Shown piece after piece: positions 1-64,000 of a stretch of DNA of 64,000 nucleotides (its first letter is position 1; the number at the start of each line of letters is the position of its first letter). The position numbers and the translations under genes were made by a program. Source of the DNA: Rhodococcus marinonascens NBRC 14363 (GTDB lineage Bacteria; Actinomycetota; Actinomycetes; Mycobacteriales; Mycobacteriaceae); assembly GCF_001894885.1 (NCBI RefSeq), contig NZ_BCXB01000021.1:1-64000 (forward strand). Direction: 5' to 3'. The notes below the pieces were generated by a model. The model had not been told where the DNA came from, did no database searches, and saw only the letters and a list, made by a program, of their open reading frames with translations.

Positions 1-893
1 AGCACCGGATTCGGCGACACCTGCAGTTCGGTCGCGGTATCGGCGGTGACGTCGATGGTCTGCGGCGCGGACGTCGAGCCGTAGAATCCCCCGTCAGCGA
101 GGAACACCGCGGTCACCTCCCGCATACCCGCGACATCGAACGTGTGCGTCAGGTTTGCCTCCTCGCCCACCACATCGACCGGGGCACCGATATCGTTCCC
201 GCCGTCCTTGAACTGAATCCGACCGGACGCAGCGGCAGGATCAACCGTCGCAACCAACTTGATCGGAACACCGACCTCGGCGGCCGCCGGCGCGTGCAGG
301 CTGGTCGACGTCCTCACAACCGGATCGTCCACCCGGACGAACACCCCGAAGTTCTTGCTACCCCGGTCGCCGGACCAGGTCCTGATCTCGACCAGCGCGC
401 CGCTGTCGTACTCCCCGAAGGCCGTGTCGTCAGGGATCCGATACGTCGCCTCGAGCGTGATCACCTCGTTGTCGTTGAGGTCGAACCCGCCGACGACGAA
501 GGTGCAGTCACTCTTGCACCTCGCGGTCACCCCGCCATCGGAGTTGTAGCTGAGATCCGCCTTGTTCCAGGAATTGTCGTACCTGACCCTGACGCTGTCA
601 CGGATCAACTCGAACCCGGCCGGCGGAACGTCCCGGATCTTGGGGACCGACAACCGGATCCCGCCGCCGCGGTGCTTGACCGTGGTCTTGTACGTGACGG
701 TGTCACCGGGATTCACGACATTGCTGCCGACCACCTCTTTCGTCAGCTGCAGCCGACCGTCGTTGAGGGTGTTACTCGATGCCGGCGGCGGCGCCTCGGC
801 GCCGGCCGTGCCGGAACCGACCATGATCAGTCCCGCCGCGGCGATGCCCGCAACCAGCGGTGCCGCGAATTTGCGCAGGGTTGACGAACGCAA
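1..893 (-). CDS. Secreted Ig-like-domain protein, C-terminus cut by window edge
   Basis: Partial gene running off the left edge. I place the start at a TTG (891-893) because a GAGGAGG ribosome site lies four bases upstream and because this start gives a complete signal peptide: a basic stretch (RSSTLRK), a hydrophobic run of about 20 residues, and an Ala-rich cleavage region ending near GTAGAEA. The mature part looks all-beta. A domain typical of repeated surface proteins (LTKEVVGSNVVNPGDTVTY) is followed by an Ig-like domain (about residues 190-285) with the usual ATVDPAAASGRIQFKDGG pattern, and a further repeat begins at the edge. The role is probably cell-wall or extracellular adhesion or structure; no catalytic motif is seen. 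It is downstream of gltD on the same strand, but a strong terminator separates them, so it should have its own promoter. Confidence 0.7.
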   Translation of the reverse strand, partial: MRSSTLRKFAAPLVAGIAAAGLIMVGSGTAGAEAPPPASSNTLNDGRLQLTKEVVGSNVVNPGDTVTYKTTVKHRGGGIRLSVPKIRDVPPAGFELIRDSVRVRYDNSWNKADLSYNSDGGVTARCKSDCTFVVGGFDLNDNEVITLEATYRIPDDTAFGEYDSGALVEIRTWSGDRGSKNFGVFVRVDDPVVRTSTSLHAPAAAEVGVPIKLVATVDPAAASGRIQFKDGGNDIGAPVDVVGEEANLTHTFDVAGMREVTAVFLADGGFYGSTSAPQTIDVTADTATELQVSPNPV

Positions 894-1056
894 GGGTCCT
901 CCTCGGATTTTCGCCCCTGCGAACTTGGCAGGGCTGACGTCGATCGCGTCGCCAGGGAGAGTAATCGCTCCGAGGTCACCACCGCAGCGCTTCTGGTCGA
1001 TGGTCCAGAAAAGCACTGGTCAACCGTCCAGAAATGGTTTCTCCACACATACCAAA

Positions 1057-1091
1057 GCCCGATTCCACCCACTCCTCGAGTGGAATCGGGC
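1057..1091 (-). terminator. Terminator of the gltBD operon
   Basis: A perfect 12-bp inverted repeat, GCCCGATTCCAC paired with GTGGAATCGGGC, with an 11-base loop, 35 bases beyond the gltD stop codon. There is no strong T-tract, as is common in actinobacteria. Confidence 0.75.
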
Positions 1092-1125
1092 CCTGGTCCG
1101 AAAGTGCTGTGAAGACTCCCTCAGA

Positions 1126-2577
1126 TCAACGCTGCGGTGCCGTGGTCGGCACGATCGGCGCGGGCAGCGCCGTCGAGCCCTCGAGGAACGCGTCGACAGC
1201 GGCGGCCGCAGAACGGCCCTCGGCGATCGCCCACACGATCAGAGACTGTCCACGTCCCATGTCTCCGGCCACGAATACGCCGTCGATATTGGTGGCCCAC
1301 TCCGATGTTCGGGAGACGTTGCCGCGCTCGCCTAGATCGACGCCGAGATCGGTGAGCAGGCCAGGCTTCTCAGGACCGACGAAGCCCATCGCCAGCAGCA
1401 CGAGATCGGCTTCGATTTCGAAGTCCGAGCCTTCCACCTTCTCGAAGCGACCTGACTTCATCTCGACCTCGTGGGCCGCGAGCGCAGTCACTTTGCCGTC
1501 AACCCCGTTGAACTGCTCCGTGTTGACGGAGAACAGTCGTTCGCCGCCTTCCTCGTGGGCAGAGGCAACGCGATACATCAGCGGGTACGTCGGCCACGGC
1601 GTCTGCTCGGCGCGGGTCTCGGGAGGCCGGGGCATGATCTCGAATTGGTGAACGCTCACCGCACCCTGACGGTGCGAGGTGCCCAGGCAGTCCGCACCGG
1701 TGTCGCCTCCGCCGATGATGACGACCTTCTTGCCCTCTGCGGTGATCGTGGGTTCCTCGAGGTCGCCGAACTGCACTCGGTTGGCGATCGGAAGGAACTC
1801 CATCGCCTGATGAATGCCGTCCAATTCGCGGCCGGGGATCGGGAGGTCACGGGCGGCGGTGGCACCGCCGGCCAGAACCACGGCGTCGAACTGCTCCCGC
1901 AATGCGTCGGCGGTGATGTCGACGCCCACGTTCACACCCGTCCGGAAGACCGTCCCCTCGGCCTCCATCTGGTCCAGACGGCGATCGATGTGGCGCTTCT
2001 CCATCTTGAACTCGGGGATGCCGTAGCGCAGCAGTCCGCCGATCCTGTCGGCACGTTCGAAGACGGTGACTATGTGGCCCGCTCGGGTAAGTTGCTGCGC
2101 TGCAGCGAGACCCGCGGGACCGGAACCGACGACGGCCACCTTCTTGCCCGTCGAGCGGGTGGGGTGCACCGGCTTGACCCAGCCCTCGTCGAAGGCGCGG
2201 TCGATCAGCTCGACCTCAACCTGCTTGATCGTGACCGGGTCCTGGTTGATACCCAGGACGCATGACGCCTCACAGGGCGCCGGACACAGACGCCCGGTGA
2301 ACTCCGGGAAGTTGTTCGTGGCATGCAGACGCTCGATGCCGTCGTGCCAACGGTCCCGGTACACCAGGTCGTTCCACTCGGGAATCAGATTCCCCAGTGG
2401 ACAGCCGTTGTGGCAGAAGGGGATACCGCAGTCCATGCACCGGCTGGCCTGGGCCTTCAGGGAATCCGATGGGAAATCCTCGTAGACCTCCTTCCAGTCG
2501 AGCAGGCGCAGCGGCACCGGCCGGCGAACCGGAAGTTCGCGTGACGTGTGCTTCAGAAAGCCGCTTGGATCACCCAC
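1126..2577 (-). CDS. gltD: Glutamate synthase (NADPH) small subunit
   Basis: 483 aa, normal length for GltD. It supplies electrons to the large subunit: NADPH is oxidised at its FAD site and electrons pass through iron-sulphur clusters to GltB. Cysteine clusters for 4Fe-4S binding are visible near the N-terminus ([17 protein letters not shown] at about 47-63 and [10 protein letters not shown] at about 97-106). The FAD-binding GxGxxG is [13 protein letters not shown] near 148-160, and the NADPH-binding GGGDTGADC is near 290-298. The GTG start overlaps the 3' end of gltB by 8 bp, so the two are translationally coupled. Together they make glutamate from glutamine and 2-oxoglutarate, the ammonium-assimilating GOGAT step. 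Confidence 0.97.
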
Positions 2578-5500
2578 GAGCTGCCTCCATCACTGCTTCG
2601 TCCACGTTCTTTCCATCCTTCTTCGCGGCCTCGATGGCCAAGAGCACCTTCTTGTAATCGCGGGGCATCACCTTCACGAAGTGAGTGACCTGCTGCGACC
2701 AGTCGGAGAGGATGCGCGCGGCAACCTCGGAGCCCGTCTCGTCGCGGTGACGCTCGATGGCGGACTTCAGCCAGGTGAAATCATCACCCGTGAGGTCCTC
2801 GAGATCCACCAGTTCCGTGTTGAGATTATCCTCGAACACCTTGTCCGGGTTGTAGACGTACGCGACGCCACCGGACATGCCGGCGCCGAAGTTACGTCCC
2901 GTCGCACCGAGGATGACGACCTTGCCACCCGTCATGTACTCACATCCGTGGTCGCCGACTCCCTCGACGACCGCGGTGGCGCCTGAGTTGCGAACGGCGA
3001 ACCGCTCCCCCACGACACCGCGGAGCAGTGCCTCGCCGCTCGTGGCACCGAACAGGATCACGTTGCCGCCGACGATGTTGTCCTCAGCGACGAAACCAGG
3101 CGCGGTCACCAGCGGCGGACGTACCACGAGGCGCCCACCGGATAGCCCCTTGCCGACGAAGTCGTTGGCGTCGCCGTTCAGGCGAAGGGTGATGCCCTTG
3201 GGAACGAACGCACCGAAGCTGTTACCCGCCGAACCGGTGAACGTGATGTCGATCGTGTTGTCGGGCAAGCCCGCACCACCGAACGCCTTGGTCACCTCGT
3301 GGCCGAGCATGGCGCCGACCGTGCGGTTGACGTTGGTGATCGGCGACTCGAACGTGACCTTCTCGCCCTTGTCCAGAGCATTGCGGCTCGCGACGATCAG
3401 TTGCTGGTCGAGGGCCTTGTCGAGTCCGTGATCCTGAGTGCCCGTGCAGTGCAGGTCCTGATTCATGAACGCAGACTCAGGCTGGTGCAGGATCGGCGAC
3501 AAGTCGAGGTTGCCCGCCTTGCTGCCCTTCCAGTGCTCGAACGCCTTCGTCGTATCGAGGACATCGGCCTGCCCGACGGCCTCGACGAGGGTGCGGAAAC
3601 CCAACTCGGCCAGGAGTTCGCGGACCTCTTCGGCGATGAATAGGAAAAAGTTCTCGACGAACTCCGGCTTGCCGCTGAACCGCTTGCGCAGAACCGGGTT
3701 CTGCGTGGCGACACCCACGGGGCAGGTGTCGAGGTGGCAAACCCGCATCATGATGCAGCCCGACACGACCAGAGGGGCGGTCGCGAATCCGAACTCCTCA
3801 CCACCGAGCAGTGCGGCGATGATGACATCACGACCGGTCTTGAGCTGTCCGTCCACCTGAACGACGATGCGGTCGCGCAGACCGTTGAGCAGCAGCGTCT
3901 GCTGGGTCTCGGCCAAACCGAGCTCCCAGGGAGCGCCCGCGTGCTTCATCGAGGTCAGCGGGGTGGCGCCGGTGCCGCCATCGTGACCGGAGATCAACAC
4001 GACGTCGGCGTGCGCCTTGGAGACACCCGCGGCAACCGTGCCGACACCCACCTCGGAGACCAGCTTCACGTGAATGCGAGCCTCCGGATTGGCGTTCTTG
4101 AGGTCGTAGATCAGCTGCGCGAGATCCTCGATCGAGTAGATGTCGTGGTGCGGCGGCGGCGAGATCAGACCGACGCCGGGCGTGGAGTGCCGGACCTCGG
4201 CGACCCACGGGTACACCTTGTGCGCCGGCAGCTGGCCGCCCTCACCTGGCTTGGCTCCCTGCGCCATCTTGATCTGGATGTCGGTGCAGTTGGTCAGGTA
4301 GTGCGATGTGACACCGAAGCGTCCGGAGGCCACCTGCTTGATCGCCGACCGACGCCAGTCGCCATTCTCGTCCGGAGTGAAGCGTGCCGGATCCTCGCCG
4401 CCCTCACCGGAGTTGGATCGACCGCCGAGACGGTTCATGGCAATGGCGAGGGTCTCGTGCGCCTCGGCAGAGATGGAGCCGTAGCTCATCGCACCAGTCG
4501 AGAAACGCTTGACGATCTCGGTGGCAGGCTCGACTTCCTCCAGCGGGACGGGCTCGCGGACGCCCTTCCTGAACTCGAAGAGGCCGCGCAATGCTGCGAG
4601 GCGCTCGGACTGGTCGTCGACCAGCTTCGTGTACTCCTTGAACACCTCGTACTGCCCGGTGCGCGTGGAATGTTGCAGCTTGAACACCGTGTCCGGGTTG
4701 AACAGGTGGTACTCGCCCTCACGTCGCCACTGGTACTCACCGCCCACCTCCAGCTCGCGGTGCGCGCGCTCCTCGGGACGGTCCAGGTACGCGTTGGAGT
4801 GACGGACTGCGACGTCGGCGGCGATCTCGTCGAGACCGATACCGCCCAGGCTCGAGTTGAGTCCGGTGAAGTACTCGTCCACCAGTTCCTGCGACAGACC
4901 GATGACCTGGAACAGCTGTGCGCCGGTGTAGGACGCCAGGGTGGAGATGCCCATCTTGGACATCACCTTGAGCACGCCCTTGCCTGCTGCCTTGATGTAG
5001 TTCTGGATGGCCTTGTCGAGGGTGACGCCCTGCAACTCGTCGTTGCGGACGGCCTCGTCCAAGGTCTCGAACGCCATGTACGGGTTGACCGCTGCCGCAC
5101 CGAAACCGATGAGGAGCGCCATGTGATGCACCTCGCGGGCATCGCCGGACTCCACGATGAGACCGACCTTGGTTCGCGTCTTCTCGCGCACCAAGTGGTG
5201 GTGCACCGCCGAGGTCAACAGCAGCGACGGGATCGGCGCGTACCTCTCGTTCGACTCACGGTCGGACAGGACGATGATGCGCGCACCGCCGGCGATGGCC
5301 TCGGACACTTGGTAACGGACGTCGTCGAGGGCCTTGCGCAGGCCCGCTCCACCCTCTGCCACCGGGTACAGACCCCGGATGATGACGCTGCGGAAGTTCG
5401 GGAATTCACCGTCGTCATTGACGTGAATGAGCTTCGACAGGTCGTCGTTGTGCAGGATCGGCTGCGGCAGGAAGATCTGCCGGCAGGATTCCGCTGAGGG

Positions 5501-7174
5501 TTGCAGTAGGTCGTGCTCGGGTCCGATGGTCCCGCCGAGGCTGGTGACGACCTCCTCGCGGATGGCGTCGAGCGGCGGGTTCGTGACCTGAGCGAACAGC
5601 TGGGAGAAGTAATCGAACAGCATCCGCGACCGCGCGGACAGCACGGCGATCGGGGTGTCGGTACCCATCGAACCCAGGGCCTCGGCACCGGAAGCCGCCA
5701 TCGGCTTCACGAGGAGGTTGACCTCTTCGCTGGTGTACCCGAACATCTGCTGACGCAGAACGACACGTTCATGCGACATGTAGGTATACGGGCGGTCCGG
5801 CAGGTCGTCCATGTGTGTCAGCCCCTGCTCGAGCCACTCCTGGTAGGGGTGCTCGGCAGCCAACTCCGACTTGATCTCGTCGTCGCTGATGATGCGACCC
5901 TTCTCGGTGTCGACGAGGAACATGCGGCCGGGCTGCAGCCGGATCTTCCTGACGACGCTGGCCGGGTCGATCGGCAGGACGCCGACCTCGGAGGCCATGA
6001 CGACGAGGCCGTCGTCGGTCACCCAGAGACGCGAAGGGCGCAGGCCGTTGCGGTCGAGTACTGCGCCGATGACGGTGCCGTCGGTGAAGCACACCGAGGC
6101 AGGTCCGTCCCACGGCTCAATGAGCGACGAGTGATACTGATAGAACGCCCGTCGCGCGGGGTCCATGCCCTCGTGACGCTCCCAAGCTTCCGGGATCATC
6201 ATCAAGACTGCATGCGGCAGGCTGCGGCCGCCGAGGTGGAGCATCTCGAGCACCTCGTCGAAGCGCGCGGTGTCGCTGGCACCGTTGGTGCAGATCGGGA
6301 AGATCTTCTCCAGCCGACTGCGCCCGGGTCCACCGAAGATGTCGCTGTCGATGAGTGCTTCGCGGGCATGCATCCAGTTCTCGTTGCCGGCGGCCGTGTT
6401 GATCTCACCGTTGTGGGCCACGCGGCGGAACGGGTGGGCCAGCGGCCACGACGGGAACGTGTTGGTGGAGAAGCGTGAGTGCACCAGTCCGAGGGCCGAC
6501 TCGACTCGCTCGTCCTGTAGATCCAGGTAGAAAGCCTTGAGCTGCGGGGTCGTGAGCATCCCCTTGTAGACGAAGGTCTGGCTCGACAGACTCGGGAAGT
6601 ACACGGTCTCGCGACCGGGGCCGTCCTGGCCGGCACCTTCGCTGCCCAGTTCGTGCTCGGTGCGCTTACGAATGACGTAGGCGCGACGCTCGAGTTCGAG
6701 TCCGGTGAGAGCGTCGTTCTCGCTGCCGATGAAGATTTGCCGGAACGTGGGCATGGCGTCGCGAGCGAGAGCACCCAGCGACGAATCGTCGGTTCCCACC
6801 TCACGCCAACCGAGAACCTTCAGTCCCTCGTTCTCGACGATCTTCTCCACTGCGTCCGCGGCACGCTGCGAGTCGGCCTTGCTCTGCGGGAGGAACGCGA
6901 TGCCGGTGACGTACGTTCCTGCAGCGGGCAGCGGGAAGTCCACCACGGCGCGGAAGAACTTGTCCGGGACCTGGAGGAGGATGCCGGCACCGTCACCCGT
7001 ATTGGGTTCGGAGCCTGCGGCACCACGGTGCTCGAGGTTCACCAAAGCGGTGATCGCCTTCTCGACGATGTCTCTGCTGCTTCGGCCCTTCATGTCCACG
7101 ACGAACGCGACACCACAAGAGTCGTGCTCGTTTGCGGGGTGATATAGACCCTGAGGGCCTGGAAGTTGCTTCAT
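2570..7174 (-). CDS. gltB: Glutamate synthase large subunit
   Basis: 1534 aa, full length for GltB. Class II glutamine amidotransferase domain at the N-terminus: the catalytic Cys lies in HDSCGVAF near residue 20 and would be exposed by propeptide removal. The central and FMN-binding synthase domains follow ([10 protein letters not shown], the PGEGGQLP region and [14 protein letters not shown]). The 3Fe-4S cysteines are in [20 protein letters not shown], and the C-terminal GXGXG beta-helix domain closes the protein. It hydrolyses glutamine, channels ammonia to 2-oxoglutarate and reduces the product to glutamate. A GAAGG ribosome site lies six bases upstream of the ATG. The roughly 230-bp upstream gap presumably holds the promoter; I could not identify a convincing GlnR site. 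Confidence 0.97.
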
Positions 7175-7406
7175 ACCTAGCCTTCGTATGCCAAGAGATG
7201 CACCGACGACCAGCAGCGCTGATGGCCATCAACTTGCAATACAAGCACCGTCACGACGTGATCGGTACCACCGATCGGCTGTCGCCTTTTGCGACACGCT
7301 GGGTGTGGTCTCGCGCCGGGCGACGTGGCTTTTCGGTTGGGTCGGACTTTCGTGGGTCCAACGTATAGAGAAAACGATAAGTCAGAACCCCCGTGAGAAC
7401 ACAATT

Positions 7407-7418
7407 TAGGTTAACCTA
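7407..7418. promoter_or_regulatory. TAGGTTAACCTA palindrome, possible regulator site
   Basis: A perfect 12-bp palindrome at the 3' end of the TetR relic, about 230 bp upstream of the gltB start. With its left flank it reads TTAGGTTA-AC-CTATCC, which resembles a half-degenerate IdeR/DtxR iron box (family consensus TTAGGTTAGSCTAACCTAA). The match is partial, so iron control of gltBD is only a suggestion. Confidence 0.25.
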
Positions 7419-7903
7419 TCCATCTTCTGGATTGTGCAAACTCGGGCGCGGACCTCGGCCGACTTCAGTGTGTAAATGGCGAACGAGTGCGCCGAACACC
7501 GCGCTGAATCCGGAAGCCGGATCGAAGTGCTTGTCAGGCATGGCCGGTTGGCGAAGGACCACTCCGTCCAGGTAATCGGTGATTGCCGCTGCGCCGGCTG
7601 CCGGATTCCTCGATCCCACCAGTTCCAGCATGTCCGCCCCCCGCTCGACGAGCCCGGACCGGATCGAGCGGATGATCGTCTCCAGCCCGGGCGTCGACGC
7701 AACCTCCACGAAGAGTGCATACCGGGCGGTCGTCCGCACGCGGTCGAGGCCAGCACGAAAGCAACCAGTGCGTTCACCAGCTCATCTCTGTTCGCCGGCG
7801 GCGTTTTCGCCAAGATCCGCCAGTCGTCCCGGTCACGTTCACCCAATCGAGTGATCATCCGTTCATGAAACGTGTAGAAGCGTTCCCTGAGCCGGAATCT
7901 CAC
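7416..7903 (-). pseudogene. Frameshifted, 5'-truncated TetR-family regulator
   Basis: Two reading frames on the minus strand add up to the ligand-binding part of a TetR regulator. The upstream frame (from 7903) gives FRLRERFYTFHERMITRLGE and continues to NALVAFVLA. It then loses frame near 7750, and the neighbouring frame continues with RTTARYALFVEVASTPGLET and a typical TetR C-terminal helix bundle to the stop at 7416. The N-terminal DNA-binding helix-turn-helix is missing altogether: its place is taken by transposase-derived sequence from 7900 upward. Both the truncation and the frameshift indicate a dead gene. Its former target is unknown. Confidence 0.65.
7859..7878 (-). repeat. 20-bp dispersed inverted repeat, left copy
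   Basis: Reads TCTACACGTTTCATGAACGG on the minus strand. It matches 13320-13339 on the plus strand with one mismatch, so the two copies face each other across 5.4 kb of accessory DNA. Confidence 0.6.
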
Positions 7904-8171
7904 GGTCCCGACAGTGGGTCACCAGGGTGACCCTTCCCGTGGCGGCACCCGGTGCCCACAGTGCGGGACTGACATGGGTTTCCATCGGGCTCGTTTACCG
8001 TCACCCCGCAACTCGGGGAAGACGTTTCGACCAGCGCCGCCAGAATCCGGGCAGCACCTCGGTCGCGGTCCATGTTCAGACCGCACCCACAATCAAAGGT
8101 GCGTTCGGACAGGCGCAATTTGATTTTCACCACACCACATGCCGAACACGTTTTCGAGCGGGCCTGGCCTG
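7900..8171 (-). mobile_element. IS200/IS605-family OrfB (TnpB-like) C-terminal relic
   Basis: The minus strand encodes only the zinc-ribbon end of an OrfB/TnpB-like protein: KTCSACGVVKIKLRLSERTF, then DCGCGLNMDRDRGAARILAA, with a divergent Cys-containing tail. The family pattern CxxCG...CxxCG...DRDxNAAxNL is recognisable, although the second Cys pair reads CGC and the usual Asn is replaced. The N-terminal RuvC-like domain is gone. There is no start and no companion tnpA, so it is inactive. The sequence from 8172 to 8435 contains no other recognisable gene and may be further eroded element DNA. Confidence 0.65.
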
Positions 8172-8435
8172 ACCGGAATCACCGGTGCGCGGAGATCGCG
8201 ATGGCCCCGACCCGTCTGGTACTTTCCGCGGTAGTGGGACTGGAAAGACCGGGGGCGATCGTGGGGCGATCAACGATGACTGCGCCATTGCGCGGCAGAA
8301 CCGACTGACCAGTGCCCCGAGTTCGGGCAGGTGGTTGGGGTGATCGCATCGCTGCAGGTGTGATTTGAATCCCTCGCGTGAGGCCAGGCCGGGGGTCGGC
8401 TCTGCGCGAGGGAGCGACGTGTGGAGGATTCAGCT

Positions 8436-9266
8436 GTGACAGAACCGCCGAACAGAAACGACGACAGCGCTCCCCTCGATCGCTTCTCACACTGGTTCCC
8501 ACCTTTTGCTCCGGCTGCGGCACCGACGCGAGAAGCCGTGCAACACGACCTCCCGGCCACCGCGCCCCCGGTGGAAGGCCAACACGACCTCCCGGCCGCC
8601 GCGCCCCCGGCGGAACGCTACCGCGGCCTTCCGCCTCCACCAGCCCCTACATGGCTGTCGGCAGAGGACGAACCCTCTCCCGCACCACCCGTCCGCCGCG
8701 GCCGCGGCAAGAGGAAAATCGCCGTCGCCGTCGCGGCGTTCGCGGCAATCGCCCTGACCGGCGGTGGCGTCGCCTTGTTCGTTACGCAGTCTGGTAACGC
8801 GCCGTCCCCGTCCGCTGTTGCGCAGTCCACCGACGCGCAGTCCACCGACACGCCATCCACCTACGCGCCTGATGAGCCGCCCGCTGATGAAAACGCCGGT
8901 TGGTGCGTCGGGGCACGAGACGGCGCAACGGTCGTCGGAAACGGACCCGGTGGAACCACCGACGGCAGTGATGCGATCCTGGCCTTCGACTATGCGTACT
9001 ACGTCGAACGAGACGGCGCGAAGGCCCGTGAAATCGCGGCGCCCGATGCACTCTTGGGGTCTGCCGAGGACATCCAGGATGGCATCGACACGCTCCCCGA
9101 TGGCACCGAACACTGCCTCGAAATCACCGAGACCGAAACCGGCCGCTATGCCGTGACACTGTCGGAATTGCGACCCGGCGGGTTGAAGCAGAGATACGAG
9201 CAGGTCGTGACCACAGCCGACGTCGGCGGCCGGACCTACATCACATCCATTGGAGCCTCGAATTGA
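8436..9266 (+). CDS. Single-pass membrane protein with disordered N-terminus
   Basis: About 276 aa, unrecognised family. I prefer the GTG at 8436, which has GGAGG eight bases upstream; an in-frame GTG at 8421 with a weaker site is the alternative. The order is: a Pro/Ala-rich cytoplasmic region with two near-identical QHDLPA-type repeats, a basic patch (RRGRGKRK), one transmembrane helix (about residues 95-117), a Ser/Thr/Pro linker rich in QSTDAQSTDT repeats, and a compact extracellular domain of about 120 residues starting at NAGWCVGARDG with a second cysteine in EHCLEI. The following gene starts within the stop codon of this one, so the two should be co-translated. The fold of the outer domain recalls small secreted actinobacterial domains fused to membrane anchors, but I cannot name it. 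Confidence 0.8.
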   Translation: MTEPPNRNDDSAPLDRFSHWFPPFAPAAAPTREAVQHDLPATAPPVEGQHDLPAAAPPAERYRGLPPPPAPTWLSAEDEPSPAPPVRRGRGKRKIAVAVAAFAAIALTGGGVALFVTQSGNAPSPSAVAQSTDAQSTDTPSTYAPDEPPADENAGWCVGARDGATVVGNGPGGTTDGSDAILAFDYAYYVERDGAKAREIAAPDALLGSAEDIQDGIDTLPDGTEHCLEITETETGRYAVTLSELRPGGLKQRYEQVVTTADVGGRTYITSIGASN

Positions 9267-10042
9267 CGAATGAACCGCTGCTGCAACCCCTTCCCGTGTC
9301 AACGCTCGTCCTCGGGGCCTGCGGTGGGGCGGGAGCAACCACGACAACGCTCGGCCTCGCGAATACCACTGCGGCCAGCGGAGGATCTGTCATCGCCGTC
9401 GACGCGACACCTGCCGGCGGCGATATCGCCGAACGCGGCGCCGACGACGTTCTCTCCATGAGCGGTCTCGAGCAGTTGGTGGCGTCCGCGGCAACAGGCT
9501 CGGTCGAGCCCGACATGTTCGGCGGTTTCTGCTCTCGCACGAGCGTCGGGGCCCGCATTCTGAATCGCATCGGCAATTACAGCGCCGTGGATGGCGAATA
9601 CCACACTCTTGCAAGCGTCTTGCAAGCCCGCGGCGGGAGCGCCGTCCACGACATCGGTCACCGATTGCGCGCCGCCTACCTGGCACCGCTGTTATCCGCG
9701 CCGTCGCCGATCATCCTCGTGGTGCCATGCCGGGCGGACGCGTTCAACCGCCTGCGTTCCGCGCTGCAGTCGATCGGCGACACCCTCGGCCAGTCGGGCG
9801 TCGCGCGGACGGTGGTCACGGTGTCGAATCAGGATGCCACCGGTTGGCAGGTGGACGTCGATCTTCTGCGTGAGTACCTAGGCGCACAGGTGTGGGGAAT
9901 CGAAACCATCCCCTATGACGAACACCTCGGCGCGGGGGTCGTCATCAGTCACGATCTGCTGGCACCGGAGACCCGAGCCGCGTACGAGCGACTCTCCGCC
10001 GCTGCAACGGCGGTCGGCGAGGGTCGGTCGGAACTGGTCTGA
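9263..10042 (+). CDS. MinD/ParA-like P-loop protein lacking the Walker lysines
   Basis: 259 aa. Fold and motif order match the MinD/ParA/TadZ superfamily: a deviant Walker A at about residues 19-29 (GGAGATTTT), a switch I-like VDATPAGGDI near 46-55, and IILVVPCRADAFNRL in the Walker B and following strand. Both lysines of the classical KGGxGKT motif are absent, so ATP hydrolysis may be lost. Some septum-site/TadZ-type relatives also lack them. TTG start with GGAG seven bases upstream, overlapping the stop of the membrane-protein gene. The protein probably binds the membrane partner or positions it. Its last 94 bp overlap the end of the convergent acyltransferase gene, an unusually long convergent overlap. 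Confidence 0.8.
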   Translation: MTNEPLLQPLPVSTLVLGACGGAGATTTTLGLANTTAASGGSVIAVDATPAGGDIAERGADDVLSMSGLEQLVASAATGSVEPDMFGGFCSRTSVGARILNRIGNYSAVDGEYHTLASVLQARGGSAVHDIGHRLRAAYLAPLLSAPSPIILVVPCRADAFNRLRSALQSIGDTLGQSGVARTVVTVSNQDATGWQVDVDLLREYLGAQVWGIETIPYDEHLGAGVVISHDLLAPETRAAYERLSAAATAVGEGRSELV

Positions 10043-11157
10043 GCCCTGCGCCGCAGCACGATGCGCGCAAGTCCTCTGTGCAGTGCCCACGCGGGGGGTA
10101 TGGACAGGACGGTGGTGACGATGAACACGCCCACCGCGGAACCCTGGAATATCCCGTAGCCGAGCATCTCCATGACGAACTCCATGACGACGAGATGCAC
10201 GAGGAAGAACTCGTACGAGATCTCGCCGAGCCACACCATGGGCGCCCACGAGCACAGAGAGCCCATCGGTCCGTTTTGTGAGCCGATGACCAGCGGAGCC
10301 AGCAGGAACATCGCGAACGCGAGGTAGAGGAACGCCTTGGTGATCGCTGCCCCGCCGTCCTCAGGGACGATCGTCGCCTCACCTGCCGCCGGTGTGATGG
10401 CCAGTAGGAAGCAGACGAGGGCTCCGCCACCCGCTGCGTAGGGGTTGAAGCGACGAAGCGTCGTCGCGGCCACGGCTAGGACCATCCCACCGACGAACCA
10501 CGCGAAGAAACCGGGAAACCACAGACGCGCGGTGATCGAAATCTGGGTGTCGGCGTGCGTGAACACGATCCACAGCGGGGTGGTCAACGCCAGAACGCAC
10601 AACGCCGCCACCAGTCGGCCAGGTCGCCAACGCCTGCCACACACCGCGACCACCAGCCCCCAGGCGATCAACGGCAGGAGCATGTAGAAGACGACCTCCA
10701 CAGCCAGAGTCCACGTCTGCGTCAGGCCGTCGTGGAGATGACCGAAGCCATAGATCTGCGTGAAGGTCATGTTCCGCAGAAACCCATCCATCCCGAGTCC
10801 GGTGTCACCGGAATCGCGGAACAGGTAGATCGTGTACGTCGCAATTACAACGATCCAATATGCGGGCAGGATTCGCCGTGCCCGATGCCGGAGGTACATG
10901 CCCACAGCCGGGCCCTCACGCCCTTCGGCCAGAGCCTTCACCCACGGTCGGAACAACAGATACCCCGACAGGACGAAGAAGATGGCCACTCCGATCTCGA
11001 GACGCGAGTACACCGCGCCCACAAGATCCGGGGTGTATTTACCGGTCCAGAAGCCTGCGTGCGCCCCCACCACGAGGAGCATCGCGAAAGCCCGCACTCC
11101 GGTGAGCGAACTGATCGTGGACCGCCGCGCACTCTTCTCGACGGAATCTGCATCCAC
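9949..11157 (-). CDS. Acyltransferase 3 family membrane protein
   Basis: 402 aa with about ten transmembrane helices. The N-terminal signature of the OafA/YrhL acyltransferase-3 family is clear: LTGVRAFAMLLVVGAHAGFW with the conserved His, then FFVLSGYLLFRPW, YLRHRARRILPAYW and QTWTLAVEVVFYMLLPL. Such enzymes move acyl groups, often acetyl, across the membrane to O-acylate sugars of the cell envelope or secreted metabolites. The substrate cannot be read from the sequence. GTG start with GAGGAG eight bases upstream. The Ser/Ala-rich C-terminal tail overlaps the 3' end of the convergent MinD-like gene. Confidence 0.9.
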   Translation of the reverse strand: MDADSVEKSARRSTISSLTGVRAFAMLLVVGAHAGFWTGKYTPDLVGAVYSRLEIGVAIFFVLSGYLLFRPWVKALAEGREGPAVGMYLRHRARRILPAYWIVVIATYTIYLFRDSGDTGLGMDGFLRNMTFTQIYGFGHLHDGLTQTWTLAVEVVFYMLLPLIAWGLVVAVCGRRWRPGRLVAALCVLALTTPLWIVFTHADTQISITARLWFPGFFAWFVGGMVLAVAATTLRRFNPYAAGGGALVCFLLAITPAAGEATIVPEDGGAAITKAFLYLAFAMFLLAPLVIGSQNGPMGSLCSWAPMVWLGEISYEFFLVHLVVMEFVMEMLGYGIFQGSAVGVFIVTTVLSIPPAWALHRGLARIVLRRRAQTSSDRPSPTAVAAAESRSYAARVSGASRS

Positions 11158-11953
11158 TGCGACTGCTCCTCACTGCCGAGCGTCACGAGACGCTCGCACA
11201 GAATAGCTGTCCCAAGAAGGCTTCCAAATCATCAGCTAGGGCTCCTTGGGCGAAATAGTGCGTATGTCCCATTTTGGAGATTGCCCACAAGGTCCGATTC
11301 ACCGAGGATCACGACACATCGTCTTTGGGGATTTAGCCGTTCTCGAAATTGTGTAGTTCCGTGTCTTCTTGCGGAAGATCTGCATACGAGGCGGAAGGAG
11401 TGGGCACACGGGTTTCGTACCGCACGGTGTTGAACTGGTCCGCGCCGGGAACGCTGCCGGTGCCCACCCGTCGGATTCCTCCCCGCACGATCCTGGCCGG
11501 CCCGCCGAGACGGCGTTGGCACACCTGTGGCGTACTGGCGGGTGTCTTCCTCGGATCGGGGAGCCGACCCGGAACGGCGGGCGGGCCGGGTCGCCGAGGA
11601 GGGTGCGGTAGGCCGGGGCATCACGCTGGCCCGACGGTGACCGTGGTTGGTTCGCGTTCGGAAAGGGGCACCACCCCGGGCATGCGGTTCCTCTCCGATC
11701 CGGGGGGTGACCCTCACACAGTGGATGCGTGTCAAAACTGAGGCCTGCCTCGTCGAAACATCGTCTTTATGGAATCAACTTGTGAGACATTGCGGCCTGC
11801 GGTGATCTCTGCGCTGTGGCCTGCGCCGGAGACCGTCTCATCTCCAAGGAGGTACGAAGATCCAATGCTGCCGCGCAGATACCGCGAGCGCCCGCGCCGC
11901 GCCCTAACTCGGAGGCACGTCGCGAGCGCTCATAGTTCACGACCCTGTTCGCG
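11158..11953. other. Gene-poor accessory stretch with possible coding debris
   Basis: No intact gene seen in about 800 bp. On the minus strand, around 11333-11524, a short frame ends in a plausible protein C-terminus (QFNTVRYETRVPTPSASYAD then LPQEDTELHNF), so part of this may be the tail of a decayed gene. An 11-bp direct repeat, ACATCGTCTTT, occurs at 11316-11326 and 11758-11768, bracketing this stretch. I cannot identify the ancestor. Confidence 0.4.
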
Positions 11954-13033
11954 TCAACTGCCGAAGAGGGATCCGATTGAACCTCCGCTCGAACCGGAGC
12001 CACAAGGGTCAGGGGACGAGTCCTTTTCGATCGCCATCGAGTAGCGCCATCCTGCGGCGATGGCGGTGACGGTCTTACCTGTAAGTGCTTGGGGGACATC
12101 AACCTGCCCGTTGCCGTTGCTACCCCAGGCATGGATGACACCGTCATCGGTGAGAGCCATGGCATGCTCGGCACCTGCGGCGATAGAGACAACCTTCTTT
12201 CCTGTCAGTTCCTGCGGCACATCGGTTTGTCCGAAGTTGTTCAGGCCCCACGCATGGACGGCTCCGTCGTCGGTGAGAGCCATTCCATAACGGTCGGCGG
12301 CATCGATCGCAGTGACGGTTTTACCGTCCAACGCCTGCGGGTTGCTTGGACTCTCCCCCGAGCCGGTCCAGGAAATCACGGACCCATCGCTGGTGAGGGC
12401 CACCCACTCGCGCGTATTTGCGGCAATGGCAGTGACCGTCTTTCCCTGCAACTCGCTGGGCGTGGATCGCATGTAGCTGTAGGGGTGCCACAAATGAATG
12501 GCCCCGTCCTCGGTCAGGGCAGCCCACCGCATTCCGTACGCCGTGATGGCAGTGACTCTCTTCCCGGTCAATTCCTCGGGGATGTCGGTTTCCCCACTGC
12601 CGTTGGCTCCCCACGCATGGATGACGCCCTCGTCGGTCAGAGCAAGGAAGTAGTCGCCGGCAACATTGCCGGTGGCGATGGCGATAACCCTCTTGCCATC
12701 GAGCTCCCCTGGAGGGCTACTCGACGCCAAGACCGGGTTGTCGGTCGGCCATACATGAACGACACCGTCGTCCGTGAGCGCCATCGAGTGGCGAGAGCCC
12801 GTGGCGATGGCGGTAACGGTCCTGTCGGCCAACGTCTGCGGGATCTCGGTTCGCCCAGATGCTGCGTCATATCCCCAAGCGTGAACGGTTCCACCGTCTG
12901 ATATCGCAACACCAACCGGCGCAGCAATGCCCGGAGTAGCAACGGAGGCAGCCAGCCCCAGCGCCGCGGTGAATGCGAGGAGGAGCTTGGCTACCGTCCT
13001 GTGGCGGTGTCGTCTGGTTCGTGTACTGGTCAA
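11954..13033 (-). CDS. Secreted RCC1-repeat beta-propeller protein
   Basis: 359 aa. After a signal peptide (basic RHRHRTVAK, then a hydrophobic run ending in ATPGIAAP near residue 38) the protein consists of about seven repeats of 40-50 residues with the pattern TAIAxGxxxSMALTDDGxVH-AWG. These are RCC1-type propeller blades. In eukaryotes RCC1 is an exchange factor, but bacterial secreted members are usually binding or structural proteins of unknown partner. The tail is Gly/Ser-rich. The TTG start (13031-13033) has only a weak ribosome site; the signal peptide supports it. It has no operon partner: the neighbours on both sides are gene-poor. Confidence 0.85.
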   Translation of the reverse strand: MTSTRTRRHRHRTVAKLLLAFTAALGLAASVATPGIAAPVGVAISDGGTVHAWGYDAASGRTEIPQTLADRTVTAIATGSRHSMALTDDGVVHVWPTDNPVLASSSPPGELDGKRVIAIATGNVAGDYFLALTDEGVIHAWGANGSGETDIPEELTGKRVTAITAYGMRWAALTEDGAIHLWHPYSYMRSTPSELQGKTVTAIAANTREWVALTSDGSVISWTGSGESPSNPQALDGKTVTAIDAADRYGMALTDDGAVHAWGLNNFGQTDVPQELTGKKVVSIAAGAEHAMALTDDGVIHAWGSNGNGQVDVPQALTGKTVTAIAAGWRYSMAIEKDSSPDPCGSGSSGGSIGSLFGS

Positions 13034-13209
13034 CGCGGTTCTGCCCTATCTTCCTGTTTTGTTGAGGCGATGGCTTTACCCGAACACAGACGGCTTGCCT
13101 GTCCTGACGAAGAGTGACGTCCGGTCCCGAACGATCTATGCGAGTAAGCCGACAATCTATCTGGTCTCGACGGCGACTGTGGCGACCCGCTTGCGGTTCC
13201 GGCGTGTCA

Positions 13210-13306
13210 CCGTCTGCGACCCGCACACGCGGGATCATCCGGCTAGGCGCCCCTTCCGAAGGAACACCTAAGTCCTGCTCCCCCGCCACCACGCGGGGAT
13301 CATCCC
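13210..13306 (+). repeat. Two degenerate type I-E-like CRISPR repeat units
   Basis: Two blocks end in CACGCGGG(G)ATCATCC, at 13226-13240 and 13290-13305, each preceded by a C-rich arm able to pair with the CGCGGGG part. This is the hairpin plan of actinobacterial I-E repeats (GTnnTCCCCGCG-n-CGCGGGGATnNTCC). They are 65 bp apart instead of the usual 61, and the second carries about four extra bases in its loop. No cas genes and no further units are seen, so at most this is a dead fragment. Confidence 0.3.
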
Positions 13307-13319
13307 GATAACATGCTCA

Positions 13320-13339
13320 TCTACACGTTTCATGAGCGG
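13320..13339 (+). repeat. 20-bp dispersed inverted repeat, right copy
   Basis: TCTACACGTTTCATGAGCGG. It matches the copy at 7859-7878 with 19 of 20 bases but in opposite orientation; weak similarity continues for about 12 bases on its right. Confidence 0.6.
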
Positions 13340-13489
13340 TCATCGCTTGACAGATCAGGCCACACCTCCGGGGCAGTACCCTCCGGGCGGCTTTCCCCAG
13401 CACCACCGAAGGCCGGGCGAGCGCGCGAGGTCCTCGGTGGTGCTCGAGGTGGAACGCAGTGCCACGGTGACGCACCCGCCGCGGAGCCG

Positions 13490-13957
13490 TCACTTCCCCG
13501 GCACGGCTTCGCCGAGATGAAGGTCCGGTTCCCAGTCGTAGACGACGGCGGTCCGCAGCAGGATGTCCTGAACCGAGCGGCGTCGACGGTCGACGGCAGC
13601 CCACAGCAGCCCGAACCAGAGCATTACGCACAACACGGCGCGCAGGAAGGCCCGCAGCCAGCCGATCAACTCGCCGTTGCGGCTTACCACCCGCAACCCC
13701 ATCGTCACCGCTCCGACTGTGCGTCCGCTGAGGGCCCAGCATGCAGTGAGATACAGCACCGCCACAGCGTGGAACGTGGTCACAGAGTGCAATGCATGGA
13801 TGGCGGGAGCCGAAAATTCCTGCGGTGAGAACAACAACGTGGCGAGCAACACACCCACATAGATAAAGCCCATCATTGCCAATGCGACCAACAGGTCGAT
13901 GCCGGCGGCAAACCCTCGGGTTATGATGCCCGCGGAATGATGTGTGGGTCCGCTCAT
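13490..13957 (-). CDS. RDD-family membrane protein
   Basis: 155 aa. The RDD family is named for conserved Arg-Asp-Asp residues; here RGFAAGIDLLVALAMMGF near the N-terminus has the family's Arg...Asp pattern. Two or three transmembrane helices follow, then WALSGRTVGAVTMGLRVV and a C-terminal AAVDRRRRSVQDILLRTAVV, where the Asp is also conserved. Members are thought to be small transporters or membrane modulators; the function is not established. The ATG overlaps the stop of the upstream gene by four bases (ATGA), so the pair is co-translated. Confidence 0.88.
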   Translation of the reverse strand: MSGPTHHSAGIITRGFAAGIDLLVALAMMGFIYVGVLLATLLFSPQEFSAPAIHALHSVTTFHAVAVLYLTACWALSGRTVGAVTMGLRVVSRNGELIGWLRAFLRAVLCVMLWFGLLWAAVDRRRRSVQDILLRTAVVYDWEPDLHLGEAVPGK

Positions 13958-14457
13958 CCTTCACCCCGTTCCACCGACTGTTCCTGAGAGCGCCCGAACA
14001 ACTTGCCGACGAACCCTGATACGGCGTCGTCGGCTTGCATTCCCTGGCTCCGCACGCCGAGCACCGCCTCGCTGGACATCGACCCGGTGGACTCACGGAT
14101 GATGCGCGGCAAATCCACACCCTCGATCACGGTGTCAGCGAGATCGATGAGGTCGATGCCTTCGGCGACGACGTCGAGATCGACGTGATCGCGGACGATC
14201 GCGGTGATGTCCACTTCGAGCAGCCCAACCTGCACGACCTTCCGTAGCACCGCGTGCAGCACCCGATCCGCGAGTTCGTCCGCGGTGTGCAGTGTCTCGG
14301 TGCCGCGGTCTTCAAGGGTTGCCAGCACGGGATCGACACCTGGCACACGCCGCGCCACATCGAGGCCGAACCCGATCGCGCCACGCAATCCCGCGCCCGC
14401 GGTGGCGGCGGCACCGATCACGAGGCGTACCGGATCAGAGGACTTCGCGCCGTCCAT
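13954..14457 (-). CDS. Conserved hypothetical protein coupled to RDD gene
   Basis: 167 aa from the ATG at 14457; an in-frame TTG at 14469 is possible. An N-terminal segment (VIGAAATAGAGLRGAIGFGL) is amphipathic or weakly hydrophobic. The rest is a soluble acidic alpha/beta region with repeated VDL/IDL patterns (DITAIVRDHVDLDVVAEGID then LIDLADTVIEGVDLPRII), which look like tandem short repeats. The C-terminus reads VRSQGMQADDAVSGFVGKLF. I do not recognise a catalytic site. The four-base overlap with the RDD gene suggests the two products act together at the membrane. Confidence 0.75.
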   Translation of the reverse strand: MDGAKSSDPVRLVIGAAATAGAGLRGAIGFGLDVARRVPGVDPVLATLEDRGTETLHTADELADRVLHAVLRKVVQVGLLEVDITAIVRDHVDLDVVAEGIDLIDLADTVIEGVDLPRIIRESTGSMSSEAVLGVRSQGMQADDAVSGFVGKLFGRSQEQSVERGEG

Positions 14458-14569
14458 ACCCTTATCCAAAACGGTTGAAGCCGCCTACGCACCAGTTTTT
14501 CGATTTTCGCCACCGGGAGGTCCACGTCGAAGTCGTTGGTCGCGCACGACCAAGGACGACCGGTTCGGT

Positions 14570-14608
14570 ACAAACACAAAGGCCACGAACTCAACAGAGC
14601 TCGTGGCC
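14570..14608 (-). terminator. Terminator of tRNA-Leu
   Basis: Stem GGCCACGA/TCGTGGCC extended by a short CTC/GAG pair, followed on the minus strand by TTTGTGTTTG. It lies about 30 bases beyond the tRNA-Leu 3' end. Confidence 0.75.
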
Positions 14609-14639
14609 TCGAGTCGTGACTCCTGAGAATCATTGCTGG

Positions 14640-14722
14640 TGGGCGAAGGGGGACTTGAACCCCCACGTCCCGAAGGACACTGGCACCTGAAGCCAGCGCG
14701 TCTGCCATTCCGCCACTCGCCC
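14640..14722 (-). tRNA. leuT: tRNA-Leu (anticodon CAG)
   Basis: 83 nt with a long variable arm typical of a class II tRNA. Acceptor stem GGGCGAG pairs with TTCGCCC. The anticodon stem-loop is CTGGC-TTCAGGT-GCCAG, giving CAG. The T arm contains GGTTCAAGT. The 3' CCA is encoded (14637-14639). Its position next to fhaA matches leuT of M. tuberculosis. Confidence 0.97.
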
Positions 14723-14843
14723 GAGCGACTGCAGAACATTATCACGGGATCCCCGAGAATTACGATTCGTACAGCTCAGACCCAAAAAGGCCACGGTCGT
14801 ACCCCTCCGGGCGAAGACCGATATCATGCTGTTGCGCGGACCG

Positions 14844-15014
14844 GTGTCGTGACGGGTCGCAATGACAGTACCGTGGGATACACGCACGGCGGTGTCACGA
14901 CACGACAGTGTCACCACGCTTAGCCGTCCGCAATACAGACATGTTTTCGACACGAACAACGCCACGACACTGGGCGTACCACACCACGACACTGGGCGTA
15001 CCACACCACGGCAC
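14844..15014 (+). repeat. CACGACAC motif cluster upstream of fhaA operon
   Basis: CACGACAC occurs at 14896, 14963 and 14985, its complement GTGTCGTG at 14844, and a one-mismatch copy CACGGCAC at 15007. The last three are exactly 22 bp apart because a 22-bp unit is repeated in tandem (14962-14983 and 14984-15005, then a partial copy). The cluster lies in the 312-bp gap between tRNA-Leu and fhaA, where the promoter of the seven-gene division/envelope operon must lie. It may be a multi-site operator. Confidence 0.6.
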
Positions 15015-15034
15015 TGGAAGGAGGTTCCGATCGG

Positions 15035-16453
15035 ATGGGAATTGTTCAACGCTTCGAGCGGAAGCTCCAAGGAGCCGTCGGTGATGCGTTTGCGCGGGTC
15101 TTCGGTGGCGGCGTCGTGCCGCATGAGGTGGAAGCCGCCCTGCAGCAGGAAGCCGCCGACCAGATCCAGCAGTTGGAGGGTGGCCATCTGCTCGCTCCCA
15201 ACAGCTACTTGATCGCGATCAACAACTCGGACCACGATGAACTTGCCGCTGACAGAGACCTGACGGTCAGGGCCTTCGCCCGTCACCTCGAAGACTTCAT
15301 TCGCGAGCAGGGATGGCAGACGTTTGGTCCCATCCAAGTCGCGTTCGAACCGTCGCCGTCAATGCACACCGGGCAGTTCCGCACCCGGGGTTCGGTGGAT
15401 CCGGACGCAGGTCGCGCCGGTGCCACCACGTCGGGGCGACCCGAACCGCCACGCGGTCCCTTACCGCGACCACAGGCACCATCTGTACCCGTCACGTCGA
15501 ATCCAGGAGCTGGCCCCATGACGCAGAATTCAGGCTACGACCCCAGCCGCGAACCGGCGGGCAACCGCAAGCCGAACCCACAGGACGCGCGCAACGGTCA
15601 CGCCCACCCCGGCCAGGATCAGCGGTATCCCCAGGGCAACCAGAATGGCTACGACCGTGGCGGGTACCCGCCGGAGGATGCGTACCCGCAGGAGCAGGCG
15701 TACGGCCAAGCATACGACCAGGGGTCCACGGCTCGCGGTTACGACCAGCAGGGCGGGTACGACCAGCAGGGCGGGTACGACCAGCAGGGCGGGTACGACC
15801 AGCAGGGCGGGTACGACCAGCAAGCGGACGGCGGCTACCAGCAGCAGGACTACCAGGGCGGGTACGACCAGCAGGGCGGGTACGACCAGCAGGGCGGGTA
15901 CGACCAGCAAGCGGCCCCCGCCCGCTACCCGGACGGCTCCTACGCCGACGGCGGCTACCAGCAGCAGGGCTACAACCAGCAGGGCGGGTACGACCAGCAG
16001 GGCGGGTACGACCAGCAGGCCTACGCCGACTACGACCAGGGCGGCTACCAGCAGCAGGGCTACAACCAGCAGGGCGGGTACGACCAGCAGGGCGGGTACG
16101 ACCAGCAGGCCTACGCCGACTACGACCAGGGCGGCTACCAGCAGCCATACCCGCGCGCCGGCCAGACGTTCACCGCCACGTTGCAGCTCGAGGACGGCAG
16201 CGGGCGGCACTTCCAGCTGCGCGAGGGCAACAACGTCATAGGCCGCGGCCAGGAGGCACAATTCCGACTTCCGGACACAGGCGTGTCGCGTCGCCACATC
16301 GACATCCGCTGGGACGGGCAGGTCGCGATGCTCTCTGACCTCGGCTCCACCAACGGAACCACGGTCAACGGCGCACCCGTCCAGGATTGGCAACTTGCCG
16401 ACGGAGATATCGTCCGGGCAGGTCATTCGGAGATCCTTGTCCGAATCCTTTAA
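15035..16453 (+). CDS. fhaA: FHA-domain protein FhaA
   Basis: 472 aa. N-terminal FhaA-type domain (DUF3662, about residues 1-125, starting GIVQRFERKLQGAVGDAFAR), a long Gly/Tyr/Gln low-complexity linker (about 165-375), and a C-terminal forkhead-associated domain (about 378-472) with the phosphothreonine-binding residues in VIGRG, SRRH and STNGT. In mycobacteria FhaA is a PknB substrate that binds phosphorylated MviN and tunes peptidoglycan synthesis. The AAGGAGG ribosome site is strong. It is the first gene of the operon ending with pknB. The central linker is much more repetitive than I would expect for this family. Confidence 0.95.
   Translation: MGIVQRFERKLQGAVGDAFARVFGGGVVPHEVEAALQQEAADQIQQLEGGHLLAPNSYLIAINNSDHDELAADRDLTVRAFARHLEDFIREQGWQTFGPIQVAFEPSPSMHTGQFRTRGSVDPDAGRAGATTSGRPEPPRGPLPRPQAPSVPVTSNPGAGPMTQNSGYDPSREPAGNRKPNPQDARNGHAHPGQDQRYPQGNQNGYDRGGYPPEDAYPQEQAYGQAYDQGSTARGYDQQGGYDQQGGYDQQGGYDQQGGYDQQADGGYQQQDYQGGYDQQGGYDQQGGYDQQAAPARYPDGSYADGGYQQQGYNQQGGYDQQGGYDQQAYADYDQGGYQQQGYNQQGGYDQQGGYDQQAYADYDQGGYQQPYPRAGQTFTATLQLEDGSGRHFQLREGNNVIGRGQEAQFRLPDTGVSRRHIDIRWDGQVAMLSDLGSTNGTTVNGAPVQDWQLADGDIVRAGHSEILVRIL
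15738..16149 (+). repeat. GGYDQQ-coding 18-bp repeats in fhaA
   Basis: The 18-bp unit encoding Gly-Gly-Tyr-Asp-Gln-Gln recurs about a dozen times, some in perfect tandem. A larger 90-bp block coding for 30 residues (QQGYNQQGGYDQQ...YADYDQGGYQ) is duplicated back to back at about 15960-16139. The units are nearly identical at DNA level, which indicates recent slippage or unequal exchange, so copy number may vary between strains. Confidence 0.9.
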
Positions 16454-16701
16454 GGCTCGCCCCACCAGAGGAGCCACTGGGATCAGCCACTGATTTCCCG
16501 GCCGAGACATAACCGAGACAGCTTCGGTACTGGCCGACATCGCGTCGGACGCGGAGTCGGCCGTAACCCGGTGCGGACTGAGTATCGTGGTGGGCTGCCC
16601 GTATCCTGATCGCAGGGTGCGGGTTGCCCATATAATGCTGCCAGAAACAGACCCGGGAACCTCGGATGTTCCGGCCATGAATGGAAGGAGGCGGAACTGC
16701 T

Positions 16702-17166
16702 GTGCAAGGTTTGATTCTGCAGCTCACACGAGCAGGCTTCCTGCTTCTGCTGTGGCTGTTCGTGTGGGCCGTCCTGCGGACATTGCGTGGCGACATCTAC
16801 GCCGGCTCCGGTGTACGCGTGCCGCCTCGATATTCCCGCGGTGGCAACGTCCTGCCGTCCTTGGGTAAGGCGAAGACCGCGAAGTATCTGGTGGTCACGC
16901 AGGGCGGTCTGGCCGGTACCCGCATCACGCTCGCAACGCAGCCCGTCCTCATCGGCCGCGCCGATGACTCCACCCTCGTCCTTACTGACGACTACGCCTC
17001 CACCCGCCACGCTCGGCTCTCTCCACGAGGGGCCGACTGGTATGTCGAAGACCTCGGCTCGACCAACGGCACCTACCTGGATCGTGCCAAGGTCACCACA
17101 TCTGTCCGCGTGCCGCTCGGTACTCCCGTACGCGTCGGCAAAACGGTAATCGAGTTGCGCCCGTGA
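16702..17166 (+). CDS. fhaB: FHA-domain membrane protein FhaB (FipA)
   Basis: 154 aa from a GTG at 16702, which begins MQGLILQLTRAGFLLLLWLF as in mycobacterial FhaB. AAGGAGG lies upstream. An ATG seven codons earlier falls inside that ribosome site and is less likely. One N-terminal transmembrane helix (about 5-27), a short linker, then an FHA domain (about 65-150) with LIGRADDSTLVLTDDYASTR and EDLGSTNGTYLDR. In mycobacteria this protein bridges FtsZ and FtsQ under stress when phosphorylated by PknA. Its last codon overlaps the start of pstP (GTGA). Confidence 0.95.
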   Translation: MQGLILQLTRAGFLLLLWLFVWAVLRTLRGDIYAGSGVRVPPRYSRGGNVLPSLGKAKTAKYLVVTQGGLAGTRITLATQPVLIGRADDSTLVLTDDYASTRHARLSPRGADWYVEDLGSTNGTYLDRAKVTTSVRVPLGTPVRVGKTVIELRP

Positions 17167-18653
17167 CCCTGGTACTCCGCTATGCCGCTCGCAGCGACCG
17201 CGGCCTCGTTCGTTCCAACAACGAAGATTCTGTCTACGCCGGTGCCCGCCTCCTGGCGCTCGCGGACGGAATGGGCGGTCACGCTGCCGGTGAGGTCGCG
17301 TCACAGTTGATGATCGCCGCACTGGCGCATCTCGACGACGACGAACCCGGCGAAGACCTCCTGGGCAAGTTGGAGGCTGCCACCCGCGAGGGCAACGACT
17401 CCATCGGCGACCACGTCGAGGAAGATCCCGAGCTCGACGGAATGGGCACCACGCTCACGGCAATCCTGTTCTCGGGCAGCAAACTCGGGCTCGTCCACAT
17501 CGGCGACTCCCGTGCCTATCTGTTGCGTGACGACTCCCTCACCCAAATCACCCGGGACGATACGTTCGTGCAGTCGCTCGTCGACGAGGGACGGATCACG
17601 GCCGAGCAGGCCCACACGCATCCGCAGCGCTCGCTCATTATGCGCGCCCTCACCGGCAACGAGATCGAGCCGACGCTGACGGTCCGCGAGGCCCGCGCCG
17701 GGGATCGCTACCTGTTGTGCTCCGACGGACTGTCGGACGTGGTCAGCGACGAGACCATCGAAAACACCATGCGTGAGAGTTCTCAGGATGAATGCGCCGA
17801 CCGGCTCATCGAGCTCGCCCTCCGTAGCGGCGGTCCGGACAACGTCACGGTCGTCGTCGCCGATGTCATCGACCTCGACTACGGGCAGAGCCACCCCATC
17901 GTGGCCGGCGCCGCCTCCACCGACGACGAGGAGGACGCCCCTCCACCCAACACGTCCGCCGGTCGTGCCGCCGCGATGCGTCCGCCGCGTGCCACCCCGA
18001 AACGAGTGGTTCCGCAGGCCGCGGAACCACCAACGAAGAAGCGCCATCGCATGTGGTGGGCCGCCCTCACCCTCGGCTTGATCGTCGTGGTCGCCGTCGC
18101 TGCATTCGTCGGGCAGGCTCTGATCCGCAACAACTACTACGTCGGCGCAGACAGTGAGCGCGTCACCGTGTTGCGTGGGGTTCCCGGCTCGGTGTTGGGC
18201 TACTCGCTGCAAGAGGCGAATCTCCTCGGCTGCGTCAGCGACACGGGCGACCTGAGGTTGATGTCGCCCAACGAATCAGCGAGCGGTTGCACCGTTCTCG
18301 AGGTCGATGATCTCAGGCCGTCCGCGCGCGAGCAGGTCCGTGCCGGACTGCCCTCAGGCAACCTCGACGACGCCCGCAACCAGATGGCACGGCTCGCCGA
18401 GAACGACCTGCTTCCGATCTGCGAGCCGGAATCGTCCGACGTTCCCGCGACCACTCTGGCACCCACCCCGGAGACAACGCCGCCGTTGGCACCCGTTCCC
18501 CCAGCCGAGGTGGCACCGCTACCAGCCGAGGTGGCACCGCTACCAGCCGAGGAGATACCGGCACCTGCGCAAGAGATACCCGCACCGCCCACCGACACCC
18601 CGATGCCTCCCATGACCCAGGTTCCTGGTCAGAACTGCAGGACGGCCAACTGA
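17163..18653 (+). CDS. pstP: Membrane Ser/Thr protein phosphatase PstP (PP2C family)
   Basis: 496 aa. Cytoplasmic PP2C domain (about 1-238) with the metal-binding aspartates in [41 protein letters not shown] and [10 protein letters not shown] Pro-rich juxtamembrane segment, one transmembrane helix (about 297-320) and a roughly 175-residue extracellular part follow. The outer part ends in near-perfect Pro/Ala repeats (PAEVAPL). PstP removes phosphates placed by PknA and PknB and so closes the phosphorylation loop of this operon. It starts at a GTG overlapping fhaB and ends in TGATG overlapping rodA. Confidence 0.97.
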
Positions 18654-20107
18654 TGTCGGTTGCCAGCCCATCACCGGGGGCGCAGTTTCCCAGTCCGCCA
18701 GGCGGGTTCGCGCCGGCTCCCGCCCAACCGACCCGACGCAACACCGAGCTGATCCTGATCGGTTTCGCAATCCTGATCACGACGATCTCGCTGGTGCTGG
18801 TCGAGGCCAGCCAGGAACAGAATCTGCGCTGGGACCTCGCAAAGTACGCTGCCGCCTACTCTGCGCTGTTCCTGATCGCGCATCTCGCAGTGCGTCGGTT
18901 CGCACCCTTCGCCGACCCACTGATCCTTCCGATCGTCGCGTTACTCAACGGGCTGGGTCTGGTACTGATCCACCGACTCGATCTCGCCGACGAGCAGTCC
19001 GCCGTCTACTTCGGCCTTCCCACCCCGTCGCCGGACGCGAACCAGCAAGTTCTGTGGACCACGCTGGCAATCGCGGGATTCGTGGCCGTACTGGTGTTGC
19101 TGAATGACTACCGTCTCCTGGCCCGCTACAGCTACACGCTGGGTCTCGCCGGGTTGGTGTTCCTCGCGATCCCTGCGGTCCTGCCGGCGAACCTCTCCGA
19201 AGTCAACGGGGCGAAAATCTGGATCAGGCTCCCCGGATTCAGCATTCAGCCCGGCGAGTTCTCGAAGATCCTGCTGATCATCTTCTTCGCTTCGATCCTC
19301 GTTGCGAAACGAGACCTGTTCACCACTGCCGGCAAGCACGTATTCGGCATCGACCTGCCCCGGGCCCGCGACCTCGGCCCGATCATCGTCGCCTGGATGG
19401 TGTCGGTGGGCGTGCTCGTGTTGGAAAAGGAACTCGGAACGTCGCTGCTGCTGTTCAGCACCGTACTGGTAATGCTCTACATCGCCACCGAACGCGTCGG
19501 ATGGTTGCTGATCGGCCTGGGACTGCTGACCATCGGCTTCTTCTTCGCCTACCAAATGTTCGGCCACGTCCGCGTCCGTGTGAGCACCTGGCTCGACCCG
19601 TTGGCCGACTACAACGACACCGGCTACCAGATCTCGCAGTCGCTGTTCGGCCTCGCGACCGGCGGTGTCGCCGGCACGGGACTCGGCGGGGGCAGGCCCT
19701 CACAGGTGCCGTTCGCGAAGACCGACTTCATCGTCGCCACCGTCGGCGAGGAACTCGGGCTGATCGGTCTCGCCGCCGTGCTGATGCTCTTCCTGGTGCT
19801 CGTCATCCGCGGGTTGCGCACGGCATTGGCCGTGCGCGACAGCTTCGGCAAACTCCTCGCGGCCGGCCTGTCCTTCACCATCGCCGTCCAGGTGTTCGTG
19901 GTGGTCGGCGGCGTCACCAAGCTGATCCCCCTCACAGGTCTGACGACACCGTTCATGTCGTACGGTGGATCATCGCTGCTCGCCAACTACCTTCTGCTCG
20001 CGATCTTGATCAAGATCTCCCACGCCGCACGTGAGCCGGCCGTCCCGAAGAAGAAGGGCCCCGGGCCCATCGCCGACGCCCCAACCGAGATGATGCCTCG
20101 CTCATGA
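18653..20107 (+). CDS. rodA: SEDS peptidoglycan glycosyltransferase RodA
   Basis: 484 aa, about ten to twelve transmembrane helices. It polymerises lipid II into glycan strands for lateral or polar growth, working with a class B PBP (pbpA, next gene). SEDS hallmarks are visible: [40 protein letters not shown], the [20 protein letters not shown] loop, the [16 protein letters not shown] motif with its conserved acidic residues, and [17 protein letters not shown] near the C-terminus. Overlaps pstP by one base and pbpA by four (ATGA). Confidence 0.96.
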
Positions 20108-21591
20108 ACACACCTCTGCGCCGCGTCGCGATCGCCGTCATGGCGATGGTGGTTGCCCTCCTCGCCAACGCCACCTACGTCCAGGTCATCAAGGCCGACG
20201 ACTTGCGGGCCGATCCGCGGAACTCCCGCGTGCTACTCGACGAATACTCGCGTCAGCGCGGTCAGATCTCGGCGGCCGGTCAAGTGTTGGCGGCGTCCGT
20301 TCCTACCAACGACCGCTACCGGTACCTGCGTACCTACCCCGCCGGCCAGGGGACGCCGTCGAGCCCAGAGGCCAACGCGCCGGTCACGGGTTTCTATTCG
20401 ATGCAATACGGCAGCACTGGGCTCGAGCGCGCCGAGGACCAGGTTCTCAACGGTTCCGACAGTCGCCTGTTCGGACGGCGATTCTTCGACCTCGTGGCCG
20501 GGCGTGACCCGCGCGGCGGCAACGTGGTGACCACCATCAATCCGGTCATGCAGCAGGTGGCCTACGACCAGTTGACGGCGAAGGGCTACACGGGTTCGGT
20601 CGTGGCGATCGAACCGAGCACCGGGCACATCCTGACGATGGTCAGTACACCGAGCTACGACCCCAATTCACTTTCCGGCCACGACGGTACCGAAACCACC
20701 CAGGCCTGGGAGATGCTGAACGACGACCCGGGAAAACCCTTGATCAACCGTGCGGTGTCGCAGACATACCCGCCCGGTTCCACCTTCAAGGTCGTGGTGG
20801 CCGCAGCCGCGCTCGCCGCCGGAACCACCCCTGACACCCAACTGACGGCGGCCCCCCAGATCACCCTTCCCGGCACGTCGACGACCCTCGAGAATTACAA
20901 CGGTTCGACGTGTGGCGACGCACCCACCGCGTCGTTGCGCGAGGCCTTCGCACGGTCCTGCAACACGGCGTTCGTCGAACTGGGTATCGAAACCGGCGCC
21001 GACGCGATCCGTGACCAGTCCAGCGAACTCGGCATCGGCGGACAAATGCCCGGCGTCCCTTTCCCCGTGGCAGACAGCACTATCGGGATGATCCCCGACG
21101 AGGCAGCACTCGGCCAGAGCAGCATCGGCCAACGCGACGTCGCGCTCACTCCGCTGCAAAACGCGATGATCGCGGCCACCGTCGCGAACGGTGGAGTTCG
21201 GATGCAACCACAACTGGTATCAGACTTGCAGGCCCCAGACCTTTCCGACCTTGCCACCACCAACCCCGTGTCTGAAGGCCAGGCGATATCTCCTGAGGTA
21301 GCAGACACCCTGACCGACCTGATGATCGGTTCCGAAAACGAAACCAGCGGCGAAGGCAAGATCCCCGGCGTCCAGATTGCCTCCAAGACAGGCACCGCCG
21401 AACACGGGACCGATCCGCAGAACACGCCGCCACACGCCTGGTACATCGCATTCGCGCCCGCCGAGAACCCGACCGTGGCCATTGCAGTCATCGTCGAGAA
21501 CGGCGGAGATCGTTCACTGGCCGCAACCGGCGGCTCGGTAGCCGCACCAATCGCTCGTGCCGTCATCGCAGCCGGACTCCAGGGGGGCTGA
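20104..21591 (+). CDS. pbpA: Class B penicillin-binding protein PbpA
   Basis: 495 aa. N-terminal membrane anchor (about 7-26), a dimerisation region, then a transpeptidase domain with the three active-site motifs in order: S226-T-F-K229, S285-C-N287 and K428-T-G430. It crosslinks the glycan made by RodA outside the membrane. It is one of the peptidoglycan enzymes whose role is linked to PknB in mycobacteria. ATGA overlap with rodA, and only two bases separate it from pknA, so stoichiometric synthesis with RodA is expected. Confidence 0.96.
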
Positions 21592-21593
21592 AC

Positions 21594-23006
21594 ATGGCAC
21601 TGAACAACGGCGCTCTGATTGCCGATCGATACCGTCTGATCCGGCTCATCGCTACCGGCGGAATGGGACAGGTCTGGGAGGCGAACGACAGTCGACTCAA
21701 CCGTCATGTCGCGGTAAAGGTACTGAAATCCGAGTTCTCGTCGGATCCAGAATTTCTCGAGCGTTTCCGGTCCGAGGCACGTACCACCGCGCAGTTGAAC
21801 CACTCTGGTATCGCCGGGATCTACGACTACGGTGAGGTACGCGACAGCGACGGCGAGTCCACCGCCTACCTGGTGATGGAACTCGTCAACGGTGAACCAT
21901 TGAACGCCGTTCTCGCGCGCGTGGGGCGACTCACGGTTCCGCACGCTCTGGATATGCTCGAGCAGACAGGCCGGGCGTTGCAGGTGGCGCACGACGCCGG
22001 GGTGGTGCACCGCGACGTGAAGCCGGGCAACATATTGATTACCCCCACCGGTCAGGTGAAAATCACCGACTTCGGCATCGCCAAGGCTGTGGAGAGCTCA
22101 CCCATCACTCGCACCGGCATGGTAATGGGCACCGCTCAATACATCGCCCCGGAACAAGCACTGGGACAAGATGCCACCGCGGCCAGCGACGTCTACTCGC
22201 TCGGAATCGTCGGCTACGAGGCGCTGTCGGGGCGCCGCCCGTTCCTCGGCGACGGCGCGATCACCGTCGCGATGAAACACGTACAGGAGGCTCCGGCACC
22301 CTTACCTGACGACCTGCCGTCGAACATCCGCGAACTCATCGACATCACCATTTCGAAGGATCCGACCGTGCGTTATGCCAGTGGCGGAGATTTCGCCGAG
22401 GCTGTCGCAGCGGTCCGGTCCGGGCGGCGTCCACCGCCTCCCGGTCGGCCGACTGGCGGGGCGCCCCGCGTGCTGCCTCCGCCGATGGCGGGACCCACCC
22501 AGATGACGCAAAACGCATACGCGGGGCCGGTCACCGGGCCGACCCCTCCCGAAGGCTCCGATGAGGACGACGACCACAAACAGGGCGGCCTGACCAGTGG
22601 CCAGATGGCGGTGGCCTGGGGTGCAGGCGGCCTGCTCCTGCTGGCGGCGATCATCGGTGTGGCGCTCGTCCTGTTCGGCCAGAGCGATACGAATAGTCCG
22701 ACGGTGCCCGTGGTGACGTCGTCGCTTCGGACGATCACGACGACACCGCACCCAACCACGGTCTTCACATTCGAGCAGCAACCCACGACGATCACCGCGC
22801 CGCCAACGATCATCGTGCCGCCAACGATCATCGAACCGCCAACGATCATCGAACCGCCACCCACCACCGAGCCGCCACCCACGACGACCACCGAGCCGCC
22901 ACCCACGACGACCACCGAGCCGCCACCCACGACGACGACCGAGCCGCCACCCACGACGACCACGCCGGAGGAACCAGCTCCTCCGGCCCCACAAGGACAG
23001 CCATGA
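21594..23006 (+). CDS. pknA: Ser/Thr protein kinase PknA
   Basis: 470 aa. Cytoplasmic kinase domain (about 12-275): glycine loop [12 protein letters not shown], catalytic Lys42 in [14 protein letters not shown] catalytic loop and DFGIAKA magnesium loop, followed by a [10 protein letters not shown] segment. One transmembrane helix lies near 340-364. The extracellular tail is short and consists of PPT(T/I)I and EPPPTTTT repeats with no PASTA domains, as is usual for PknA. It phosphorylates cell-division and envelope proteins such as FhaB. The Thr/Pro tail is encoded by near-identical short repeats (about 22795-22970). Overlaps pknB by four bases. Confidence 0.96.
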
Positions 23007-24922
23007 CCACACCCCGTAACCTCTCCGCACGCTACGAACTGGGTGAGATTCTCGGCTTCGGTGGCATGTCCGAGGTCCATCTCGCCCGCGACGTCCGACT
23101 CAGCCGTGACGTGGCAATCAAGGTCTTGCGAGCCGATCTTGCCCGCGACCCCACGTTCTACCTGCGCTTCCGCCGCGAAGCGCAGAACGCGGCAGCACTC
23201 AACCACCCAGCGATCGTGGCCGTCTACGACACCGGCGAGGCGGAAACCGACGCCGGGCCCTTGCCCTACATTGTGATGGAGTACGTCGACGGCGACACAT
23301 TGCGCGACATCGTGCGCGCAGAGGGTCCGATGTCGCCACGCCACGCGATGGAAGTCATCTCGGATGTGTGTGCAGCGCTGGACTTCAGTCATCGCAACGG
23401 CATCGTGCACCGCGATGTGAAGCCCGCCAATGTGATGATCAACCGTGCGGGCGCGGTGAAGGTGATGGACTTCGGCATCGCACGTGCGATCTCCGATGCG
23501 TCCAGCCCGATGACACAGACTGCTGCCGTAATCGGCACCGCCCAGTATCTGTCGCCCGAGCAGGCTCGTGGCGAACAGGTCGACGCCCGGTCCGACGTGT
23601 ATTCGCTCGGGTGTGTGCTGTTCGAGATCCTCACCGGCCAGCCGCCGTTCAAGGGCGACTCGCCGGTTGCGGTCGCGTATCAGCACGTGCGGGAGGATCC
23701 GCAGACACCGTCCGACGTCAACCCGGATATTCCGCGCGAACTCGACTCCGTGATCCTCAAGGCAATGAGTAAGAACCCTGCCAACCGTTACCAGACCGCC
23801 GCCGACATGCGCAGCGACCTGGTCCGGGTTCTCGGTGGGCAGCGACCCGTCGCGCCGATGGTGATGAGCGACGAGGACCGCACCACCATCCTCGGGGCCG
23901 TTGACTCCGGGGCTGGGAACTACCGTCCGCCGACACCCACCAAGACCCCGGCAGAAGAAACGGACGCAACCGAACCGAACCGGAAGCGAAGTCCGATACT
24001 GATGGCATTGATGGCGCTGGGCGCCCTCATCGTCGTCGGTATCGTCACTGCGTTCCTGATTACCGCCTTGGGATTGGGGTCCGGGGCCGACCAGGTGACC
24101 CTGCCCGATGTCACGAACCAGGGCGCCGACGCCGCCGCGACCAGGCTGGAAGGCGAAGGTTTCCAAGTCGCCCGGCAGCAGAAACCCGATGTCGTCGTGG
24201 CGGCCGGTAACGTGATCACCACCCGGCCCCTCGGGGGCGTCGAGGTGGACAGGGGCAGCACCGTCACCCTCGAGGTGTCCTCGGGCCCTGCTCAAGTGAA
24301 GATTCCCCGGCTCGCCGGTCTGAACCAGCAGGAAGCCCAGCAGGAGTTGAACGCGGCCGGTCTGCGGCTCGATAGCTCCATCGAACGCGCACCTTCGGAC
24401 GAGTCCGACATCGACAAGGTGATCGCACAACGGCCGTCGTCGGGTTCGAGCATCTCACCCGACTCCGAGGTCGCGATCACCTTGGGAAGCGGTCCCGAGC
24501 AGGTCCGTGTTCCGGACGTTGCGGGCCAGACGGTGGAGGTCGCCCAAGCCAACATCGAGGGCGCCGGCTTCGAGGTGACGGTCGAGAACGTCGACTCCGG
24601 CATGCAAGAGGGTCAGGTGGTCTCCACCGACCCCGCCGGAGGGTCGACCGCCGCAGAGGGTGACACCATCACGATCAAGGTCTCGAACGGCAACAACATC
24701 CAGATGCCCGACCTGACCGAAAAGACGGTGTCGCAAGCGCTCGCGTTGCTGCGCAGCGCCGGGTGGACCGGGTCTTCGAGTTCGTTGAATCAGTCCCAGA
24801 CGGCCACGCTCGATCCGGACCAGGTCGGAAGGATCATCAGTCAGGAACAACCGGCGGGATCGGAAATCACCAAGACAAGCGTCATCTCGATCCGGGTCGG
24901 AACGCTGGGCATCCCGAGGTAG
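23003..24922 (+). CDS. pknB: Ser/Thr protein kinase PknB with four PASTA domains
   Basis: 639 aa. Kinase domain (about 11-275) with [13 protein letters not shown], catalytic Lys40, HRDVKPAN (Asp138), DFGIARA and an activation loop [20 protein letters not shown] carrying the threonines that are autophosphorylated in M. tuberculosis PknB. A juxtamembrane linker and one transmembrane helix (about 332-354) precede four extracellular PASTA domains (about 360-637, each starting with a (V/I)P(D/R)(V/L) or MPDL motif). The PASTA region binds lipid II or muropeptides and couples cell-wall state to kinase activity. Last gene of the operon; a terminator follows directly. Confidence 0.97.
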
Positions 24923-24933
24923 GCAATTGCGCT

Positions 24934-24961
24934 GCCGGTGAGTAGTCGACTACTCACCGGC
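24934..24961. terminator. Bidirectional terminator between pknB and trpG
   Basis: A perfect 28-bp palindrome (14-bp arms, GCCGGTGAGTAGTC and its complement) with no unpaired loop, filling the 40-bp gap between two convergent stop codons. Being symmetric it can serve both strands; the cruciform-capable shape is unusual. Confidence 0.8.
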
Positions 24962-24962
24962 A

Positions 24963-25616
24963 CTACCCGCTCAATGCGATCGCCACCTCGGCCTCGAGAG
25001 TGGCTACGAGGGACTCCCGCGGGGCGTCGCCACAAATCGCGAGCCAGTTGGCGAGCACCCGGTGGCCCCCCTCGGTAAGCACGGACTCCGGATGGAACTG
25101 GACGCCGTGTATCGGGAGTTCACGGTGCCGCATCGCCATGACGATGCCGCTGTCGGTGTGGGCCGTGACCTCGAGTTCATCCGGAATAGTGTCCTCGAGC
25201 ACGGTCAACGAGTGGTACCGCGTTGCAGTGAACGGTTCGGGTAGGCCCGCGAGCACACCGGCATTGTCGTGGTGGACGATGCTGGTCTTTCCGTGTAGCA
25301 GTTCGGGCGCGCGGTCGACCGTCGCGCCGAATGCAGCGCCGATCGCCTGATGTCCGAGGCACACTCCGAGCAGCGGTGTCTTCGCATCGGCAGATGCATT
25401 GACCAAGTCCATCGTCGCACCGGCGCGCGCCGGGGTGCCGGGGCCGGGGCTCAGCAGGATGCCGTCAAAATCGGCCGCGGCCGCGGCGATCGCCGCCGGC
25501 CCGGTGAGATTCGGATCGTCGTTTCGCCAGACCACCGCCTGCGTCCCCAACTGTCCGAGATACTGGACCAGGTTGAACACGAAGCTGTCGTAGTTGTCGA
25601 CGACGAGAATCCTCAT
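24963..25616 (-). CDS. trpG: Anthranilate/aminodeoxychorismate synthase glutaminase component
   Basis: 217 aa from the ATG at 25616. Class I glutamine amidotransferase: oxyanion strand ILLSPGPGTP, nucleophile Cys86 in GVCLGHQ, and the His175/Glu177 pair in VQFHPES. It releases ammonia from glutamine for a chorismate-using partner (TrpE or PabB) not encoded here, so it may serve tryptophan, folate or both. This is the position of trpG (Rv0013) in M. tuberculosis. No upstream partner gene is adjacent; a block of 31-bp tandem repeats lies just before its start. Confidence 0.95.
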   Translation of the reverse strand: MRILVVDNYDSFVFNLVQYLGQLGTQAVVWRNDDPNLTGPAAIAAAAADFDGILLSPGPGTPARAGATMDLVNASADAKTPLLGVCLGHQAIGAAFGATVDRAPELLHGKTSIVHHDNAGVLAGLPEPFTATRYHSLTVLEDTIPDELEVTAHTDSGIVMAMRHRELPIHGVQFHPESVLTEGGHRVLANWLAICGDAPRESLVATLEAEVAIALSG

Positions 25617-25641
25617 GGGGCCAGGATATTCTGCCGTCACA

Positions 25642-25818
25642 GTGTCCCGCGCGGCCGGGGACCCACCGACTCGTGTCCCGCGCGGCCGGGGACCCACCGA
25701 CTCGTGTCCCGCGCGGCCGGGGACCCACCGACTCGTGTCCCGCGCGGCCGGGGACCCACCGACTCGTGTCCCGCGCGGCCGGGGACCCACCGACTCGTGT
25801 CCCGCGCGGCCGGGGACC
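25642..25818. repeat. 31-bp tandem repeat, five full copies plus one partial
   Basis: Identical units start at 25642, 25673, 25704, 25735 and 25766, and a 22-bp partial unit at 25797. Each contains GTCCCGCGCGGCCGGGGAC, whose GTCCC/GGGAC ends can pair, so each unit may form a hairpin. The unit length is not a multiple of three and the block lies in the gap between two co-oriented genes, so it is not coding. Confidence 0.95.
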
Positions 25819-25825
25819 GATCAAT

Positions 25826-26536
25826 TCAGCCCGCGTAGCCGGGCACCCTCAATCGGGTAGATGCGGCTTCTTCGTATCCAAGTCCGAAGCGCGTTGCGTA
25901 CTGCTTGAAGACCCGGATTCCGGGCTCATTGGCGAGCGCTGCTGCGAGGCGCTTGGGATCCCCGATCGCCGACATCACGTACGGCGGGCTGTAGGTGCGG
26001 CCGTGCAACAGCAGTGTGTTGCCGACGCAGCGCGGCGCCGAGGTATTGACGATCCGCTGGTCCTGCATGCTGATCGCCTCAGCACCGCCCACCCACAACG
26101 CGTTCAGCACGCTCTGGACATCCTGCTGATGGACGATGAGATCGTCCGGTGCTGCATCGACCGGATACTTGCCGTCCGCGTTGCGCGAGGCGTCGGTGAG
26201 CGTCACGGTGACCCCTGCCCCCGCCATCGGCGTGAGACCAGCGTCCGCGGCAACCGCCTTCGCGGCGGCGAGAGCCTGTGCGACTCCGCTGTCAGTTGTG
26301 GCGGCCGCCTCCTGGAGCGTTTCGACCTGGGCCGCGAGTTGATCGCGAGTATCGGAGGCCGCTTCGGTCTTGGCCTGCGCGTTGCGTACGAGGTCGGACA
26401 ACCGGGTGGAGTCGCCGGCGCGAAGTTCGTTGCCGTGCGACGCCACACCTGTGGTGGACACCAGCAGTCCGGCTGCGAGACACACTCCCAGAACTGCGAT
26501 CTTCCACGGGATGGATCTCGTCACCGGCGTTTCCAT
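25826..26536 (-). CDS. DUF881-family membrane-anchored protein
   Basis: 236 aa. One N-terminal transmembrane or signal-anchor helix (about 11-31), a coiled-coil-like stretch (about 42-85), then the DUF881 domain with MAGAGVTVTLTDASR, LIVHQQDVQSVLNALWVGGA and ISMQDQRIVNTSAPRCVGNT. The family is widespread next to division genes (Rv0012 in M. tuberculosis sits between crgA and trpG as here). A role in division or envelope assembly is inferred from location only. It is transcribed divergently from crgA across a 106-bp gap. Confidence 0.93.
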   Translation of the reverse strand: METPVTRSIPWKIAVLGVCLAAGLLVSTTGVASHGNELRAGDSTRLSDLVRNAQAKTEAASDTRDQLAAQVETLQEAAATTDSGVAQALAAAKAVAADAGLTPMAGAGVTVTLTDASRNADGKYPVDAAPDDLIVHQQDVQSVLNALWVGGAEAISMQDQRIVNTSAPRCVGNTLLLHGRTYSPPYVMSAIGDPKRLAAALANEPGIRVFKQYATRFGLGYEEAASTRLRVPGYAG

Positions 26537-26642
26537 CCCCTCGTGCTCGCCCTGCGAATCTCACCTACGTTAGCGTGTACCCACGCAGGTATTTCGAATC
26601 TACCTGCCCACATTCCTGTAGAAACGCACGAACGAGGACGTC

Positions 26643-26906
26643 ATGCCGAAATCGAAGATCCGAAAGAAGACCGACTACACGATCAATCCCGCAAGCCGCA
26701 CCCGTGGAAGGGCGCAGGCAGGGCCCTCGAGCACCCTGTATATCTCTGTGATGCTCGGGTTCATGCTGATCGGTTTGGTATGGCTGCTCATCTACTACCT
26801 CGCCGCCGACCAGCTCGACTGGTTGAATACTCTCGGCGCCTACAATTTCCTCATCGGATTCGGCTTCATGGTGGTCGGTCTGATAATGACGATGCGCTGG
26901 CGTTGA
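26643..26906 (+). CDS. crgA: Cell division protein CrgA
   Basis: 87 aa. Basic N-terminal tail (MPKSKIRKKTDYTINP) and two transmembrane helices (about 33-54 and 66-84), the exact plan of CrgA. In mycobacteria it stabilises the divisome by binding FtsZ, FtsQ, PBPs and CwsA; in Streptomyces it inhibits early septation. GAGG ribosome site five bases before the ATG. Divergent from the DUF881 gene. Confidence 0.96.
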   Translation: MPKSKIRKKTDYTINPASRTRGRAQAGPSSTLYISVMLGFMLIGLVWLLIYYLAADQLDWLNTLGAYNFLIGFGFMVVGLIMTMRWR

Positions 26907-26911
26907 TCACC

Positions 26912-26985
26912 CCGGTGCGTCGACGTGGAGCGTCGCAGTCGAACCGAGGGGTATTGCACCGGTGCGGAGCGTCGCAATTACACCG
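26912..26985. repeat. Imperfect direct repeat downstream of crgA
   Basis: Two copies of CCGGTGCG...GAGCGTCGCA, each followed by a spaced ACCGA, in the gap between crgA and the PH-domain gene. The first copy has eight extra bases. No function apparent. Confidence 0.5.
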
Positions 26986-27041
26986 ATGTCATTCATCCCC
27001 ATTGTTAACAACCCCTGTGGACAACTGCGGTTCGGATACTC

Positions 27042-27494
27042 GTGTCTGCTGACCAAGCACCACTGGAATGGTCAACGCCCCTCGGAGCCATAGTCGCTCT
27101 CACGGCAGGGGGCGTGGCGCTAGGTGTGATGGGACTCGTGATATCGACCGATCCCGCGGGTCGTGTGCTCGTCGGCGTTGCCGCCCTCGGGCTGCTCCTC
27201 ACGGCGGCCTCGGCCGGCAGGCAACGCCCGCGACTAGCCGTCGACAAGGAGGCCGGGGGCATCGTCGTCAACCGTCTGACCGGTCGCCACGCGTATGCCC
27301 GGTCAGACATCGACCGAGCCCGCGTCGTTCGCTATCCTCGGTTCGGGCGCCGGGTACCGATGCTCGAGATCGACGTTCGTACCGAGGATGGCGCCGAACG
27401 CCTCCTCATCTTCGGCCGGTGGGATCTGGGCACCAACCCCGAGGATGTGTACGACGCCCTCTCGGTGCACGACCTGGTGGGTCCGAATCAGTAG
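27042..27494 (+). CDS. PH-domain membrane protein (Rv0010c-like)
   Basis: 150 aa, GTG start. Two N-terminal hydrophobic helices (about 14-34 and 41-58) followed by a bacterial PH-like domain (about 65-145) with RLAVDKEAGGIVVNRLTG and VPMLEIDVRTEDG. This matches the small membrane protein beside crgA and ppiA in mycobacteria (Rv0010c). Function unknown; neighbours suggest the envelope or divisome. Confidence 0.85.
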   Translation: MSADQAPLEWSTPLGAIVALTAGGVALGVMGLVISTDPAGRVLVGVAALGLLLTAASAGRQRPRLAVDKEAGGIVVNRLTGRHAYARSDIDRARVVRYPRFGRRVPMLEIDVRTEDGAERLLIFGRWDLGTNPEDVYDALSVHDLVGPNQ

Positions 27495-27501
27495 CCCGGG
27501 A

Positions 27502-28419
27502 TCAGTAGCCGATGCTCGCTCGTAACTGCAGGATCCTGACCGCGATGACGGCCAGGGGCACGAGCGCGACAACGCCGAGACAGACCCAGCCGACGGTAAC
27601 GGCCTTCTCCCTATTGTTGCCGGAACCCAGCAGTTGGGGACCGTAGAGAATTCCCGCGGTCGCGGCGGCCCCGGTGACCAGACCACCGAGGTGTCCCCAC
27701 AACGAGATGCCGGGAATCGTGATGCTGATGAACACATTGATGGCGATCACCGATATGACCGGGGCGGGGCTGCGGCGCAGCCGGAGAAGGATGATCGCCT
27801 GGGCGCCCATCAGCCCGAAGACGGCGCCCGACGCGCCGGCCGTGACTGCACCGAGCTGCAACAGCATCACCGCGGCGGAACCGCCAAGGATCGACGCGAG
27901 GTAGACCACGAAATAGCGGGCACGCCCGAGGATCAGTTCGGTGTCCCGACCAATGATCCACAGCGCGAACATGTTGACGGCGATGTGGATGAGGCCGAAG
28001 TGCAGGAAGCCACTGCCGACGATCCGGACGAGTTGCCCGTCCACGACGGCTGGCGGGTACAGCGCCCAGTCTTGGAAGAGCGTCGACCCCGAATAGTTCT
28101 GCATGAGGCTGCGTGACTGTGCGGCGGTGATCAGGAAGATGCCCACGTTCGCGGCCATCAAAATGTACGTCACCAGCGGAACCTGCCGCTGCGCGGTCAC
28201 GGCACCGGCGACATTGCGGACCGGTCGGACGTCACGCTGCCCGGCCGCGACGCAGTCGACGCACTGGTAGCCGACAGCGGCCTCACGCAGGCACTCGGGG
28301 CACGCCGCTCGGCGGCACCGATTACAGGACAGTGCGGTAGGACGGTCCGGGTGACGAACGCACCGCGGCTGAGGCGGAATGCCCTCGTTCGCGGCACCGC
28401 CCCAGCCGGGGTTGGTCAT
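27502..28419 (-). CDS. Rhomboid-family intramembrane serine protease
   Basis: 305 aa. N-terminal B-box-like zinc-finger region (about 15-57) with CxxC pairs in LSCNRCRRAACPECL and YQCVDC, then six or more transmembrane helices. The serine is in GASGAVFGLMGA and the histidine in WGHLGGLVTG, the rhomboid catalytic dyad; HFGLIHIAVNMFALW is the usual HxxxN motif of helix 2. It cleaves membrane proteins within or near the bilayer; the substrate is unknown. It ends seven bases from the stop of the convergent PH-domain gene and is probably co-transcribed with ppiA upstream. Confidence 0.94.
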   Translation of the reverse strand: MTNPGWGGAANEGIPPQPRCVRHPDRPTALSCNRCRRAACPECLREAAVGYQCVDCVAAGQRDVRPVRNVAGAVTAQRQVPLVTYILMAANVGIFLITAAQSRSLMQNYSGSTLFQDWALYPPAVVDGQLVRIVGSGFLHFGLIHIAVNMFALWIIGRDTELILGRARYFVVYLASILGGSAAVMLLQLGAVTAGASGAVFGLMGAQAIILLRLRRSPAPVISVIAINVFISITIPGISLWGHLGGLVTGAAATAGILYGPQLLGSGNNREKAVTVGWVCLGVVALVPLAVIAVRILQLRASIGY

Positions 28420-28432
28420 ATGCTGCGGTTCC

Positions 28433-28960
28433 TTACGCGATGGAAACGCTGGTGATCACGACAGACTCGAGCGGACGGTCCGCGCGATCGGTGGCCGTGG
28501 TGGAGATGGCATCGACGACCTTCTTCGAATCCTCGTCGACGACCTCACCGAAAATGGTGTGCTTACGGTTGAGGTGCGGCGTGGGGCCGGCGGTGATGAA
28601 GAACTGCGAACCATTGGTGCCCGGGCCGGCGTTGGCCATGGCCAACAGGTAAGCACGGTCGAATTGCAGTTCCGGGTGGAACTCGTCGCCGAACTTGTAG
28701 CCCGGCCCACCGGAACCCGTGCCCGTGGGGTCGCCACCCTGGACCATGAAGCCATCGATGATCCGGTGGAAGATGGCGCCGTCGTAGAACGGGCCGGAGT
28801 TGGTGCCACCCGCGTTGGCGGTGCTGTAGTCCTTCGAGCCGTCGGCGAGGCCGACGAAGTTCTCGACGGTCTTGGGGGCATGGTTGCCGAACAGCGCGAT
28901 CTTGATATCGCCACGGTTGGTGTGCAGCGTTGCGGTTGCGGTCTGATGAGGTGAAGTCAC
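28433..28960 (-). CDS. ppiA: Peptidyl-prolyl cis-trans isomerase (cyclophilin)
   Basis: 175 aa from a GTG at 28960, which begins TSPHQTATATLHTNRGDIKI as in other actinobacterial PpiA. An earlier in-frame start would add about 40 unrelated residues. Cyclophilin signature: FHRIIDGFMVQGGDPTGTG with the catalytic Arg, MANAGPGTNGSQFFI and HTIFGEV. Cytoplasmic foldase acting on X-Pro bonds. Position next to cwsA matches Rv0009. The ribosome site is weak. Confidence 0.95.
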   Translation of the reverse strand: MTSPHQTATATLHTNRGDIKIALFGNHAPKTVENFVGLADGSKDYSTANAGGTNSGPFYDGAIFHRIIDGFMVQGGDPTGTGSGGPGYKFGDEFHPELQFDRAYLLAMANAGPGTNGSQFFITAGPTPHLNRKHTIFGEVVDEDSKKVVDAISTTATDRADRPLESVVITSVSIA

Positions 28961-29073
28961 ACCACCATGTTGCCATTGAGCAGTTGTCGGTGGTTCAGCT
29001 GGCGTGGACTCGGCGTCTGCGGCCGGTTCCTGGTCCCGCTTCGTGGGCCCGCTCGGTGTGACAAAGTGGGAGA

Positions 29074-29607
29074 ATGACACGACCGACGGAGTCCCTCACG
29101 AATTTGCTTTCGCCCGAGCGCGTCGAGACCGTGCAGTCGCAGGTGTCCGACGGAGTCGAGAACGCTCTGGCCCACGTCTCGGATTCGACATCCCGAGTCA
29201 AGGAATCGGAAGCGGTCAGCCACGCGCTTCGCCTCACCCGTTCAGCGGCACTGGCCGCGGCACGCGGCACCGGCCAACTCAGTCTGTTCCTGGGTCGGCA
29301 AGGGGCGGCGCTGGCTAAAAAGGGCTACGAATGCGCCCGGACCACACCGGTCCCGAAAGTCGCACACGAGATGCTGCAACCCACCACATCTGCCGCCGAA
29401 TCCGTCGAGCAGAAAAAGTCACGCAAGGGCCGACGCATCGCGGTCGTCGTCCTCGTCGGCGCCGCAGTCGCGGGAGGTGCGGTGTTCGCCAAGCGCTGCC
29501 GTCGTGAGCAGCCGCCCGTTGCGTCCGCTCCCCCGAATCTCCGCGACCTCGAGGTGAACTCCGAGCAGTCCACGTCGAGCGAAGAGACGTCATCACGCAC
29601 CAACTGA
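29074..29607 (+). CDS. cwsA: Cell wall synthesis protein CwsA
   Basis: 177 aa. A mostly helical, charged N-terminal region (SLTNLLSPERVETVQSQVSD) and one transmembrane helix (about 122-139, RRIAVVVLVGAAVAGGAVFA), then a short polar tail. Length, single C-terminal helix and location beside ppiA and crgA match CwsA (Rv0008c), which interacts with CrgA and Wag31 in polar growth and shape control. Sequence conservation in this family is low, so the call rests partly on synteny. It marks the left border of the roughly 10-kb insertion relative to mycobacteria. Confidence 0.85.
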   Translation: MTRPTESLTNLLSPERVETVQSQVSDGVENALAHVSDSTSRVKESEAVSHALRLTRSAALAAARGTGQLSLFLGRQGAALAKKGYECARTTPVPKVAHEMLQPTTSAAESVEQKKSRKGRRIAVVVLVGAAVAGGAVFAKRCRREQPPVASAPPNLRDLEVNSEQSTSSEETSSRTN

Positions 29608-31206
29608 CTATCGCGGGGTGACTTTCGTTACGCCGGTCAACGTCCCCACGGTGTAGTAGCCGCCCGGGGCCAACGACAGTTGCGCATACCAGTTGTTGAA
29701 TCGAGGTTCGCCGCCTCCGACTTTGGCCGACCACAGCACCTGGCGAAGGTCCGCCGCATCCAGCGCGGTCAAATACCAACCGTCCACGCGCTTCTCGTAT
29801 GTGACGATGGAATTGTCGGCGGCGTTGCCCTTCGAAACGATGGACGGCACGCTGATCGTGTGGTTGGCCGGCAGGACCTCCACCCGTCCGTCGCTCCAGA
29901 CTTCGATGCCACCGAAGCCCCCGGCGGTCATCAGCGGACCTGCTGTGGACAGGACGCTTTCGTTTCCCCAGTTGTTCTCGGCGTAGATGCGCACGCTGTC
30001 GGGTGTGGAGCCTGGCAGCACGATCTCAGAGTTCTCGTCACTGACGTCGGTGCGGTCACCGAACGGCGCGGCCTGTGCGAAGAGTCGTTCCTCACCGGGC
30101 CGCAGATCCTTTTCGGCGCGGTACACCACGATGTGGGGCGTGACGGCGTTGTCGAAGATCGTCACGAATTCACGGTCGCCGATCTTGAAGAACGACGGCG
30201 ACGTTCCTGAGCCCCAACTGGTCTGGCCCGGCTTCTTCCCCGTACCGCGGTCGTAGGGTGCCTTCCAGGCAATCTCCGGGCTGCCGTCCGGTGCCATGTC
30301 GAACCGATACATGAAGTAGTCAGTTTGCTGGAAGGTGGACAGCCCGGCCACCGGGTGCGATTCGGAGATCCGCTCTTGGATCGTCCCACCATTGAATTGG
30401 TTGACATTGAGGGACTTGATGCAGTCGGTCGCGCACGGTTCGGGTGCGACCGTACCCACCGAGCCCTCCGATGTGGTGAACCAGATGTAACCCTGGTCGT
30501 TCGGTACCAACGCATAGAAGTTCTCGCCGGCCAGTGGGCCACCGCTGCCCGTCACATTGATATCGCGGGCCACGACATAGTGATCGACATCGCTGACCTG
30601 GGAAGGTTGCCGCTCCCAGGCGACGATGTGCCCGTCCGGCATCCCCATGACCACGCGATAGTCATTATCTTGATAGAAGTAGCCGATGCCGCCGAACTCC
30701 GTCAGCGCAGTTCCGATATTCGTGAACGGCACCACGAAGGACTTGTAAGCGAGCAGGTTGCCGTTCGGGTCAATCGTGATGATGCTGCGGACGAAATCGT
30801 TGGTGAACGGGTTCGGATAGCCCCCGCAGACAGTCTGCAAATTTCCGGCGGCGTCATAGGTGTGAGCAGGGCACTCGCCGGTGTTCACCGAAATTTGCTG
30901 GCCGGTATCGGGATCTTGAAAGGTGTATTGCGAAAACGTCTGTACGTCGACATTCGACGACCCCACGGGACCCGGCATGCTGTACGAGTCGGTGAACGCG
31001 GCATCGTTGTGGATGTTGTTCCACGGGTTGGAAGACATCCACGGATTCTGAGACACCGCGGCGGGCACGGCGCCCGCCGCATCCGGGCCCCACACGAGTA
31101 GCGCAACCGCGCACAGTGCCAGTGTGACAAGCGATTTCGGACGGCGCGGCGCCGATAGCGCTCGAACCTCCCCGGTATTCGACGCTACTGCTCCGGCGCT
31201 CTGCAT
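29608..31206 (-). CDS. Secreted beta-propeller-like hypothetical protein
   Basis: 532 aa from the ATG at 31206, which has a G-rich ribosome site (GGGGGG); longer in-frame starts are possible. Signal peptide: RRPKSLVTLALCAVALLVWG then an AGAVPAA cleavage region. The mature protein has recurring beta-sheet patterns (VMGMPDGHIVAWE, YIWFTTSEGSVGTV, MAPDGSPEIAWKAPYD) that suggest a PQQ/ASST-like propeller, with Cys pairs in GECPAHTYDAAGNLQTVCGG and EPCATDCIK likely forming disulphides. No catalytic site was identified. It lies at the left end of the insertion between cwsA and tRNA-Ala. Confidence 0.8.
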   Translation of the reverse strand: MQSAGAVASNTGEVRALSAPRRPKSLVTLALCAVALLVWGPDAAGAVPAAVSQNPWMSSNPWNNIHNDAAFTDSYSMPGPVGSSNVDVQTFSQYTFQDPDTGQQISVNTGECPAHTYDAAGNLQTVCGGYPNPFTNDFVRSIITIDPNGNLLAYKSFVVPFTNIGTALTEFGGIGYFYQDNDYRVVMGMPDGHIVAWERQPSQVSDVDHYVVARDINVTGSGGPLAGENFYALVPNDQGYIWFTTSEGSVGTVAPEPCATDCIKSLNVNQFNGGTIQERISESHPVAGLSTFQQTDYFMYRFDMAPDGSPEIAWKAPYDRGTGKKPGQTSWGSGTSPSFFKIGDREFVTIFDNAVTPHIVVYRAEKDLRPGEERLFAQAAPFGDRTDVSDENSEIVLPGSTPDSVRIYAENNWGNESVLSTAGPLMTAGGFGGIEVWSDGRVEVLPANHTISVPSIVSKGNAADNSIVTYEKRVDGWYLTALDAADLRQVLWSAKVGGGEPRFNNWYAQLSLAPGGYYTVGTLTGVTKVTPR

Positions 31207-31480
31207 TAGGGCCCCCCAGTTCAGACCGAACTTCGGCTCCGAATTGACGCTAGCACCGGCAAACGTCACCTCACAGCAAATCACAAGAAGTCGCTATGGG
31301 TCTCACGGCAACGTGGCGGCGATCCGTGAAGTACCGTGAAAACGGCTTCACCGTAGTCGATCTTGTCGAATCCAGATTCCGGCAGTCTGCGGATTTGTGC
31401 AGTTCACCCACCCAAGTCTGGCACGCGGGAAGATCTTCCCAAGGTGACTGGGTTCCCACACCAAGAAGGCAGGGACCGAC

Positions 31481-32032
31481 ATGAAACAGCTCACCAGCAT
31501 CGGCGACTGCATCGGCCCGATCACTCTCTACGACGTCGACGGAGCTCGGGTCGAGTTGGATTCGATCCTCGACACTCCGGTCGTCGTGCCTATGGTCCGG
31601 TACTACGGCTGCATGCCCTGCCGGGCATTTCTCCATGAACTCGAGGGACTTCGAGAGGACTTCGAGGCCGTCGGGTTCCGCCTCGCCGCCGTCGGTGGCG
31701 CCGCCGACTACCAGGCCCGCCACCTGATGGAACACGGAATCGGATACCCATTGCTCCTGGACCCTGACCACAGTCTCTATGGCGCCTTGGATGTGCATCG
31801 AATCCATTGGTGGATGATGCTCAACCCACGCACCTGGTGGAAGTACCTCTCGGCAGCGCGCCGAGCCAGGCAGGGTCGCATCACCGACCACCCTCTACAG
31901 GCCCCCGGTCTAGCCATCATCGATGCCGATCGCACGGTGCGACTGCTTCACCGCGGTCGCACCCTTGGTGACTACCCGCCTGCGGAGCGCGTACTAGAAG
32001 AGGCACGGCGTCTGGCCGGCAGCAATTCTTGA
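31481..32032 (+). CDS. AhpC/TSA-like peroxiredoxin-fold protein
   Basis: 183 aa. Thioredoxin fold of the AhpC-TSA_2/PRXL2 type: beta strand VVVPMVRYYGC, then Cys44-Met-Pro-Cys47 at the start of the helix, GFRLAAVGGAADYQARHLME, YPLLLDPDHSLYGAL and GLAIIDADRTVRLLHRGRTL. It probably reduces peroxides or disulphides in the cytoplasm (no signal peptide). ATG start with a GGGACCGAC-type upstream region. No operon partner is apparent. Confidence 0.85.
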   Translation: MKQLTSIGDCIGPITLYDVDGARVELDSILDTPVVVPMVRYYGCMPCRAFLHELEGLREDFEAVGFRLAAVGGAADYQARHLMEHGIGYPLLLDPDHSLYGALDVHRIHWWMMLNPRTWWKYLSAARRARQGRITDHPLQAPGLAIIDADRTVRLLHRGRTLGDYPPAERVLEEARRLAGSNS

Positions 32033-32140
32033 ACTCACCGCGGCACTCGCGTGCTCCCGCGCGCTCGTTTCAGGGCCTGAACCTGGGGGTATCCCGCAAG
32101 CGGATCACCATCCGTTGAAGCCCCCTTCCGAGGAGCAGAC

Positions 32141-32596
32141 ATGACCGCACGCCTCGCCCGCCGCATCGCCGCAGTCACAATTCCGATCGCCGCCACCATG
32201 ATGAGTGCCGGGAACGCATCCGCCGATCCGCCCCATCCCTTCGGCGGCCCCGCCCTCACCATCGGGTGCCCGAATCAGGGCAGTCTGGCGTCGTTGACGG
32301 CCCTCACCGGGCAGTCCGGACCTGAGACATCGCCGCCCATCGCCAAGGGCGACATCCGCTTCGAGTCCCATCCGGCCGCCCCACCGATCCCGGCAGCTGC
32401 ACAGGTCACCGTGGCATGGCTCAACACCGATACAGGGCAATCAGGGATCGTCGATCTCGGCGGCGTCTACCCCGATCTGTCCGCGACCGTGACCACCGGC
32501 GTCGGGAACGTGATAGCGACCGGATTCGGTTCGATCAACATAGGCAGCAGCCCGATCTGCCAAGCCAACCCGGCGATCGGAACGTTCATCGCTTGA
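32141..32596 (+). CDS. Small secreted hypothetical protein
   Basis: 151 aa. Signal peptide with RLARRIAAV and a hydrophobic core, cleavage after GNASA. The mature part of about 120 residues has two cysteines (TIGCPNQG and SPICQANP), likely one disulphide, and an Ig-like or transthyretin-like beta pattern (QVTVAWLNTDTGQSGIVDLG). A similar small secreted type is common in Corynebacteriales but has no known role. A GAGGAG ribosome site precedes the ATG. Confidence 0.8.
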   Translation: MTARLARRIAAVTIPIAATMMSAGNASADPPHPFGGPALTIGCPNQGSLASLTALTGQSGPETSPPIAKGDIRFESHPAAPPIPAAAQVTVAWLNTDTGQSGIVDLGGVYPDLSATVTTGVGNVIATGFGSINIGSSPICQANPAIGTFIA

Positions 32597-32612
32597 TCGG
32601 TGTCCCTGAAGA

Positions 32613-33221
32613 TCAAGCTTCGCGCCAGTTGGCGGGGCTCCAGATCGACATCATTGCGCGCGCCAAGGCCACCTGATGTAGCGCATCGAGTTGCTGATCT
32701 ACAGACACCGCGGCGATGGCGTCGGCCAGGTCTGAAACACAGTCGGGGCTGGTCAGCAGCATTTTCTTGTCACACAGCTGAGTGAGAATCGCCGCATCTT
32801 GCTCGTCGATGATGGGGCGGACCTGACTCAGGTCGGGCCGCACCGTCGGCGCCAAGTCCGGCGCTTCGTTCCACATGGCGAACAGTGAGCGCTGGACCAC
32901 CTTGTTGGCCTCGATCTGGTCCCGGAAAATCTGCTGCACCCACTCGGCACTCAGACCCGCACTCAACGCTGTCCTGGACATCGCGTCCAGAACCTCGATC
33001 TCGCGCGCCGGATCGTCGATCGGCGACGGTGTCCCCCACTTTGCCGACGCCACCACGTCCGCGGTCGCAAGTCGCAGTGAAACCGCCTCGACGATCGGTT
33101 GCAGCCGCGGAACTGGTTTTTCCGCAGTCGCGGAAGGCCAAACTGCGGTGGCCAGGAACCCGACTACCGCGGTCGCCACCGCCGTCCGACGCAGCAGGCG
33201 GGCAGACAGGTCCGAACTCAC
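32613..33221 (-). CDS. Secreted chorismate mutase (AroQ gamma type)
   Basis: 202 aa. Signal peptide (about 1-33, RLLRRTAVATAVVGFLATAV). The mature all-helical protein aligns by pattern with the periplasmic *MtCM (Rv1885c): IVEAVSLRLATADVVASAKW, AREIEVLDAMSRTA, QIFRDQIEANKVVQRSLFAM, then the C-terminal helices with a Cys pair (LCDKKMLLTSPDC). The reaction is chorismate to prephenate, outside the cytoplasm. Why it is exported is unsettled for the family. Convergent with the small secreted protein gene, 16 bp apart. Confidence 0.88.
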   Translation of the reverse strand: MSSDLSARLLRRTAVATAVVGFLATAVWPSATAEKPVPRLQPIVEAVSLRLATADVVASAKWGTPSPIDDPAREIEVLDAMSRTALSAGLSAEWVQQIFRDQIEANKVVQRSLFAMWNEAPDLAPTVRPDLSQVRPIIDEQDAAILTQLCDKKMLLTSPDCVSDLADAIAAVSVDQQLDALHQVALARAMMSIWSPANWREA

Positions 33222-33836
33222 CGTGCAAGTCTATAGACGGATCATGGGTCCAGCCACCGCGATGTTGTCGCACGAGAAGCAGAGATGGAACTCGTTACCC
33301 ACGAAGGGATCATGACCGATAATATTCTTCCCCACCCATGCAGTACACGTCCGGCCTAGTGCTGTTGGTGATCATCGTGCTCACAGTGCTGCCGCTAGTG
33401 AAGGCGACAACACTCGCATCCTTGAACGTCCCAAATATGTTGCAGATAGACATTTTGTGTCCTGCCCAATAGGCGAATACGACGTTGGTGAGTCGCGTCG
33501 TGGGGTGCCTACGTGCTCTTGGGTGTGTCCCCCTGCACAACTCGACTCGGCAAGTTGTCGGATCCCTCTACCTGCTGCAGATGTTCGAGCTGTGCCCCAC
33601 GCCGCCAGCAGTACGTCCGCAGTACGTCCGCAGTACGTCCGCAGTACGTCCGCAGTACGTCCGCAGTACGTCCGCAGATGATCGTGGCTGTTGCCCTGGT
33701 TGGTGGTTTGAGCGTTCCCCGAAAGAGTAATGCGGCTGCTCAGCTTCCCCTACTGCGACGATGCGCAACGGCGACCGGCGGAAAGCCGACAAAACGGACA
33801 GCTTGCTAGTTCATCCATGCAAAGGGGATTCATTCG
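33222..33836. other. Gene-poor region with a possible gene tail
   Basis: No intact gene. A minus-strand frame (33310-33540) reads like the end of a small protein (AGHKMSICNIFGTFKDASVV then TMITNSTRPDVYCMGGEEYY), so it may be a decayed secreted-protein gene; I do not recognise it. A perfect 11-bp tandem repeat occupies 33611-33676. Confidence 0.4.
33611..33676. repeat. Six perfect 11-bp tandem repeats
   Basis: GTACGTCCGCA repeated six times without change. The unit is not a multiple of three and lies in no convincing gene. Six perfect copies indicate recent expansion. Confidence 0.95.
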
Positions 33837-34122
33837 ATGATGGGTATGACGATCAAGCGTGCACTCGTTGGGGCCTAGCCACGATCGCGATCGGCGTTGG
33901 GTCGGCAACTCCGGCGAGTGCTTCCACGGATTCGTTGGAGTCGATCACAGCACCGGCGCGGCCCGGGTATCGGAATTGCACTCATCACCACGTCCGGATC
34001 AACGATGTCTTCCTGATCGGGACACGAAACGCTTGGTCGCTCAAAGCGCCTTATGTCCCGATGAGATTCGATCACTCGAGCCTTCGGGAGATGCGGGCAA
34101 AATGCGGGCGCGGAACGAGAAG

Positions 34123-34153
34123 AGCCACCTTCCCATCCCTTGGGAAGGTGGCT
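34123..34153 (+). terminator. Strong hairpin left of the oldest integration scar
   Basis: 12-bp perfect stem AGCCACCTTCCC/GGGAAGGTGGCT with a 7-base loop. Degenerate versions of the same hairpin with similar flanks occur at about 35947-35975 and 39845-39871, each just left of a tRNA-Ala-derived scar. It appears to be the int-end terminator of an integrative element. Confidence 0.7.
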
Positions 34154-34168
34154 TCATCTGCAGTTCTT

Positions 34169-34178
34169 CTTGTGGAGC
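34169..34178. repeat. Residual att site (oldest)
   Basis: CTTGTGGAGC, matching only the last bases of tRNA-Ala plus its flank. It is supported mainly by the hairpin and GGGCAAAATGCGGGC flank to its left, which match the other two scars. Confidence 0.5.
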
Positions 34179-34325
34179 GTCTACGTATCTCCGACACTAT
34201 CTACCACTGACGTGGCAGGAGGTGGAGAGATACGTCCTTCACAGCTACCGTCCGCGCCTTGCGACGGCTCGGGTTCGACCGTGTCCCACACCGCCGCTCG
34301 AGGTGCAGGAGTGAACGGGATTTCG

Positions 34326-35630
34326 TCAGCTGCCGGCGAAGCTTCCCCAAGGGGCAGAGGGCTTGGCTGTGATGTCGACGGTGACCTCGAGGACTGCGTC
34401 ATCACCGACCCCGTTGGATGATGCGGTCACCGTGAAGGTATGTGCCCCTCCAGTTGTCGGGGTGCCGGACAGGACACCCTGCTCGCTCAACGTCATCCCG
34501 TCAGGTAGGGCACCGGCGGTCACCCGCACTGTCGGTATCGGGCTGCCGGTCACCGTGAACGCGTAGTTGTACGGCTGGTCGACTACGCCGGCGGGCGGTG
34601 TTCCCGCGAGGGCGACGGGCGTCTCGATCTCCGCCTCGATTGCGACAACCGACACCGATCTAACGTTGGAATTAGCGATGTAGGCGCGGGCACCGTCCGG
34701 AGTGATCGCGATTTCGCGAGGGTCGTCCCCGACTGGGACGATGCCGGCGACCGTGTTGCTGGCGGTGTCGATCACCGACACCGATCCGCTGACCGCATTG
34801 GTGACATAGACCCGGGAGCCGTCCGGAGTCACCGCCAACCCCCGCGCGCCGATCCCGACCGGGACGGTGGCGGTGACAGAGTCGGTCGCGGTGTCGATCA
34901 CCGACACCGTGTCGTCGACGTCACTGACGACGTAGACGCGGGTGCCGTCCGGAGTCACCGCCACCCTCTGTGGGTAGGTCCCGACCGGGACGATAGCCGT
35001 GACGGAGTTGCTGGTGGTGTCGATCACCGACACCGTGTTGTCGACCGCGTTGGTGACGTAGGCGCGGGTCCCGTCCGGAGTCACCGCCACCCCCCGCGCG
35101 CCGATCCCGACCGGATCGGTGGCGGTGACGGCGTTGGTGGCTGTGTCGATCACCGACACCGATGTGCTGTAAGGGTTGGTGACATAGACCCGGGAGCCGT
35201 CCGGGGTTACCGCCAACCCGATCGGCGTGCCGCCGACTGGGATGGTGGCGGAAACGGTATTGGTGGCTGTATCGATGACCGACACCGATTCGCTGTAATA
35301 GTTGGCGACGTAAGCGCGAGTTCCGTTCGGGGTGATCGCCACCCCGATTGGAGTGTTCCCGACCGACATGGTGGCGGTGACAGTGTTGGTGGCCATATCG
35401 ATCACCGACACCGATTTGAAGTCATTGGTCATGTAGGCACGGGCACCGTCCGGAGTGATCGCGATTTCGCGAGGGGTCCATTCGACGCTGAAACTGGCGG
35501 TGACGGTGTCGGCAGCCGCCGAACCGACAACGAAAGTTAGAAGAGTGGCTACGGCGAGAACGGTGCCGCCGAGTGCCGCCGACACCCGCGACAATACGAC
35601 GCGTGAGCGCGGCCGATCAATGGTGGTCAT
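34326..35630 (-). CDS. Secreted YVTN beta-propeller protein with Ig-like C-terminus
   Basis: 434 aa from the ATG at 35630; an upstream extension lacks a signal peptide at its start. Signal peptide about residues 10-41, ending VVGSAAAD. Then eight or so repeats of 42 residues with the pattern VSVIDTATNxVTATxPVG...GxAVTPDGxRxYVTN, forming a YVTN/lactonase-type propeller (about 42-345). A putative-Ig (He_PIG) domain follows, with GTPPAGVVDQPYNYAFTVTG and ALPDGMTLSEQGVLSGTPTT. Such proteins are surface-binding or adhesive; no catalytic residues were recognised. It is the only gene of the middle island segment and the likely cargo. The repeats are highly similar at DNA level. Confidence 0.88.
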   Translation of the reverse strand: MTTIDRPRSRVVLSRVSAALGGTVLAVATLLTFVVGSAAADTVTASFSVEWTPREIAITPDGARAYMTNDFKSVSVIDMATNTVTATMSVGNTPIGVAITPNGTRAYVANYYSESVSVIDTATNTVSATIPVGGTPIGLAVTPDGSRVYVTNPYSTSVSVIDTATNAVTATDPVGIGARGVAVTPDGTRAYVTNAVDNTVSVIDTTSNSVTAIVPVGTYPQRVAVTPDGTRVYVVSDVDDTVSVIDTATDSVTATVPVGIGARGLAVTPDGSRVYVTNAVSGSVSVIDTASNTVAGIVPVGDDPREIAITPDGARAYIANSNVRSVSVVAIEAEIETPVALAGTPPAGVVDQPYNYAFTVTGSPIPTVRVTAGALPDGMTLSEQGVLSGTPTTGGAHTFTVTASSNGVGDDAVLEVTVDITAKPSAPWGSFAGS

Positions 35631-35992
35631 CAAGACGGTGTGCCCTTCCAGGAAGAATCCGCACCCACGGCACGGAGTGGCCACGGGAGGCAGCCACGCC
35701 CAAGAACATACATACCGGACATCCATCCAAAATCGCCCTCTGCCACCTACAGCGGGCGTATTCGTCGCGAGGAACGCGCACGAGACTTGGGTATCGACGT
35801 GTCGTTGCTAGTCGGTACCGTCCCAATCCTCTGGGGTCGGACACTCTCGGTAGAGCGGCGTCGCTCGCGCAACCTCGCACGACCTGGCTCACGATCACCG
35901 GTCACGAGTGGTGACTGTGCCCAAGATGTGCCCGGCAACGAGAAAGAGTCACCTTCTCAAACCCCAGAAAGTGGCACTGACCTGCAAATTAA

Positions 35993-36041
35993 CTTGTGGA
36001 GCCTAGGAGATTCGAAGTCCTGACATCTGCCTTGCAAAGGC
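35993..36041. repeat. Duplicated 3' half of tRNA-Ala (att site)
   Basis: 49 bp identical, except for one base (G for C at 36017), to 39888-39936, which contains the anticodon arm, T arm and acceptor 3' strand of tRNA-Ala. The 5' half of the tRNA is absent, so it is not a gene. It is an attachment-site scar from integration at the tRNA. Confidence 0.9.
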
Positions 36042-36123
36042 GTAGCAGGGTGCAGCTCATGACTACGAAACGCTATTTGACCTCATATTTTGTTCATTCG
36101 GGATAACTGGAAGTAACCGCGAT

Positions 36124-36390
36124 TTGCGGGCAAGTGTGGGCACGAACTCGCTCGACAAGGAACCTACTTCGAATGGTCGATCATGTTGTCGAGTGATAGC
36201 GACCCGTGGGGTCATCTCAGAAGCGGAATCACCACAAGCGCTACCCGTGCTTTCCGCGCACCTCGAGAACCCGGACACCTCACTCCGAGACCACGCCGTC
36301 ACCGGCTTGGCCAGACTGAACACCCCGGAGGCTCGCACGCTGCTCTGGAGAGCACGAGCGAACCGCTCTGGCTTTGCTCGTGAATTCTGA
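36124..36390 (+). pseudogene. HEAT-repeat-like gene fragment
   Basis: A short open frame whose middle part (ESPQALPVLSAHLENPDTSL then RDHAVTGLARLNTPEARTLL) fits one and a half HEAT/PBS-lyase-type helical repeats. No signal for a real start and no continuation on either side, so it is probably a fragment carried in the island. The remainder of 36042-36565 has no recognisable gene. Confidence 0.3.
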
Positions 36391-36565
36391 CGGCGATTGT
36401 TCGCGAATGTGGACGGCGGTTGGCGGGTTTGCCTCGGGCGTGTCGTTCGCGAGTCTCGACGGCGGTATGGAAGGCATCGACGCCCCGATCGGGCGAACGC
36501 GAGTTACTGATAAGCCCTTCGCGTGCGAACGTTGGGTGAAAGAGGTCCCTTGCTGAGCAGATGGA

Positions 36566-36922
36566 TCAGCCGCTTGCTGTGGTGAGTCCGACGTCGCGTC
36601 CCACTCCGTCGATCGAAGCCGCGGTCAAGACTGTGTCCAGAAGTCCCGGGAATCGCTGGTCGAGGTCGTGGCGGCGAAGTACGACGAAACACCGGGTGCC
36701 TTCTTGCCGGGTTCGGGTGATGCCGGCATCGCGCAGCACCCGAAGATGATGGCTCAGTGTGGATTTCGCGACCGGAACCTGCAGTTCTCCCCATCCGCGT
36801 TCGGTGTTGTCGGCCAGCTGCGAGACCACCCCGACCCGGATCGGATCGCTCAACGCGGCAAGCACGGCCGTCAGCCGGATATCGGACACCTCGGGATGTT
36901 GTGGTTCGCGCATACCGAGCAT
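36566..36922 (-). CDS. ArsR-family transcriptional regulator
   Basis: 118 aa from the ATG at 36922 (36913 also possible). Winged helix-turn-helix of the ArsR/SmtB type: LTAVLAALSDPIRVGVVSQL, then KSTLSHHLRVLRDAGITRTR, the recognition helix, and RQEGTRCFVVLRRHDLDQRF in the wing. No cysteine-rich metal site is visible, so the ligand is likely organic or redox rather than a heavy metal. Divergently transcribed from the SDR gene across a 45-bp gap filled by a dyad, so it almost certainly represses that gene and itself. Confidence 0.88.
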   Translation of the reverse strand: MLGMREPQHPEVSDIRLTAVLAALSDPIRVGVVSQLADNTERGWGELQVPVAKSTLSHHLRVLRDAGITRTRQEGTRCFVVLRRHDLDQRFPGLLDTVLTAASIDGVGRDVGLTTASG

Positions 36923-36928
36923 GCTACC

Positions 36929-36957
36929 TTGTTCGATGTTCGACGAACATAAAACAA
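36929..36957. promoter_or_regulatory. Dyad operator between arsR-type gene and SDR gene
   Basis: A 29-bp dyad centred on 36943. Core ATGTTCG-A-CGAACAT is perfect (36936-36950) and the outer arms TTGTT/AACAA also pair, leaving only two mismatched positions per arm. It occupies most of the divergent gap and is the expected binding site of the ArsR-type protein. Confidence 0.75.
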
Positions 36958-36967
36958 GACAGGTGGT

Positions 36968-37723
36968 ATGAGAATGAGTAGCTTCGACGACCAGGTCGTG
37001 ATCGTGACCGGCGCGGGGACGGGGATCGGGCGGGCGACCGCGATCGCGTTCGCCCGGGCCGGCGCCCAGGTGCTCGGTGTCGGCCGCCGTCAGGCGTTGC
37101 TGGCTGACACTGCGGGCGAGCATCCGGCGATCGAGGTGGCAGCACACGACCTGCGCCTTGACGGCGAGGCCGACGCGGTGATCGGCGCGGCCGTCGCGCG
37201 GTGGGGCCGGGTGGATGTGCTGGTCAACAACGCCGGGGCGACGACGTTGATGCCATTGGCCGACGTGACCGCCGAACGTGTCGCCAACCTGTTCGCCCTC
37301 AACGTCGTTGCCCCCAGTGTGCTCGCAGGTGCGGCGTTGCCGCACCTGCGCCAGACCCACGGCAGCATCGTGAATGTGTCGAGCACCTATGGGCATCGCC
37401 CGATTCCCGGCGCCGCGCACTACGCCGCCTCCAAGGCCGCGCTGGAACAACTCACCCGCAGCTGGGCCCTCGAACTGGCCCCCGAGGGCGTGCGGGTCAA
37501 CGCTGTCGCACCCGGCCCGACCGAGAGCGAGGCGCTGGCCGCCACCGGGCTCGCCGACGACATGGTCGCGCAGATCAAACGAGACGAGGCAGAACGTATC
37601 CCGTTGGGGCGCCGCGGTGTCCCGGCCGAGATCGCCGATTGGATACTTCATCTGAGTGATCCGGCCGCGTCCTGGATCACCGGTCAAGTTGTCACCGTCG
37701 ACGGTGGTCTCGAGCTCGTGTAG
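36968..37723 (+). CDS. Short-chain dehydrogenase/reductase
   Basis: 251 aa from the ATG at 36968; an ATG two codons later is better spaced from AGGTGG. Classical SDR: cofactor loop T14-GAGTGIG21, N87-N-A-G90, catalytic Ser139 region in IVNVSST, Tyr152 and Lys156 in HYAASKAALE, and a C-terminal WITGQVVTVDGG. An NAD(P)-dependent oxidoreductase with unknown small-molecule substrate. Likely regulated by the divergent ArsR-type repressor: the pair looks like a self-contained sensing and conversion cassette in the youngest island segment. Confidence 0.92.
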   Translation: MRMSSFDDQVVIVTGAGTGIGRATAIAFARAGAQVLGVGRRQALLADTAGEHPAIEVAAHDLRLDGEADAVIGAAVARWGRVDVLVNNAGATTLMPLADVTAERVANLFALNVVAPSVLAGAALPHLRQTHGSIVNVSSTYGHRPIPGAAHYAASKAALEQLTRSWALELAPEGVRVNAVAPGPTESEALAATGLADDMVAQIKRDEAERIPLGRRGVPAEIADWILHLSDPAASWITGQVVTVDGGLELV

Positions 37724-37759
37724 GACCGAAACGACCCTCGTCTTGGAGTGCGGGGCACA

Positions 37760-37987
37760 TTATCTGACGTCGACGCCGAGCAGCACGCGAATCAGGTCGG
37801 CGCGCAGGTCGGTGGCGGTATAGCTGCCGGTGGGGATGAACTGGTCGAAGCTGATGCGGGCCTGCTGGTCGGTGCTGAGCGAGTCGTGGACGAGTAGCTG
37901 GCTCGAACCCGGCCCATAAATCCTCGTGGCAAGGGTGTCATGTCTCGCTCGTCGTCGGTAGTGACCGCCATGCCCCCTCTCATACAT
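37760..37987 (-). pseudogene. Unidentified gene remnant
   Basis: A 75-codon frame with a protein-like C-terminal half (SQLLVHDSLSTDQQARISFD then TATDLRADLIRVLLGVDVR) and an implausible Arg-rich N-terminus. An alternative frame begins at an ATG (MAVTTDDERDM), so the gene may be frameshifted or truncated. Family not recognised. Confidence 0.25.
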
Positions 37988-38035
37988 CGATCTGTGGGAG
38001 CAGCGCGCATTAGCGCACCGCTCCCACAGATCGAT
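37986..38035 (-). terminator. Large hairpin downstream of GNAT gene
   Basis: 16-bp perfect arms ATCGATCTGTGGGAGC / GCTCCCACAGATCGAT separated by 18 bases, which contain a further GCGC/GCGC pairing. It lies 27 bases beyond the stop of the GNAT gene. Confidence 0.75.
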
Positions 38036-38062
38036 CGTGGTCGTCGTGTCTCGGGCCGGGAG

Positions 38063-38413
38063 TCAGTCATCGGCGACGGCCTTCTCCATGGCGATGCGGG
38101 GCCATTGATCGAGGCCGGCCACCGCTTCCGTTCGCCGGGCAGCGGCGAGGCCGGGTGTCAGATGTGCTTCCGAGACGGTGCACCAGCCCATGCTCATGTA
38201 GAAGGGGCCGTTGAACGGTACGTCACGGAAGGTCGTGAGGGTCATTCGGCGATGACCCTGGGACTGGGCCAAGTCTCCGGCGGCCAGCATCAGTTTGCGA
38301 CCGACTCCCTGACCGCCGTGGGTGGGCTCTACCGTCACTTGCTCGACGTGGAGAGCGTCATCGAGTTCGTCGAGTCGTACGAAGCCGACTACACGATTGG
38401 CAGCCTCAGCCAC
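38063..38413 (-). CDS. GNAT-family acetyltransferase, probably 5'-truncated
   Basis: 116 aa from a GTG. The acetyl-CoA-binding core is present: HVEQVTVEPTHGGQGVGRKL (motif A with the Q/RxxGxG/A loop), then FRDVPFNGPFYMSMGWC. Sensible GNAT sequence continues upstream in frame (ELECFLRAHHRGHVLVAEAA) back to a stop at about 38490 with no usable start codon, so the normal first helix is cut off. It may be inactive. Substrate unknown. Confidence 0.6.
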   Translation of the reverse strand: MAEAANRVVGFVRLDELDDALHVEQVTVEPTHGGQGVGRKLMLAAGDLAQSQGHRRMTLTTFRDVPFNGPFYMSMGWCTVSEAHLTPGLAAARRTEAVAGLDQWPRIAMEKAVADD

Positions 38414-38512
38414 CAGAACGTGACCTCGGTGATGAGCGCGTAGGAAGCACTCGAGTTCCGGGGCCGGTCCATCGGCGACAGCTTTGCTCCACAGGCCTCA
38501 CTCGAAGCTGCG

Positions 38513-38830
38513 GTGGACACAGCGCGAACCGCCAGCGCGGAACATGCGCGGCTCGAGGCCGAGTTCGGCGCTCTGAACTGGGACGACGTCGAACGCAAAG
38601 GACGATCGGGGCGGGTAGGTCTCACGGAAGCGCGGATAGCGAAAGCCCTCGGCGTCGAGGCCGGCACCATCGACAACCTGGCCTGGTACCTCTGGCGACG
38701 ATCGTTCTCCGATGAACGCGACCATCGCGCCGGGCAGGATGCCAATGCTCAGAAGCGTGGACGGATCACACGAGAACTGAAATCGGAACTCTCCATCGCA
38801 CTGGAAAAGGTTTCCCGTGGCGACGATTGA
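38513..38830 (+). CDS. Hypothetical protein upstream of integrase, possibly truncated
   Basis: 105 aa from a GTG with no clear ribosome site. Charged, helical, with a helix-turn-helix-like LTEARIAKALGVEAGTIDNL in the middle, so DNA binding is possible. Coding-like sequence extends upstream in frame to a stop near 38442 without a better start, which suggests a truncated C-terminal fragment. It overlaps the start of the integrase gene by 14 bp, the position often held by a rep or xis gene in actinobacterial integrative elements. Confidence 0.5.
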   Translation: MDTARTASAEHARLEAEFGALNWDDVERKGRSGRVGLTEARIAKALGVEAGTIDNLAWYLWRRSFSDERDHRAGQDANAQKRGRITRELKSELSIALEKVSRGDD

Positions 38831-39759
38831 GCCCTACGAGACAAAAGCCGGCAGGCGCTACCGAGTTCGCTACCGCACGCCCGATCGTAAGTAGACGGAC
38901 AAACGTGGTTTCACCAGCAAGCGGGCAGCGCAGACTTCGCCGCGACGGTAGAAGTCGAGAAGCAGACCGGGTCGAACATTCCTCCATCGGCCGGTCGCGT
39001 CGCGTTCGGTGAGTGTGCAGAGCTGTGGGTACAGGGCAAGGTCAACCTCTCCGAGTCCACACGCTCTCGCTACCGTTCTGCACTCGATGTCCACATCCTT
39101 CCCGCGTTCAAGGCCACCCCCCTGTCCGACATGAACCGCGAGAAGTTGCGACGCTGGGTTACGGCAATGTGCGCGACGACCTCGGCCGCGACGGTGCAGA
39201 AGAACGTCGGCATCTCACGGTCGGCCGGGTTGACTCGCTCGCCAGGGCGGCAGCGTCGCACTCGCTCCTGGTCCACGTCCTCGCGTACTGCGGATTACGG
39301 TTCGGCGAGGCAGCGGCATTGCAGGGCTCCGACGTGGATCTCGAGCGGCAGCGGTTTCGTATTCACAGATCAGTGACGTTGGTCGACAGCAAGCTCGTCT
39401 ACTCCTCCACGAAGTCGAACAAGGGTCGTGACGTACCGATCCCCGGCTTTCTCTGCGAACTACTGGCGAATCATCTCGATGGGCATCCGGCCGATGTGCT
39501 CGCCTTCCCGGAGTCCCGCGGTGGCGCGATGCGCGCAAACAACGTCCGGAGCCGCTGGTGGAACGCGGCCGTGGAGAAGTCGACGGCACCGGAAGGGCTC
39601 ACACCGCACGAGCTGCGTCATACGTGCGCGTCTTTGGCGATCACAGCGGGGGCAAACATCAAGACTCTGCAACGGATGCTCGGCCACTCCTCCGCTGCGC
39701 TGACGCTCGATCGGTACGGGCACCTGCTCGAAGACGATCTCGGAATGGTTGGCGATTAG
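38817..39759 (+). pseudogene. Tyrosine-recombinase integrase, multiply broken
   Basis: GTG at 38817 opens ATIEPYETKAGRRYRVRYR, a typical actinobacterial integrase arm-binding N-terminus. A TAG interrupts at 38892. The frame shifts near 38930 to DFAATVEVEKQTGSNIPPSA and the core-binding domain (FGECAELWVQGKVNLSESTR ... REKLRRWVTAM). It shifts again near 39205, probably with a deletion, into the catalytic domain: YCGLRFGEAAAL (Arg I), HELRHTCASL (His-x-x-Arg), LGHSS and the nucleophile Tyr in LDRYGHLLED. Three lesions make it non-functional. It lies 130 bp from tRNA-Ala, its evident target. Confidence 0.88.
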
Positions 39760-39887
39760 CTCGGCAAGCTGGCTCGCCGTGAGCTTCGATCACTAGGAGT
39801 TGTCGGGTGATGTGGGCAAAATGTGGGCACGGAACGAAAAAAGCCACCTTCCCGTTTCCGAGAAAGTGGCCCTGCCCGACGAACTAT

Positions 39888-39936
39888 CTTGTGGAGCCTA
39901 GGAGATTCGAACTCCTGACATCTGCCTTGCAAAGGC
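39888..39936. repeat. tRNA-Ala-proximal att site
   Basis: The 3' part of the functional tRNA-Ala gene plus four flanking bases, identical in 48 of 49 positions to 35993-36041. The pair bounds the youngest integrated segment. Confidence 0.85.
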
Positions 39937-39964
39937 AGCGCTCTACCAACTGAGCTAAGGCCCC
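39892..39964 (-). tRNA. alaT: tRNA-Ala (anticodon TGC)
   Basis: 73 nt. Acceptor GGGGCCT/AGGCTCC includes the G3:U70 pair that identifies alanine tRNAs. The anticodon arm is CTGCC-TTTGCAA-GGCAG, and the T arm is AGGAGTTCGAATCTCCT. CCA is not encoded. Used as an integration target. Confidence 0.97.
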
Positions 39965-40084
39965 GTTACCTCGTGCCACACCTCGTTGCCGCGAAGCAAC
40001 TTGGTCAGTCCGACTGCCACCAACACTCCGGCTCCCACGATAAGGAGAACCTTCACGCGAATGACCTTTCATCGACACCAGGAG

Positions 40085-40158
40085 TGGGCCTAGGAGGACT
40101 TGAACCTCCGACCTCTTCGTTATCAGCGAAGCGCTCTAACCGCCTGAGCTATAGGCCC
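40085..40158 (-). tRNA. ileT: tRNA-Ile (anticodon GAT)
   Basis: 74 nt, acceptor GGGCCTA/TAGGCCC, anticodon arm CTTCG-CTGATAA-CGAAG. CCA not encoded. It precedes tRNA-Ala by 120 bp on the same strand, the ileT-alaT order of M. tuberculosis. Confidence 0.97.
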
Positions 40159-40289
40159 CTGAAGTACGGAAACTCGCCTGACACAGTTCCCTGAACCGAG
40201 TCGGAAGATTACCCCACCGGACCGGCAAGTACCAAAACCGGTCCGATGAGTGCCTCTCTTCCCAGCTCAGCCCTCGTCGCTCTCTGCGT

Positions 40290-41609
40290 TCAGTCCCGGT
40301 CTGCGAGCGTCACTTCGACGCCCCCAACCAGATCGGAACACAGGTTGTAGATGAACGAACCAATGGTCGCGAGCGCGGTGAACAACACCATGTTTGCCAG
40401 ACCGATGACGGCTGCGTACCCGAAGACCTGTCCGGCCGTCACGAGGCCTTCAGGACTCGAATCGGCGACGATATCGGTGAACGCACTGTTCAGCCGGTCC
40501 CAGACGCCCATGCCCTCCAGGACGAGATACAGCAGGCCCACGGCGACCATCCACACGAAGAACAGCGACACCGAAATGATCGACGAGATTTTCAGCGTCG
40601 ACCACGGATCCAGCTTGCGGATTTGCACCGACGCCCGGAGACCGCCCTCCTCGACACGCTGCGGCGCCACGACGGCCTTCGGCTTATGATCCACCGCGGC
40701 GGCAGCCGGCAGGGGGTGCCTGGCCTCGGACAAGTCAGGCATGTCCTTGGGTAGAGCATCCCGGTTGATGTGCCGGGTGGGTCCGTCGATCGCGGACGCC
40801 TTGGCCTTCGCCGCCTCCCGCTGTGACACTGCGCCGGCCGCGGCGGTTCCTGACACTGCGCCGGCCGCGGCGGTTCCTGACACTGCGCCGGCCGCGGCGG
40901 TAGGGGCCATCGACTCCGAGTTGGGTACCGACTGTCCCTTCGTCGGAGACAGCGGGTACTGCGCAGGTGCCTGCTGGTCCCGCGCAGCCTGGGTGGGGGC
41001 ACCGGGGTTCTGCGCTCGCAACCCCTGCATGCCCCGTTCCTGAATACCCTGGGTGGGGGTGGTTTGTGGGGCCGTCGACTGGGCCTGGGCGGTCTGCGGC
41101 TTCTGGGCGTCTTGACCGCCAGGCGCCTTGTTTGCAGCGGCCCTTCCCTCCGCGGCCGGGTTCGGCTGCCCCTCGGGGCGGGACGCCTGCTTGGCGCCGG
41201 CACCCTGCACGGGCCGCTTCAGATTGGTCTGCGGTTCCCGCTGCATTCCGCGCTGCCACGGCGGAACCTGATTTCCCTGACTGGACTGCGCATCGGTGCG
41301 ATCACCACTTGCCGGCGCCCGGTTACCCGGAGCCTGCTGGGGTGTTCCCTGACGCGAAGGGGTTTGCTGATTCGGGGCGTGACCCTGCGGCGGAGGCGCC
41401 GGGCGATCCGGTCGGGCTTCGGGCGTCGTCGCCGCCGGTCCCGCCGAGGACGCGCCACGACCGGCGGGTGCCTGCGACGCAGACCCTTGTGGCGGACTCG
41501 AACTCGCTGACTCGTCCTCGGGGGCGTTGGAGGCCTGCTGCTCCGATCGCGCCGCACCGGCCGAACCTAGGTTCGGCCGGTCACTGCCTGGCTGGTTGGG
41601 AGTGCTCAC
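40290..41609 (-). CDS. DUF3566 membrane protein (Rv0007-like)
   Basis: 439 aa. A long Pro/Gln/Ala-rich disordered N-terminal region (about 1-320) precedes a C-terminal DUF3566 domain with two transmembrane helices ([20 protein letters not shown] and [20 protein letters not shown]). A 27-bp unit coding for AVSGTAAAG is repeated three times at 40827-40907. GTG start overlapping the gyrA stop by one base, so it is the last gene of the gyrA transcript. In mycobacteria the homologue sits in the same place and associates with the division/elongation machinery by context; the biochemical role is unknown. Confidence 0.9.
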
Positions 41610-44128
41610 TAGGACTCCTTAGCTCCTTTGCCGCTGCTCTCGGCGTTGTCTTCGGTCTCGTCAGGTTCATCGGCGTTGCGGGCGATCGCGAGCAGGGTGT
41701 CGCCGTCGCCGAGGTTCATCAAACGAACGCCCTTGGTCTGCCGCCCCGCCCTGCGAACCTGCTTGGCCGCGGTGCGGATGACGCCACCGACCGACGTGAT
41801 CGCATACAACTCGTCGTCGTCGTTCACAATGAGCGCCCCAACCAGGGTGCCACGTTTCTTGTCGTACTGAATCGTGAGCACACCCTTGCCGCCGCGGCCC
41901 TGCGGGACGTAGTCCTCGATAGGGGTGCGCTTCGAATAACCACCGGACGTCGCCACCAACAGGTAGCCCTCGCGAACTACATTGAGCGACAGCAGTTCAT
42001 CGTCGTCGTTGAAACGCATTCCCTGAACGCCGGACGTGGCGCGTCCCATCGGACGCAGCGCCTCGTCAGTGGCAGAGAACCGAATCGACTGCCCCTTGGC
42101 CGATACCAGCAGCAGATCGTCGTCGGACGAGCAGAGCACCGCGCCCACCAGTTCGTCCTCGCCTCGCAGATTCACCGCGACGATGCCTCCGCTACGGTTC
42201 GAGTCGAAATCGGTGAGCTTCGACTTCTTCACCAGACCGTTGCGGGTGGCGAGGACGAGGTAGGGCGCGTCCTCGTACGTCTTGATCTGGATGATGCTCT
42301 GGATACGCTCGTCGGGCTGGAACGCGAGCAGATTGGCAACGTGCTGCCCCCGGGCCGTGCGGCTCGCCTCCGGCAGTTCGTACGCCTTTGCCCGGTACAC
42401 GCGGCCCTTCGTCGTGAAGAACAGCAACCAGTCGTGCGTCGAGCTGACGAAGAAGTGCGAAACGATGTCGTCCTGCTTGAGGCCCGCACCCTGCACCCCC
42501 TTGCCGCCCCGCTTCTGAGAGCGGTACAGGTCGGTCTTGGTGCGCTTGGCGTAACCGGTTTCGGTGATCGTGACAACAACGTCCTCGCGTGCGATCAGAT
42601 CCTCGTCAGCAACGTCGCCGTCCGCCGCGATGATCCGGGTTCGCCGGTCGTCGCCGTGCTTGTCGACGATCTCCTTCAGTTCTTCGCGGACGATCGCGCG
42701 CTGCCGCTCCGGCTTCGCGAGGATGTCCTCGAGGTCCGCGATCTCATGTTCGATCTCGGCGAGTTCGCCGATGATCTTCTGCCGTTCCAGGGCTGCGAGC
42801 TTGCGCAGCTGCATGTCGAGGATGGCCTGTGCCTGGATCTCGTCGACGGTGAGCAGATCCATCAGGCCTGTGCGCGCGGCATCGACGGTCTGCGACGCCC
42901 GGATCAGCGCGATGACCTCGTCGAGGGCGTCAAGAGCCTTGACGAGTCCGCGCAGGATGTGGGCGCGTTCCTGGGCCTTGCGGAGCTGGTATTCGGTGCG
43001 CCTGCGGATGACCTCGACCTGGTGGGCGACGTAGAGGCGGATCATCTGATCCAGTCGCAGCGTGCGGGGCACGCCGTCGACGATCGAGAGCATGTTGCAG
43101 CCGAAGCTCGTCTGCAACTGGGTGTGCTTGTACAGGTTGTTGAGGACGACCTTCGCTACCGCATCCCGCTTGACGGTGACGATGATGCGCATGCCGGCAC
43201 GGTCCGAGGACTCGTCGTGGATGTCGGAGATGCCGGCGATCTTGGCGTCGCGCACCTGCTCGGCGATGGACGTGATGAGGTTGTCCGGGTTCACCTGGTA
43301 CGGCAGTTCGGTGATTACAATTATGGTGCGCCCCTTGGCATCCTCCTCGATCTCCACCACTCCGCGCATGCGGACCGAACCCCGGCCGGTGGTGTAGGCG
43401 TCGTGGATACCCTGGCCGCCGACGATCAGACCGTGTGTCGGAAAGTCCGGTCCCTTAACCAATTCCATGACGGCCGCGAGGGTGGCCTCCTCGCCGGCTT
43501 CCCAATTCTCGAGTGCCCAGTAGACGGCGTCGGCGACCTCGCGAAGATTGTGCGGCGGAATGTTTGTCGCCATACCGACCGCGATGCCGCCGGAACCATT
43601 GATCAACAGGTTGGGGATACGGCTGGGGAGAACTGTCGGCTCTTGGGTACGGCCGTCATAGTTCGGGGCGAAATCGACTGTTTCCTGGTCGATTTCGCGG
43701 AGCATATCCATGGCGAGCGGAGTCAGCCTGCACTCGGTGTACCTCATCGCGGCGGCGCCGTCGTTGCCACGGGAACCGAAGTTCCCCTGTCCGTCGACGA
43801 GCGGGTACCGCAGCGACCACGGCTGCGCCATGCGGACGAGGGTGTCGTAGATCGAGGAGTCACCGTGGGGGTGATAGTTACCCATCGTCTCGGCGACCGG
43901 CCGCGCAGACTTCACGTAGCCGCGAGCGGGCGTGTAGCTGTTGTCGTACATCGCGTACAGAACACGACGATGCACCGGCTTGAGGCCGTCCCGCACGTCG
44001 GGCAGCGCACGACCGACGATCACGCTCATCGCGTAATCGATGTAGCTACTCTGCATCTCCTGCTGAATGTCGACGGGCTCGACGCGGTCGTGCCCCGGTC
44101 CCTCCGGCGGCAACGTTGTGTCAGTCAT
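41609..44128 (-). CDS. gyrA: DNA gyrase subunit A
   Basis: 839 aa. Breakage-reunion domain with active-site Tyr130 ([10 protein letters not shown]) and the quinolone-resistance region [12 protein letters not shown] (residues 87-97). A serine stands where M. tuberculosis has Ala90, the usual sensitive form in most bacteria. The C-terminal beta-pinwheel carries the GyrA box [10 protein letters not shown] (about 538-547), needed for negative supercoiling. The acidic tail matches the family. It works as an A2B2 tetramer with gyrB, whose gene here lies 5.7 kb upstream instead of adjacent. Confidence 0.98.
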
Positions 44129-44296
44129 GAGCTCCTTCTTCTACTCGGCTTGACGTCTCCTCGCGGACGGGCGGTCCGGCACGACGTCGCGCAACCACCC
44201 GAGTCTATAGGTGCAGGTCAGCTGTCAGGGTGAAGGACTCGGATGTGCCGTGGATCGACGCAACCGGAGTCGTCCGATCCAGTCGAGTTCGGGCTC

Positions 44297-45136
44297 TCAG
44301 ACGCGGGATTCGCCGGTAGGCGATTCGGCAGCGAGCGATTCGGCAGCGAGCATGTCTGCCTCCAGTTCGAACTCCGCAGCGACCCGGTCGGGCGCCATGA
44401 GCAGCGCGGTGATCGGAACGGTGACCAGCAGCATGCCCAGCACGAACACAGGAAACAGGATCGAGAACACCTCGAGCCCATCCGGGCGCGCCGTCGTCGG
44501 GTCGACGGTGGCAGTCAGGCCCCACACACCGGTGTAATGCATGGCCACCACGGCCACGGCCACGGCCACGGCCGCCACGAGTCGCAGCGTGCGGGAGTCG
44601 AGGGAGGATATGGACCAGATAATTCCGGCGCCGACCAAGAATCCGATTACGGCGGCCGCGGCGATCAGCACGGGGTTGGAGTCCACCGAGCCCTGGATCT
44701 CGACGGAGTACACGATCGCTAGCTGCATTCCGATGAAGCCGACACCGAGGAGTGCTGCGCCCGCGGCGAGTCGGCCGATCTCGACCGATGCGCTCGACCT
44801 CCGGTGCTTCGTCGGCGGCGGGCTGACGATCAGCAACGCTATGGATGTAGCCGCGACAGGGACCACGAACGAGATCACGATCCAGAGGACGTCGTATCGC
44901 ACCATGCTGCCGTAGACGTCGAACCCGACCATCGCAATGTAATGCGGCAACCAGGCGCCGATCCCGCCGATGGACAGTGCCCCCCACGCCAGCCAAAGCA
45001 TCCGCTGCCGAGGGATCGGCGTGGTCGTCGCCTTGCGGGCACTGGCGACACCGACGAAGATGCCGACGAACGCCGTGATCGAGGCGAGGGCGATGATCCA
45101 GGTACCCATAGAGAACTGCTGCAAGCCATCCGACAT
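44297..45136 (-). CDS. MHYT-domain membrane sensor-like protein
   Basis: 279 aa, seven or so transmembrane helices. MHYT sensors carry repeated Met-His-Tyr-Thr-like motifs near the outer membrane face. Here they are WLPHYIAMVGF, a degenerate GFIGMQLAIVYSVEI, and a full MHYTGVWGLT. The family is thought to bind copper and sense oxygen, NO or CO. There is no output domain (no GGDEF, EAL or kinase), so it must signal through a partner. It is eleven bases downstream of the cvnD gene and ends in repeated AAES residues. Probably the fifth gene of the operon. Confidence 0.85.
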   Translation of the reverse strand: MSDGLQQFSMGTWIIALASITAFVGIFVGVASARKATTTPIPRQRMLWLAWGALSIGGIGAWLPHYIAMVGFDVYGSMVRYDVLWIVISFVVPVAATSIALLIVSPPPTKHRRSSASVEIGRLAAGAALLGVGFIGMQLAIVYSVEIQGSVDSNPVLIAAAAVIGFLVGAGIIWSISSLDSRTLRLVAAVAVAVAVVAMHYTGVWGLTATVDPTTARPDGLEVFSILFPVFVLGMLLVTVPITALLMAPDRVAAEFELEADMLAAESLAAESPTGESRV

Positions 45137-45147
45137 TTTCCGAGTCC

Positions 45148-45732
45148 TCAGTGCGCGGCCGTGTGAAGCTTGGTCAGTGCGTATTCGGTGATCTCGACCA
45201 GCGCGCGTTTCGCCGATTCCCTGTCACGGGCGTCGATCGGGATGATCGGTACGTCCTCAGAGATCGCTAGAGCCCCGCGAATATCCTCGACGGGGTAGCG
45301 CGGGGCGTCGTCGAACTCGTTGATTGCGACGAGAAACGGCAGTTGACGGGCCTCGAAGAAGTCGACCGCGGCAAAACTCTCGTCCAACCGCCGGGTGTCG
45401 ATCAAGACAATCGCACCGATCGCACCGCGGATCAGGTCGTCCCACATGAACCAGAAGCGGTGCTGACCGGGCGTGCCGAAGAGGTACAGCACCAAGTCGT
45501 CGGCCAGGCTGATACGACCGAAGTCCATCGCGACGGTGGTCGTGCCCTTCTGTGGCGTGGCAGCGAGGTTGTCGACGCCGTCGCTGGCGTTGGTCACAAG
45601 CGCCTCGGTACGCAGCGGAACGATCTCCGAGACCGCCCCCACCAGCGTGGTCTTGCCGACGCCAAACCCGCCGGCGATCACGATCTTGGTCGAGGTCACC
45701 CGGTTGCCGGGATCAGATTTCGCGAAGTCCAC
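45148..45732 (-). CDS. cvnD: Small Ras-like GTPase of the conservon type
   Basis: 194 aa from a GTG at 45732, with AAAGGG upstream, inside the 3' end of the DUF742 gene; an ATG at 45756 is less likely. GTPase motifs: P-loop GGFGVGKTT (about 21-29), TTTVAMDFGR in switch I, DLVLYLFGTPGQHRF in G3 and LVAINEFDD in G4. MglA/Arf-like; in Streptomyces CvnD works with CvnA-C at the membrane as a G-protein-like complex. Its output here is unknown. Confidence 0.93.
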   Translation of the reverse strand: MDFAKSDPGNRVTSTKIVIAGGFGVGKTTLVGAVSEIVPLRTEALVTNASDGVDNLAATPQKGTTTVAMDFGRISLADDLVLYLFGTPGQHRFWFMWDDLIRGAIGAIVLIDTRRLDESFAAVDFFEARQLPFLVAINEFDDAPRYPVEDIRGALAISEDVPIIPIDARDRESAKRALVEITEYALTKLHTAAH

Positions 45733-46081
45733 TGAGGACCCTTTCGATGAGTTCACTACGTTCGGAGTCGGTCGAGTCTTCCTTCAGGGTGGCCAGGATC
45801 TGCAAATGACCAGACTCGACCAGGTCGGCCACCAGGACGCGCGCCACACCGAGTGGCAAAATCACCCGGGCGGCGATCTCGGCAACGGACGGCGACTGCT
45901 GGCACAACACGACGATCGCCGCGTTGATGTCGTCGAGTTCCCATTGCCGGTCCACCGACTGCGGGAGCGCCTGGATCAATGCCTCGAGCGCCAGTTCGAC
46001 GGCAGGCCGGGTTCGACCCGACGTCAGCGAGTACGGGCGCACGATGTTCGGGCCGCGCGGCTCCGAATACTGGTCGTCCAC
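45713..46081 (-). CDS. cvnC: DUF742 protein of the conservon type
   Basis: 122 aa from a GTG at 46081, eleven bases after the roadblock gene. DUF742: NIVRPYSLTSGRTRP at the start, then a winged-helix-like ELDDINAAIVVLCQQSPSVA ... AARVILPLGVARVLVADLVE. In cvn operons this protein sits between the roadblock protein and the GTPase and is thought to contact DNA or the complex. Ends 20 bp inside the GTPase gene. Confidence 0.92.
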   Translation of the reverse strand: MDDQYSEPRGPNIVRPYSLTSGRTRPAVELALEALIQALPQSVDRQWELDDINAAIVVLCQQSPSVAEIAARVILPLGVARVLVADLVESGHLQILATLKEDSTDSERSELIERVLSGLREI

Positions 46082-46092
46082 GGGAGGCCTGA

Positions 46093-46509
46093 TCAGAGGC
46101 CCTGCGGGGTGCGAGCGGTGGCCTCCACAGATGCACCGACACGGTCGACCAGGATCGCCATCTCGTAGCCGACCTGTCCGATGTCGCACTCCGCGTCGGT
46201 CAGAGTCGCGAGGTGCGAGCCGTCACCGACACTCATGAGCAGCAGGTAGCCGTGCTGCATCTCGACCACCGACTGAAGCACCCCACCACCCTCGAACAGG
46301 CGGGACACTCCCGCCGACAAGCTCGCAAGTCCGGACGTGACGGCGGCCAACTGCTCGGCCCGGTCGATAGGGAGGTGGGCACTGGCCGCCATCAAGAGGC
46401 CATCGGCGGACACCAGCACGGCATGCGAGACGCCCGGTATGTCACTGGCGAAATTCGACACCAACCAGTCGAGGGGTCGCGTGACGTCGGGTCCTTGGGC
46501 GGTATTCAT
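46093..46509 (-). CDS. cvnB: Roadblock/LC7-domain protein of the conservon type
   Basis: 138 aa, a single roadblock/LC7 domain: [40 protein letters not shown] and [20 protein letters not shown]. It is the MglB-like partner that regulates the nucleotide state of the GTPase. ATGA overlap with the upstream kinase gene, so it is co-translated. Confidence 0.94.
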
Positions 46510-49430
46510 CGATCTCCTTCAATACTGTTGTGCTCCGCGAGCCTTGTGGCCCTGCCGTTTCGGACGCCGAGTTGGTGCCGACTGAGGTTCGCGCGAATTG
46601 TCTCAGGGTCACGCACGCGGCGCAGTGTCGCCGTATTGTGAGCACCTTCGACAGTGCCGGGAAGCAGGCGCTCACCGGGGCTCCGTTTCGGCAAACCGAT
46701 TTCGGGATCGGCCTCGACAGGCGTCGAGCTGACCCGGTCGGCCTCGGACCACCCGGCGTCACCAGCCGAGTGCCAGACGCCGGGAGCACCTTCTTCGCCG
46801 GTCGGGTCGGTCAGCCAATCCGACATCATGTCGGCGAAAATCGGAGTGCCACCGGGACGTTGCGACACCTCCGCGGCTGGCGGATCGACACGCGACTGGA
46901 AGAACGACGCGGTCTTCACCGGGTTGGTGCGGTAGCGGTGCCGCACCGACACCTGATCGTCGCCGTTCGAGGAAGCTGACGTCGGCGCGGGCTGATCCGG
47001 GGCGCGCTCCGCTTCAGCACGGTTCTCGATCCGCGGCTCCGGTGCGGCGGGTGTCGCCTGCGGCTCCGGTGCGGCGGGTGTCGCCTGCGGCTCCGGTGCG
47101 GCGGGTGCCGGCTGCGGCTCGGCCGTGACTGCTTCCGGCACGGCTGCTCTTGGTGTGACCGACTGCCGCCGCCGCACAGGCAGCTTTGGCATCGCACCGG
47201 ACCCGCGGACGTTCACAACGTCATTCGGCTGAGCGGTCGCCGGGCGGGCCGAGGGTCCGGCACCGGCCGCGATGCCGCTGGCGCCGGGCTGACGCTGGGG
47301 CAGGATGCTGTTCGACGCCACCGTGACAGAGCGTGCAGGTGTCGAGGGAAGTGACGGCGGGGCCTGGTGTGTTTGCGGAGCCGGGTGTGTTTGCGGAGCA
47401 CGGACCGGCAGACCGTTTTTGGTCGCCGGCTGACGTCCCGTCTCCCGTGGCAGTGAGGGCGCCGGAATGGGGGTCCGGGCGGGTGGAACGGGGATCCTGC
47501 GCAGCGGGCCGGTCTCCTGACGACCCTCATACGAAACGATCAGCGCATTCGGGATGTGGATGCTGGCCGTCACGCCCGGGTTGCGTGCAGTATCGAAAGT
47601 TGACCGCAGACGCACAGTGAGACCGTGCCGCTTCGCGAGCCGGCTCACCACGAACAAACCCATGTGGCGCGCAGTCTCGGTACCGACCTCACCACCCGAC
47701 GCGAGACGCTCATTGATTGCGCGCAACTCATCGGACGGGATGCCGATTCCGCGGTCCGCGACCTCGAGCAGCACACCGCCGTCCACGGCGCGGGCGAAGC
47801 TGAACGTCACCACGGTGTCAGGCGGTGAAGCGCGCAGCGAGTTGTCGACGAGTTCGGCGAGGAGGTGCACGACATCGGTGACGACGGCACCGCTGAGGGC
47901 ACCTTCCGGGGTCGCGCCCACCTGCACACGCTGGTAGTCCTCCACCTCGGAGATTGCGGCACGCAGCACATCACCGAGGGCGATCGGCGCCGACTGCGAA
48001 CGGCGCACCCGGGTTCCAGCCAGAATCAGAAGATTCTCACCGTTCCGGCGCATTCGCGCCGCAAGGTGATCGAGCCGGAAAAGGCTTTCGAGTCGCTTCG
48101 GATCCTTCTCATCGAATTCGAGATTCTCGATGAGGCCAAGCTGCTGGTCTATGAGCGATTTGCTTCGCCGCGCCAGCGTTTCGAACATGTCGTTGATCCG
48201 GAGCCGTAACTGTGCCTGCTCGCCGGCGAGCCTAAGTGCCTGTCCGTGAATGTCGTCCACGGCTCTGGCGAGCTGGCCGATCTCCTCGGACGAGTGCACG
48301 GCCACCGGTTCGAACGACAGCGCCCGCGGATCGTCGCTTGCCTTGATCTGTTCGATCGACTTCGGAAGGTCGCGGCGCGCGGCCTTGAGCGCACCGTGCC
48401 GCAACCGACGGATCGGGCCGATCAGCGAACGCGACACAAGAAGCGCGAGAACGAGGGCGGTGAGCAGCGTCCCGAGAACGATCGCCGTGTCGCGCAGTGC
48501 GGCGGACCGGGTCTCTGCCGCGCGAGTCTGCACAGTGGACGCGATGTTCTGCGCCGCCTCGCTGGTCAGTTCGTGGTAGATGTCACGGCTGGCGATCAGG
48601 GAGGACCGCGCCTGCAGAACCGGGAGCGAACCGCCGCGCGCGACGTCCTTCAGGCCTTGGTCCAAGAGGGCGTTTCGGTCGACGATGTTCTTCCGCAGTG
48701 CCTCGAGACGAGGGTCGTCCGGCGGGTAGTACGGGTCGAGGACATCCAACAGACCCGATTCTGCACCGGAAGCGGCGACGATCGCTGTGGTGGGAAGGTC
48801 GCCGGCCTGTGCCCTCTCACGGCCATCCGGAGCCACGTAGGCCTCGAGTACGGCGACGTTACCCATGGCTTGCTCGAACAGTCGCCGCTGCGCTTGCCAG
48901 GCATTGCTCAACAAGTACCCCTTGTCGATGACATCGCTGTCGTCGATCTGACGCACGATGTCGTCGACCTCACGGGTGAGGCCTCTGGAGAACGCGCGGT
49001 GTCGTTGCGCGAGAAGGTCTGTGGCGGCGCCTGGAGAATCCATTAGAGCTAAGAGGGCACGGCCATCCGCGACGGTCTGGTTGATGGCGCTGGCAATTTC
49101 AGGGTTCAGTGCGGGGTTACCAGTATGTTCAGACACTTTGTCCATCAAGGCTGCCGCGGCCTCCCGGTCATCCGCCGGGAGAGTTTTCGACGTATAGCCA
49201 CTGATCACGGTACCCATTGCGGCCTCAAGAGCCACGATGTCCGGAACGCCGGCGATCCTGTCTGCCGCTTCGGTGAAGTGAACGGCGTTGCTCAACTCGG
49301 CCTGCACACGGAGTCCGCCGAGCACCATGGCGACGGTGACGGGAACCGCAAGAACCGCAGTGACCTTCCACCGCAGTCCCCAACCCGCGATATCCCAGAA
49401 CTTTGCCCGGGGCGGCGACTCCTCGCTCAT
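46506..49430 (-). CDS. cvnA: Nitrate-sensor-like histidine kinase of the conservon type
   Basis: 974 aa from the ATG at 49430 (GGAAG six bases upstream). Order: cytoplasmic start, transmembrane helix (about 20-41), extracytoplasmic NIT-type sensing domain (about 45-305), second helix (about 310-332), HAMP (ending near 400), dimerisation helices and an ATPase domain ([34 protein letters not shown]). A 350-residue Pro-rich tail includes PEPQATPAA repeats encoded by 27-bp units. The usual phosphoacceptor His motif is unclear, as in other CvnA proteins. First gene of the operon. Confidence 0.93.
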
Positions 49431-49784
49431 CCCACGCTTCCTTTCCACCCAGTCATAGCTCACCGATCTGTGCTCGTGACTACGCCCGCGGCGCGGTACC
49501 CGTATCGGCCAGGCGAGCTTCGGAAGGGAGTGATCGCACCACTGCGCGATGTGCCGCCCCCGACTCGCCTGGTTCCGAATGTAACGAATTCATCACATCG
49601 TCATGCGCAAGATTCTTACCACAGAGATCCGTGAATTATGTACTTCTCAGTAACATCCACCCCGAAGGTCGCTCCCCCCACAGCCCTCTGCCTTTCGATC
49701 AGCGGCCCACGCTACACAGACTCCCAATCTGCAGCCGAGGCCGGAGCCCGCATCTCGCCCCTCACTCGCCCCACAAGACGCGTA

Positions 49785-49817
49785 CAGTCACCGGTGCCTT
49801 CCGGTCACCGGTGACTG
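49785..49817 (-). terminator. Terminator downstream of gyrB
   Basis: 12-bp perfect arms CAGTCACCGGTG / CACCGGTGACTG, nine-base loop, 30 bases past the gyrB stop. It separates gyrB from the cvn operon. The rest of the 417-bp gap (49431-49847) should hold the cvn promoter; I see no clear -35/-10 pair. Confidence 0.8.
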
Positions 49818-49847
49818 TTGGAACTCCGCAATCTTTGTCCCCACGCC

Positions 49848-51953
<2,106 letters not shown>

Positions 51954-52135
51954 TCAGGAGACGAGAATCGGGAATCTTGCCGCTAGTTACCTCGGCCATC
52001 CTACTGGTACGTCAGCCGCAGGAGCGCTATCCGACACCCCTGAGTGCCCTGTAGGCGAATTTTCTGGGCACCTGCGGAGTGAAAACCTAGGACGGTGCAC
52101 TCCTGGACTCGAGTCCGGGGGACTCCCGATCCCGT

Positions 52136-52699
52136 CTAGCCATAGGTGTCGCGGGGTCCGCGCCCACGAATGTGACGTTCCCCCTTGCGCCAACTCGGAG
52201 CGGTCGGACCGGTGACCCGTAGCGACTTCACCACCCCGTTCCCGACGGCCGCAGCGATCTTCGCGAGGATCTGCGGCTGCATCATCCGAAGCTGCGTAGC
52301 CCACGCCGTCGACTCCGCGGAGATACTCAGGACCCCGTCCCGAAGCCCGGTCGGTTCGGCGTGTGCAGCGATTTCCTCACCGACCACCTGCACCCACCGG
52401 CCCAGGACTGTCCCCTCGGAGACCTTGGGAGACCAACCGCGTTGCTTAGCCAGTGCACTGGTCAGAGCGCCGAACGGCTGTGGATCGCGGTCGTCCGGGC
52501 CCGGACCCGACCAACCCCGTCTGCCCCGGGTGCGCAGGCTCCGCGCCCCTGATCCGGATCGACGGCCCTGGCCCACGGATTTTCCGCTCGCCTTCGCTGC
52601 CGCACGAGCCTCTTCGAGCGCTCGACGCGCAAGGTCGATCCCCTTCACCTCGGGTTCGCGGACTTCCTTGGGTGTGGTGGGTTCGGAATCATCCGTCAT
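52136..52699 (-). CDS. dciA: DciA-family replication protein (DUF721)
   Basis: 187 aa from the ATG at 52699, eleven bases inside recF. A disordered basic N-terminal part ([20 protein letters not shown]) precedes the DUF721 domain (about 90-175: [40 protein letters not shown]). DciA loads the replicative helicase DnaB in bacteria lacking DnaC/DnaI. Corresponds to Rv0004. Confidence 0.93.
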
Positions 52700-53924
52700 G
52701 ACCGGCTTCCCCTGTCTCTTCTGCGATGCGCGAGATCCGTCCGTGGTCGGTGTCGTGGGCCTCGACGCCGAAGCCGACGGCGTCGAGTTCCTTCGGAACA
52801 TCTTCCGCCACCGCCGCAGTAATCAATACCTGTTCCGCGTCCACGGCGATCTCGGCCAGTGCCCGCCGACGGCGACGGTCGAGTTCGGCGAATACGTCGT
52901 CCAGCATGAGCACCGGGTCGCTGCCGTCTGACCGCAGCAAGGCGAATGCGGCCAGTCGCAGCGACAGCGCGACTGACCAGGACTCCCCGTGACTTGCGAA
53001 TCCCTTGGCCGGAGTGTCACCGAGGTGCAGTTCGAGATCGTCGCGATGAGGTCCGACGAGGCACACACCGCGGTCGATCTCCTTAGACCGCATCACGGAC
53101 AGTTCGTGCAGGAATCGCTTCTCGAGAAACGCGATGTCACCCGCCTCCGGCTGCCGCGCAGGTTCGACGAACTCCGGTGGCAGCGAATCGCCCAGACTCG
53201 AGCGGTAGCGGATACCTGCGGGCCTCGATTCAGGGGCCAGCGAATGATACGACTGGGCGAGATGCGGCGCGAGATCGTGGACGAGGTGGAGCCGTCCGGC
53301 GAGGAGTTGGGCGCCGTGGGCGGCGAGGTGCCCGTCCCATACTTCCAGTGTTGCAAGAGCACTCGCTCCTTCCTCTGTCGATCTATCACTCTTGCGCGAC
53401 ACGCGCCGTAGCGCCCCGCCCGCGGTCTTGAGCAACGCCGAGCGCTGCCGCAGCACACGGTCGTAGTCCGCCCGCACCGCAGCCATCCGAGGGATGCGCG
53501 AGGTGAGTAGTTCGTCGAGGTAGCGGCGCCTATCGCCGGGGTCGCCGCGCACGAGTGACAAGTCTTCCGGCGCGAACAACACCGTCTGAAGAATCCCCAG
53601 AATCTCCCGCGGACGCCGGGTGGGCGACTGGTTGATCCGAGCCCTATTGGATTTGCCCTCGTTCAATTCGACATCGACGGTCAGTTCTCTGCCGACGTTG
53701 ACGACTGTCGCACCGGTGAACGCCCGACCGGTTCCCGATCTCATCAACGGAGCATCCGAACTCACCCGATGCGAAGAGAGCGCGGATAGGTAGCCAAGCG
53801 CCTCCAGAATATTCGTCTTACCGTGACCGTTGGGTCCCACAAAGACGGTGCAACCCGGACGCAGGTCGAGAACGAGTGCGTCCCAGGAACGGAAGTCTCT
53901 GAGCGAGAGTGCGCGAACGAACAC
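52689..53924 (-). CDS. recF: DNA repair/replication protein RecF
   Basis: 411 aa. SMC-like ATPase: Walker [10 protein letters not shown] (30-38), signature [17 protein letters not shown], Walker [18 protein letters not shown]. It loads RecA at single-strand gaps with RecO and RecR. It starts one base from the gnd stop and overlaps dciA, so the three genes form one transcript. Confidence 0.97.
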
Positions 53925-54836
53925 CTATTTTCCAGAACCGGCTTCTTCGTCGCCGGCCGCCTTGTGCACAGCGTGCCCACCGAACTGGTTACGCAACGCC
54001 GACACGGCCTTCATTGCGGGGGAATCGCCCTGACGGGACGCGAACCGCGCGAACAGGGCTGCGGAGATTACCGGTGCCGGAACGGCGTGTTTGATCGCTT
54101 CCTCTACAGTCCACCGGCCCTCACCGGAATCCGCTGTATACCCGGAGATCTCGGTGAAGTCGGGATCGTCCGCGAGAGCCTTCACGAGTAGTTCCAACAG
54201 CCACGACCGGACCACGGTCCCCTTCGTCCACGCACGGAGTACACCGTGGACATTCGTTACGAGATCCTCTGCTTCGAGGAGTTCGTAGCCTTCGGCATAG
54301 GCCTGCATCAATCCGTACTCGATGCCGTTGTGGATCATCTTCGCGTAGTGCCCTGCTCCGATCGGGCCGGCGTGGACGAACCCGTCCGCACGCTCGCCCT
54401 CGGGGCGCAGAGCGTCGAAGATCGGGAGCGCACGCTCGACATCTGCTTCCGATCCACCGACCATCAACCCGTAGCCGTTGTCGAGTCCCCAGACACCGCC
54501 GGACACTCCACAGTCGAGGTAGCCGATTCCACGCGAACCGAGCATCTCGCCATGCATACGGTCGTCGGTGTATCTCGAGTTACCTCCGTCGATCACGAGG
54601 TCGCCGGACTCGAGTACCGACGACAACTCCGTCACGGTGTCCTGGGTGATCTTTCCTGCCGGCACCATTACCCAGACGACCCGGGGAGCCTCGAGTCGCT
54701 GCGCGAGTTCGGATAGGGAGGCCACATCGGTGACTTCGGGGCGGGGGTCGAAGCCGAACACCTCGTGTCCATGCGCACGCAGCCGCTCGCGCATGTTGAA
54801 TCCCATCTTTCCGAGCCCGACCAACCCGATCTTCAT
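53925..54836 (-). CDS. gnd: 6-phosphogluconate dehydrogenase, short decarboxylating form
   Basis: 303 aa, the shorter bacterial GndA-type. N-terminal Rossmann motif LVGLGKMGFNM, substrate-binding DCGVSGGVWGLDNGYGLMVG, catalytic Lys and Asn in HYAKMIHNGIEYG, and a C-terminal helical domain. Oxidises 6-phosphogluconate to ribulose 5-phosphate in the pentose phosphate pathway. Its place between dnaN and recF is odd functionally, but the arrangement is known in Rhodococcus, Nocardia and Streptomyces. Confidence 0.96.
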   Translation of the reverse strand: MKIGLVGLGKMGFNMRERLRAHGHEVFGFDPRPEVTDVASLSELAQRLEAPRVVWVMVPAGKITQDTVTELSSVLESGDLVIDGGNSRYTDDRMHGEMLGSRGIGYLDCGVSGGVWGLDNGYGLMVGGSEADVERALPIFDALRPEGERADGFVHAGPIGAGHYAKMIHNGIEYGLMQAYAEGYELLEAEDLVTNVHGVLRAWTKGTVVRSWLLELLVKALADDPDFTEISGYTADSGEGRWTVEEAIKHAVPAPVISAALFARFASRQGDSPAMKAVSALRNQFGGHAVHKAAGDEEAGSGK

Positions 54837-54898
54837 CGTGATCTCCGTCCACTCGCTGAGATTTCCTCCGCCGGTACCTCAGTCGCCGACTTTGCAGG

Positions 54899-56083
54899 TC
54901 AGCCGGGGAGTCGGACTGGCATCAGTAGGTAGGTGTATGCGCTGGCCGGAGCCGTGAAGTTGCCGGAATCGTTGGGTTCGATCGCGTCCTCGGTGACCGG
55001 ACGCAGTACTGCGGGGCGACTGGGTGTCGTGAAACCGAACAGCACCTCCTCGCTGTGCAGCGAGGACAGCCCGTCGAGTAGGTAGCCCGGATTGAAGGCA
55101 ATCGTGAGCGGTTCGCCTTGGAAGAAGGCGTTCAATCCTTCCTCAGCGCGGCCCGCGTCGTCCCCACCGGCGGAGAGCAAGAGTCCCTCGGTCGAGAACT
55201 GGAGTCGAACCTGCGCACCACGCTCGGCGACCAACGCCACACGCTTGATGGCCTCGACGAGCGGAGCGACCTCGACCGTGGCCATCGCTGCGTGCTCGGA
55301 CGGCAAGAGTTGCCGGAATTTTGGAAATTCGGCATCGAGCAGGCGGGTGGTGTTGCGCCGCCCGCCGTTCACGATGCCGAGCAGTCCGTCGTTGCCGACC
55401 GACGAGCCCGAACCGAGAGCCAGCTCGACCGGAGAAGTGCCATCTCCGGTAAGAGTTTTCGCCGCCTCGGAGAGTGTCTTCGCCGGCACCAGGATCGCAG
55501 CGGTCGTGTCTGAGCCGGTCGGCGACCACTCGAGTTCGCGGACCGCAAGACGAAACCGATCCGTGGCGGCGAGGACGATCGCATTGTCCTCGATCTCAAC
55601 CCGGATGCCCGTAAGCATGGGGAGGGTGTCATCCCTTCCTGCCGCGACGGCCACCTGACTGATGGCCTCGGAAAATAGGTCGACCGGGATGGAGCCGGTC
55701 TGCTCCGGTAACTGGGGTAGTTGGGGATAGTCCTCGACCGGCATGGTCGGGAGGGAAAACTTGGCGCTTCCGCAGGTGATCAAGACGCGACTGCCCTCGA
55801 GCGTCACGTCGACCGGCTTGTTCGGGAGCGACTTGGTGATATCGGCGAGCAGTTTGCCCGACACCAGAACCTGGCCGACGCTCTCGACCTCCGCAGCAAC
55901 CCGAACCTGGGCGGACACCTCGTAGTCGAATCCGGAAACCGTCAACCCTTGTTCGGTCGCGTCCAGGAGAACCCCGCCGAGGACCGGGACCGGGGGGCGC
56001 GACGGCAGAGTACGAGCGACCCACGTCACTGAATCAGCGAATTCTTCCCGGGAGACACGAAACTTCAGGCTTCCAAGCTCCAT
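54899..56083 (-). CDS. dnaN: DNA polymerase III sliding clamp (beta)
   Basis: 394 aa from the ATG at 56083, with GAGAGGAA upstream; a GTG nine codons earlier has a weaker site. Three clamp domains of about 125 residues each: [20 protein letters not shown] and [20 protein letters not shown] at the start, and a typical C-terminal [10 protein letters not shown]. It forms the ring that tethers polymerase. Confidence 0.97.
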
Positions 56084-56481
56084 CGCCGGGTTGTTCCTCT
56101 CGGTAGGCACGGTTGTTCGCCACGGTCGGGCCGTGACCGAAGCACTGCAGTCTTACACAGAGCGACGATGCATAACCGTATGCCCTCGAGGACGAACTTG
56201 AAAGTGGAACGGTCTCGTCCTCGAGTCTCTCATGGAGGCCTGTGAACTGACACAATCCCCAACCCTGTTTTGAAAGAGTTTCCTAGAAGGATTAATCAGA
56301 AGTACTATTAGGTCCTGTGGAATCTGTGGACGAACAGTCGTAGACGCTGGTGGGTTCAGGTTCCCGTGTGTGGAATTCTCGAGGACAAACTCGAGGACCA
56401 ATCCGGTACCCGTGTGGACTACTCGAGGTTGTAAAAAGTTCTTCACCTTCTGTCCACAGAGATTCCACCTAATCCCCACAC

Positions 56482-56490
56482 TTATCCACA
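56482..56490 (+). promoter_or_regulatory. Consensus DnaA box
   Basis: TTATCCACA, the exact strong DnaA-binding 9-mer, at the edge of a cluster of weaker boxes in the dnaN-dnaA gap. Confidence 0.85.
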
Positions 56491-56568
56491 GGTGTGAATG
56501 TTCCAAATCCAGGTCACAGCGTCGGCGTGTTGCCTCGGTGTGTCCGATGCCCACCCGGTCCACCAAAC

Positions 56569-56633
56569 CTCGAGGATCGCTCGAGCAGACCCTCGAGGCA
56601 CCCCTCGAGTAGACCCTCGAGGGGTGCCTCGAG
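56569..56633. repeat. Phased CTCGAG array with 18-bp inverted repeat
   Basis: CTCGAG starts at 56569, 56580, 56592, 56604, 56616 and 56628: one 11-bp step, then exact 12-bp steps. The last four also form a perfect inverted repeat, CTCGAGGCACCCCTCGAG (56592-56609) and its complement (56616-56633), around TAGACC. Five more CTCGAG lie at 56185, 56220, 56378, 56390 and 56422. Confidence 0.95.
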
Positions 56634-56675
56634 TGATCTTGGCGCGGAGTCGCAGCCCGGAGAGTCCAGAAACGA

Positions 56676-56709
56676 CCTGTGCCCCCGGTAGGGCTACCGG
56701 GGGCACAGG
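56676..56709 (-). terminator. dnaA terminator
   Basis: 16-bp perfect arms CCTGTGCCCCCGGTAG / CTACCGGGGGCACAGG with a two-base gap, 17 bases past the dnaA stop. Confidence 0.85.
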
Positions 56710-56726
56710 AACGGCAATCGTCGGAT

Positions 56727-58325
56727 CTACCTCTTGGACCGCTGCTTGATCCGGGCGGTGAGTTCCTGGACCTGGTCGTAGACCTTCCGACGCTCCGTCA
56801 TTTCCTTGCGAATTTTCTTGTCCGCGTACATGACGGTGGTGTGGTCGCGCCCGAACGTCTGGCCGATCTTAGGCAGAGACAGGTCGGTGAGTTCACGACA
56901 CAGGTACATAGAGATCTGCCGTGCCGACGCGAGCGGCCGGGCCTTTCCGGGGCCGCAGAGGTCGTCGATGGACATGTTGAAGTACTCCGCGGTGACCGCC
57001 ATGATTGTGGCTGCGTTGATCTCGAGGCTTGACGAATCGGGCATGAGATCGCGCAGAACCACTTCGGCAAGGGTTAGGTCGAGGGGTTGACGGTTGAGAG
57101 AGGCGAATGCCGTCACGCGGATGAGAGCACCCTCGAGTTCCCGGATGTTGCGTTCGATCCGGGAGGCGATCAACTCGAGGACGTCGTAAGGCACCTCGAG
57201 CCGGTCCATTCGGGCCTTCTTGCTGAGGATCGCGATGCGGGTCTCGAGTTCCGGCGGCTGAACATCAGTGATCAGACCCCATTCGAAGCGAGTCCTGAGG
57301 CGTTCCTCGAGAGTGGCCAACTGCTTCGGCGGACGGTCGGAAGACACGACGATCTGCTTGTTCGCGTTGTGCAGGGTGTTGAAGGTATGGAAGAACTCTT
57401 CCTGAATACCTTCTTTGCCCTCGATGAACTGGATATCGTCCACCAATAGCACGTCGGTCTCGCGGTAGCGGCGCTTGAACGCCACTTTGCGGTCGTCGCG
57501 GAGGCTGTTGATGAAGTCGTTGGTGAACTCTTCGGTGGAGACATACTTGACCCGCATACCGGGGAACAACCGTTGGGCGTAGTGGCCGGCTGCGTGCAGA
57601 AGGTGGGTTTTGCCGAGTCCGGAGGCTCCCCAGATGAACAGTGGGTTGTACGCCCTTGCCGGGGCCTCCGCGATGGCAACTGCGGCGGCGTGAGCGAACC
57701 GGTTGGACGATCCGATCACGAATGTGTCGAACGTGTACTTCGCGTTGAGACTGTTCGCCCCGGTCGCCGCAGGTGTAGGGCCGGCAGGCGGTTTGGAGAA
57801 ATATGACGGCCATGACTCGTGGACGCTCGCCAGCGCCTCGCTGTCGTCGTCGACTTCTTCGAAGTCCGTCGTGTCGGAGTACGGCTGATCCTCCGAGCTG
57901 AATCGGCGCCTGCGGAACGATGTGGAATTTGCCACCGAAGACTCGAGATGTTGGGGCGGGTGGATCGGTTCCGATTCCTGCAGGTGTGCCCTTACGGGAG
58001 GTTCGGTAGGTGTGGGTTCGGACGCCGGCGTGTCGTCGACGGGGGCGGCAATACGAACGCCGATCCCTTCCACCTGCTCACCGAGACGTCGGCCCAGTGC
58101 GTGCAGGATCGGTTCACGAAGATCACGTTCGATTGCTTCCTGAGCGAACGGTGACGGAACCGACAGCAGGGCGAATCCCTGTGCCAGCGTCAGCGGTTTG
58201 ACGAGAGCCAACCACGCCTTCTGTCCCCTCGTCAGCGGTGGCAGATCACCGCCTGGCGCATCGGACGTGAGGTCTGCGACAACGTCGATCCAGATCCGTG
58301 CAAGGGCGTTCGGATCGTCGTTCAC
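56727..58325 (-). CDS. dnaA: Chromosomal replication initiator DnaA
   Basis: 532 aa, GTG start with GGAGG six bases upstream. Domain I (about 1-90), a long linker (about 100-195), AAA+ domain III with Walker [14 protein letters not shown] (about 231-243), Walker [10 protein letters not shown] (about 291-299) and arginine-finger region, and DNA-binding domain IV with [20 protein letters not shown] and the [13 protein letters not shown] signature (about 489-501). It binds DnaA boxes in the flanking gaps and opens oriC. Confidence 0.98.
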
Positions 58326-59061
58326 GTGGTTCCTCCCCAGTTTGTTCGCGGACTCGGCGTCTGGCGGTGCCGAGTAGAGATGGCGGTGCCTGGTGTCGAG
58401 GTGAAGATGGGAGATCCCCGACCTGAGGATGGACCCTTACGAATCTACGAATATGCCATCTGAACTGTGTTTCCACACAATTATCCACAGATGTGGACTA
58501 ATTGCAGTCGCCTCCCGGTGAGGCGCGGTTGCGCGGCGAGTAACCCAGATTCGGAGCGTTGACCTGCGCTTATGTCTGCGAAAAGGGGGATGTGCGCGTT
58601 CGGTGACCTGGGAAGTGGGGGTCGTCAACTACCCTCGGGGCGATCCGAATCGGCATACCATCCGCGACCTGTGGATGAATTGTGGCTAATGTGCAGATGA
58701 GAACGGTGAAGTCGAGGACGGGGCACTCGATCAGGGTTCATCGGCGAGACCATGCATAGACGCTAGCAACAGTATCGGCAACCTCACAGCGGTTTGCCAC
58801 ATTGAATGTTGGATGCAAATATTTGTCGATCCTCGGCGTGTCGGTGATAGATGAGCCGGGGTATGCAGGTAAGTGAGTTTGACCTGACTGGGAGTGGTAA
58901 GTACTCTCGAACGGTCACCCTGTGGTGAGGTGGCGGTTTCGTGCTGGCTCGAGTCCCGTATCGAGGTCGTTCCATCCCACCCAGCGTATGAGCACCTGAG
59001 TTTTGCCAATGTTAGATCCATGACGCCGGGAGGCGTCGATGAATTTCGAGGAGTGTTGACC
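58326..59061. other. dnaA-rpmH intergenic region with DnaA boxes
   Basis: No gene. DnaA boxes: TTATCCACA at 58481-58489, TAGTCCACA on the minus strand at 58492-58500, three bases apart and facing each other, and TCATCCACA (minus) at 58670-58678. The first pair lies about 160 bp upstream of dnaA and suits autoregulation. A possible rpmH promoter is TTGACC (58879) with TACTCT (58902), 17 bases apart. Confidence 0.7.
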
Positions 59062-59205
59062 GTGGCCAAGGGCAAGCGGACGTTCCAGCCGAACAACCGA
59101 CGCCGCGCGCGCGTTCACGGCTTCCGTCTTCGTATGCGGACCCGTGCGGGCCGTGCAATCGTTTCGTCGCGTCGCCGCAAGGGCCGCGAATCCCTCACCG
59201 CCTGA
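59062..59205 (+). CDS. rpmH: Ribosomal protein L34
   Basis: 47 aa, strongly basic. GTG start with GAGGAG upstream. Contains the L34 signature [20 protein letters not shown]. Component of the large ribosomal subunit. First gene of the rpmH-rnpA-yidD-yidC-jag cluster; 28 bp before rnpA. Confidence 0.97.
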
Positions 59206-59233
59206 TCCTGAAATCTGGGATCAGGAGCTCGGG

Positions 59234-59611
59234 GTGTTGCCTGAGCCGCACCGATTACGTCGTCATGCGGATTTTTCCTTGACTGTGCGACGTGGTCGTC
59301 GGATGGGTAGAGGCGATCTAGTTGTGCACGCGCTAGACCATGCGCAGACAGACAAGCTGGTGAGTAGTGGCGGTCCGCGATTCGGACTTGTCGTGAGTAA
59401 GGCTGTCGGGCCGGCGGTGACTCGTCATCGAGTCGCACGCCGGCTTCGTCATGTGTGTGTTGACTTGATAGAGCTCATCCCCACCGGGACCGATGTAGTG
59501 ATTCGTGCCCTTCCCGGAGCGGCGACCGCAAGCAGTCGCGATCTGGACAAGCAACTTCGTGCAGGTCTGCTTCGATTGGATCTTCTTGCACCCGTGAGTA
59601 ACTCGGCATGA
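59234..59611 (+). CDS. rnpA: Ribonuclease P protein component
   Basis: 125 aa from a GTG at 59234 with AGGAG six bases upstream. Signature VTRHRVARRLRHVCVDLIEL and a preceding RFGLVVSKAVGPA strand. It helps the RNase P RNA cleave 5' leaders from tRNAs. Overlaps yidD (ATGA). Confidence 0.95.
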   Translation: MLPEPHRLRRHADFSLTVRRGRRMGRGDLVVHALDHAQTDKLVSSGGPRFGLVVSKAVGPAVTRHRVARRLRHVCVDLIELIPTGTDVVIRALPGAATASSRDLDKQLRAGLLRLDLLAPVSNSA

Positions 59612-59970
59612 AGAGCGCATCTGACAAATCACCCGCCGGCTCCTCGACTTCATCTGCGTGGATGCCGGTTCGTGCGTTTCCGTCGAAGATTCTCATTTTC
59701 TTCATCGAGCTTTACCGGACGTATGTGTCGCCCCTGAGGATGCCGACCTGCCGGTTCATGCCGACTTGTAGCGAGTATGCGGTGGAATCACTACGAACTC
59801 ACGGGGCGATCAAAGGCCTCTTTTTGACGGTGGTCCGCTTGTCGAAGTGTGCCCCCTGGCACCCTGGTGGATGGGATCCGGTCCCAGGCGGGCAGGATTC
59901 GATCAAGGACCACTGTCCGGGTAGCCATGATCGCTGTCCCGTGAACGTGGACGAACAGAGGAGTACTTAG
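59608..59970 (+). CDS. yidD: Membrane protein insertion efficiency factor YidD
   Basis: 120 aa. Family core [40 protein letters not shown], then [16 protein letters not shown] with the conserved Cys and Gly-rich motif. Assists YidC/Sec insertion at the inner membrane. Translationally coupled to rnpA; four bases before yidC. Confidence 0.95.
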
Positions 59971-59974
59971 AGCC

Positions 59975-61078
59975 GTGCTCGACTTCATTTACTACCCGGT
60001 GTCCGGGATCCTGTGGGTCTGGCACAAAGTCTTCGGCGCCATTCCATTCCTGGGCCCGGACAGTGGTATCACGTGGGCGCTCTCCGTGGTGTTTCTGGTA
60101 TTTACCCTTCGTGCCGTGCTGTACAAGCCGTTCGTCAAACAGGTTCGGACGACGAGGCAGATGCAGGAGTTGCAGCCGCAGATCAAGGCCCTACAGAAGA
60201 AGTACACAGGTGACCGCCAGCGGCAGGCCACCGAGATGCAGAAGCTCCAGAAGGAGCACGGATTCAACCCGATCATGGGCTGCCTGCCAGTTCTCGCGCA
60301 GGCGCCGGTCTTCATCGGCCTGTTTCACGTGCTGCGTTCGTTCAACCGCACTGGCACCGGCTTTGGTCAGGTCGGCTTGTCGGTCGAGGCAAATGCCAAC
60401 ACCCCGAACTATTTCTTCGGTGTCGACGACGTCCAGTCATTCTTGAGTGCCCGACTGTTCGGCGCTCCCATCTCGGCTGCAATCACCACGCCGCAAGCGC
60501 AACTCGACGCGTTCGCCGCCTACGGTCCGATCCCAACGATGCTGAACATCGGTGTCGTGGCGGTTCCACTCATGATCATCGCCAGCATCGCGACCCATTT
60601 CAATTCGCGTGCGTCCGTATCGCGCCAAAGCCCTGAGGCAGCAGCGAACCCACAGTCGGCGATCATGAACAAGCTCGCGCTGTACGTTTTCCCTCTCGGT
60701 GTTCTCGTCGGTGGACCGTTCCTCCCCATCGCGATCCTTCTGTACTGGGTGAGCAACAACATCTGGACCTACGCGCAGCAGCACATCGTCTTCCGCCGTA
60801 TCGACGAAGAAGAGGAAGAGAAGAAGCAGGCGGCCATAGCGCGTCGAGCAGACAATGCCCCGAAGCCCGGAGCGCGCCCCGATCTCTCCAAGAAGAAGAA
60901 GCCTGGGACGGCAACAACGGATGGTTCTTCCGGGGAGACTAAACCGGAGATCGTCGGGTCCGACGACTCCACCGATCAGGCGAGCGGCGATGTTTCGGCA
61001 CCGGGTACCTCGAAGCCGAAACCTGGTAGTCGCCCCCAGTCGAACCGCGGCAAGTCCTCCAAGCGCAAGCGGCGCTGA
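59975..61078 (+). CDS. yidC: Membrane protein insertase YidC
   Basis: 367 aa, GTG start. About five transmembrane helices with the Oxa1/YidC core: [40 protein letters not shown] and [13 protein letters not shown], then [21 protein letters not shown] basic, Lys-rich C-terminal tail ([19 protein letters not shown]) can contact ribosomes. Inserts and folds inner-membrane proteins. Confidence 0.97.
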
Positions 61079-61097
61079 TTCAGAAAAGAGAACGAGC

Positions 61098-61652
61098 ATG
61101 GCTATTGAGCCTGACATCGCAGTGGACGGAGATCGGATGGACGTGACTGCATCGACGCAGAACCCGGACACCGAGGTGGATTCTGATTCTGACGATTACC
61201 TGATCGAAGAAGGGGAGATCGCGGGCGACTATCTGGAGCAGCTACTCGACGTACTCGACTTCGATGGTGATATAGACCTGGACGTCGAGGGCGACCGTGC
61301 AATGGTCAGCATCGGCGGCGGCGACGATCTCACCAAGTTGGTCGGACGCAGGGGTGAGGTGCTGGATGCACTTCAGGAACTGACTCGGCTCGCCGTGCAG
61401 CAGTCGACGGGCGAGCGTAGCCGTCTCATGCTGGACATCGCGGGGTGGCGCGCTGGCCGGCGCGCGGAGCTCACCGAACTCGGCGACTCGACAGCCCGCC
61501 GAGTCCTCGACAGTGGTGAGCGGGAGGAGTTGTCTCCGATGACACCGTTCGAACGCAAGATCGTGCATGACGCAGTCGCGAAGATCGAGGGCGTGTCGAG
61601 TGAGAGCGAAGGCGCTGAGCCGTCACGCCGCGTTATCGTGATCAGGGACTGA
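61098..61652 (+). CDS. jag: Jag/KhpB-like KH-R3H RNA-binding protein
   Basis: 184 aa. An acidic N-terminal region (DSDSDDYLIEEGEI), then a KH-like domain (about 48-115, LVGRRGEVLDALQELTRLAV) and an R3H domain (about 120-184, MTPFERKIVHDAVAKIEGV with the Arg-x3-His pattern, ending SRRVIVIRD). Binds RNA and influences cell-division or envelope genes in other bacteria. Last gene of the cluster; a strong terminator follows. Confidence 0.93.
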   Translation: MAIEPDIAVDGDRMDVTASTQNPDTEVDSDSDDYLIEEGEIAGDYLEQLLDVLDFDGDIDLDVEGDRAMVSIGGGDDLTKLVGRRGEVLDALQELTRLAVQQSTGERSRLMLDIAGWRAGRRAELTELGDSTARRVLDSGEREELSPMTPFERKIVHDAVAKIEGVSSESEGAEPSRRVIVIRD

Positions 61653-61670
61653 TTCGCTCAGCAGAAGCGA

Positions 61671-61713
61671 AGGCGAGGTTCCCGGAGCCAGTTCCGGGAA
61701 CCTCGCCTTTCTT
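61671..61713 (+). terminator. Terminator after jag
   Basis: 16-bp perfect arms AGGCGAGGTTCCCGGA / TCCGGGAACCTCGCCT, six-base loop, followed by TTCTT. Classic rho-independent shape, 18 bases past the jag stop. Confidence 0.92.
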
Positions 61714-61751
61714 GCATGTCATTCTCGAGTAGATCACTGTGGTGATGTTTC

Positions 61752-61765
61752 GTTTCACGTGAAAC
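61752..61765. promoter_or_regulatory. parS centromere site
   Basis: GTTTCACGTGAAAC, the perfect 14-bp core of the ParB-binding parS site (16-bp consensus TGTTNCACGTGAAACA; here only the first base differs). It lies about 3.4 kb from dnaA, the usual origin-proximal place. parA and parB are not in the window. Confidence 0.95.
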
Positions 61766-61863
61766 ACGAGCCACTCCCTCCCCTATCCCCTCCCCCGGCA
61801 GCGGGGGTTCCGCATGACTTGGTGATGTGAAACTAATGAATCATTCCTACTTCCAACGGAGCG

Positions 61864-62100
61864 TTACTGGTCGGGGCAGCTCACCATCGTGGCGGCATGG
61901 ATGAACTCGTCCTCGGCACCCTGCAGTCGTTCAAACCACAGTCCTTGAAACTCGTCGCGGACGTATGTCTGCGCGGCTTGTGGACCGTCAGATGCCATCA
62001 ATCGGCATACCTCGCTGGCCGAGTCTTTGAGGGGGCTGTCGGGACCCTGTCCCATCGGGGATCCCGCAACTGTTCTCTCATTCGGAACGGAATCGCGGAT
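61864..62100 (-). pseudogene. C-terminal fragment of a small protein cut by IS3 element
   Basis: The minus-strand frame ending at 61864 carries protein-like sequence with two cysteines (DSASEVCRLMASDGPQAAQT ... DEFIHAATMVSCPDQ). Its N-terminal part is not recognisable and the frame runs back into the insertion element. The Cys spacing recalls small DUF732-type secreted proteins, but this is weak. The remaining sequence between 61766 and 62184 has no other gene. Confidence 0.3.
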
Positions 62101-62213
62101 ACGAGCGAGTCGCGGGCCGCCGCAGCTTCGTCCGCCGCTGATGCAGTAAGGTGCGTCTGGCAGGTCCCCGATAGTCGGGCCACGTGGTTTTAGAGCCACG
62201 GTGTGAATTGATG

Positions 62214-63115
62214 TCAGTCGATCTCGCAGCCCACAGGTTGGTGGATGTGGGTGCACCGGGCAGCGTACTCGGCCGGCGTTCGGTAGCCCAGCGACGAGTG
62301 CCGGTGCCGGTGATTGTGGTCCTCCTTGAAGTCGCCGATCACCACCCGCGCTTCGAGCAGATTCGTCCAGTAGTTCCGGTTGAGGCATTCCTTTCGCAGC
62401 CGGTTGTTGATCCCCCAAGGACTTCGTCCAGGGAGGTTCCCCCAGATTCGATATGCCCGTTGTTCCACGGAGTGCCCGGCGGGATGTACGAGATTCCGAC
62501 CCTGCTGGCGCAGAACTGTTGCAGTGCATGGGAAATAAACTCCGGGCCATTGTCCATCCGCAACACCTGCGGTGGACCACCCCACAATACGAAAGCCTTC
62601 CCCAACTCCTCCACAAGCCGTTCCGCGGTGATCGAGCGCTCCACGATATTCAGAAGCGACAACCGAGTGTGCTCGTCGACCATCGATGCAATCTTCACCG
62701 CCTTCCCATCGATAGTGGAATCGAACTGGAAGTCGATAGCCCACACCACATTCGGTGCATCCGCTTCGACTGTCGGCACCGAACTCACCCCGGCCCGCTT
62801 ACGGGGGTGATAGATCCGCACCTGCAGGCCTTCCTCCTTCCATAATCGGTGGACCTTCTTCTTGTTCACCTGCAGGCCCTCGTCGTGGCGTAGATGAGCC
62901 CACGCACGCGAAGAATCCGTGCAGCGGGTGTTTGAGGGCGTAGCGGCGAAGCCAGGCCCGTAGGTCGGCGTCAGGGTCTGACGGGGTCTGCGCTACGGGA
63001 AGCCGCCGAAAGGTGGATCGGGCGAGCCCAACAGCTTTGCATGCCAATCGCTGCGAGATACTCAACGTGCAGGTCAGCATCTCGACTGCGCGGCGCTTGG
63101 CGGCTGGGCTCAGAA
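62214..63115 (-). pseudogene. IS3-family transposase OrfB, frameshifted and interrupted
   Basis: The DDE integrase core is recognisable: VVWAIDFQFDSTIDGKAVKI (first Asp), LRMDNGPEFISHAL (second Asp), GHIES (Glu), and the tail HSSLGYRTPAEYAA. Two lesions break it. A one-base insertion near 62899 separates RYALKHPLHGF from RAWAHLRHDEGLQVNKKK. An insertion of about 35 bp (62416-62450) after GHIES is followed only then by NNRLRKECLNRNYWT. Normally made by frameshifting from orfA. Confidence 0.85.
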
Positions 63116-63400
63116 TTTTCCCTTGGCCACCTCACGCAGCGCGTCCTTCTCCAACTCGGCCTCGGCGAGCAGCCGTTTGAGTTTGCCGTTCTGTTCTCGG
63201 AGTTCTTTGAGTTCCTTCGCCGCATCGGTGTCCATGCCGCGGTATTGGCGTCGCCAGTTGTACAACGTCGCCGCCGACACCTCGAGTTCGGCGGCGATCT
63301 CTTCCTGTGTTCTCCCTGCTGCGGTCAACTCGTCCGCCCGCCGCAGCTTCCGAACAATGTCTTCCGCAGAATTGCGTTTCCGTCCAGCCATGATCTTCAT
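63110..63400 (-). CDS. IS3-family OrfA
   Basis: 96 aa (or 93 from the ATG at 63391). Helix-turn-helix (AEDIVRKLRRADELTAAGRT ... SAATLYNWRRQY) followed by a leucine-zipper-like region (ELKELREQNGKLKRLLAEAE). Binds the element's ends and fuses to OrfB by programmed frameshift. Intact here, though its partner is not. Confidence 0.92.
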   Translation of the reverse strand: MKIMAGRKRNSAEDIVRKLRRADELTAAGRTQEEIAAELEVSAATLYNWRRQYRGMDTDAAKELKELREQNGKLKRLLAEAELEKDALREVAKGKF

Positions 63401-63444
63401 TGTCCTTCCAACCCCAGGTCAAGGGGCAACAGGACTCCAAAACA

Positions 63445-64000
63445 CTGTGGACCCATTCACGGGAGACACGCCACGTCGACTCGAGGGCGATGCTGTCCTG
63501 CGTGTTCCCCAACCCGCACCCGCCGCTCATCAATGCGATTCTCGCCAGTGCAGCACCCGCCGTGACTCGCCACCCGATGCCCTTCAATGAATATCCCCCG
63601 TTACGAATCGCCGTGGTGTGTCAAAATGCACCGGGTCGGCTATTGGTCCGCTTTGCATCGTCAGTTCAACAGGACGAGAAAGATCAAAATCTCGGATGCT
63701 CTACCGGATTTTTCCATCTCCGGTCCGTACCCTACGCATCGGTGGCGGGTGCGTAATCGCAACGCTCCTCTACCCGTGAGCCCCGCGCGGTTCGACGTTC
63801 AGGAGCTCGGTGATGATGTTGGGATGGGCTGGCCGTGGCCGGCGCACACCAAGGGGTGAACAAGCAGCTGATTGGAAGCTGTGACGGATCCATTCCGGAT
63901 GCCGCTCGTTTCACCCGTCGTTCCTCGAGGGCGACGACTCACTGACTGACTCACTCGCTCACGAGCGACAACCGGTCCCAGACATCGAGACGGAACGAGT
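63445..64000. other. No recognisable gene at right edge
   Basis: Six frames give only short, unconvincing products in about 550 bp. In related genomes rsmG-parA-parB would be expected near here; none is visible. It may be old element DNA flanking the IS or a boundary of a larger insertion. Confidence 0.45.

Follow-up and report, generated by a model that had tools for sequence, protein, structure and literature searches.

Probable stacked remains of related tyrosine-integrase elements at a tRNA-Ala gene of Rhodococcus marinonascens

Layout of the tRNA-Ala locus and its three modules

In the window, the whole stretch of 64,000 nucleotides from Rhodococcus marinonascens NBRC 14363 that was analysed here, an intact tRNA-Ala gene lies next to a broken tyrosine integrase gene (int), a small ORF, three short modules (M1, M2 and M3) and, between these modules, genes for a beta-propeller protein, an ArsR-family regulator, a short-chain dehydrogenase (SDR) and a GNAT acetyltransferase-like protein (Table 1). 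The stretch from the M2 core to M3 (36.0-39.9 kb) is called element B.

Table 1. Features of the tRNA-Ala locus (positions in the window).
Feature	Position	Strand	Basis or remark
M1 arm-type pair TGCGGGCA / TGCGGGCG	34092..34110	+	
M1 hairpin, 13-bp stem	34123..34153	-	terminator-like
Last tRNA 3'-end trace in M1, CTTGTGGAGC, 81 bp from arm pair	34169..34178	+	
Beta-propeller (YNCE/lactonase-type) protein between M1 and M2	34326..35726	-	origin unproven
M2 reading frame matching integrase C-terminal end	35844..36020	+	
M2 arm-type pair TGTGCCCA / TGTGCCCG, P' arm of element A	35916..35934	+	other arm type
M2 hairpin	35950..35973	-	terminator-like
Far junction of element B, 49-bp copy of tRNA-Ala 3' half	35993..36041	+	one mismatch
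P-arm sites of element B, TGCGGGCA (36125) and TGTGGGCA (36135)	36125..36142	+	
arsR-family regulator	about 36566-36925	-	
Short-chain dehydrogenase (SDR)	36968-37723	+	
GNAT acetyltransferase-like ORF, 116 aa	38063..38413	-	
Small ORF just upstream of int	38513..38830	+	no known family
Broken tyrosine integrase of element B	38817..39855	+	tblastn with open relative; PF00589, E 3.6e-24
M3 arm-type pair TGTGGGCA-AAA-TGTGGGCA, P' arm of element B	39811..39829	+	
M3 hairpin, then T-rich tail	39840..39873	-	terminator-like, facing tRNA operon
tRNA-Ala (TGC), intact target gene	39891..39964	-	ARAGORN

The modules lie near 34.1, 35.9 and 39.8 kb in direct orientation: M2 occupies 35910-36041 and M3 39803-39936, and M1, delimited by BLAST at 34062-34134, was extended to 34178 in the alignment. 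Their pairwise identities over about 115 bp, gaps excluded, were 66% (M1-M2), 76% (M1-M3) and 73% (M2-M3), and for each pair none of 300 random window segments (segments starting at 33900-40000 excluded) equalled the observed value. The homology proposed in the preliminary description was borne out, and in M1, M2 and M3 alike the arm-type pair begins exactly 81 bp ahead of TGGAGC in the tRNA 3' end. The preliminary description had also assigned tRNA-Ala 3' sequence to every module; M3 and M2 indeed contain 3' halves (identity block 35993-36041 / 39888-39936, spanning the 3' flank to the anticodon loop), but M1 retains only about 10 bp. What had been described as a GGGCAAAATG stretch corresponds to two predicted arm-type sites for the integrase, spaced by one turn of the helix and located at the int 3' end. 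The module hairpins look like terminators facing the tRNA operon and account for three of the five terminator-like matches in 33500-41000, a number not in excess of that in shuffled sequence (4.0, sd 1.8).

The modules had further been read as increasingly decayed away from the tRNA. A decay gradient was rejected on the identities and the arm words, and decay as a clock is not supported: M1 is nearer to M3 than M2 is, and the altered bases of M2 make up a complete other arm type (GGG to CCC in both repeats) that is intact in other elements, so that M2 differs by type. Both arm copies of M1 are altered alike in comparison with M3 (T to C).

The integrase homology of element B is distributed over three frames (38817-38933, 38909-39214 and 39178-39855) with in-frame stops, residues 134-155 of the open relative remained unmatched in tblastn, and the ORF stops at 39759 while the homology continues to 39855. 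An integrase piece in the window matched residues 1-39 of the integrase from relative G207 at 77%; in the latter the N-terminal arm-binding domain PF14657 was detected (E 4.7e-7). The small ORF showed 43% identity over 76 aa (tblastn) to the stretch before int in the tRNA-Ala element of G055. The P-arm sites are of the M3 type, not the M2 type; they lie 10 bp apart, not 11, and one has a mismatch. Counted from the TGTGGAGCC with which the core copy starts, their words fall at +130/+140, and in other tRNA-Ala elements such sites were found at +140/+151 (G207), +129/+140 (G341) and +140 (G055, one exact site), the P-arm-to-core distance being as in these relatives. The predicted arm sites of element B therefore flank both sides of the core. 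A duplicated tRNA 3' half and a tyrosine integrase gene beside the tRNA, both features of the tRNA-targeting anticodon-loop class of tyrosine-integrase elements, are present.

The reading frame in M2 showed 61% identity over 59 aa to a 188-aa CCC-type integrase ORF in G171, and the match continues through the module. With its int stub, arm sites of the other type and tRNA half, M2 is very probably the displaced end of an older element A. For the far arm of element A near M1 we obtained only one-mismatch matches (34441, 35639), off the expected distance, and the far end of the G171 element was looked for and not found.

M1 was rejected as a full tRNA copy: past the roughly 10 bp of the trace the match did not exceed that obtained with shuffled sequence (p 0.42) or with segments drawn at random from the window (p 0.35). 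A matching far arm was not found to the right of M1. M1 is likely to represent a third, earlier insertion, the tRNA part of which, and any far arm, would be gone. The gene upstream of M1, which is common to this genome and G014, has lost about 350 bp internally.

The locus in related genomes and the genes between the modules

The gap between cwsA and the tRNA, given as about 10 kb in the preliminary description, measured 10.3 kb. It is better judged within the genus, in which 18 of 21 relatives have 3.2-4.9 kb and the remaining three 10.2, 9.0 and 7.7 kb. The distance from CM to the tRNA is 6.7 kb here and 0.97-1.06 kb in eight of ten relatives, representing the empty tRNA-Ala site; G009 and G014 have 6.5 and 7.2 kb, respectively. 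At E 0.01 each relative gave one tRNA-Ala match, at all 24 loci. In three other genomes this tRNA is occupied by elements (8.8, 10.2 and 10.3 kb) whose integrase frames are open, and no integrase trace was seen in the approximately 18 kb fetched from G009 and G024, both with long gaps. A triple stack of like anatomy occurs at a tRNA-Ser gene in G013, another genome of the genus, where we observed an intact int, a broken int and an int stub with tRNA copies between them. A close phage or plasmid source was also sought, and the 1,521 phage and 275 plasmid records matching the integrase half were all below 60% identity.

The ArsR, SDR and GNAT genes had been regarded as cargo of one of the insertions. 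That element B brought them is doubtful, because the ArsR-SDR block (36566..37723), which shares 93-96% DNA identity with two other genomes where it stands in other contexts, adjoins different modules elsewhere. The order in G014 is a left module of its own, ArsR-SDR and, at the tRNA, a CCC-like module with a repeat spacing of 15, not 11; the left module is comparable to those described here and lacks tRNA (one arm word, hairpin). In another genus ArsR-SDR occurs together with a GNAT-like block, and no tRNA lies within the 4.2 kb fetched. Given the module layout of G014, the block does not settle whether G014 and the present genome share one common insertion. No capsid family was detected among the ten window ORFs scanned.

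Arm words and integrase domains across the family

In 101 of 109 related integrase loci a word of 7 bp or more recurred exactly at offset 11 (chance expectation 0.8), and the other offsets from 7 to 30 were found in 0-4 loci each. Examples of these words are TGTGGGCA (L078), TGTGGCCA (L071) and TGCATACC (L179). Of the 33 far ends that could be located, 32 had the element's own word at the P arm (null 0.23%). The far-end test used 33 of 44 loci, with no tRNA for L087 and L142 and no far end for nine; L082, for which the word was set by hand because its pair lies 10 bp apart, failed it.

In partial Mantel tests with 90 integrases, the word was correlated with the N-terminal domain when the other domains were given (r 0.65, p 0.001), and neither the core-binding (r 0.00) nor the catalytic domain (r -0.09) showed a significant correlation. 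This set comprised 90 of the 101 word loci, after removal of five outside 330-540 aa, three with words not starting with TG, and L166, L177 and L201; L194 was also set aside and had already been excluded by length. The link persisted after removal of sequences at least 70% identical (42 left, L199 additionally omitted; r 0.53, p 0.0005). In the TGC word class with near-identical sequences removed, it fell short of significance (17 integrases, r 0.29, p 0.065). For the 80 of 90 integrases with a tRNA found, the tRNA target was correlated with the catalytic (r 0.26) and core-binding (r 0.16) domains (both p 0.001) and with the N-terminal domain (r 0.05, p 0.028). In this set the arm word follows the N-terminal domain, which would bind it, and variation in the tRNA target goes mainly with the other domains.

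The arm-to-anticodon distances cluster near 106, 117, 127, 141 and 151 bp, with a best period of about 11.5-11.75 (R 0.65, n=77; 0.67 at 11.5 with 65 unique). Helical phasing is suggestive only, because the period was chosen post hoc and relatedness is still included.

Probable successive insertion, its alternatives and known systems

We consider it very probable that related tyrosine-integrase elements, two and probably three of them, inserted in succession at the anticodon-loop position of one tRNA-Ala gene and that their stacked remains make up the locus. The attP of each element would be ordered as int 3' end, arm-type pair 11 bp apart, terminator-like hairpin and tRNA 3'-half copy. Upon integration the incoming copy would complete the tRNA and provide its terminator, and the resident 3' half would be displaced to the far junction together with the module adjoining it. 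Element A (CCC arm type) would have preceded element B (GGG arm type), with M1 probably earlier, and the present tRNA-Ala gene would have been rebuilt by the insertion of element B. Int would later have been broken (B) or reduced to stubs (A, M1), and the remains would therefore be fixed in place. As the arm word is common to both ends of an element and tracks the N-terminal domain, the words in the scars may report the integrase type. Successive insertion into one tRNA, as initially proposed, thus has good support for the last two events, given that B has integrase pieces and a P' and a P arm of its own type and M2 is in the position of a displaced older end; the third (M1) is likely only. 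To this extent, repeated insertion into one tRNA has left a clear fossil record here.

The alternative that deserves most weight concerns M1 alone, which could be a stray copy of an int end, arm sites and hairpin produced by rearrangement rather than by insertion into the tRNA, M2 and M3 still being element remains. The lack of tRNA sequence past about 10 bp and of a far arm to the right would fit this, as would the internal loss in the upstream gene shared with G014. However, M1 has the same 81-bp spacing as M2 and M3, and the tRNA-less module left of ArsR in G014 is comparable to it, so that we regard such an origin as unlikely, though a real possibility. A single insertion followed by duplication of the module through slippage or homologous recombination would account for the likeness and direct orientation of the modules and for M1 being closer to M3 than M2 is. 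It is very improbable, given that both M2 repeats changed together to a word intact in other elements, that the M2 stub resembles the CCC-type integrase of G171 and that the far arm of element B is of the M3 type. Least credible of all is that the unit belongs to the host, as an intergenic repeat or a tRNA terminator with no relation to integrases: similar GCCACCT hairpins do follow tRNA-Ala in G024 and G009, where arm sites are absent, but the unit in elements of another genus includes the arm pair and C-terminal int codons, and the offset-11 pair recurs across the integrase loci of the family.

With successive insertion as the preferred reading, the locus resembles the tandem accretion of genomic islands at tRNA 3' ends, a term that occurs in a reference title in PMC3218068; common to both is that one site has repeatedly received site-specific insertions and that displaced att copies separate the elements. 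At least two elements with a displaced att between them are present here (M2 between B and the older module; a third is probable). Peculiar to the present locus are the broken integrase of B, the reduction of the older integrases to stubs and the difference in arm word between the scars. Mycobacteriophage Ms6 also integrates into tRNA-Ala genes, its 26-bp core lying at the T-loop (class II; PMC1762012), whereas the 49-bp copy here extends to the anticodon loop (class I). The candidate phage satellites (PICIs) of Mycobacterium described in PMC10654092 have tyrosine integrases at tRNA genes; the combination of integrase and major capsid gene expected of such satellites has a counterpart in the 8.8-kb tRNA-Ala element of G207 (int and a capsid-like gene), whereas the ten window ORFs scanned include no capsid family. 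The loci L211 (5 ORFs), L203 (7) and L214 (6) encode replication-type, HNH or regulator families, with no capsid among the tested ORFs.

In the attP of Cluster K phages, 11-bp arm-type repeat pairs flank the core and a putative stem-loop terminator lies between the core and P3; the same account reports arm words that differ between close phages and names two N-terminal residues as candidates (PMC3203893). That study covered four K1 phages and Pixie, with tmRNA or tRNA-Lys as target and P3/P4 inverted in K1, whereas the present pairs are direct and come from about 100 integrase loci, most beside tRNAs. In Cluster J, direct-repeat arm pairs (TGCATAC...) flank a tRNA-Leu core with its left end in the anticodon loop, and the arm pair of L179 is of this kind. 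The Cluster J authors reported no obvious systematic site difference matching the N-terminal domain differences (PMC3706429); unlike that report, the larger set used here does show a match. One or more of three strings for the arm word occur in 1,613 papers; among the 15 matches listed, ranked highest by number of terms, the 8- or 10-mer is present and the longer repeat absent. Stacking is already known, as are paired arm sites and attP terminators, and the useful part is the match between word and domain on a large scale.

A simple rule (an exact word pair, 11 bp apart, the same at both ends) locates attP arms from sequence alone. The 2011 study termed arm-site recognition in related phages ill-defined (PMC3203893); with the set of about 90 integrases it can be tested directly, and small mobile elements and dead scars become easier to delimit. 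We lean towards the view that across actinobacterial integrases the arm words form an evolvable and readable address system. The N-terminal domain and the short word, paired at 11 bp and present at both ends, would vary in concert, for the most part irrespective of the tRNA target that the other domains read, and the word in a dead scar would thus identify the integrase type. If so, differing words could allow elements to stack in one tRNA without any of them acting on the ends of another. Five displaced arm pairs were found at four of 33 loci; four of these (L071, L084 and both G013 junctions) differ from the neighbour's word, and the pair at L127 matches it.

The modules and element B beside tRNA-Ala

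The locus lies in the tRNA-Ile/tRNA-Ala region on contig C21 of the 4.92-Mb genome, beside an ORF which we take to be gyrA. This name was given by recognition rather than by a family search, and cwsA is likewise a presumed name, taken from recognition and the preliminary description. Three modules, M1, M2 and M3 (near 34.1, 35.9 and 39.8 kb), all in direct orientation, consist of an arm pair (short direct repeats, putative integrase arm-type sites), a hairpin and the tRNA-Ala 3' end, in this order. Their pairwise identity was 66-76% over about 115 bp (gaps left out), a level reached by 0 of 300 random window segments for each module pair, and the distance from the arm pair to TGGAGC was 81 bp in all three. 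M3 terminates in the intact tRNA-Ala and M2 in a 49-bp copy of the tRNA-Ala 3' half with one mismatch. The claim that one module recurs three times thus holds for homology, orientation and spacing, but only in part for the tRNA sequence, since M1 breaks off after about 10 bp of the tRNA-Ala 3' end. The proposed increase in decay away from the tRNA was wrong. In M2 and in M1 the arm copies are each altered in parallel relative to M3.

On the minus strand, T-rich sequence follows the module hairpin, so that the structure faces the tRNA operon. Module hairpins account for three of the five terminator-like matches in the region, a total not above chance (4.0). The M2 frame retains a recognisable C-terminal stub of an integrase (61% over 59 aa against the 188-aa ORF of the relative G171), and the integrase matches in M1 are weak (16 codons at E 0.018 and 30 codons at E 0.011).

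Compared with the open integrase of the relative G207, the integrase of element B (36.0-39.9 kb) is spread over three frames and interrupted by in-frame stops, and residues 134-155 have no match in it; because of these changes it should be dead. The putative arm sites at the far junction of B are of M3 type and lie as far from the core as those in the G207, G341 and G055 elements at tRNA-Ala. Judged from sequence, these candidate sites therefore fix B as the DNA from the M2 core to M3, and assign the arm word of M2 itself to something that predates B. Successive insertions into one tRNA, as suggested earlier, are borne out by this arrangement. The tRNA-Ala locus thereby adds one more case to a process already known, for which "tandem accretion" is an established term.

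Features of the tRNA-Ala locus and its surroundings (window coordinates)
Feature	Position	Sequence or size	Remark
Arm pair, M1		TGCGGGCA/TGCGGGCG	both copies altered alike relative to M3
Arm pair, M2		TGTGCCCA/TGTGCCCG	both copies altered alike relative to M3
Arm pair, M3		TGTGGGCA twice	short direct repeats
Far-junction arm sites of B	36125 and 36135 (+130/+140)	TGCGGGCA and TGTGGGCA	right of the M2 tRNA copy; M3 type
Integrase ORF of B	39013-39759	248 aa	catalytic half of a tyrosine integrase (PF00589)
ACCTGC/TGACCTGC motif	~35960-35985		in M2; also e.g. at loci L061, L063 and L069
ArsR-SDR block with GNAT	36560-38482
Strong palindrome	37986-38035		recurs beside both the ArsR-SDR and GNAT blocks at locus L243
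Perfect tandem repeat	33608-33677	11 bp, GCAGTACGTCC, 6.4 copies	between the CM-like gene and M1
Tandem repeat	40824-40901	27 bp, 2.9 copies	within minus-strand ORF 40290-41609

The arm word at related integrase loci

The window integrase was searched against 401 family genomes; 133 of them, the window's own genome among these, matched at an E of 1e-30 or lower. From the longer list, 109 loci (29 + 80 fetched) were taken in match-list order, excluding the window's own locus, and repeats were sought from the integrase match to the tRNA, or over 300 bp where a tRNA was not found. An exact direct repeat of at least 7 bp at offset 11 was present in 101 of the 109 loci (shuffle mean 0.8), and each other offset from 7 to 30 occurred in 0-4 loci. 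The word varies among elements, with 32 different 8-mers in the 101 loci.

The far end was sought for 44 loci and located for 33. The element's own word, paired at 11 bp with at least 12 of 14 letters, was found in the P arm (far end) in 32 of these 33 (random, 0.23%), and at 31 it outscored every other element's word. The exceptions were L082, with a pair spaced at 10 bp and a word therefore set by hand, and L129. For L129 the best far match is part of the outer element in the G013 stack described below, and its own far end is the second match (14/14).

Of the 85 loci whose stretch between the arm pair and the tRNA was examined, 49 contained ACCTG there (7.3 expected) and 28 contained TGACCTG (0.6 expected). 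ACCTGC/G stands 13-18, 25-28 or 36-39 bp away from the tRNA, apart from a single occurrence at 6 bp, and this stretch folds better than its shuffles (mean z -3.1; 61% of the 85 below -2). The ACCTGC motif is also present in elements with different arm words.

Correspondence of the word with the N-terminal domain

Among 90 aligned integrases, a partial correlation controlling for the other domains tied word distance to N-terminal domain distance (r 0.65, p 0.001), but to neither the core-binding (0.00) nor the catalytic domain (-0.09). In contrast, the tRNA target of the 80 integrases with a tRNA tracked mainly the other domains (catalytic 0.26, core-binding 0.16), with 0.05 for the N-terminal domain at p 0.028. 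Up to eight tRNA targets were found per word and up to four words per target. The N-terminal domain, with 63 of 357 columns, supplied 40 of the 60 top word-residue mutual informations. The link was seen within classes (TGT/TGG, n = 46, r 0.68; TGC, n = 43, r 0.32) and without sequences at least 70% identical (n = 42, r 0.53; TGT, n = 25, r 0.59), but was not clear in the 17 TGC integrases left by this filter (r 0.29, p 0.065); the Mantel tests used remove shared ancestry only in part. This match between word and domain is the part of the result worth following up.

For Cluster K phages, attP has been described as containing 11-bp arm repeats in pairs together with a putative terminator, and two N-terminal residues were suggested to follow the arm word (PMC3203893). 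Direct arm pairs of TGCATAC type are described for Cluster J, where the authors saw no systematic link (PMC3706429). PMC10654092 reports candidate satellites located at tRNA genes of mycobacteria. No large-scale test of arm word against integrase N-terminal domain was found in the available parts of the open-licence literature.

The site in relatives and its cargo

The CM-to-tRNA distance was 0.97-1.06 kb in 8 of the 10 relatives measured, and reached 6.7 kb in the window, 6.5 kb in G009 and 7.2 kb in G014. Judged by the identity of cwsA and ppiA, G014 is the nearest of 24 relatives. To the left of its ArsR-SDR stands a hairpin module that lacks tRNA sequence, and directly at its tRNA there is a stub of an integrase (67% over 33 aa against G171). 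Elements of 8.8, 10.3 and 10.2 kb occupy the same tRNA-Ala in G207, G055 and G341, respectively. To the left of tRNA-Ala in G024 and G009, similar GCCACCT-type hairpins directly follow the tRNA, with long gaps and without an arm pair or integrase trace; two readings fit these hairpins, namely scars of an earlier date or a terminator of the host to which the attP copies are similar.

A well-preserved triple stack occurs at tRNA-Ser on contig C25 of G013 (L225, L129), where an open integrase comes first, then a broken one and then a 62-aa stub; all three have their arm pair and tRNA copy, and the words are, in order, TGTGGCCA, TGTGGGCA/CGTGGGCA and TGTGGCCA/TGTGACCA. This is the window's anatomy in better repair. 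The L084 locus is a two-type stack at tRNA-Leu: left of the far junction (L218) there is a displaced arm pair, TGTGCTCA/CGTGCTCA, and the element's own word is TGCGGAC. In phage and plasmid records, all integrase matches were below 60% identity.

The ArsR-SDR block, present in 3 of 251 genomes (own genome included), has 93% identity to its counterpart in G014 and 96% to that in G127, a genome of another genus in which a GNAT-like block adjoins it and the 4.2 kb fetched around it contained no tRNA. As a travelling block, it does not prove which cargo B brought. At L243, in another genus, the ArsR-SDR and GNAT blocks are 96% and 86% identical to those of the window. For the beta-propeller gene that lies between M1 and M2, there is a relative at 57% elsewhere in the part of G171 that was fetched.
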